Position numbers and translations under genes: made by a program. From Chloroflexota bacterium (GTDB lineage Bacteria; Chloroflexota; Limnocylindria; P2-11E): 35,154 nucleotides of DNA. The stretch spans positions 1-35,154 of the forward strand of contig VBEZ01000125.1 of the NCBI GenBank assembly GCA_005882255.1, read 5' to 3'. Of this stretch, positions 1-35,154 are shown one piece after another. Position 1 is the first letter of the stretch. Every line of letters begins with the position of its first letter. Below the pieces are notes generated by a model. That model was not told where the DNA came from and ran no database searches. It saw only the letters and a list, made by a program, of their open reading frames with translations.

Positions 1-2
1 TC

Positions 3-152
3 CATCTGATGATTGGCAACCTGCTCCTAGGTGAAGGTGTCCCTGTCTTCGTGGGCAAACCGGACGTGACCCTCCGGCTCATCGAGATCCGGAGATGGGA
101 GGGCTCCGACAATGCCCTCCTCCGCTACGAAGTTCGCCACAAAAGCATGTAA
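3..152 (+). CDS. RibD C-terminal / dihydrofolate reductase-family protein, 3' end only (gene truncated by window start)
   Basis: Frame 3 reads HLMIGNLLLGEGVPVFVGKPDVTLRLIEIRRWEGSDNALLRYEVRHKSM*, typical of the C-terminus of RibD_C/DHFR-like proteins (LLGEGxPxF ... LRYEV). Absent from the ORF track because it has no start in the window. Confidence 0.65.
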   Translation, partial: HLMIGNLLLGEGVPVFVGKPDVTLRLIEIRRWEGSDNALLRYEVRHKSM

Positions 153-214
153 GGGCCCGTGTGGCGGGGCGCGGGCTATCACGTACCGTTCGTCGCGGCG
201 CTGGAATCCCCTGG

Positions 215-445
215 AATCAGCTCTCGCACCGGAATTTCGAGGCGCCACAGCTGGCGCAGGACATCCCGGCCGCGTGGGCGACGGGGTCGCCCGACGAACG
301 CCGGCGAATCGTGTGGTCGGTGTTCGAGATCATCCGGCTCCGCGAGGGCCGGATCGTCAGCGTCCGGCCGAAGTCAGCGACCGCGCCGTTGCTCGCGCTC
401 GCATGTTCGGTAAAGCGGTCCCGACCGGGATCGGCACGGCCAGAC
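215..445 (+). pseudogene. C-terminal remnant of a serine recombinase/integrase (left copy)
   Basis: Frame reads FEAPQLAQDIPAAWATGSPDERRRIVWSVFEIIRLREGRIVSVRPKSATAPLLAL, resembling large serine recombinase C-termini. No catalytic N-terminal domain. Aligns without gaps to 3491-3614. Confidence 0.55.
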
Positions 446-590
446 TGTGATCGGCGGTATCCGCTTCTCACTGTCTGTGGGCGCGCGGCGCTGGCCCGCG
501 CTCGTTACGCCTCCTCGGTCTCCCGCTCACGACTCGTTCTTGCGGCCGGGCGCGGCCAACGCACATCCGGCGTTGAGCGCCCCTCGCGCG

Positions 591-3341
591 TTACGGACAG
601 CCGAGCGCGGTCTTGATGTCTTGCGCGGCCGTGTTGAACGCGTTCGCCTCGGCCACGGAGATCTTCTTCCCCTTTTGCGCGTTCACCTCGTTGATGAAAG
701 CGTCGAGGTTGCTGCACGCGTTCGCGGTTTGACCCGCGTTGATGGCGGCGAGGATGTCGTTCAGCTTTGTGTTCAAGCTTCCGCCGGGCGCGTTCGGCAG
801 GTTGTTCACCAGGTCGATGAGGTTCGTGACCTGCTGGGACGCGCTGTTCACGTGGACGGTGAAGCTGCCGCTGGTCGGGTTCCCGGCCGCATCGGTAGCG
901 GTGCAATTGACCGTGGTGTCGCCGATCGGGAAGAGCGACCCTGACGCCGGCGCGCACGTGACCGTCGGCGTCGAGAGATTGTCGTTCGCCGGCGCGGCGT
1001 AGCTGACGTTCGCGCCCGCCGAGCTCGTGGCGTTGGCGGTGACCGACGAGAGGGCGAACGTCGGGGGTGTCGTGTCTCGCTTCACGGTGACCGTCTGCGA
1101 GTCCATCCCGCCGTCGCTCGTCGCGCTGCAAGTGAAGCTCATGCCGGCGGTATCGGTCGTCAGCATGCTGGTCGCGCAGCCCGTCGAGTTGAACGGCGTC
1201 TCGGGGTCGCTCACGGTCCAACTCACGGTGACGTTGCTTTGGTACCAGCCGTTGTTGCCGAGTGTCCCGGTCACCGTCGGGGTAATCACCGGCGCAGTCG
1301 TGTCTTTCAGGATGTGGAGGAGCGCCGTCGCGTGTCGACTCGCGGCACCGAACGAGCCCCTCGCGTCGAGCGTGAAGTCGCCGAACGACGTCGGGCCGGT
1401 CTGCACGTTCAGGAAGGACGACCCGCCGAGTGGGACGCTGGTGAAGTGCAACACCGTCGCGTCAGAGGGGGCGCCAGTCACGCTCAGCCCGAGCATGATC
1501 GGAGCGCCTCCGGTCGCCGAGCCGGCGACCGATCCGGTCTGGATCGTGTACGAGGCGAGCGTGGTCGGGCCGTTGCGATAGAGCGTGTTCTCCGCGGGTG
1601 TCAGCGAGAGGGTGAAGTCGAACACGTTCACGACGGTGTCCGCTGAGTTGCCGCTGCAACCGTTCGCGTCTGTGACGATAGCGCGGTATGTGTTGACGCC
1701 GAGGGCCGGCGAGTCGCTCAGGCTCGCGCCGCTGCCCACGAACGAGCCGCCGCGGGTCCACGAGAACGAGTAGGGCGCTGTTCCGCCGCCGGGGCTCGCG
1801 GTGAGAGTCAACGACGTGCCGAGCACGCTGGGGCCCGGCGGCGCCCCGGAAACGGTCACTGTGGGAGCGCCGTTCAGCTGCTGGCTCACCGGGGCCGACG
1901 CGCTCGCGTTGAACGCGTTATCGCCGCTGTACTCGGCCGTGAAGGAGTGCATCCCATCGGCGACGGACGGACTGAGCGAGGTGAGCCCGGATTGGACCGG
2001 CGCGGTGCCGAGGACGGTGCTGCCGTCCTTGAACGTGACGGTCCCGGTCGGCCCACCGTGGCCGGAGGCGGAGAGAACTCCGGCGGTGAGCTCCACCGGC
2101 TGGCAGGCGCCCGACGTGAAGAGTGTTGTCGTCGAATCGATCGGCGTGGGCTGGAAGAGCTCAGCCGACGCGAGCGGCGTCGTCCCGCTCGCGCGGCCAC
2201 CCACGACGAGGATCTTGGTGAAAAACGGCGTCGCGCCGAACAGCGTCGCGGTGTGGCCGCTGCGTGCCGTCGACATGCTGTTCACCGTCGACCAGGTGTC
2301 GGTCTTCGGGTCGTAGATCTCGGCGCTCGCGAGGCGCACGCCTGCGTCGAAGCCGCCGGTGACGAGGACACGGCCGTCGCGCATGAGCGTGGCCGCATGG
2401 TTCACGCGTGGCGTAGACATGCTCGCCGCGTTCGACCACGTGTTCGTCGCGGGGTTGTAGAGCTCCGCGCTCGCGAGGACGGGTGCGCTCCCGCTGTTCG
2501 CGTCGATGCCCCCGGTCACGAGGACGCGCCTCGTCCCGTCCGCGACGGTCACGAGGACCGCGGCCGCGTCCTGGCGGTTCACCGCCGGCGTACCGGCGTA
2601 GTACCAGGCGTTCGTGCCTGGGTCGTAGATCTCGGCATCGCGGTCGCAGATGATCGTCGAGCCGAGGTTCCCGCCCGCGTACAACACCTGTCCGCTTGGC
2701 AGCAGCGTCGCGTTGTAGCCGATGCGCCACGAGCGCATGTTCCCGGCGGAGGACCAAGTGTTGGTCCCGGGGTCGTAGATCTCCGCGGCGGTGTCAGTGA
2801 GCCCACCGCCCGCCAGGACGCGTCCGTCGAATAGCCGCACGACGCTGAAGTCCGCGCGACCCTTGCTCATGCTCCCGACGGTCGACCAGCTCAGCGTCGC
2901 AAGGTCGAAGATCTCAACGCTGGTGCTCGCTTGGAATCCACTCGAGACGCCGCAGTCGACGTTCACAAAGATGTCGCTCCCTTGCGTGACGCCTCCGGCC
3001 ACGAGAGCCTTCGTGCCTCCGGCGATCGACGTCGCGCCGTGGAGCGCGCGCCCGGTCGTCATCGGAAAGCTGAGCCAGTCATCGAAGACCGGACGGTAGA
3101 GGGCCGCGGCGGCCGACGGATCGATCCCCGTGAGCCCGACAAGATTCACGTGATCGTCTCCGCCCGCGATGAGCACCTTGTTGTCCGTGAGGAGCGTCGC
3201 CGTCGCGAACGCGTGACCAGTCGGCATGCTCGCACGCGGTATCCAGAGACCGGAGCTCGTCGCGGCGCTCGCGCGGCTCGGCACCGCGAGCGAACCGATC
3301 ACCAGCGACATCGCGACGCCCAAGGTGATGAGCTTTCCCAC
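591..3341 (-). CDS. Secreted kelch-repeat protein with Ig-like and HYR-type domains
   Basis: Long ORF with N-terminal signal segment (LITLGVAMSLVIGSLAVPSRASA), kelch motifs (ATLLPSGQVLYAGG, LMRDGRVLVTGGFD), Ig-like 3 segment (GTVTFKDGSTVLGTAPV) and HYR segment (DTTPPTFALSS...VNCTATDAAGNPTSGSFTVHV). GTG at 3341 is preferred because it follows GAGGAAGG and the upstream TATAGT would place +1 downstream of the GTG at 3383. Confidence 0.85.
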   Translation of the reverse strand: MGKLITLGVAMSLVIGSLAVPSRASAATSSGLWIPRASMPTGHAFATATLLTDNKVLIAGGDDHVNLVGLTGIDPSAAAALYRPVFDDWLSFPMTTGRALHGATSIAGGTKALVAGGVTQGSDIFVNVDCGVSSGFQASTSVEIFDLATLSWSTVGSMSKGRADFSVVRLFDGRVLAGGGLTDTAAEIYDPGTNTWSSAGNMRSWRIGYNATLLPSGQVLYAGGNLGSTIICDRDAEIYDPGTNAWYYAGTPAVNRQDAAAVLVTVADGTRRVLVTGGIDANSGSAPVLASAELYNPATNTWSNAASMSTPRVNHAATLMRDGRVLVTGGFDAGVRLASAEIYDPKTDTWSTVNSMSTARSGHTATLFGATPFFTKILVVGGRASGTTPLASAELFQPTPIDSTTTLFTSGACQPVELTAGVLSASGHGGPTGTVTFKDGSTVLGTAPVQSGLTSLSPSVADGMHSFTAEYSGDNAFNASASAPVSQQLNGAPTVTVSGAPPGPSVLGTSLTLTASPGGGTAPYSFSWTRGGSFVGSGASLSDSPALGVNTYRAIVTDANGCSGNSADTVVNVFDFTLSLTPAENTLYRNGPTTLASYTIQTGSVAGSATGGAPIMLGLSVTGAPSDATVLHFTSVPLGGSSFLNVQTGPTSFGDFTLDARGSFGAASRHATALLHILKDTTAPVITPTVTGTLGNNGWYQSNVTVSWTVSDPETPFNSTGCATSMLTTDTAGMSFTCSATSDGGMDSQTVTVKRDTTPPTFALSSVTANATSSAGANVSYAAPANDNLSTPTVTCAPASGSLFPIGDTTVNCTATDAAGNPTSGSFTVHVNSASQQVTNLIDLVNNLPNAPGGSLNTKLNDILAAINAGQTANACSNLDAFINEVNAQKGKKISVAEANAFNTAAQDIKTALGCP

Positions 3342-3381
3342 GCGACCTTCCTCTACCAGCTGCGACGCCGAGCCGCGCAAC

Positions 3382-3387
3382 ACTATA
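3382..3387 (-). promoter_or_regulatory. Candidate -10 hexamer (TATAGT) for the kelch gene
   Basis: TATAGT on the minus strand about 40 nt upstream of the SD/GTG start. Confidence 0.4.
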
Positions 3388-3487
3388 GCCCGGCCTAAGT
3401 GAGGTCCCCACGGGCCATCGTCAAGGTCTTGATGATCACACGCGCGGACAGTCGGGCTGACGGCATCGCCGGGAACGTACTCAGCGT

Positions 3488-3640
3488 CGCCGAATCGTGT
3501 GGTCCGTGTTCGAAATTATCCGGATCCGCAAGGAAAGGATCCTCAGCGTGCCGCCCAGGTCAACGACTGCGCCGTTGCTCGCGCTCCGGAGTTCGATACT
3601 GCGGTCCCGACCGGATTCGAACCGGCGATCTCGTCCTTGA
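3488..3640 (+). pseudogene. C-terminal remnant of a serine recombinase/integrase (right copy), reading into the tRNA-Asp 3' end
   Basis: Frame reads RRIVWSVFEIIRIRKERILSVPPRSTTAPLLALRSSILRSRPDSNRRSRP*. First about 40 residues closely match the left copy; the tail is antisense to the tRNA. Confidence 0.55.
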
Positions 3641-3675
3641 CAGGGACGTATGCTAGGCCGCTGCACCACGGGACC
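3602..3675 (-). tRNA. tRNA-Asp (GTC anticodon)
   Basis: Minus strand reads GGTCCCGTGGTGCAGCGGCCTAGCATACGTCCCTGTCAAGGACGAGATCGCCGGTTCGAATCCGGTCGGGACCG. 7-bp acceptor GGTCCCG/CGGGACC, anticodon stem CGTCC/GGACG with loop CTGTCAA, T-arm CCGGTTCGAATCCGG; CCA not encoded. Confidence 0.95.
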
Positions 3676-3730
3676 ATGCGCTGCGAAAGCGTTTTGTGCT
3701 CCGCTCGCGCCTCACCATTCTGACAGAGAC

Positions 3731-3774
3731 GAAAAAAGAGGCGGCGAGTGCGCTTCCTTTCACTCGCCGCCTCT
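3731..3774 (-). terminator. Rho-independent terminator of the dinB operon
   Basis: Perfect 14-bp stem AGAGGCGGCGAGTG / CACTCGCCGCCTCT with 10-nt loop, followed on the minus strand by a T run (TTTTTTC). Confidence 0.9.
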
Positions 3775-3796
3775 GCCGGTGTGGCCGATGTCAGCG

Positions 3797-4081
3797 CTAG
3801 ATCGTCGCCACCTCGCCTTGCCGAAGGCGCTTCGTCACTTCATTCGTCAATCGGCTGGTCCTTGCGAGCCCCGCGAGCGTGAAGTCGAGACCCGCCTCCT
3901 TCAGCTCCTCGTAACCGAGCCCCCGATACAGCCGTTTGCCGGCGACGTAGCACATCTCGTCGTACAACACGGGCCATTCGGCGCCTCTTCGCTCGAAGCA
4001 GAAGGCGATGAAATCGATCGCCACCTGGGCGATCCTCTCCTCTGGCACTCCGTCCCTCCCAGATGCGACAGGGCGCATCAT
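3797..4081 (-). CDS. Conserved-looking small hypothetical protein, last gene of the dinB operon
   Basis: ORF MMRPVASGRDGVPEERIAQVAIDFIAFCFERRGAEWPVLYDEMCYVAGKRLYRGLGYEELKEAGLDFTLAGLARTSRLTNEVTKRLRQGEVATI, directly upstream of the terminator; ATG at 4081 overlaps the preceding smORF stop (ATGA). Confidence 0.6.
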   Translation of the reverse strand: MMRPVASGRDGVPEERIAQVAIDFIAFCFERRGAEWPVLYDEMCYVAGKRLYRGLGYEELKEAGLDFTLAGLARTSRLTNEVTKRLRQGEVATI

Positions 4082-4182
4082 CCGCACCCTCTAACGAAGC
4101 GACAAGGGTTTTCGTCCACGTTCTTGTCCACAGCTTTCTCCACACGATCTGACCACGTTTCCCACAGGCCATCCACAGTCAT
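4078..4182 (-). CDS. Candidate 34-aa small ORF translationally coupled to dinB
   Basis: ATG overlaps the dinB stop (ATGA at 4179-4182). Reads MTVDGLWETWSDRVEKAVDKNVDENPCRFVRGCG*; stop overlaps the next start. Below the ORF track length cut-off. Confidence 0.4.
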   Translation of the reverse strand: MTVDGLWETWSDRVEKAVDKNVDENPCRFVRGCG

Positions 4183-5408
4183 GTCGATTTCTTCGTCCTG
4201 CGATCCGAGAAACGACGACGCTCACGCAGGCGCGCGCTCGCACGATCGAGCGCGGTGTCGCCGAACTTCTCACGCACGGCATCAAGTGCTGCGTTGAGTC
4301 GTGTCGTGCGCACATGATCGAAGAGCCCCATCTGACGTCCGATCTCGATACCGGACGCGGTGACCCCGACCAGGCGCACCGGGCTGGTCCGACCGTTGCG
4401 GCGGTCCTCCGCGAGCGCGTCGCGTAGCAATTGACGCGCGGTGCCGAAGATCTTGAGATCGTCGTCCGTCGGCTCGGCGAGCGTGCGCTGGCGCGTGCGC
4501 GTCTCGAATGGCGCGACGCGCAGATGCAGCGTGATGGTGCGACCGCGGAGCTGTTGACCGCGGAGCCGACGCCCGACTCCCTCCGAAAGGGCCAGGAGCA
4601 TCGATTCGATGGTCGCGCCATCGAGCGTGTTGCGATCGAAGGTATGTGAGTGGCCCACGGATTTTGGCGTTCGGCCGTCGCCGATGACCACACCTTCGTC
4701 GATGCCGTGAGCGCGCTCCCAGATGTGACGCCCGTGCTCGCCGAGGCGCGTCTCGAGCACGCTCACGTCCATCGCCGCCAGCTCGGCGATCGTCCTCAGC
4801 CCCCAGCCTTCGAGGACCTCCCGCGTCTTCGGTCCGACACCCCAGAGCCGGCCGAGCTCGAGTGGCGCGAGGAACGCCTCCTCACCGCCGGCGGGCACGA
4901 TGACCAGACCATCGGGCTTGCGCAGGTCGGAACCGATCTTCGCGCAGAGCTTGTTCGTCGCGACTCCCACCGACAGCACCAGACCGAGCTGCTCGCGCAC
5001 GTCGCGTTTCAGCGCTCTCGCGATGCTCTCCGCGCCGCCGAACAGATGCTCGGTCGCGGTGACGTCGAGGAACGCCTCGTCGAGCGAGATCGGCTCGACC
5101 AGCGGCGTCCGCTCGGCAAAGAGCGCCATGACCGCGTCGGACGCGGCCTCGTACTTCTGGCCGTCACCCGGCACGAAGATCCCGTCAGGGCACAGCCGGC
5201 CCGCGGTCTGGAGCGGCATCGCGGAGTGGATGCCGAACGCGCGTGCTTCGTACGAGGCCGCGGCGACGACGCCCCGGTCGTTCGGTCCGCCGCCCACGAT
5301 CACCGGCTTCCCCCGGTACTCGGGGTGATCGCGCTGCTCGACCGACGCGTAGAAGGCGTCGAGGTCGCAGTGCAGGATCGCGCGGTGCTCCGGCACCATG
5401 ACGTTCAT
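4179..5408 (-). CDS. dinB: DNA polymerase IV (Y-family)
   Basis: ILHCDLDAFYASVEQRDHPEYRGKPVIVGG, SYEARAFGIHSAMP, SLDEAFLDVT: full-length DinB signature motifs. Confidence 0.95.
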   Translation of the reverse strand: MNVMVPEHRAILHCDLDAFYASVEQRDHPEYRGKPVIVGGGPNDRGVVAAASYEARAFGIHSAMPLQTAGRLCPDGIFVPGDGQKYEAASDAVMALFAERTPLVEPISLDEAFLDVTATEHLFGGAESIARALKRDVREQLGLVLSVGVATNKLCAKIGSDLRKPDGLVIVPAGGEEAFLAPLELGRLWGVGPKTREVLEGWGLRTIAELAAMDVSVLETRLGEHGRHIWERAHGIDEGVVIGDGRTPKSVGHSHTFDRNTLDGATIESMLLALSEGVGRRLRGQQLRGRTITLHLRVAPFETRTRQRTLAEPTDDDLKIFGTARQLLRDALAEDRRNGRTSPVRLVGVTASGIEIGRQMGLFDHVRTTRLNAALDAVREKFGDTALDRASARLRERRRFSDRRTKKST

Positions 5409-6433
5409 CCCACGCGCGCGCCGTGCGTCTTCGCGTCAGGAGCCATGAAGCGCGCCAGCGCCTCGCCCTCCTCCACCGCTGCGGCGCGCGCGGCAGGTGC
5501 CAAGGGGCCGAATGGACGGATGCGTACGACCGCGTCGCTCTTCGTGCGATCGCGGTGCTCGTAGCCGATGAGCAGCTCGTCGTAACGCGGCAGGAAGCGC
5601 ACCGGCGCGGGCGTGTCCGACGCCGGTCGCGGCGCGCGAGGCACGTCGAACAGGACGTGACCCTGCTCGTCTCTGAACCGCCGGAAAGATGGGGCGAGCT
5701 GGTCGAGGACGGGTCGGATGCGTGCGGGAACCTGCCCCGCGAACTGCGCGATGTCGGCGAGGCTGGCGGGCCCGAACGCCGCGAGATACCTGCGGATGAG
5801 CAGTCGGAGCGCGTCCTCTTCCGAGGGGCGGGAACCGTTGCCGATCCAGTGGCGTGCCGCGACGTATGGCGCGTTCGTCCCGCCATACGACCAGTGGCCG
5901 CCCGGCGGAGCGGACACAAGATCCGCGTGCGCGCTCACGAACCGCCAGATGAGCCATTTGTAGGGACCGCCGAATGAGCCAAGGCGTTCGGTGAGGTGCG
6001 CGACGACCTCCTCTTTCAGACGAGGCTCTCGCGCGAACGCGACCGCGAGCTTCGCGACGGCGTTGGGATCCACGCCCTGCCCGACCTGGAGGCGGTTCCA
6101 CGCGCCGCGCTGGAGATCTTGGGTCGCGACGGCGTACGCGAAAAAGTCGCGCGCACTCACGAGGTGAAGCGTGCCGCGCATGAGCCGCGCGCGGATGACG
6201 GTGTGCGTCTGCTCGATCGCGTTCCAGAGGCGTTCGCGCTTGAAGTTCTCGAGGCGTGACCACAGCGCCACGTACGGCGACGGCGCCCACTGTGCCTGCA
6301 ATGCGGCGAGACGCTCGATCGCGGTGACGACCGGGATCGCTGTGCGTTCGAGGAGCATCTGGCGCGCGAGGGTGGCGCGGTTCAGCTGGCGCAACGTGAG
6401 GACGGGAGCATCGACGGCGGGGCGCTTGCTCAC
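5405..6433 (-). CDS. Winged-helix (PF06224/HTH_42) AlkZ-like DNA glycosylase, copy 2
   Basis: TLRQLNRATLARQMLLERTAIPVVTAIERLAALQAQWAPSPYVALWSRLENFKRERLW...LMRGTLHLVSARDF; QAQ matches the AlkZ Q-x-Q motif. GTG start at 6433 overlaps the upstream stop (GTGA); 4-nt overlap with dinB. Confidence 0.8.
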   Translation of the reverse strand: MSKRPAVDAPVLTLRQLNRATLARQMLLERTAIPVVTAIERLAALQAQWAPSPYVALWSRLENFKRERLWNAIEQTHTVIRARLMRGTLHLVSARDFFAYAVATQDLQRGAWNRLQVGQGVDPNAVAKLAVAFAREPRLKEEVVAHLTERLGSFGGPYKWLIWRFVSAHADLVSAPPGGHWSYGGTNAPYVAARHWIGNGSRPSEEDALRLLIRRYLAAFGPASLADIAQFAGQVPARIRPVLDQLAPSFRRFRDEQGHVLFDVPRAPRPASDTPAPVRFLPRYDELLIGYEHRDRTKSDAVVRIRPFGPLAPAARAAAVEEGEALARFMAPDAKTHGARVG

Positions 6434-7533
6434 GCCTTCACTCCGTGCGTCTTCGCGTCCGGATAATAGAAGCGGACCAGTCGCTCGCCTTCGTCGACCA
6501 GCGCAGCCCTGTCGCCCTTCGCGAGTCGTTTGAAGGGCAGGAGCTCCAGTACCGCCTGCTTCGGCGTGGCGCCGATCTTCCACCGACCCGCGACGAAGCC
6601 GTCGACGAGGAACGTCGTCCAGACCTCGGCCGAGAAGATCACCTGCTTCTTGTATTCCGCCGGGAGGATCCGCGTCCGTTCTGCCGCATCGTGGCCGAGG
6701 ATCGCCGCGTCGAAGCGCGCGAGGAAACGCGCCGGCGCGACCGTGTCGGCTGCTGGACGAGGGGACTTCGCGAGGTCGAACAGCTCGCGTCCACGCTCGT
6801 CGCGGAATCGGCGAAGGTCGGCGATGCGTCCGAGCGCTTCACGCAGCGGCGGCACGCGGCAGCCGGTCCAGCTTGCGAGGTCGCCGACCGTCGACGGACC
6901 GAAGGCGCCGAGGTAGCGACGTGCGACGAGGTCGAACGCGGCGTCCGGCTTCGGCGCTTTGCGAAGCTTCGCCGGCGGCGCCACGAACCGCGCCAGCTGA
7001 CGGTGCTCCCAGCGCGCGCCGCCCTTCTCCCAGATGATCCCGCTCGCGGTGACCGCCGCGAAGAGGTACCAGTTGCGGAGGCGCTCGTCCTGCGGCGCGT
7101 CACGCGAGATGAACTCACGGATCTCGTCGCGCGTGCGCGGCGTCGCCGCGAACTTGAAGACCCTGTCGTGGATGTCCTTGAGCGTGGCGAGATCCGGTCC
7201 TCCCGGCGGCCGCCACGCGGCGAAGCGTCCATCAAGGGTCGCGAGCGCGTACGCCGCGTACTCCTTCGCGCTGACGAGGTGAAGAGTCGCGCGCATGAGG
7301 GTCGCCTTGATGACCAGCCCCTTTTCGATCGATGCCGTGAGGTCCTCGCGCGTGAATCCCGCGAGCCGCGACCACAGCGCGACGTACGGTGACGGCGCCC
7401 ACTGGCCTTGAAGACCGGCGAGGCGCTCGATCGCATCGACGACGCCGACGCGCCGACGGGTAAGGAGCATCTGACGCGCGAGCAGCGCACGGTTGAGCTC
7501 GCGAAGCGTCAGCGTTCGGGGCGCGACCGTCAT
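6430..7533 (-). CDS. Winged-helix (PF06224/HTH_42) AlkZ-like DNA glycosylase, copy 1
   Basis: TLRELNRALLARQMLLTRRRVGVVDAIERLAGLQGQWAPSPYVALWSRLAGFTREDL...LMRATLHLVSAKEY; QGQ motif. Clear paralog of the next gene, including the shared C-terminal PDAKTHG. Confidence 0.8.
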   Translation of the reverse strand: MTVAPRTLTLRELNRALLARQMLLTRRRVGVVDAIERLAGLQGQWAPSPYVALWSRLAGFTREDLTASIEKGLVIKATLMRATLHLVSAKEYAAYALATLDGRFAAWRPPGGPDLATLKDIHDRVFKFAATPRTRDEIREFISRDAPQDERLRNWYLFAAVTASGIIWEKGGARWEHRQLARFVAPPAKLRKAPKPDAAFDLVARRYLGAFGPSTVGDLASWTGCRVPPLREALGRIADLRRFRDERGRELFDLAKSPRPAADTVAPARFLARFDAAILGHDAAERTRILPAEYKKQVIFSAEVWTTFLVDGFVAGRWKIGATPKQAVLELLPFKRLAKGDRAALVDEGERLVRFYYPDAKTHGVKA

Positions 7534-8765
7534 TTCAAGACCCCGATGACCTTGCCGTTCTCCAGATGATCGGCATCTGGTTCCTGCTTCGACGCGGGCA
7601 GTTCCACCGAGTTCGCTCGGCCAGCGCTCCCCGCTCCGCAGGCGTTTTCGGTCTCCGCGGAACTCGCGGCGACGATTAGGTACAGGTTGCGAGCCGCGTT
7701 CAGGTCACGTCCACAACTGTGGCCACACGACGGGCATACAAATGTTCGTTCCGACATCGGTAACGCGGCGTTGATTGAGCCGCACCGGGAACAGCGCTGC
7801 GAGGACGGATAGAAACGCGATGCTATCTTCAGCTTCCCGCCATACCACTCGACCTTGTACTCAAGCAGGCTTCGCAACTCGCGCAGAGCAGCGTCGGGCA
7901 AACTTGACCCGAGGCGGCGGCTTCGTTGCAATGCACGAACCGACAGATTCTCGATGACCAGCACTGACTTGGTTTTCGACAGTGCACTCGAGACCTTGTG
8001 TAGGTGGTCCTTGCGTGCGTTCGCGATTCTTGCGTGCAGGCGCGAAAGCCTTCGCGTCGCTTTGTGCCGATTGACGCTGCCCTTTCTCTTTCGCGCTATC
8101 GAGCGAGAAAGGCGGCGAATTCGGCGTTCCAGCCGTCGTCGTGGCCGAACGTTCGGGAATACCTCGCCGTCGGATGTCGTCGCCAAGGTCACAAGCCCGA
8201 AATCAACGCCGACGGCTGGCCCGACGTTCGGCGGCACGACGATGTCTTCGCGAACGCGCAGCGAGACGAACCAGCGACCGCCCTCCTCAACGACGGTGGC
8301 TGAGAGGATGTGCGCCCTGGAAGTCGGTAGATAACCCTCCTCTTTGAGCCGGAGTTTTCCTAGACGCGGCAGTTGAATCTGACGCGCGAACACACGTATT
8401 ACGCCGTTGAGGCGAAAGGTCGCGCGACCGAGCTTGCGCCTCTTGAACCTGGGAAAGCCCACGCGCCGTCCGCTCTTCAAGCCGCGGAAGAACAGCGAAA
8501 ACGCCTGGTCCAGATCACGCAGAGCCTCATGGGGCGCGCACTTGGACACCTCGTATAGCCAAGGAAAGTCCGTTCGCTTGAGCGCGTTCAGCTCACGATG
8601 AAGGTCGATCGATGTGAGGACAGTTCGGTCGCTCTGATATGCCTCAATACGTCGAGCTAGACCCCAGTTATAGGCAAACCGCGCTGCGCCGCAATGTCGT
8701 GCCAATAGAACACGCTGATGCGAAGTCGGGTCAAGCTCGGTGCGGTACGACCGATACGTCAACAT
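7530..8765 (-). CDS. tnpB: TnpB, IS200/IS605-family RNA-guided nuclease (no tnpA in window)
   Basis: GVDFGLVTLATTSDGE, VIENLSVRALQRS, CSRCGSIN...FVCPSCGHSCGRDLNAARNL: RuvC-like D/E/D positions and zinc ribbon present. Confidence 0.93.
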   Translation of the reverse strand: MLTYRSYRTELDPTSHQRVLLARHCGAARFAYNWGLARRIEAYQSDRTVLTSIDLHRELNALKRTDFPWLYEVSKCAPHEALRDLDQAFSLFFRGLKSGRRVGFPRFKRRKLGRATFRLNGVIRVFARQIQLPRLGKLRLKEEGYLPTSRAHILSATVVEEGGRWFVSLRVREDIVVPPNVGPAVGVDFGLVTLATTSDGEVFPNVRPRRRLERRIRRLSRSIARKRKGSVNRHKATRRLSRLHARIANARKDHLHKVSSALSKTKSVLVIENLSVRALQRSRRLGSSLPDAALRELRSLLEYKVEWYGGKLKIASRFYPSSQRCSRCGSINAALPMSERTFVCPSCGHSCGRDLNAARNLYLIVAASSAETENACGAGSAGRANSVELPASKQEPDADHLENGKVIGVLK

Positions 8766-8801
8766 CCGATGGGCTCCTGGTGATTGGAGGTCCGCGGCGA
8801 G

Positions 8802-9410
8802 CTAGGCGAGTCGGCGAATCACCCCGATCACTTTCCCTTGGATCTGGATATCGCGCGTGTAGATCGGCTGCATCGCGCCGTTGGCCGGCTGCAGTCGCAC
8901 GCGATCCTTCTCCTTGAAGAAGCGCTTCAGCGTCGCGCGGTTGTCTTCGAGCAGCGCGACGATGATGTCGCCGTCCCGGGCGGTGTTCTGCTGCTGCACG
9001 ACGACGTAGTCGCCGTCGTCGATGTGGTCATCGATCATCGATTTGCCGCGGACGCGCAGGACGAAGGTCTCGCGACCCCGACCCGCGAGCTCGCCAGGGA
9101 TCGAGAGCGTCTCCGTCTTGTCCTCCATTGCGTAGATCGGCTCGCCGGCGGCGATCTCCCCGATGATCGGCGCCGAGACGACCCGGCCGCCGAAAGCGCC
9201 GGGGATCGAGAGTGCGCGGGAGCGCGTGGCGTCCTTGGTGAGGCGGCCTTCCTTCTCGAGCTTGGTGAGGTGGTGGTGGACGGCAGACGTCGACGCGAGC
9301 CCGACGGCCTCGGCGATCTCCCGCACCGTCGGCGGGTAACCCCGCTCGGCGATGCGCTCGCGGATGAACGCCAGGATGCGCTCGGCCCGCTGCTGGTCCT
9401 GTTTCGTCAC
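8802..9410 (-). CDS. lexA: LexA SOS repressor
   Basis: N-terminal wHTH (RIAERGYPPTVREIAEAVGLASTSAVHHHLTKLEKEG), cleavage region IGEIAAGEP, catalytic region RGKSMIDDHIDDGDYV and LKRFFKE. Confidence 0.97.
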   Translation of the reverse strand: MTKQDQQRAERILAFIRERIAERGYPPTVREIAEAVGLASTSAVHHHLTKLEKEGRLTKDATRSRALSIPGAFGGRVVSAPIIGEIAAGEPIYAMEDKTETLSIPGELAGRGRETFVLRVRGKSMIDDHIDDGDYVVVQQQNTARDGDIIVALLEDNRATLKRFFKEKDRVRLQPANGAMQPIYTRDIQIQGKVIGVIRRLA

Positions 9411-9424
9411 GCTTGGACCATACC

Positions 9425-9436
9425 GAACAAATGTTC
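9425..9436. promoter_or_regulatory. LexA operator GAACAAATGTTC upstream of lexA
   Basis: CGAACAAATGTTC fits the Gram-positive-type LexA/DinR consensus CGAACRNRYGTTYC; it lies just upstream of TATGGT (minus strand, 9417-9422), 6 nt before the lexA GTG. Confidence 0.8.
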
Positions 9437-9487
9437 ACCTGTCAACCCCACGAGACGCAGGCAGGCCGAGAGGGACGGATGAGGGAG

Positions 9488-9622
9488 CCGCGGGTGACGC
9501 GGCGAGTCGGGTTCTCGCGAGCGAGAGTCGAGGGGCCCCGCCATAAGGCGGCGGTATGCGAGCGAGCGGGCGGGGATACGTTGCGAGCGAGCGAGAACCC
9601 CGAGCCGCGGCAGGACCCGCGG
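9488..9622. repeat. Nested inverted repeats in the lexA-mscS intergenic region
   Basis: Outer arms CCGCGGGT (9488-9495)/ACCCGCGG (9615-9622); inner arms GGGTTCTCGC (9509-9518)/GCGAGAACCC (9591-9600); several internal GCGAGCGAG repeats. Confidence 0.5.
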
Positions 9623-9675
9623 TGCCTGAACTCCAATCTGCGGCTCGACCGGTGAGCGTCGGTATTCTCCGGGGC

Positions 9676-10431
9676 GTGCCGATCGATCCAGCAGTGGTCC
9701 TCGAGTACGCGACCAGGACTTTCTGGGCCCTCATCGTCATCGTCGTCACGCTGCTTCTCGCGCGCGTCGTGCGGCGCACGACCATGCGGGCGCTCACCCG
9801 TGGCCGGGCCCAGGCGAACGTCACGATCCTGCTGGGGAATCTCGTGCAGGTCGCCATCCTCACGATCGGCTTGCTGCTGGTCCTGGCGATCTACACGCGT
9901 GACGCGTTCGGCTGGATCCTCGGGTCGTTCAGCGTCGTCGGCATCGTGCTCGGCCTCTCGCTGCAGGACATCCTCAAGAATTTCCTCGCCGGGATCTGGG
10001 TGCTGGTTGAGCGGCCGTTCCGCATCGGCGACACGATCGAGGTCGGCGGATACAGCGGCGTCGTCGAGGAGATCACGTTCCGGACGACGCTGCTCCGGAC
10101 GGTGGACGCGCAGCAGGTGATCGTGCCGAACGGCACGTTCATGACGAGCTCCGTCGTGAACCTCACGCGTTTTCCGACCCGGCGCGCGAGCCTCTGGCTC
10201 GTGGTGGACGATTCGAGCAAACCGATCGCCGCCGACGACCTCCGAGCCGCGCTCCGGGAGACGTCGGGAGTCGCAAAGGAGCCCCCGCCGAGCGTGGAGC
10301 TGCGGAGCGTCACCGGCGGCAAGGCCAGCTACATGGTCACGTTCTGGACCGCCGAGCGCGACGCCGCGCTTTCCGCGGCCGTCGCCGCGCTGCGGGCACG
10401 ATTCCCGCAGGGAGAGGTGCATGGTGGATAA
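9676..10431 (+). CDS. MscS-family mechanosensitive ion channel
   Basis: TM-rich N-terminus then FGWILGSFSVVGIVLGLSLQDILKNFLAGIWVLVERPFRIGDTIEVGGYSGVVEEITFRTTLLRTVDAQQVIVPNGTF. GTG 9676 preferred start; upstream ORF sequence is not protein-like. Confidence 0.9.
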   Translation: MPIDPAVVLEYATRTFWALIVIVVTLLLARVVRRTTMRALTRGRAQANVTILLGNLVQVAILTIGLLLVLAIYTRDAFGWILGSFSVVGIVLGLSLQDILKNFLAGIWVLVERPFRIGDTIEVGGYSGVVEEITFRTTLLRTVDAQQVIVPNGTFMTSSVVNLTRFPTRRASLWLVVDDSSKPIAADDLRAALRETSGVAKEPPPSVELRSVTGGKASYMVTFWTAERDAALSAAVAALRARFPQGEVHGG

Positions 10432-10846
10432 GCCATTCCGTCCGCCCCGCGATCCGAAGGAAGCGATCGAGATGATGCGCAAGATGCCCGCGTACGCGCG
10501 TCTGGTGTGGGCGCTCGCGCGCGACCCGCGCGTACCGACCCGGCAGAAGCTGGTCCTCGGTGCGATCGCCGGCTATCTGGTGTTCCCGATCGACATCATT
10601 CCGGACTTCATCCCGGTCCTGGGGCAGCTCGACGATCTTGGCGTGCTCATCTTCGGGCTCGACTTCTTCATTCGGAACGCGCCACCGGAGGTGGTCGAGG
10701 AGCACATGGGCCGCATCGCGCGGAATGACGACGAGCTGAAACGCGACCTCGAGCGCGCACAGGGCATGCTCTCCGAGAGAGCGACCGAGCTTCGCGCTAC
10801 ATTGGACCGGATCTTGTCACGCGACCGCGAAGGAGATAACGCATGA
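10421..10846 (+). CDS. DUF1232 (YkvA-like) membrane protein
   Basis: LVLGAIAGYLVFPIDIIPDFIPVLGQLDDLGVLIFGLDFFIRNAP is the DUF1232 signature. Confidence 0.85.
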   Translation: MVDKPFRPPRDPKEAIEMMRKMPAYARLVWALARDPRVPTRQKLVLGAIAGYLVFPIDIIPDFIPVLGQLDDLGVLIFGLDFFIRNAPPEVVEEHMGRIARNDDELKRDLERAQGMLSERATELRATLDRILSRDREGDNA

Positions 10847-11025
10847 GCGACCGGGACTCGGGCGGCGGTGTGTTCGACGTCATCGAGGCGCTGCTCGCGA
10901 TCATCGGCGCGCTGACAGTCATGGGCGTCGTCGCCGTCGCAGCGTCGGTCCTCGCATGGGAGATGGAGCTCCGAAAGAGCGAGCAGGACGGCTCGCTCGC
11001 GGAGACCACTCAGCCCAGCAACTAG
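10843..11025 (+). CDS. Small single-TM hypothetical protein
   Basis: ATGA overlap with the preceding gene; one hydrophobic segment (VIEALLAIIGALTVMGVVAVAASVLAW). Confidence 0.6.
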   Translation: MSDRDSGGGVFDVIEALLAIIGALTVMGVVAVAASVLAWEMELRKSEQDGSLAETTQPSN

Positions 11026-11034
11026 CGCGGGCTC

Positions 11035-11484
11035 ATGCGCGTCATCCTGAAGCGCGAGGTCGCCGGACTCGGCCGCCCCGGTGACGTCAAGGACGTCGCC
11101 GACGGGTACGCCCAGAACTTCCTCCTGCCGCGCGGCCTCGCCATCGAGGCGACCGCCGGCGAGCTCAAGGTGCTCGCGCGCGCGCGCGACGCCAAGCGGG
11201 CGAAACAGGACCGCGCCCACGCCGACGCGGAGGAGCTCGCGAAGCGCCTGTCCGAGACGACGCTCGTGTTCCGCCTCAAAGCGGGAGAGCAGGGCAAGAC
11301 GTTCGGTTCGGTGACGAACAAGGACATCGCCGACGCGCTGCAGCGCGAGCACAAGGTCGAGCTGGACAGGACGAAGGTGCATCTGCCGGAGCCGCTCAAA
11401 TCCCTCGGCGTGCACTCCGTCGAGGTCCGCTTGCTCACCGACGTCCGCGCGAACGTGACGGTGGCGATCGAACCGGAACGCTAG
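11035..11484 (+). CDS. rplI: 50S ribosomal protein L9
   Basis: MRVILKREVAGLGRPGDVKDVADGYAQNFLLPRGLAIEAT is the L9 N-terminal signature; full length. Confidence 0.97.
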   Translation: MRVILKREVAGLGRPGDVKDVADGYAQNFLLPRGLAIEATAGELKVLARARDAKRAKQDRAHADAEELAKRLSETTLVFRLKAGEQGKTFGSVTNKDIADALQREHKVELDRTKVHLPEPLKSLGVHSVEVRLLTDVRANVTVAIEPER

Positions 11485-11499
11485 CGAGCTGCTGCGGGA

Positions 11500-11586
11500 C
11501 TATTTGCGCAGCACGGTCCACCACAGGATCGCCGCGCCGAGAAGCAGCATCAGACCGAGCAGGACGAAGGCCTGCGCCGAGGTCAT
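11500..11586 (-). CDS. Candidate 28-aa single-TM small protein
   Basis: Reads MTSAQAFVLLGLMLLLGAAILWWTVLRK*, starting 15 nt downstream of the VOC gene stop; typical bacterial membrane small protein. Below the ORF track cut-off. Confidence 0.45.
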   Translation of the reverse strand: MTSAQAFVLLGLMLLLGAAILWWTVLRK

Positions 11587-11601
11587 GGGCCCTAGTTTGG
11601 T

Positions 11602-12021
11602 CTAAGCGGCGGGCTTCTTGTTGGGTTCGCGCAGCCAGGGCGTGATGGTGACGCCGACGATGATCCCCTCCGGGCTGAGCAGGCGCGCCACGGTCTGGCC
11701 CCAGGGCTCGGTCTTGGGAGCGACGAGGAGCTGATAGCCCTTCGCGCGAAGCTCTTCCGCCGCCGCGGCGACGTCCTCGACGTCGAACTCGATCCACGCC
11801 TGCGGCGCGGTGACGTTCGACGGCCACTCGCGCGAACCGAAGCACGATTCCGCGGCATCGGCGAGCGGCCAGAGGCCGAGGTGCTTGACCCCGTCGACCT
11901 TTTCGGTGGAAACATCCCCGCTCTCCTCGAGCGGCAGACCGATCGTGTCGCGATAGAAGCGCAGCGCCGCATCCATATCGCGGACGATCGGGCCGAAGCC
12001 GGCGACGAACAGGACTTTCAT
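11602..12021 (-). CDS. VOC/glyoxalase-family protein
   Basis: FGPIVRDMDAALRFYRDTIGLPLEESGDVSTEKVDGVKHLGLWPL...QAWIEFDVEDVAAAAEELRAKGYQLL; TGATG overlap with dnaB copy 2. Confidence 0.85.
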   Translation of the reverse strand: MKVLFVAGFGPIVRDMDAALRFYRDTIGLPLEESGDVSTEKVDGVKHLGLWPLADAAESCFGSREWPSNVTAPQAWIEFDVEDVAAAAEELRAKGYQLLVAPKTEPWGQTVARLLSPEGIIVGVTITPWLREPNKKPAA

Positions 12022-13361
12022 CAGATGTCCGCCCGAGTCTCGCCCAAATCGCGGAACCGCGTCAGCTCGGACTGGAAGTGCAGGTCGAAGTCGCCGGTCG
12101 GGCCGTTGCGGTGCTTCGCCAGCTTCAGGCGCACCACGCTCTCGTCGCGGTCCTTGCGATCCTTCTGCCAGAGGAAGAGGACCAGGTCGGCGTCGGCCTC
12201 AATACTTCCGCTCTCGCGCAGATCTGAAAGCATCGGCTCCGTACCACGCGTCTCGATCTGACGCGACAGCTGCGAGAGCGCCACGAGAGGGACCTCCAGC
12301 TCGCGCGCGATCGACTTCAGGGCGCGCGTGATGACCGCCACCTCCTGCACCCGGCCCTCGTCGTCGCCGGCGCCCTCGATGAGCTGCAGGTAGTCGACGA
12401 CCACCAGGTCCAGGCCGCGGTCGGCCTGAAGTCGACGCGATTTCGCGAGGATGTCGGTCACCGTGAGACGGCTCGATTCCTCGATGAAGATCGGCGCGCG
12501 TTGCAGCTGATTCGAGGCGGAGTTGATCGACTCGAACTCCTTCTCCGAGAGCCGACCGCGGCGCATGCGGTTTCCGTCGATCTCGGCGGTCATCGAGATG
12601 AGCCGCTGCACGACCTGGAGCTCGGTCATCTCGAGCGAGAACACGGCGCAGGTCTTGTGCGCGGTGACCGCGGCGTGCCACACGACGTTCAGGGCGAGGC
12701 TCGTCTTTCCGAGGCCCGGACGCCCACCGATGATGATGAGGTCGGACGGCTGGAACCCTCCGGTCTTCGCGTCGAGATGCTCGAAGCCGGTCGGCACACC
12801 CTGCCGCTGGTCCTCGCCGCGCGCGGTGATCTGATCGGCGAAGCGGCGTAGCGCGATCTCGAGCGGGACCACATCGCGATGCAGGCTCGATTCGCTCACC
12901 GCGAAGAGCAGCTCCTGGGCGTCGCTGACCGCGCTCTCGGCGTCCTCGCGCGTCAGCGCGAGATGGGCGATCTCGTTCGCGGCCTGGATGAGGCGGCGCA
13001 GCAGCGCGGTGCGCTCGACGATCGCGGCGTACGACTCGGCATGCGCGACGGTCGGGACGTTCTGCATGAGGCCGACGAGGAACTGCGCGCCGCCGATCTC
13101 ATCGAGCTCGCTTCGCGCCGCGAGCTCGGTCTGCACGGTCTGGAAGCCCAGCGCCTCGCCTCGCTCGGCGACCCGCTCGATCGCGCCGAGGATGAGGCGA
13201 TGCTGCTCGCGCGAGAGCGAGGCCGGCGCGATGCGGCCGCGCACGACACCCTCGTAGACCGCCGGATCGATCAGGACCGCGCCGAGCAGCGAGGCCTCGG
13301 CCTCGGGATTCTCGGGCGGGGGTTTCGGCGTGCCGCGTTCGAGCCCGTAGTCGACCGTCAT
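12021..13361 (-). CDS. Replicative DNA helicase DnaB paralog (second gene)
   Basis: Walker A GGRPGLGKTSLALNV, LDLVVVDYLQLI, VPLVALSQLSRQIETR, LAKHRNGPTG; N-terminal PENPEAEASLLGAVLID. Confidence 0.93.
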   Translation of the reverse strand: MTVDYGLERGTPKPPPENPEAEASLLGAVLIDPAVYEGVVRGRIAPASLSREQHRLILGAIERVAERGEALGFQTVQTELAARSELDEIGGAQFLVGLMQNVPTVAHAESYAAIVERTALLRRLIQAANEIAHLALTREDAESAVSDAQELLFAVSESSLHRDVVPLEIALRRFADQITARGEDQRQGVPTGFEHLDAKTGGFQPSDLIIIGGRPGLGKTSLALNVVWHAAVTAHKTCAVFSLEMTELQVVQRLISMTAEIDGNRMRRGRLSEKEFESINSASNQLQRAPIFIEESSRLTVTDILAKSRRLQADRGLDLVVVDYLQLIEGAGDDEGRVQEVAVITRALKSIARELEVPLVALSQLSRQIETRGTEPMLSDLRESGSIEADADLVLFLWQKDRKDRDESVVRLKLAKHRNGPTGDFDLHFQSELTRFRDLGETRADI

Positions 13362-14677
13362 ACCGGCATCGAGTCGTCCGAGGCGCGGCTGAAGAACTTC
13401 GCCTGCTCGCTCGCGAAGAGCAGCGAGAAGATGCCGGTGGGGCCGTTGCGGTTCTTCGCGATGCTGCCGTGGATCAGCTTCGGCGCCCCGGCGGCGGTCT
13501 CCTCTTTGTCGCGCCAGAGCATGAGCACGACGTCTGAGTCTTGCTCGATCGCCCCACTCTCGCGAAGCGTCGAGAGCTTTGGCTCCAGACCTGAATCGCC
13601 CGCGGCACGAGACAGCTGCGAGAGGCCGATGACCACCACGCTCAGCTCGCGCGCGAGCGACTTGAGGTTCTTCGTGATCGTCGCGATCTCCTGCACGCGA
13701 TTCTCTTCGTGCTCGCCGGTGCGCATGAGCTGGATGTAATCGACCATGATCACCTCGAGCCGGTCGTGCGTGCTCGCGCGTCGCGCCTTCGTGCGCAGCT
13801 CCATGATCGAAAGGCCTGGCGTGTCGTCGATGAGGATCGGCAGGTTCGCGAGCGACGACGCGGCCTCCGTGTCGAACACGTTGCCGGTGCGCAGCGCGAG
13901 CAGATCGGTGCGGCTGTTCATCGCGAGGAAGCGCGACACGACCTGCTTGGTATCCATCTCGAGCGAGAACACGAGCGTGGGATGGCCGCGCTTGGCCATG
14001 TTGAAGGCCATCGCGAGCCCCAGGCTCGTCTTGCCGACCGAGGGGCGCGCCGCGACGACGACGAGGTCGCCGGCGGAGAAGCCCTCGGTGTAGAAGTCGA
14101 TCTCGCGGAAACCTGACGGGATGCCGCTCACTTCGTACGGTCGCTCCATCCGCTGACTCAGGTGGTCGAAGTTCTCCTGCAAGGCGGCCTGGATGTGTCG
14201 GAGCTGCGCGTTCGCCGACTCATCGCGTAGCGCGAAGATGCGCTGCTCGGCGCGATCGAGCGCGAGCGGGATATCTGTCGGTTCGCCGTACGCGTCGGCC
14301 GCGACCGCGGTCGCCGCGCCGAGGAGGCGGCGCAGGATCGCGCGGTCGCGCACGACGCGGGCGTGGCGTTCGATCTCCACCGCCGTGGCCACGAGCTCGG
14401 TCAGCTCGCGCAGGTACGCCGGACCTCCGACGCGGTCGAGCTCCTCGCGGCGCGCCAGCTCGATCTGCACGGTGAGCGGGTCGATGCGCTCGCGGCGCTC
14501 GAGCAGCGACTGCACCGTCCCGTAGATCCGTTGGTGCCGAGCCAGATAGAAATCGTCTCTTCCCAGAAGGTCGGCGACCTTGAAGATGGCGTCGCGATCG
14601 ATGAGGAGACTGCCGAGCACTTGTTGCTCGGCCGACTCGTCGTATGGAAGCGCCCGGTCCGTGCTCTCCAGCGTCAT
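13358..14677 (-). CDS. dnaB: Replicative DNA helicase DnaB (first gene)
   Basis: PYDESAEQQVLGSLLIDRDAI, Walker A AARPSVGKTSLGLAMA, VIMVDYIQLM, VVVIGLSQLSR, IAKNRNGPTG. Confidence 0.95.
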   Translation of the reverse strand: MTLESTDRALPYDESAEQQVLGSLLIDRDAIFKVADLLGRDDFYLARHQRIYGTVQSLLERRERIDPLTVQIELARREELDRVGGPAYLRELTELVATAVEIERHARVVRDRAILRRLLGAATAVAADAYGEPTDIPLALDRAEQRIFALRDESANAQLRHIQAALQENFDHLSQRMERPYEVSGIPSGFREIDFYTEGFSAGDLVVVAARPSVGKTSLGLAMAFNMAKRGHPTLVFSLEMDTKQVVSRFLAMNSRTDLLALRTGNVFDTEAASSLANLPILIDDTPGLSIMELRTKARRASTHDRLEVIMVDYIQLMRTGEHEENRVQEIATITKNLKSLARELSVVVIGLSQLSRAAGDSGLEPKLSTLRESGAIEQDSDVVLMLWRDKEETAAGAPKLIHGSIAKNRNGPTGIFSLLFASEQAKFFSRASDDSMPV

Positions 14678-14710
14678 TCCGCCTCCCGGTGCAGGGTCGC
14701 CGCTATCTTA

Positions 14711-14722
14711 GAACATACGTTC
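14711..14722. promoter_or_regulatory. LexA-type operator (GAACATACGTTC) at the dnaB operon promoter
   Basis: Matches GAACRNRYGTTY; on the minus strand GAACGTATGTTC is directly followed by TAAGAT (14705-14710), a -10-like hexamer, about 30 nt from the dnaB start. Confidence 0.6.
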
Positions 14723-14870
14723 GGTGTAGACAGGCGCGGAATCCGATGAAATGCGCCTTGGGGATCGCTCGCCATAGGACCAAAGGGTGACTGAGAAGGG
14801 TCGGCCCGCCTAGGACACTATCCCCAGAGCATCACCGCGATGGTCCACCGATTTTCTCTGGCTCGCGGCC

Positions 14871-14903
14871 CTATCCACTGAGAGTTGTCCACAGCTGTGG
14901 AAA
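14871..14903. promoter_or_regulatory. DnaA-box-like cluster
   Basis: CTATCCACT (14871-14879), TTGTCCACA (14885-14893) and an opposed TTTCCACA (14896-14903); TCCACAGCTGTGGA (14888-14901) is a perfect 14-bp palindrome. Confidence 0.4.
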
Positions 14904-14917
14904 GGAGCACCTGACTG

Positions 14918-15826
14918 ATGCGCGTACTTGTCACCGGCGGTGCCGGCTTCATCGGCAGCACGATCGTCGATGCGCTCGTGGCGCGCGGCGATACCGTCGT
15001 CGCCATCGACGACCTTTCGACGGGGGCGCGCGCCAACGTCGCGACAGGTACGCCGCTGCGCGTAGCCGACGTGTCTGACGAGCGGCAGCTGCGGGGGGCG
15101 CTGCGTGAAGAGGCATTCGACGTGGTCGTCCACGCCGCCTCGAAGACGAAGGTCGTGGAGTCGATGGAGAAGCCCGACCTGTATCGGCGCGTGATCGTCG
15201 ATGGCACGCGCAACATCGTGAAGATCGCGGACGAGCTCGGCGTACGCATGCTCGTGAACCTGTCGACCGGTGGTGCGATCTATGGCGAGACAGCCGCCTG
15301 CGCGGCGGAGGACATGCCGGTCGAACCAACGTCGAACTATGGCAAGTACAAGGCCGAGGCCGAAAAGATCGTCGCGGCGAGCCGTGTCCCATCCATCACT
15401 CTCCGCCTCGCGAACGTATACGGACCGCGGCAGCGCAAGGACCTGGAGGGTGGCGTCGTGGCGATCTTCCTGGCCCGGTGGCATAGCGGCGAGCCGCTCG
15501 TCGTGTTCGGCGCCGGCAGCGCCCAGCGCGACTACGTGTTCGTGTCCGACGTCGTCGACGCCGTCGTGGCGTCCTTCGCCGGCACCTGGCACGGCGTGTA
15601 CAACATCGGCACGGGCGTGGCGACCAGCGTGAACGATCTCATCGCCGCGCTCAGCGAGATCCTCGGCCGGCCGACCGGACTGAGTCACACCGCCGCGCGC
15701 CCAGCGGAGATCGAGCGCTCTTGCGTGGACGCGTCGAAGGCAAAGCGCGACGGCCTCTGGCTACCGCGGACGACGCTCGTCGATGGCCTCCGCCGTACGG
15801 CCGCATCCATCGGCGTGCGCACTTAG
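14918..15826 (+). CDS. NAD-dependent epimerase/dehydratase (UDP-glucose 4-epimerase-like SDR)
   Basis: MRVLVTGGAGFIGSTIVDALVARG Rossmann motif; YGKYK fits YxxxK; LRLANVYGPRQ. Confidence 0.9.
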   Translation: MRVLVTGGAGFIGSTIVDALVARGDTVVAIDDLSTGARANVATGTPLRVADVSDERQLRGALREEAFDVVVHAASKTKVVESMEKPDLYRRVIVDGTRNIVKIADELGVRMLVNLSTGGAIYGETAACAAEDMPVEPTSNYGKYKAEAEKIVAASRVPSITLRLANVYGPRQRKDLEGGVVAIFLARWHSGEPLVVFGAGSAQRDYVFVSDVVDAVVASFAGTWHGVYNIGTGVATSVNDLIAALSEILGRPTGLSHTAARPAEIERSCVDASKAKRDGLWLPRTTLVDGLRRTAASIGVRT

Positions 15827-16015
15827 CGCATCCGCGCCACCCGTGAATCGAACCTGAACGCCGCAGAAGATGGTCCCAGCCATCTCGACGAGAGTGCCCC
15901 CGTTGAGGCCTCCATCCAGCCGTTAAACGAGCGAGTCGAGCGCTCGCATTGAAGGGAGGCGCAACAACCTGGGGAGCGGACGGCTCTGGTCGGGGGAAGG
16001 GGCGGGAGGATACAA

Positions 16016-16894
16016 ATGCTACGGATCCTGTCCGCACTTGCGGCGCTGGCGATGGCCTCGACGACCGTGTTCGTGGCGAGCAGCCACGTCGCATCACCGG
16101 CGACATCGAGCAGCGCAACCACAGCCACGGTGACCACTTCCGCGAAGACCACGGCCACACAGGGCGTCACCGCCGACATTCCACTGAACGTCATGCCGAG
16201 CACGACTGCGTCCACGATCACGACCGCCTCGGTCGCGACCACGGGCAACGGCGCGCCGAGCGGCGCGCACTACAACCTGAACGTCATCGGTGTCCCGAAG
16301 GACAAGACAGCGACGATGACCACCGGCGATGGGCACCGGATCTTCGTGCAGCTCTGGGGCGGCGAAGATGCGGTGAGCCTGAACGGCAAGCTCAGCAACC
16401 AGCTCCTCAAGGTCAACAAGATCTTCCTGCAGCCCGCGCCAGCGGGCGAAAGCTTCCAAGTACTCGACGCCAACGCGACCGACGCCAACGGAGCACTCTT
16501 CCAACTTCCCGCCGACGTTTCAGCCACCTGGACGGTGTGGGGCCGCGCCCTCGGCACACCTGGCGGAAAGGCGAACATGACGACGTGCGCGACCACCGCC
16601 GGGCTTGACGGCATCCTCGGTACTGCGGACGACGAGGTGATCTGCTCGATGGGCACACTGTCGCTGGACCGGACCAAGGGAAAGCAGACCTTCACGAACG
16701 TGTCCGGTGACCTGCTCTTCATCACTATCACCGTCGATCCCACGACCAACGCGACTCTCGCGACGTGCCTCGGTGTCACGACGACATCGACGGTCGCCGT
16801 GTCCCTGTTCAACGGCTGTCTGCAGAACTACTTCTGGAACTACGACAACCAGGGCCTGAAGCTCCTGCAGCTCCGGTTCTATCCGGCAGCCTGA
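16016..16894 (+). CDS. Secreted hypothetical protein with Thr/Ser-rich N-terminal segment
   Basis: Signal-like N-terminus (LRILSALAALAMASTTVFVASSHVA), T/S-rich stalk, then a globular region with GLDGILGTADDEVICS; SD GGGAGG upstream. Confidence 0.7.
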   Translation: MLRILSALAALAMASTTVFVASSHVASPATSSSATTATVTTSAKTTATQGVTADIPLNVMPSTTASTITTASVATTGNGAPSGAHYNLNVIGVPKDKTATMTTGDGHRIFVQLWGGEDAVSLNGKLSNQLLKVNKIFLQPAPAGESFQVLDANATDANGALFQLPADVSATWTVWGRALGTPGGKANMTTCATTAGLDGILGTADDEVICSMGTLSLDRTKGKQTFTNVSGDLLFITITVDPTTNATLATCLGVTTTSTVAVSLFNGCLQNYFWNYDNQGLKLLQLRFYPAA

Positions 16895-16921
16895 TGGAGC
16901 CGTCGTCGTAGCCGATCCGTT

Positions 16922-16950
16922 GCGAGGCCGGGCAAGTTGCCCGGCCTCGC
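16922..16950 (+). terminator. Terminator-like perfect hairpin
   Basis: GCGAGGCCGGGCAA-G-TTGCCCGGCCTCGC: 14-nt perfect arms just downstream of the secreted-protein gene; no strong T tract. Confidence 0.6.
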
Positions 16951-16992
16951 TGTTGCGCGGGCGCGGTACGATTCCGCGCGGAAATCGACGCG

Positions 16993-17310
16993 ATGACCAT
17001 GGCCTTCGCCGACAAATCGCTGACCTGCCGCGAATGCGGCAACGCCTTCGTGTGGACGGCGGGCGAGCAGGAGTTCTACCACCAGAAGGGCCTGCTGCAC
17101 GAGCCGCAGCGTTGCTCCGACTGCCGGAAGAAGGCAAAAGCCGAGCGCGCCGCCGCGCGCGCCGCGAACATGCACGACGTCATCTGCAGCGACTGCGGCA
17201 AGGCGGCGCAGGTCCCGTTCGAGCCTCGCACCGACCGACCCGTGTACTGCTCGGAGTGCTTCGAGACACACCGCAACGCGCCGCCGCCCGCCGCCGCGCC
17301 ACCCGCCTGA
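16993..17310 (+). CDS. Small double zinc-ribbon protein (CxxC-x17-CxxC type)
   Basis: LTCRECGNAFVWTAGEQEFYHQKGLLHEPQRCSDCRKKAK plus CSDCGKAAQVPFEPRTDRPVYCSECF. Confidence 0.85.
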   Translation: MTMAFADKSLTCRECGNAFVWTAGEQEFYHQKGLLHEPQRCSDCRKKAKAERAAARAANMHDVICSDCGKAAQVPFEPRTDRPVYCSECFETHRNAPPPAAAPPA

Positions 17311-17345
17311 CGGTCGAACCGCGACACCCCGGGTAGCCTCGAGTC

Positions 17346-17936
17346 ATGCGTAGGTTCCTCTCCGGGGTGCTGGTCGGCATCCTGCTCAGCGTCGGCACCG
17401 GCCTTACCGCGTTCCTGTTGATCGGCAGCTGGCTCGCGGTCGAGGATCCGCTCGAGAAGGTCGATGCGATCGTCGCGATCTCCGGCGATACCGGAGCGCG
17501 AGCGGACACCGCGATCACGCTCTGGAAGGCCGGTTGGGCGCCGCTGATCGTGTTCTCGGGGGCGGCGATCGACCCCGAATCGGTGAGCTCCGCCGAGATC
17601 ATGCGCCGCGAGGCGCTGCGCCAGGGCGTTCCGGAGAGCGCGGTGCTCGTCGAAGGAGCGTCGACGACCACCGAGGAGAACGCGGCCGAGGTCGCGAAGC
17701 TGATGGCGGCGCGCAAGCTGCGCTCCGCGATCCTTGTGACCAGTCCGTACCACCAGCGTCGCGCGGCGTTCGAGTTCCACCGCGCCTTCGATCCGCGCGG
17801 GCTCGTCTTCCGGAATCACCCCGCGAGTGATCCGGAGTGGAACGCGTTCCTGTGGTGGAGGCAGGAGCCCGTTCGTTCGCGGACGCTGCTCGAGCTGGTC
17901 AAGCTCGGCGCGGTCTACCTCAGCCAGACGAAGTGA
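17346..17936 (+). CDS. YdcF/DUF218-family protein
   Basis: DAIVAISGDTGARADTAITLWKAGWAPLIVFSGA...EGASTTTEENAAEVAKLM...ILVTSPYHQRRAAFEF. Confidence 0.85.
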   Translation: MRRFLSGVLVGILLSVGTGLTAFLLIGSWLAVEDPLEKVDAIVAISGDTGARADTAITLWKAGWAPLIVFSGAAIDPESVSSAEIMRREALRQGVPESAVLVEGASTTTEENAAEVAKLMAARKLRSAILVTSPYHQRRAAFEFHRAFDPRGLVFRNHPASDPEWNAFLWWRQEPVRSRTLLELVKLGAVYLSQTK

Positions 17937-17962
17937 GCGCCGCGCGCGTATCGTCCTAATAC

Positions 17963-19225
17963 GTGCCAGTGACCGCCGTCGTCGGGGCCCAGTGGGGTGA
18001 CGAGGGCAAGGGCAAGATCACGGACCTCCTGGCGCAGGAGGCGGACGTGGTCATCCGCTTCCAGGGTGGCAACAACGCCGGCCACACCGTCGTGAACCAG
18101 CACGGCACGTTCAAGCTGCATCTCGTGCCGTCGGGGATCTTCAATCCGAACGCGCTCTGCATCGTCGGCCCCGGCACGGTCGTGAATCTTCAAGTGCTCT
18201 GCGAAGAGCTCGCGAATCTCGAGCGCAACGGCATCCGCACCGGCAACCTGCGCGTCGCGGACCGGGCGCATCTCCTGATGCCATGGCACGTCGCGATCGA
18301 CCGACTCGACGAGCGCGAGCGCGGCCGGCAGAAGCTCGGCACGACCGGTCAGGGCGTCGGCCCGGCCTACGCGGACAAGGTGTCGCGTCACGGGATCCAG
18401 GTCTACGAGGTACGCGATGAGCGTCGCTTCCGCGAGCGGGTCGCGCACGAGCTAGAGCGGCAGAAGAAGGTCCTGGAGCGGTACGGCGACGCGCCGCTCG
18501 ACGCGAAGGCCGTCGCCGACGAGGTGCTCGCGGCGGCGGCGACGCTCGGCGATCGCATCGTCGACACGCTCCCGCTCGTCGAGCGGGCGCTCCAGACCGA
18601 CGCGCGCATCCTGTTAGAAGGACAGCTCGGCGCGATGCGCGATCTCGACTGGGGCATCTATCCCTATGTGACCTCCTCGAACCCGCTCGCCGGCGGTGCC
18701 TCGGTCGGAGCCGGGATCCCGCCGCGGTACATCACGAAGGTGATCGGCGTCGTGAAGGCGTACTCGACCGCGGTCGGCGAGGGACCGTTCCCGACCGAGA
18801 TGGCCGGGGGTGAGGGCGACGCACTACGAGAACGGGCCAACGAATATGGCGCGACGACCGGCCGTCCGAGGCGCGTGGGGTGGTTCGACGCCGTCGCGGC
18901 ACGCCATGCGCATCGCCTCAACGCGTTCACCGAGCTCGCGGTCACGAAGCTCGACGTGCTCGGGGCCTACCGCGAGATCCCGTTCTGCGTCGGTTACGAG
19001 TTGGACGGGGCGCTCACGACGGACATGCCGCCGACGGCGGTGCTCGAGCGCGCGGTGCCGCGTTACGAGAAGCTCGCCGGCTGGTGCGACCCGCTCAGCG
19101 GCGTCGCGGATCGCGCGCATCTCCCGGAGGCGGCGCGCGCGTATCTCTCGCGCATCGAGGCGGTGGTCGGCGCGCCCATCGGAATGGTCGGCATCGGACC
19201 CGAGCGCAGCGCGACGCTGCTCTAG
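17963..19225 (+). CDS. purA: Adenylosuccinate synthetase
   Basis: VVGAQWGDEGKGKITDLLAQEADVVIRFQGGNNAGHTVV; full-length. Start may be GTG 17963 or GTG 17969. Confidence 0.96.
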   Translation: MPVTAVVGAQWGDEGKGKITDLLAQEADVVIRFQGGNNAGHTVVNQHGTFKLHLVPSGIFNPNALCIVGPGTVVNLQVLCEELANLERNGIRTGNLRVADRAHLLMPWHVAIDRLDERERGRQKLGTTGQGVGPAYADKVSRHGIQVYEVRDERRFRERVAHELERQKKVLERYGDAPLDAKAVADEVLAAAATLGDRIVDTLPLVERALQTDARILLEGQLGAMRDLDWGIYPYVTSSNPLAGGASVGAGIPPRYITKVIGVVKAYSTAVGEGPFPTEMAGGEGDALRERANEYGATTGRPRRVGWFDAVAARHAHRLNAFTELAVTKLDVLGAYREIPFCVGYELDGALTTDMPPTAVLERAVPRYEKLAGWCDPLSGVADRAHLPEAARAYLSRIEAVVGAPIGMVGIGPERSATLL

Positions 19226-19236
19226 ACTTCGCGCCG

Positions 19237-19569
19237 GTGTCAAATCTCCTCGACGTCGCCTTCCCACATCGCACCAAGCGCAGCTTCGGCGCCGCGTCGT
19301 TCGCCCTCATCTTCCTCATCCTGCTCGGCGAGATCGAGCTCCTGGTCTTCGTCGCGGTCGCGATCGTCGCGCACCGCCTCGACCTGTTCATCGACCTACA
19401 ACCGATCATCCTTCCAGGCGCCTGCCTCGTAGCGCTTTCTGCATCGGCGGTCTTCTGGTGGCGCGCTCGTCAGTGGACCAAGCAACGCATCGACATGCTC
19501 AACCTCTGGGCGCAGGGCGGAACCGCGTACGGCGAGCGTCTCGCGAAGTCCCGACAACAGCAGCGCTAG
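19237..19569 (+). CDS. Small two-TM membrane hypothetical protein
   Basis: GTG start: VSNLLDVAFPHRTKRSFGAASFALIFLILLGEIELLVFVAVAIVAHRLDLF...LPGACLVALSASAVFWWRARQW. Confidence 0.6.
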   Translation: MSNLLDVAFPHRTKRSFGAASFALIFLILLGEIELLVFVAVAIVAHRLDLFIDLQPIILPGACLVALSASAVFWWRARQWTKQRIDMLNLWAQGGTAYGERLAKSRQQQR

Positions 19570-19664
19570 CCCGGGCGAGGCGCGCGTAGCCAGCCGCGAG
19601 GAGAGGGGACGACGCGCCGCCTAGCGCGCGCCCGACGGTAGCGTCCCGGTACACTCCGTCCCAC

Positions 19665-20783
19665 GTGAGCCGCGTGGGGGAGCGCTTCACCAAGGAAGGT
19701 CTCACGTTCGACGACGTCCTCCTCATCCCTGCACGTAGCGACGTCCTCCCCAGCCAGGTCTCCACCAGAGCGCGGCTCACGAACGACATCACGCTGGAGA
19801 TCCCGATCCTGTCCGCGGCGATGGACACCGTCACCGAATCCCGCATGGCGATCGCGCTCGGACGCCTCGGCGGACTTGGTGTCATCCACCGGAATCTCAC
19901 CATCGCGGAGCAGGTGCGCGAGGTGAAGCTCGCGAAGGATGCCGGAGTGCTGGTCGCGGCCGCGATCGGCGTTTCTGGCGACGCGGACGAACGGACCGCG
20001 GCGCTCGTCGGAGCCGGCGTCGATGTGATCGTGGTCGATGTCGCGCATGGCCATTCGGCCGGTGTGATCCGCATGGTCGAAAAGGTGAAAGCGCGGCATC
20101 GCGTGCAGGTGATCGCCGGCAACGTCGTGACCGCGGAGGGCACCGAGGAGCTCATCGCCGCGGGCGCCGACAGCGTGAAGGTGGGCGTGGGGCCGGGCGC
20201 GATCTGCACCACGCGCGTCGTCGCGGGCGCGGGCATGCCACAGATCACCGCGGTCTTCGATTGCGCGGAGGTCGCGGATCGCCACGGCATCACGATCATC
20301 GCGGACGGTGGGATCCAGCAGTCGGGCGACATCGCGAAGGCGATCGGCGCGGGCGCGTCCACCGTGATGCTGGGCGGGCTGCTCGCGGGCGTCGACGAGT
20401 CGCCGGGCAGCACCACCCAGACGGCGGAGGGGCGATTCAAGTCGTACCGCGGCATGGGCTCGATGGGTGCCATGCAGGCGCGCGCCGGGCAGAAGACCGG
20501 CGCATCGCGCGACCGCTACGGGCAACAGGACATCGGAGAGTTCTCGAAGCTCGTTCCGGAGGGCGTCGAGGCGCACGTGAAGTCGGTCGGGCCGCTCGAG
20601 CCATTCCTCCACCAACTCGTCGGCGGCCTGCGCGCGGGAATGAAGTACGTCGGGGCCGCGACGGTCGAGGATCTCCGAACCAAGTCGACGTTCGTCCGCA
20701 TCTCCGGGGCGGGGCTGCGCGAATCGCACCCACACGACGTGCGGATCACGACCGAACCGCCGAACTATCGGATCAAAGCCTGA
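19665..20783 (+). CDS. guaB: IMP dehydrogenase lacking the CBS (Bateman) module
   Basis: LTFDDVLLIPARSDVLPSQV, GVGPGAICTTRVVAGAGMPQ, YRGMGSMGAM, DRYGQ; 372 aa with no CBS pair between EQVREVKLAKDAG and the catalytic part. Confidence 0.93.
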   Translation: MSRVGERFTKEGLTFDDVLLIPARSDVLPSQVSTRARLTNDITLEIPILSAAMDTVTESRMAIALGRLGGLGVIHRNLTIAEQVREVKLAKDAGVLVAAAIGVSGDADERTAALVGAGVDVIVVDVAHGHSAGVIRMVEKVKARHRVQVIAGNVVTAEGTEELIAAGADSVKVGVGPGAICTTRVVAGAGMPQITAVFDCAEVADRHGITIIADGGIQQSGDIAKAIGAGASTVMLGGLLAGVDESPGSTTQTAEGRFKSYRGMGSMGAMQARAGQKTGASRDRYGQQDIGEFSKLVPEGVEAHVKSVGPLEPFLHQLVGGLRAGMKYVGAATVEDLRTKSTFVRISGAGLRESHPHDVRITTEPPNYRIKA

Positions 20784-22249
20784 GCATTCCCGCGTTCGCG
20801 TCGGAGCGCGATCTCGCGCAGCGCGCGCTCGATACGGCGCGGACGCGCGGCGCCACGTACGCGGACGTCCGCTTCGTGCGCCGCGACGAGGAGAACGCGC
20901 TCGTGAAGAACGGGCGCCTCGATGCCGTCGACCGCAGCGACTCGTTCGGCTTCGGCGTACGCGCGATGGCTGATGGGGCTTGGGGTTTCGCCGCATCCCA
21001 GATCGTGAGCGCGCCGGAGGCCGACCGTGTCGGTGCGCTGGCGGTCGAGATCGCGAAGGCGTCCGCGCTCACCAAGAAGCGCGACGCCACGCTCGCTCCG
21101 GTCGAGGCCGTGCGCGCGACGTACGAAACGCCGGTGGACCTCGACCCCTTCGCGATGTCGTTCGACGACCGCATCAAGCTGCTCATGGCCGCCGAAGCAC
21201 GGATGCGCGAGCGCAAGGGCCTGCGCACGACGCGCGCCGCGTACGCGGTCTGGCGCGAGGACAAGCTGTTCATGTCGAGCGAGGGCGCGGAAATCGCGCA
21301 GCGCCTCACCGAGGTCGGCGGCGGCATCGCGGCTGAAGCGGTGGGGAACGGCGAGCTGCAGATCCGAACGTATCCCGACGGGCTCCGCTATCAGAACGCC
21401 GGTGGGTGGGAGATCCTCACGCGCTGGGACCTGATGGTGAACGCCGAGCGCGTCGCCGACGAGGCGGTCGCGCTGCTGTCGGCGAAGCCGTGCCCCCAGG
21501 ACACGATCACGTCGGTGATCCTCAGCGGGAATCAGCTGTCGCTGCAGTGCCACGAGAGCTGCGGTCACCCGATCGAGCTCGACCGCGCGCTCGGAAGCGA
21601 GGCGGCCTTCGCCGGCACGTCGTTCCTCACACCCGACAAGCTCGGAACGTTCCGCTACGGCAGCGCTCAGGTGAACATCCGCATCGATGCCACGTCCAAG
21701 GGCGGCCTCGGCACGTTCGGCTTCGACGATGAGGGCGTTCCGGCGAGCGAAGGTTGGGCCGTGAAGGACGGCATCTTCGTCGGCTACCTCATGAGCCGCG
21801 AGACCGCCGCGGCGCTCGGCACGCGCTCGAACGGCACGATGCGCGCGGACGGCTGGGCGCGCGTGCCGATCATCCGCATGACCAACGTGTCGGTGATGCC
21901 GGGGAACGCGGGAACGCTCGACGACCTCATCGCCGACACCGATGACGGGATCCTCATGGACACGAACCGCTCGTGGTCGATCGACGACAAGCGCTTCAAC
22001 TTCCAGTTCGGCACCGAGATCGGGTGGGAGATCAAGAAGGGCAAGCGGCGCGACATGGTCCGCAACCCCACGTACACCGGGCTCACGCCGGAGTTCTGGG
22101 GCAGCTGCGACGCGATCTGCTCCGAGAGCGAGTGGGTGATGTGGGGCACGCCGAACTGCGGGAAGGGCCAGCCGGGGCAGGGCGCGCACACCGGCCATGG
22201 CGCCGCGCCCGCCCGCTTCCGCGACGTGCGCGTCGGTGTGATCAAGTGA
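20780..22249 (+). CDS. tldD: TldD-family metalloprotease
   Basis: GATYADVRFVRRDEENALVKNGRLD, HESCGHPIELDRALG (HExxxH), MTNVSVMPGNAGTLDDLIADTDDGILM. No ATG/GTG/TTG near the expected N-terminus; CTG at 20780 overlaps the guaB stop. Confidence 0.88.
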   Translation: MSIPAFASERDLAQRALDTARTRGATYADVRFVRRDEENALVKNGRLDAVDRSDSFGFGVRAMADGAWGFAASQIVSAPEADRVGALAVEIAKASALTKKRDATLAPVEAVRATYETPVDLDPFAMSFDDRIKLLMAAEARMRERKGLRTTRAAYAVWREDKLFMSSEGAEIAQRLTEVGGGIAAEAVGNGELQIRTYPDGLRYQNAGGWEILTRWDLMVNAERVADEAVALLSAKPCPQDTITSVILSGNQLSLQCHESCGHPIELDRALGSEAAFAGTSFLTPDKLGTFRYGSAQVNIRIDATSKGGLGTFGFDDEGVPASEGWAVKDGIFVGYLMSRETAAALGTRSNGTMRADGWARVPIIRMTNVSVMPGNAGTLDDLIADTDDGILMDTNRSWSIDDKRFNFQFGTEIGWEIKKGKRRDMVRNPTYTGLTPEFWGSCDAICSESEWVMWGTPNCGKGQPGQGAHTGHGAAPARFRDVRVGVIK

Positions 22250-23604
22250 ACGGGATCCTTTTCGGCGAGCGCGAGCTGCGCACCATCGCCGAGCGCGCGA
22301 TGCGGGCGGCGAAGGGCGATCAGGCCGAGGCGCTGGTCATCGGAAAGACGGTCTCGCTCACACGCTTCGCCAACTCCGCGATCCACCAGAACGTGACGAG
22401 CCGCGAGGCCGAGCTGCGCGTGCGCGTCGTGCTCGGAACGCGGCGCGCGACCGCGACGACGAACCGGCTCGACGACGACGGCATCCGCCGCGCGGCCGAG
22501 CTCGCCTCCGACCTGGCGCGCCGCGCGCCCGAGGACCCGACTTTCCCGGGACTGCCCGCGCCACGGCCGATCCCGTCGGCGCCGTCGGGGTACGTCGAGA
22601 AGACCGCCGAGGCGACACCGCTCGACCGCGCGCGTGCGGCGAAGACGCTCTGCGACAAGGCGAGCGCCGTGAAGCTCATCGCGGCCGGATTCGTCGCGAC
22701 GAACGTCCAGGAGATCGCGGTCGCGAGCACGCTCGGGACCTGGGCCTATGCGCCGCAGACCTACGCGGAGGCGCAGATCGCCGCGATCGGCGGCGACGGC
22801 TCGGCCTTCGCGCAGCGCGTCTCTACCGACGTGACGGGGCTGGACGTCGAAGGTGCCGCGGCGGAGGCGGTGGGCAAGGCAGCCATCGCGCAGCATCCGC
22901 GCGATCTCGCGCCCGACACGTACGAGGTCGTGCTCACGCCCTACGCGGTGCGCGACATGGTCAGCTTCCTCGGCATGCAGCTCAACGGGCTCGCGGTCGA
23001 GGAGGGCCGGTCGTTCGTCGGCGGCAAGATCGGACAAAAGGTCACCGGCCCGATCACGCTGGTGGAGGACCCTTTCGATTCGCGGTCGATCCCGCGCCCG
23101 TTCGACTTCGAAGGGCAGCCCAGCGACCGCGTGGCCCTCATCGAGAACGGCGTCGCGCGCGCGGTCGTCTACGACTCGGTCACCGCGCACCGGAACAAGG
23201 CGATCAACACCGGGCACGCCCTGCCGTTCGTCGGCCTGCCCGCCCCGATGCACCTGCGCCTCGAGGCTGGCGACAAGACGCGCGAACAGCTCGTGGCCGG
23301 GGTGAAGAAGGGCGTTCTGGTCACGCGCTTCTGGTACACGCGTTGGGTGCATCAGCTTCGGACCATCGTCACCGGCATGACGCGCGACGGCACGTTCGCG
23401 ATCGTCGACGGCGAGATCGCCCATCCGGTGAAGAACTTCCGCTTCACGCAGTCCTATCACGAGGCGCTCGGCGGCGTGCGCGGGGCCAGCAAGGATCTGT
23501 CGCTGCTGGTGGCCGGCGAACAGTTCGGTCTCATGACGTCTTGTCAGCGCGTGCCCGCGCTCCATCTCGCCGCCTTCACCTTCACGGGGTCGACGCGGTA
23601 CTGA
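22246..23604 (+). CDS. TldE/PmbA-family protein
   Basis: GTGA overlap with tldD; N-terminal RFANSAIHQNVTSREAELRVRVVLGTRRATATTNRLD and C-terminal GRSFVGGKIGQKV, FDFEGQPSDRVALIENGVAR typical of TldE/PmbA. Confidence 0.88.
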   Translation: MNGILFGERELRTIAERAMRAAKGDQAEALVIGKTVSLTRFANSAIHQNVTSREAELRVRVVLGTRRATATTNRLDDDGIRRAAELASDLARRAPEDPTFPGLPAPRPIPSAPSGYVEKTAEATPLDRARAAKTLCDKASAVKLIAAGFVATNVQEIAVASTLGTWAYAPQTYAEAQIAAIGGDGSAFAQRVSTDVTGLDVEGAAAEAVGKAAIAQHPRDLAPDTYEVVLTPYAVRDMVSFLGMQLNGLAVEEGRSFVGGKIGQKVTGPITLVEDPFDSRSIPRPFDFEGQPSDRVALIENGVARAVVYDSVTAHRNKAINTGHALPFVGLPAPMHLRLEAGDKTREQLVAGVKKGVLVTRFWYTRWVHQLRTIVTGMTRDGTFAIVDGEIAHPVKNFRFTQSYHEALGGVRGASKDLSLLVAGEQFGLMTSCQRVPALHLAAFTFTGSTRY

Positions 23605-23659
23605 GAGATCCGATTGCGGCCGCAAGACTTTCGCGGCTCGCGATCGAGAGCGGAAGCGA

Positions 23660-24643
23660 TTGGCGCCACCCGCCGGACTGACGCGCCGCGACATCGCTGA
23701 GGCCCACGACTGGGCGCGCGAAGCGTGTCGTTCGCGCGGGATCCCGGTCATCGCGCCGATCGACTCCGTTCACGTACAGCCGTGGTCGACCGTCCTCCGC
23801 GTGCCGACGAGCGGCGGCCTTGTCTATGTGAAGTGCTGCGGACCGACGCAAGCGCACGAGCCGCGTCTCACCGCGCTCCTTCATCGGGAGTTCCCGGGCT
23901 TGGTCACCGAGGTGCTCGCGCTGCACCCCACCCGGCCCTGGATGCTCGTCGCCGAGGGCGGAAAGAAGCTCGGCGAGGCGTACTCCGGCGCCGAGCTGCT
24001 CCGCAAATGGCGCGAGATCCTCCCGCGGTGCGCCGTGCTGCAACGTGACATCACGCCGCGGACGGATGAGATCATCGCGTTCGGCACGCCCGATCGTCGC
24101 GCGGCGCGGCTGCTCGCGGGTTTCGCCGACGTCGTCGCGGGTGAGCCTGCCGTCTCCGGTCAGCGTCCAGACCGACTGACGGCCGACGAACGCCGCGCGC
24201 TCACGTCCGTGCAGTCGAGGGTCGCCGAGGGACTGAACGCGCTCGCCGCACTCGGGATCGACGACACGTTGAATCACGACGATCTCCACCAGAACAATGT
24301 GCTCGTGCGCGACGGCCGCATGGTGATGTTCGACTGGGGCGATGCCTGCGTGTCGCATCCCTTCCTCACGCTTGCGGTCACGCTGCGCTTCGCGTCGCAG
24401 CAGACTGGACGCGCGCAGGACTCAGCCGAGATCGCCGCGCTTCGCGACGCGTATCTCGAGCCGTGGAGCGATCGTGCTTCGAGGCGGGAGCTGCGAGATG
24501 CCGCCGAGCTCGGGCGCCGCATCGGCGAGGTCTCGCGAACGCTGACCTTCGATGCGGTCGCCCGAGCCTATCCAGGCGTCATCGACACCTATCCCGGAGG
24601 GCTTGCGGGGTCGCTGCGGCGCGTACTCGCGCTATTCGGCTAG
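23660..24643 (+). CDS. Aminoglycoside phosphotransferase (APH)-like protein
   Basis: TLNHDDLHQNNVLVRDGRMVMFDWGDACVSHPF (kinase catalytic loop and metal-binding D). Confidence 0.8.
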   Translation: MAPPAGLTRRDIAEAHDWAREACRSRGIPVIAPIDSVHVQPWSTVLRVPTSGGLVYVKCCGPTQAHEPRLTALLHREFPGLVTEVLALHPTRPWMLVAEGGKKLGEAYSGAELLRKWREILPRCAVLQRDITPRTDEIIAFGTPDRRAARLLAGFADVVAGEPAVSGQRPDRLTADERRALTSVQSRVAEGLNALAALGIDDTLNHDDLHQNNVLVRDGRMVMFDWGDACVSHPFLTLAVTLRFASQQTGRAQDSAEIAALRDAYLEPWSDRASRRELRDAAELGRRIGEVSRTLTFDAVARAYPGVIDTYPGGLAGSLRRVLALFG

Positions 24644-25047
24644 GCGCGCGCCTCCTGGTGTTCGTGCTCGGTCTCCATGGTGACACTGGGATCGCTCTGG
24701 AAAAGCGAAAAGGAGTTCCCGTCCGGATCGGTGCAACCGGCGAACCACCCCTGGCCGGGGATCGGCTGCTTCTCGTCGGCCGTGCCGCCGCCGTCGCGGA
24801 CCTTCTTCAGCGTGGCGTCGATGTCGTCGGTCCCGAAGTACACGGTCGGCGCCTTGACCTTGGAGTCCTGTGCCAACGGGTTGATCGCGCCGCCGGGCGT
24901 GACGCCGTCGATGAGGTAGTACTCGATCCCCGGCATGGCCGAGTCCTTGTACTTCCAGCCGAAGGCCTTGCTGTAGAACTTCTTCGCGCGTTCGGGGTCT
25001 CGCGTATTGATCTCGAAGTGAACGATGTCGCCGGATTTGGGCTCCAT
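24640..25047 (-). CDS. VOC/glyoxalase-family protein
   Basis: IVHFEINTRDPERAKKFYSKAFGWKYKDSAMPGIEYYLID...GWFAGCTDPDGNSFSLFQSDPS. Confidence 0.9.
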   Translation of the reverse strand: MEPKSGDIVHFEINTRDPERAKKFYSKAFGWKYKDSAMPGIEYYLIDGVTPGGAINPLAQDSKVKAPTVYFGTDDIDATLKKVRDGGGTADEKQPIPGQGWFAGCTDPDGNSFSLFQSDPSVTMETEHEHQEARA

Positions 25048-25157
25048 GTATTCGCCTCCCCTGTTTCGTCGAGCACAGGTTAGTACCGATGGCGGTGTCT
25101 TTCAGAGGCAGCGCGTGCGGCTGTCGTGCCGGCAGGCGTGTACGCGATAATCAATAG

Positions 25158-26741
25158 GTGAGCGCGCCGGAAAGCCGCCTCCTGACGACGGAGGGGGAGT
25201 CCGCCCCGCAGCGCCGAGCGACGATCGCCATCCTCGACTACGGATCCCAGTACACGCAGCTCATCGCGCGCCGCGTGCGCGAGTCGCGCGTGTACTGCGA
25301 GATCTTCGCGCACGACGTCACCGCGAAGGAGCTCGAGCGTCGTGGGGTCGTGGGCGTGATCCTCTCCGGCGGACCATCGAGCGTGTACGACACGGACGCG
25401 CCACAGATCGAGCCGGCCATCCTCGACGGGCGTTTCCCGGTCCTCGGCATCTGCTACGGCATGCATCTGATGGCGCAGGTGCTCGGTGGCGAGGTCGCGC
25501 CCGAAGGCAAGCGCGAGTACGGTCCGGCGACCGTCGACATCGCCGAGTCCGGCGGCTTGTTCGAAGGTCTCTCCGACCACGAGCGCGCGTGGATGAGCCA
25601 CGGCGACACCGTGAAGCGTCTCCCGCCCGGATTCCACGCTGTCGCGCGCACCGAGCGGCTGCCGCTCGCGGCGATGAGCGACGGACGCAACCGCTTCGGC
25701 GTGCAGTTCCACCCCGAGGTCATGCACACGCCGCGCGGCGCCGAGGTGCTGCGCAATTTCCTGTATCGCGTATGCGGCTGCGCCGGCGATTGGACGCCCG
25801 CGGCGTTCATCGCGGAGGCCGTCGCCGAGCTGCGACGGACGATCGGCGACAAGCACGCGATCTGCGCGCTCTCCGGCGGCGTCGATTCAGCTGTCGCGGC
25901 CACACTCGTCGCGCGCGCGATCGGTGACCGGCTCACGTGCGTCTTCATCGACACCGGGCTCCTGCGCGCGAACGAAGCCGAGGAGGTCGTCGCGACCTTC
26001 GGTCCGCGGCTGCGTCTGGTGCAGGTCGACGCGGCGGAGCGCTTCCTCCGTCGCCTCGATGGGGTCAGCGATCCGGAGCAGAAGCGCACCATCATCGGGG
26101 AGGAGTTCATCCGCTGCTTCGAGGAGCAGGCGCGGCGCGTCGGCGGCGTCGATCTGCTGGTGCAGGGCACGATCTACCCCGACGTGATCGAGTCGCGCTC
26201 GCGTGAGTCGAAGACGAGCGCACGCATCAAGACGCACCACAACGTCGGCGGGCTGCCAGAGGTCATGTCGCTCGAGGTCGTCGAGCCGCTGCGGCGTCTC
26301 TTCAAGGACGAGGTCCGTCGCGTCGGCGCGGAGCTCGGGATCCCTGAGGACATCCTCTGGCGCCATCCGTTCCCGGGGCCCGGGCTGGCCGTGCGTGTGC
26401 TCGGCCCGGTCGACCGCGATGCGCTCGACACGCTCCGGCAGGCCGACGCGATCTTCCTCGAGGAACTCCGCGCCGCCGACCTGTACCGCACCGTCGCCCA
26501 GGCCTTCGCCGTTCTCACTCCTGTGCGAAGCGTCGGCGTCATGGGCGACTTCCGCACCTACGGCGCGCTTGTCGCGCTCCGCGCCGTGACGACCGAGGAC
26601 TTCATGACCGCGGACTGGGCGCGCCTGCCGTACGACGTGCTCGCGCGCGCCTCGGCGCGGATCGTGAACGAGATCGCGGCGGTGAACCGGGTCGTCTACG
26701 ACATCTCGTCGAAGCCACCGGCGACGATCGAATGGGAGTGA
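25158..26741 (+). CDS. guaA: GMP synthase (glutamine-hydrolysing)
   Basis: [75 protein letters not shown] at C-terminus. Confidence 0.97.
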
Positions 26742-26762
26742 CCGGGCAGCGGTGGGAGTGAC

Positions 26763-28139
26763 GTGAAGCAGATCCGGGACTACTTCCGCCACGGCGAGAA
26801 GGTGCAGCAGCTCATCCAGGAGCAGCGCAAGCAGCGCAGCCCGGGACGTTCGCTCGGTGCACCCGGTCTCAACTGCCTCGTGCTCGGCGGCGGCGGGCGT
26901 GAGTACGCGATCGCGTGGCGCCTCGCGCGTTGCGACAGCGTCGCGACGATCGACGTCGTGCCCGGAAACGCCGGCGTCGCGCTCTTCTCGCGCGTCATCG
27001 ATTTCTCACCGCACGACGTCGGTCGTCTGCAGCAGCATCTCGCGGCGTCGGCGATCGACCTCGCGATCGTCGGACCGGACGAGCTCATCGCGGAAGGCCT
27101 CGGCGATCACCTGCGCCGCGCGAGCGTCGCGGTCGTGGCGCCGTCGAAGGAGGCCGCGAAGATCGAGTGGAGCAAGACCTTCGCGAAGGAGCTCATGACC
27201 GAAGCGCACGTTCCAACGCCGCGCTGGGAGACCTTCACCACACCGGAGCAGGCGCGCAACGCGCTCGATCGCAACAAATGGGCGGCGCCGCTGGTCGTGA
27301 AAGCCGACGGGCTGGCCGCCGGAAAGGGCGTCACGATCTGCCGCACGCTCGAGGAGGCGCTCATGACGCTCGCGACGCCGCCGACGAACAGCGGTCGCGT
27401 CGTGTTCGAGGAGGTCCTCGAAGGCGAGGAGGCCTCGCTGCAGGCGCTCGTCGACGGCGAGACCGTCGTGGCGCTCCCACCCGCGCGCGATCACAAGCGC
27501 GTGGGCGACGGCGACATCGGCCCGAACACCGGCGGCATGGGCGCATCCTCACCGACCACGGTGCTGCCCGACGAGGATGCGCAGCGCGTCGCGGACGAGC
27601 TCATCACGCCCATCGCTCGCGCGCTTGTCGCGAGGGGAACGCCTTTTCGAGGCGTGATCTTCGCCGGCCTGATCCGGACCACGAGCGGATTCAAAGTCCT
27701 CGAGTACAACGCGCGCTTCGGCGACCCCGAGGCCCAGGTGACGCTGCCACGCATCGGCGGAGATTTTGCGAAGCTCATGGTGGCGCTCGGCGAGGGCCGA
27801 TTAAAGGAGTACGTCGCCCAGAATCCGCTGCGTCTCAGCCAGCGCGCGTTCGTCGACGTCGTGCTCTGCGCCGAGGGCTACCCGGGTTCGCCGCGCGTCG
27901 GCGACCGGATCGAGGGGCTCGACGCGTTGCCCGACGGCGTGTATGGATTCCACGGCGCGACCGCTTCGACGCCCACGGGGGGCTTCATCACCACCGGCGG
28001 CCGCGTCATGCACATCGTCGCCGGAGGCTCGAACATCGCCGAAGCGCGCGACCGCGCCTATCAGGGCGCTGAGCGCGTGACGTTCACCGGCAAGTTCTAT
28101 CGTTCGGACATCGCGGGGAGCGGAGTGGCTGTCGCATGA
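26763..28139 (+). CDS. purD: Phosphoribosylamine-glycine ligase with N-terminal extension
   Basis: [62 protein letters not shown]. Confidence 0.95.
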
Positions 28140-28615
28140 CGCCGTCGGTGAGTGTCCTCATGGGTTCTTCATCGGACGAGACCGTCATGAAGATGGCGGT
28201 CGAGACGCTGCGCGGCCTCGGCGTCGAATGCGAGACGCGTGTTCTCTCCGCGCACCGCACGCCCGACGCGCTGCGCGACTTTGTCACCGAGGCGGATCGA
28301 CGCGGCGTGAGGGTGTTCATCTGCGGGGCCGGAGGCGCGGCGCATCTCGCCGGCGCGGTCGCCGCGCTCACCACGCGCCCGGTCATCGGCGTCCCGCTCG
28401 TGTCGCCGAACGCCGTCGCCGGCGGGCTCGACGCACTCCTTTCTACGGTCCAGATGCCGCGCGGCGTGCCGGTCGCGACCGTCGCGCTCGGCGAGGCGGG
28501 CGCGGCGAATGCCGGGATCCTCGCGGCCGAGATCCTCGCCATCGGGAACGACGAGCTCGGGGGCCGCCTGCGGATGCTGCGCGAGGGCATGGCCGCAAAA
28601 GTGTTGGCCGGATAG
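28136..28615 (+). CDS. purE: N5-carboxyaminoimidazole ribonucleotide mutase
   Basis: [42 protein letters not shown]...[12 protein letters not shown] overlap with purD. Confidence 0.95.
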
Positions 28616-28622
28616 AAGTGGC

Positions 28623-30029
28623 ATGACCATCCAGAACCGCTTCGACACGATCTCGCCGCTGGACAACCGTTTCTACGGCGGCGACGCGACGCTGTACCGG
28701 ACGCTGCATCCGTACCTCTCCGCTGCGGCGACCATCCGCTATCAGGCGCGCGTCGAAGGCGCGCTCGCGCAGGCGATGGCCGACGTGGGCATCTGCGACC
28801 GCCTGGTCGCGGACGGGATCGCGCGCGCCGCCGATCGCATCACGCCACAGGAGGTCGCCGACGAAGAGACGAGGACGCGCCACGACGTGCGCGCTCTCGT
28901 GAACGTCATCCGCGCGCAGGTGCCGGACGATGCGAAGCGCTTCGTGCACCTCGGCGCGACGTCGTACGACATCGTCGACACCGCGAACGCGCTGCGGTAT
29001 CGCGAATGCGTCGAGCGGGTCGTCGTTCCCGCGCTCGGTGCGCTGGTCGCGCGCTGTATCTCGATCGCGGAAGCAGAGGCGGACACACCGCAGATCGGAC
29101 GCACGCACGGTCGCCACGCCGAGCCGATCACCTTCGGCTTCGCGATGGCGGAGTACGTCTCGCGCCTGGGCGACCGCATCGAGCTGCTGCGCTCGGTGGC
29201 GCGGCGCCTCCCGGGCAAGCTCTCCGGCGCGGTCGGCGCCTACGCCGCCGTCGGACTCCTGACCGCGGATCCGCGCGCGCTCGAACGTCGTTTCCTCGCC
29301 TCACTCGGCCTCCATCCCAAGTCGAGCTCGACCCAGATCGTCGAACCCGAGGGCTGGACCGACCTCGCGCATGCCTGCGTCACCGCGCTCGGCGTCATGG
29401 CGAATCTCGCCGACGACATGCGCCAGCTCCAGCGCACCGAGATCGGCGAGGTGGCCGAGTCGTTCGCGGCGGAGCAGGTCGGCTCGTCGACGATGCCGCA
29501 CAAACGGAACCCGGTGTCGTTCGAGAACGTGAAGTCGATCTGGAAGGCGATGGCGCCGCGCGTCCTGACGACGTACCTCGACCAGATCAGCGAGCACCAG
29601 CGCGACCTGACGAACTCGGCGTCGCAGCGCTTCCTCGGCGAGATCGTCGCCGCGACGGCGTATGCCGCGGGCCGGCTGGCGAGCTCGCTCGAGGGGATCC
29701 GCGTCGACCGGGATCGTCTCAAAGCGAACCTCGCGATGTCACGCGGCGCGATCGTCGCCGAGCCGCTCTACGTGCTGCTCGCGAAGTACGGCCATCCCGA
29801 CGCGCACGAGGCGGTGCGGCGGCTGACGCTCGAGGCCGAACGCGGCTCGCGCTCGGTGCTCGAGGTCCTGGCCCAGGACACCGAGCTGCGCGAGTACCTC
29901 ACCAAGCTTTCGCCCGAGGAGCGACGCATCCTCGAGCGCCCCGAGGACTACCGCGGTCTCGCCGCCGACGTCGCGCGCGACGTCGCGACGACCTGGCGCG
30001 AGCGGCTGAAAGGAGTCCTGCCCGAGTGA
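28623..30029 (+). CDS. purB: Adenylosuccinate lyase
   Basis: FDTISPLDNRFYGG, QIGRTHGRHAEPITFG, QVGSSTMPHKRNPVSFENV. Confidence 0.96.
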   Translation: MTIQNRFDTISPLDNRFYGGDATLYRTLHPYLSAAATIRYQARVEGALAQAMADVGICDRLVADGIARAADRITPQEVADEETRTRHDVRALVNVIRAQVPDDAKRFVHLGATSYDIVDTANALRYRECVERVVVPALGALVARCISIAEAEADTPQIGRTHGRHAEPITFGFAMAEYVSRLGDRIELLRSVARRLPGKLSGAVGAYAAVGLLTADPRALERRFLASLGLHPKSSSTQIVEPEGWTDLAHACVTALGVMANLADDMRQLQRTEIGEVAESFAAEQVGSSTMPHKRNPVSFENVKSIWKAMAPRVLTTYLDQISEHQRDLTNSASQRFLGEIVAATAYAAGRLASSLEGIRVDRDRLKANLAMSRGAIVAEPLYVLLAKYGHPDAHEAVRRLTLEAERGSRSVLEVLAQDTELREYLTKLSPEERRILERPEDYRGLAADVARDVATTWRERLKGVLPE

Positions 30030-30916
30030 AGACCCTGATGCAGAGCGCCGTGCCCGGCGCGACGCTGTTCCGGCGCGGCAAGGTCCGCGACGTCTACGAG
30101 GCCGGCGGCGACCGCCTGGTGATCGTCGCGAGCGACCGGCTCTCGGCGTTCGACGTCGTGCTCCCCACGCCGATCCCCGACAAAGGCCGCGTGCTCACCG
30201 AGCTCTCGAGCTTCTGGTTCGATCGGACCGAGCGCGTCGTCCCGAACCACCTCGTGTCGACGAACATCGATGACCTGCCCGCGGTGTTCCGCGAGGTGCC
30301 GGAGCTCGATGGCCGCGCCGTGCTGGTGAAGCGCTGCGAGCGCATCGACGTGGAGTGCGTCGCGCGCGGGTACATCGCTGGGTCGGGCTGGACGGAGTAC
30401 AAGGCGCTCGGCACGGTCGCGAGCGAGACGCTGCCGAAGGGACTCGAGGAATCGCAGCGGCTCGACGAGCCGATCTTCACCCCCGCCACGAAGGCCGTGA
30501 CCGGCCACGACGTGAACATCTCGCGCGCGCAGCTCTCGTCCCTGGTCGGCAGCGAGCTCGCGAAGCAGCTCGAGGAGACGACGCTCGAGCTCTACCGCAA
30601 GGCACACGCGTACGCGCTCGGCCGCGGGCTGATCCTGGCCGACACGAAGTTCGAATTCGGCTTCTACGACGGGAAGCTCACGCTCATCGACGAGGCGCTC
30701 ACGCCCGACTCGTCGCGGTACTGGGACGCGGCCTCGTACAAACCGGGTGGCTCGCCGCCGTCCTATGACAAGCAGTACGTGCGCGACTTCCTCGTGCGGA
30801 GCGGCTGGAACAAGGAGCCGCCGGCGCCGGCGCTCCCGCCCGAGGTCATCGCCGGGACCAGCCAGCGTTACCGCGAGTGCTACGGGAAGCTCACCGGCGA
30901 GGAGTGGTTCGGATGA
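30026..30916 (+). CDS. purC: SAICAR synthase
   Basis: FRRGKVRDVYEAGGDRLVIVASDRLSAFDVVLPTPIPDKGRVL, GLILADTKFEFGF; GTGA overlap with purB. Confidence 0.96.
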   Translation: MKTLMQSAVPGATLFRRGKVRDVYEAGGDRLVIVASDRLSAFDVVLPTPIPDKGRVLTELSSFWFDRTERVVPNHLVSTNIDDLPAVFREVPELDGRAVLVKRCERIDVECVARGYIAGSGWTEYKALGTVASETLPKGLEESQRLDEPIFTPATKAVTGHDVNISRAQLSSLVGSELAKQLEETTLELYRKAHAYALGRGLILADTKFEFGFYDGKLTLIDEALTPDSSRYWDAASYKPGGSPPSYDKQYVRDFLVRSGWNKEPPAPALPPEVIAGTSQRYRECYGKLTGEEWFG

Positions 30917-31170
30917 TCTTCGTCGCGACCATCCGCGTGCTGCCCAAGAGCGAGGTGCGCGATCCGCAGGGGGAGGCGGTGCGCGGCGCGCTGCGGTCGC
31001 TTGGCCTCGCGGTGTCCGAGGTTCGCACCGGCAAGGAGATCGTCGTGACGTTCGAAGCTGCCGACGAGACCGCGGCGCGCGACGCGGTCCGCGTCATGGG
31101 CACCGAGCTCCTCGCGAACCCGGTGATCGAGGACTACGCGTACGAGCTGAAGGAGGGCGCGCCGGCATGA
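30913..31170 (+). CDS. purS: FGAM synthase PurS subunit
   Basis: MIFVATIRVLPKSEVRDPQGEAVRGALRSLGLAVSEVRTGKEIVVTF...LLANPVIEDYAYEL; ATGA overlap with purC. Confidence 0.95.
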   Translation: MIFVATIRVLPKSEVRDPQGEAVRGALRSLGLAVSEVRTGKEIVVTFEAADETAARDAVRVMGTELLANPVIEDYAYELKEGAPA

Positions 31171-31880
31171 CGCGCGTCGCGATCCTCCGCTACCCCGGCA
31201 CCTGGAGCGAGCGCGACTTCCAGCACGCGCTGTCACTCGTGCCGGGTGTCGAGAGCGACATCCTCTGGCACGAGGACGCCGACCTTAAGGGCTACGACGC
31301 CGCCGTCGTCCCGGGTGGCTTTACCTATGGCGACTACGTACGCGCGGGCGCGATCGCGAAGCTCTCGCCCGCGACGCGCGAGCTGCGGCGCTTCGCCGAC
31401 GCGGGCAAGCTCGTGCTGGGCTCGTGCAACGGCTTCCAGATCCTGTGCGAGGCCGGGCTTCTGCCCGGCGCGCTGGTGCGCAACCGCGGCCTCGAGTTCC
31501 GCTGCGACTGGGTCCACCTGCGTGTCGAACGCGATGACACGCCGTGGACCACGGGCCTGCGCGACGCGGTGTTGCGCATGCCGATCGCGCACGGCGAGGG
31601 CTGCTGGGTCGCGGACGACGAGACGCTCGCCGATGTCGAATCGCGCGGGCAGGTCGTATTCCGCTACACGGACGAGCGCGGCGGCGCGACAGCGGCGGCG
31701 AATCCCAACGGATCGCTCGCCAACATCGCCGGCGTGTGCAATGAGGGCCGCAACGTCGTGGGTCTCATGCCTCACCCGGAACGGTGCTCGGAAGCCCTCC
31801 TGGGGGGCACTGACGGGTATCGGGTCCTGGCCAATCTCGCCCCGGCTCTGGCAGGCACGGCTCCTGCCCTATATAGATAG
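31167..31880 (+). CDS. purQ: FGAM synthase PurQ (glutaminase) subunit
   Basis: VAILRYPGTWSERDF, VPGGFTYGDYVRAGAIA, VLGSCNGFQILCEAGLLPGAL, GLMPHPER; ATGA overlap with purS. Confidence 0.96.
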   Translation: MTRVAILRYPGTWSERDFQHALSLVPGVESDILWHEDADLKGYDAAVVPGGFTYGDYVRAGAIAKLSPATRELRRFADAGKLVLGSCNGFQILCEAGLLPGALVRNRGLEFRCDWVHLRVERDDTPWTTGLRDAVLRMPIAHGEGCWVADDETLADVESRGQVVFRYTDERGGATAAANPNGSLANIAGVCNEGRNVVGLMPHPERCSEALLGGTDGYRVLANLAPALAGTAPALYR

Positions 31881-31888
31881 GTATAGAG

Positions 31889-32740
31889 ATGGACCTTTTC
31901 GAGAAACAGGCCCAACTCCAGTCGCTCTTTCAGACGAGCCCGGTCGACGCTGCCTACGGCCAGGGCACCCCCGCCGCGCGCAAGCTCGCGGGCGCATTCG
32001 CCGACCAGAGCGTCGGCCTCCTGCTTCATGCCAAGGTGCGGGCCAACGAGTTCTTCGACTATCAGGTCTACTTCGTGAGTGAGCTGTCGAAGACCCTCGA
32101 GACCGAGGGCCTCGACGTCGTGATCCTCAACCAAGCGTCGCTCCTCCAGCGCGCGCAGGTCATCCGCAGCTGGAGCCTTCTCTTCCAACGCGACCACAAG
32201 CGCCGGGTCCAGTGGGAGGCGCGCGCGGTCATGGAGTACCTCGAGTTCCAGAAATACGACGACATCCAGAGCAAAGCACTAGCCGAACGCACCAAGGGCG
32301 AGCGCTTCGCGATCGACGCCGAGTACGTGTTCGCGCGTCTCGCGCGCCTGCGCGAATACACGCAGCTGCTCTCTGACCTGCGGCCGATCGACCGGGTGAA
32401 GTTCCGTTCGGATCCAAAGCTCTACGGTCTGGCGCAGTGGTACCTGCAGCAGGCGGTGGAGCTGCTCTTCGGGACCGGCGCGTATCTGGTGATGGCGCTC
32501 GCGCTGCCGAAGCCCGAGGCGTACCACGACATCCTCGACGCGATCGGCAAGCACGGGATCATCGACAAACAGCTGGCCTACCGCCTCGAGCACCTCGCGA
32601 ACCTGCGCAATCTGCTGGCCTATGACCGCGAGCAGACGGACATCGACGAGGTGTACGCATCGGTCCAGACCCGCGTGGCCGATCTGCTCGCGTTCGCCGA
32701 TCAGATCGAGCGTTTCATCGGAGCCGACGCCGCGACATGA
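31889..32740 (+). CDS. MntA-HepT-like fusion (MNT nucleotidyltransferase-like N-half, HepT/DUF86-like C-half), catalytic motifs degenerate
   Basis: N-half LDVVILNQASLLQRAQVIRSWSLLFQRDHKRRVQWEARAVMEYLEF resembles the MNT C-terminal half. C-half IDAEYVFARLARLREYTQLLSDL...YGLAQWYLQQAVELLFGTGAYLVMALALPKPEAYHDILDAIGKHGIIDKQLAYRLEHLANLRNLLAYDREQTDIDEVY resembles HepT. GSxARG/DxD and RxxxxHxY positions are not conserved. Confidence 0.7.
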   Translation: MDLFEKQAQLQSLFQTSPVDAAYGQGTPAARKLAGAFADQSVGLLLHAKVRANEFFDYQVYFVSELSKTLETEGLDVVILNQASLLQRAQVIRSWSLLFQRDHKRRVQWEARAVMEYLEFQKYDDIQSKALAERTKGERFAIDAEYVFARLARLREYTQLLSDLRPIDRVKFRSDPKLYGLAQWYLQQAVELLFGTGAYLVMALALPKPEAYHDILDAIGKHGIIDKQLAYRLEHLANLRNLLAYDREQTDIDEVYASVQTRVADLLAFADQIERFIGADAAT

Positions 32741-35001
32741 GCTCGTCCCCGATGCTCACGGGGACGGAAGCGGCGCAGCCTAAGTTGGACATCCTCGGCG
32801 AGGTCGGCCTGACGCCGTTCGAGGGCGCCCGCGTGCGCGAGCTCGTGGGTCGCGAGCCGAACGCGCTCGAGTGGGCGATGTTCGGCGCGATGTGGAGCGA
32901 GCACTGCGCCTACAAGCACTCGAAGAAGCTGCTCCGCACGCTGCCGACGAAGGGACCGCACGTCGCGCTCGGCCCCGGCGAGAACGCGGGGGCCGTCGAT
33001 ATCGGCGACGGACTGCTCTGCGCTTTCAAGGTCGAGAGCCACAACCACCCATCGGCGGTCGAGCCGTATCAGGGCGCGGCCACCGGTGTGGGCGGGATCC
33101 TGCGCGACGTCTTCGCGATGGGCGCGCGGCCGGTCGCGGTGCTCAACGCGCTGTTCTTCGGGCCGCCCAGCGCGCCACGCGCTCGGCGCCTGCTGTCCGG
33201 TGTGGTCGGAGGGATCTCCTATTACGGGAACTGCGTCGGCATCCCCGATGTCGGCGGCCACGTCTCGTTCGAGGATTGCTATTTGGAGAACCCGCTGGTG
33301 AACGCGATGTGCGTCGGCCTGGTCCAACGCGACCGGCTCTCGCGCGCGAACACCGCGAAGCCGGGCAGCGCCGTCTACCTGGTCGGCTCGGACACCGGCC
33401 GGGATGGGATCGCGGGTGCGTCGCTGCTCGCGAGCTTCGAGCTCGGGGCCGGGAGCGACGCGAAACGACCGTCGGTGCAGGTGGGGAATCCGTTCCTCGA
33501 GAAGCTGCTGATGGAAGCGACGCTCGAGCTGGTCGAGCTCGATGCTGTCGAGGCGGTCCAGGATCTCGGCGCCGCCGGGCTCACCTGCGCCTCGAGCGAG
33601 GTCGCGGCGCGAAGTGGCGTCGGCATGCGGATCGACGTCGACAGGGTGCCACGGCGCGCGAAGAACATGAGCCCCTACGAGGTGATGCTGAGCGAGAGCC
33701 AGGAGCGGATGCTCGTGATCGCGCGGCCCGGTCGCGAAGGCGACGTCGAGCGGATCTTCCGCCGCTGGGAGCTGCAGGGGGTGCGCATCGGCGAAGTCAC
33801 TGAGGAAAAGGTGCTGACCATCTCGAGCGGCGCTGAGGTCGTTGCGACCCTCCCGCCGGCGTTGCTGGCGGACGAGGCGCCCGAATACGACGTCTCGCGG
33901 TGGGCCGCCCCACCTCGCGTCGCCGGCGACACCCTCCCCGACCGAGCCGACGTCGCCGCCGCTGCGGGGAACGAGCGACCGCTACACAAGATCGGACTGG
34001 AGCTTCTCGATCTGCTCGCATCGCCGGCGGTGGCGTCGCGAGCGGTCATCTATCGAACGTACGACCAGATGGTCGGCACCGACACGGTCCTCGGGCCCGG
34101 TGCGGACGCCGCGGTGCTCCGTATCAAAGGTCGAGCCGACGGGATCGCGGTGGCCATCGACGCCCAGCCGCGCGTCGCGGCGCTCGATCCATTCGTCGGC
34201 GCCGCGGCAGCCGTGGCCGAGGCGCTGCGGAACGTCGTGTGCGTCGGCGCGACGCCGCTCGCGATCACGGACTGCCTCAATCTGGGCAACCCCGAACGGC
34301 CCGAAGGGGCGTGGCAGCTCGAGCGAACGATCGCCGGCATCTCGGCGGCGTGTGTCGCGCTGGGCGTTCCGGTCGTGTCCGGCAACGTGTCGCTCTATAA
34401 CGCGACGCGCGGCGCGGACATCTGGCCGACGGCGGTCATCGGCGCGGTCGGCCACCTCGGCGACGTGACGCGCCACATCCCGGTCACCTCGGGTCGCCCC
34501 GGCGACGTCGTGATGCTCGCCGGCAGCGCCAACGTCGCGGTGGGCGCGTCCACCTACGGCGCGTCCATCGGCGTGCACGAAGGGCCGATCGCGATCGACC
34601 TCGCGCTCGAGGCGCGCCTCCAGCGTTTCATCCTCGCCGCCCACGAGGCCGGCGCGCTGCGGGCCGCGCACGATCGTGCGGAGGGCGGCCTGGCGGTCGC
34701 GCTGGCGGAGCTCGCGCTGCGCGATCGCGTCGGGATGAAGGTCACCCTTCCGGCCGTCCGCGGCATCGACAAGCGCGCCGCGCTCTTTGGTGAAGGTCCG
34801 TCTGGCGCCGTCCTCGTCGTGGGTCCATCGTTGGAGTCGCGCCTGCGCGCGCTCGCGGCCCAGCACGACGTTCCGGTGTGGACGCTGGGGACGATCGGCG
34901 GAGATCTGCTCGAGATCGCGCCGGTGCTCGGTCTGCCGATCGCGTCGCTGGTCGATGCACACGCGAGCGGGCTCGCGCGAGCGCTGGGGAGGGAGGCCTA
35001 G
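32737..35001 (+). CDS. purL: FGAM synthase PurL (small form, PurSQL complex)
   Basis: NALEWAMFGAMWSEHCAYKHSKKLLRTLPT, KVESHNHPSAVEPYQGAATGVGGILRDVFAMGARP; ATGA overlap with the MntA-HepT-like gene. Confidence 0.97.
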   Translation: MSSSPMLTGTEAAQPKLDILGEVGLTPFEGARVRELVGREPNALEWAMFGAMWSEHCAYKHSKKLLRTLPTKGPHVALGPGENAGAVDIGDGLLCAFKVESHNHPSAVEPYQGAATGVGGILRDVFAMGARPVAVLNALFFGPPSAPRARRLLSGVVGGISYYGNCVGIPDVGGHVSFEDCYLENPLVNAMCVGLVQRDRLSRANTAKPGSAVYLVGSDTGRDGIAGASLLASFELGAGSDAKRPSVQVGNPFLEKLLMEATLELVELDAVEAVQDLGAAGLTCASSEVAARSGVGMRIDVDRVPRRAKNMSPYEVMLSESQERMLVIARPGREGDVERIFRRWELQGVRIGEVTEEKVLTISSGAEVVATLPPALLADEAPEYDVSRWAAPPRVAGDTLPDRADVAAAAGNERPLHKIGLELLDLLASPAVASRAVIYRTYDQMVGTDTVLGPGADAAVLRIKGRADGIAVAIDAQPRVAALDPFVGAAAAVAEALRNVVCVGATPLAITDCLNLGNPERPEGAWQLERTIAGISAACVALGVPVVSGNVSLYNATRGADIWPTAVIGAVGHLGDVTRHIPVTSGRPGDVVMLAGSANVAVGASTYGASIGVHEGPIAIDLALEARLQRFILAAHEAGALRAAHDRAEGGLAVALAELALRDRVGMKVTLPAVRGIDKRAALFGEGPSGAVLVVGPSLESRLRALAAQHDVPVWTLGTIGGDLLEIAPVLGLPIASLVDAHASGLARALGREA

Positions 35002-35003
35002 AC

Positions 35004-35154
35004 ATGTGCGGCATCTGCGGCATCTGGAGCCCCCGCGAGCAGGCGAGCGCTGACCCGGCCGAGGCCGCCCGGCTGATGTTCTTCTCCTTATATGCGCTGC
35101 AGCACCGCGGGCAGGAGTCGGCCGGCATCGCCGCGACCGATGGCCGTGACCTGC
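35004..35154 (+). CDS. purF: Amidophosphoribosyltransferase, 5' part only (truncated by window end)
   Basis: MCGICGIWSPREQASADPAEAARLMFFSLYALQHRGQESAGIAATDGRDL: N-terminal Cys-type glutaminase of PurF. Confidence 0.93.
   Translation, partial: MCGICGIWSPREQASADPAEAARLMFFSLYALQHRGQESAGIAATDGRDL

Follow-up and report, generated by a model that had tools for sequence, protein, structure and literature searches.

The window, by which we mean the whole 35,154-nucleotide stretch of Chloroflexota DNA analysed here, carries a purine biosynthesis operon in which guaA, purD, purE, purB, purC, purS, purQ, mh and purL follow one another on one strand (Table 1). The purB call scored under its own equivalog cut-off, with adenylosuccinate lyase as the best family. 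The gene that we call mh starts 8 nt past the purQ stop codon and overlaps purL by an ATGA at its end; the position, the length and the coupled placement between purQ and purL that an earlier sequence-only reading had given for this frame were all exact. The frame is single and uninterrupted in the window and in every complete homolog.

Table 1. Genes and sequence features of the mh locus (positions in the window; residue numbers refer to mh).
Feature	Position	Strand	Basis
guaA, purD, purE, purB, purC (upstream purine genes)	25158..30916	+	profile matches
purS	30913..31170	+	NF004630, 83 bits, cut-off 75
purQ, FGAM synthase subunit	31167..31880	+	NCBIfam TIGR01737, 289 bits
mh, fused MntA-like (residues 1-136) and HepT-like (144-283) protein, 283 aa	31889..32740	+	ORF, profiles, model
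Degenerate MNT active-site loop, residues 26-42, GTPAARKLAGAFADQSV; D39 kept, S41 for second Asp	31964..32014	+	alignment
D76, third MNT carboxylate position (aligned to MntA D71), invariant in all homologs	32114..32116	+	alignment
Remodelled HepT motif R240-N-L-L-A-Y245-D-R247, for R-x4-H-x-Y	32606..32629	+	alignment; offset 138
purL, FGAM synthase subunit	32737..35001	+	NCBIfam NF002290, 884 bits
purL-start element: predicted hairpin 32744-32751/32759-32766 (CGTCCCCG/CGGGGACG) and mini-hairpin 32772-32774/32778-32780 (GGC-GNA-GCC)	32737..32790	+	covariance model R1

The C-terminal half of mh matches the HepT-like family of Pfam (PF01934, E 1.9e-16, 60.3 bits for a cut-off of 23.5) and the HepT_toxin model of NCBIfam (65.4 bits, cut-off 60). 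The N-terminal half of the window protein scores under the cut-offs for MntA (35.8 bits, cut-off 60) and for Pfam Polbeta (16.5 bits, cut-off 26.9), and its relatives encoded in purine operons (the pur clade) reach 44.5-46.8 bits with the MntA profile. Fused homologs from Ktedonobacteria score 66.6-70.9 bits with MntA and so exceed its cut-off; of three tested, two also pass that for HepT. Up to E 10, HepT-like and Polbeta were the only Pfam matches of mh. Against the PDB, the family profile retrieved HepT structures at E 8e-12 and, weakly, one MNT antitoxin chain; phmmer with the window protein alone gave weak HepT matches, so that the family profile was needed. An AlphaFold model built with 36 homologs (pLDDT 82) shows an NTase fold followed by a HEPN helical bundle, the relative placement of the two domains being unreliable at a pTM of 0.51. 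In Foldseek searches with this model, the HEPN toxins 7ae6, 7ae8, 7ae2 and 7ae9 came out on top (TMt about 0.85-0.94) and MNT chains lower. The identity of mh as a fused MntA-HepT-like protein is thus well supported by profile searches, fold searches and the single clade described below, as the sequence-only reading had proposed; the C-terminal half matches the expected family over the cut-offs and the N-terminal half below them, and the homologs share the fused architecture.

Active-site residues of the two halves

The motifs were aligned over 23 pur-clade and 12 Ktedonobacteria homologs. The MNT motif, canonically GS-x10-DxD, reads GT-x11-D-Q-S in the window protein and mostly G[T/M/S]-x11-[D/E]-x-D in the pur clade, the x11 spacing being common to the pur-clade and Ktedonobacteria homologs. 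The Ser of the GS pair appears in the pur clade as T, M, S, L or R (mostly GT or GM). The first Asp is kept in 19 of the 23 (Glu in the other four), the second in 20 and D76 in all 23, and changes of D to E, S or G are found among these aspartates. The second Asp is gone in the window protein and in its closest complete relative (ADQSV and SDQSV), a loss limited to a few close relatives. The earlier claim that the MNT motif is replaced, together with the motif quoted for it, therefore stands for the window and its closest relatives but not for most of the family, where the motif is near-canonical (G[T/S]-x11-D-x-D), nor for Ktedonobacteria, where it is fully intact. In MntA, activity was abolished by changes of G27/S28 or by D39E/D41E, and a role of D71 has been described (PMC7641770). 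The window protein, lacking the second, metal-binding Asp, probably no longer carries out nucleotide transfer.

In HepT, the RNase motif is R-x4-H and the AMPylated site is Y104 (PMC7641770). The corresponding motif is R-x4-[Y/F]-D-[R/K] in all 23 pur-clade homologs and R-x4-H-x-Y in none of them; the RNLLAYDR of the window is invariant apart from Y to F in two sequences and R to K in one. Because query residues 142-276 align with residues 4-138 of the HEPN toxin chain in 7ae9 at an unchanging offset of 138, the toxin residues R46, R102, H107 and Y109, which are the mutated residues according to the PDB titles, correspond to W184, R240, Y245 and R247 of mh. Neither W184 nor R240 varies among the 23 sequences; Trp has taken the position of the conserved Arg46. 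Q183, W184, Y/F245, D246 and R/K247 form the new residues conserved in the pur clade. In addition, H213 is found in all 23 pur-clade and in 10 of 12 Ktedonobacteria homologs, and is Ala in L108, a fusion with intact motifs. Judged from these alignments, the catalytic His and the AMPylated Tyr of HepT, whose loss had been noticed in the window, are gone across the whole pur clade, with a new conserved set in their place.

Distribution, descent and selection

Whole-genome searches covered 28 genomes of the family to which the window belongs and located the fused gene in 26 of them, one copy in each; it is also present in the one sampled genome from another family of the same order, and was not found as a fused protein in other families of the class. 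The two family genomes without mh gave no purQ match either, so the region is missing from those assemblies. In Ktedonobacteria, a fused homolog occurs once per genome: in one family all 8 high-quality genomes have it, and overall it is present in 25 of 29 genomes. These proteins (L054-L067) share 37-46% identity with mh over the full length as well as the x11 spacing. They differ from pur-clade members in their intact MNT motif, in a HEPN motif that is degenerate in another way (RDxLVHDP and variants) and in their neighbours: they adjoin moaD/moaE in most loci read and are never close to pur genes. A TPR protein, GntR and thioredoxin form a conserved neighbourhood downstream of them. Named records with Ktedonobacteria homologs include Dictyobacter and Tengunoibacter, and the relatives of the window are Chloroflexi MAGs. 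The family-wide occurrence and the Ktedonobacteria homologs rule out an event confined to the window. No relative of mh was encoded on viral contigs.

A survey of gene neighbourhoods, which the sequence-only reading had suggested, showed that mh adjoins purQ, purL or both wherever the contig permits checking. In nearly all loci, purQ and mh are spaced by -4 to +9 nt, and the 4-nt overlap with purL recurs in the outgroup family of the order as well as in several genera. Elsewhere mh and purL stand 49-62 nt or 0.3-1.3 kb apart, the larger gaps holding unrelated genes, for example lipoprotein-like and FAD-type oxidoreductase genes as judged by eye, and one genome has a Fic-like gene between purQ and mh. 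Tight coupling to purQ and purL is not universal, since unrelated genes intervene in some genera. In genome G010, mh has a RelBE-like pair on its upstream side and purL downstream, so that linkage to purQ is lost and linkage to purL is kept. This pair (Phd/RelB-like plus RelE-like, assigned by eye) stands directly before mh at L052:2165-2837.

Since other families of the class have FGAM synthase but no mh, the catalysis does not depend on mh. In one of them (f3) purQ abuts purL, and in another (f4) a different gene lies in between; the purQ-purL interval thus accepts insertions repeatedly. The f4 gene was seen at L135-L140 and L144, and the readable copies (L136, L140) encode a double zinc-ribbon membrane protein, which rules out kinship with mh.

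In a tree of the concatenated MNT and HEPN alignment that included two-gene pairs and other fusions, all mh proteins formed one clade (UFBoot 100), with a Ktedonobacteria subclade (100) and a pur-operon subclade (99). The fusion is common to Ktedonobacteria members located elsewhere, so it was not made solely in the pur operon of this lineage; of the earlier proposal that the pair was fused and repurposed, the fusion and the domestication stand. Four proteins from another Chloroflexota family (L108, L110, L109, L152) are likewise single-chain MNT-HEPN proteins. Unlike mh, all four keep R-x4-H-x-Y, with GSx10DxD in L108 and L110 and a shortened GS...DxD in L109 and L152. Because L108/L110 and L109/L152, with both catalytic motifs, fall outside the mh clade, fusion probably arose more than once. 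As a separate observation, L108:2325-3215, L110:1944-2834, L109:2067-2945 and L152:1474-2352 are candidate self-neutralising one-protein toxin-antitoxins.

Within the genus of the window, pairwise dN/dS of mh is about 0.03-0.13, and it is 0.19 to the next genus; the values are lower than those of purQ in each comparison and lower than those of purL in most. Together with conservation of sequence and position throughout the family, this excludes a chance ORF, and a pseudogene is likewise ruled out. Single copy, vertical descent, absence from viral contigs, purifying selection and a fixed operon position all bear out the earlier suggestion of domestication.

The two halves are constrained differently in the two clades. 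With the topology of each clade held fixed, tree lengths in the pur clade were 4.46 for the MNT loop (residues 21-45) and 1.27 for the HEPN motif (236-252); in Ktedonobacteria they were 1.41 and 5.64. With sampling equalised, a contrast this strong was seen in 10 of 58,322 pairs of residue windows, a descriptive number because the test was post hoc. No part of the MNT domain evolves faster in the pur clade than its active-site loop. Read most simply, these rates would mean that Ktedonobacteria have the MNT domain as their working part, and the pur clade the rebuilt HEPN pocket.

The nucleotide element at the start of purL

Right past the mh stop, purL opens with codons of the pattern CGTCCCCG-N7-CGGGGACG-N5-GGC-GNA-GCC-T. 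Four of the five four-fold sites in this element are invariant over 11 genomes versus 2% of 152 such sites in the remaining purL (p 1.3e-4), and its invariant Pro codon CCT has a usage of 4% among the genes of the window. The constraint thus acts on nucleotides; in L018 and L021 the hairpin lies in another reading frame. The covariance model R1 placed the element at purL starts across the family, also where mh and purL stand apart, and gave a weak match in the outgroup family; it did not find the element in the f3/f4 or Ktedonobacteria loci searched. No strong second copy was found in the genome of the window. In G010, the sole strong match lies just before purF (identified by eye), as a short upstream frame; in this one genus, at L178:380-600 (contig C93 of G010), the element is thus situated between purL and purF, and the frame overlaps the purF start.

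The hairpin itself is a prediction and not a proven structure, since its covariation is weak and most pairs never vary. The element is possibly an uncharacterised cis-regulatory RNA. A scan of the window with Rfam for a known purine riboswitch returned tRNA only, and a scan of the operon for sigma-70 promoters and terminators gave nothing over background. The element and mh occur in the same lineage, and a functional link between them would be a guess.

Possible role of the fused protein

The nearest known system is the MntA-HepT type VII toxin-antitoxin (Shewanella oneidensis SO_3165/SO_3166; 5yep, 6m6u, 7bxo; 7ae2-7ae9), which has both domains with MNT first, the same folds and detectable sequence homology. 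It consists of two adjacent genes, has an RNase toxicity that AMPylation neutralises, and is mobile or patchy in distribution, whereas mh is one chain, has lost R-x4-H-x-Y, has an altered GS-x10-DxD with one residue extra, and is single copy, vertical and fixed in a biosynthetic operon with no sign of mobility. An active two-gene toxin-antitoxin inserted in the operon is ruled out by the fusion, the lost motifs and the vertical single copy. The group of GlnE/GlnD and kanamycin nucleotidyltransferase resembles mh in being one polypeptide with lost HEPN catalytic residues, for which an origin from toxin-antitoxins and a regulatory use have been proposed (PMC3710099). In that group, the NTase residues are intact and the NTase is the working part, whereas in the pur clade constraint is strongest at the HEPN site and the NTase site is relaxed; the aspartates are still present in most members of this clade, and the window protein has GT for GS and has lost the second Asp. 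MtlR is also a HEPN fold without RNase residues encoded in a metabolic operon (that for mannitol), where it acts as an inactive HEPN repressor of the operon that encodes it (PMC3710099). On the other hand, mh gave no match to the MtlR profile (Pfam, E up to 10) and adds an MNT domain; operon repression is reported for MtlR (PMC3710099), and for mh regulation is a proposal.

We give about even odds (roughly 0.5) to the reading that mh is a domesticated single-chain descendant of MntA-HepT with a rebuilt HEPN pocket, which would serve as a non-catalytic regulator of purine synthesis. A HEPN-MNT toxin-antitoxin pair became one chain in an ancestor shared with the Ktedonobacteria protein family, and the gene was fixed in the purine operon of one Chloroflexota order, normally between purQ and purL. 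The results above show this descent, the fusion, the location, the residue changes and the constraint; loss of catalysis, the ligand and a regulatory role are inferred from them. The HEPN half would have ceased to work as an RNase with the exchange of the His for Tyr/Phe, of the AMPylated Tyr for Arg/Lys and of Arg46 for Trp; its remodelled motif being the most constrained part, the pocket seems rebuilt rather than decaying, and the MNT active site has relaxed. As the most likely mechanism, we suppose that the HEPN pocket of an mh dimer takes up a ligand (RNA, a nucleotide or the PurSQL enzyme) and that expression or activity of FGAM synthase is thereby adjusted, translational coupling keeping the production of mh in step with that of PurL. 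The logic may be similar to that of MtlR, namely an inactive HEPN protein within the operon under its own control. Speaking against this reading, sister families manage without mh, about 1 kb of unrelated genes parts mh from purL in some genera, NTase activity may persist in the many relatives with intact aspartates, and a place in a steadily expressed operon could be fortuitous. A narrower version is quite improbable in our view: a fused pair devoid of both enzyme activities would be an RNA-binding regulator whose HEPN pocket recognises the purL-start hairpin and couples FGAM synthase to a purine signal.

It seems rather unlikely that mh is a passenger, domesticated for an unrelated housekeeping role and placed in the pur operon merely for steady expression. 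The Ktedonobacteria homologs reside elsewhere, adjoining moaD/moaE, and the class tolerates other purQ-purL insertions such as the f4 zinc-ribbon membrane gene. However, mh has stayed in place across two families and several genera, in contrast to other insertions, which are transient; the ATGA coupling to purL recurs, and G010 keeps the purL linkage despite its lost purQ linkage. We also consider it unlikely that mh still works as an NTase on PurQ, PurL or a small molecule and that its dead HEPN domain binds the substrate, as in GlnE/GlnD and kanamycin nucleotidyltransferase. Such a precedent exists (PMC3710099), most of the pur clade keeps the carboxylates, and the Ktedonobacteria homologs have an intact GS-x11-DVD in a highly conserved MNT domain. 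This reading is most plausible for the relatives that keep DxD, where activity may persist. It is opposed by the fast evolution of the active-site loop in the pur clade, by the replacement of the Ser of GS with T, M, L or R in most members and the exchanges of Asp, comparable to changes that inactivated MntA (PMC7641770), and by the missing second Asp of the window protein.

We regard it as quite improbable that RNase activity persists in the HEPN half, through a site rebuilt from R240, Tyr245/Asp246 and the family-specific His213 and under restraint in cis from the MNT half. No sequence deviates at R240, all pur-clade and most Ktedonobacteria homologs have H213, which gives way to Ala in the motif-intact L108, and HEPN families with D for H plus a conserved H elsewhere have been noted (PMC3710099). 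Nevertheless, the R46 position is Trp, and strong purifying selection with strict single copy in a biosynthetic operon is not toxin-like. Moreover, we know of no RNase HEPN that uses R-x4-Y. That mh is a decaying, pseudogene-like remnant of a toxin-antitoxin is hardly credible: the window protein does have changes in each of its catalytic motifs, but the frame is intact in all complete copies and dN/dS is mostly below that of the neighbouring pur genes, so that the selection data refute it.

The principle behind the preferred reading of mh as a domesticated regulator is already published in general form: a HEPN domain that is joined to MNT typically has no RNase residues, is viewed as a domesticated part of a toxin-antitoxin and turns regulatory (PMC3710099). 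The open-licence papers searched describe neither the lineage with mh in its pur operon nor the swap of constraint between domains nor the element at the start of purL, and we found in them no MNT/HEPN protein tied to purQ-purL. The family offers a natural series from a widespread toxin-antitoxin pair to a protein of core metabolism. From the same fused ancestor, two paths seem to have been taken: Ktedonobacteria keep the NTase while the RNase domain drifts, and the pur lineage has rebuilt the RNase domain while the NTase site relaxes. The role of domesticated HEPN domains thereby becomes directly testable in a pathway with measurable metabolites. If mh does control FGAM synthase, a toxin-derived type would be added to the purine regulators.

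Finally, two other loci of the window deserve mention. The 372-aa IMP dehydrogenase-like protein encoded at 19665-20783 apparently has no internal CBS pair, because its best stretch starts at residue 95 but at profile position 213. On the minus strand, 12021-14677 holds two different DnaB-like replicative helicase genes in tandem with a 4-nt overlap, the second of them recognised by eye.
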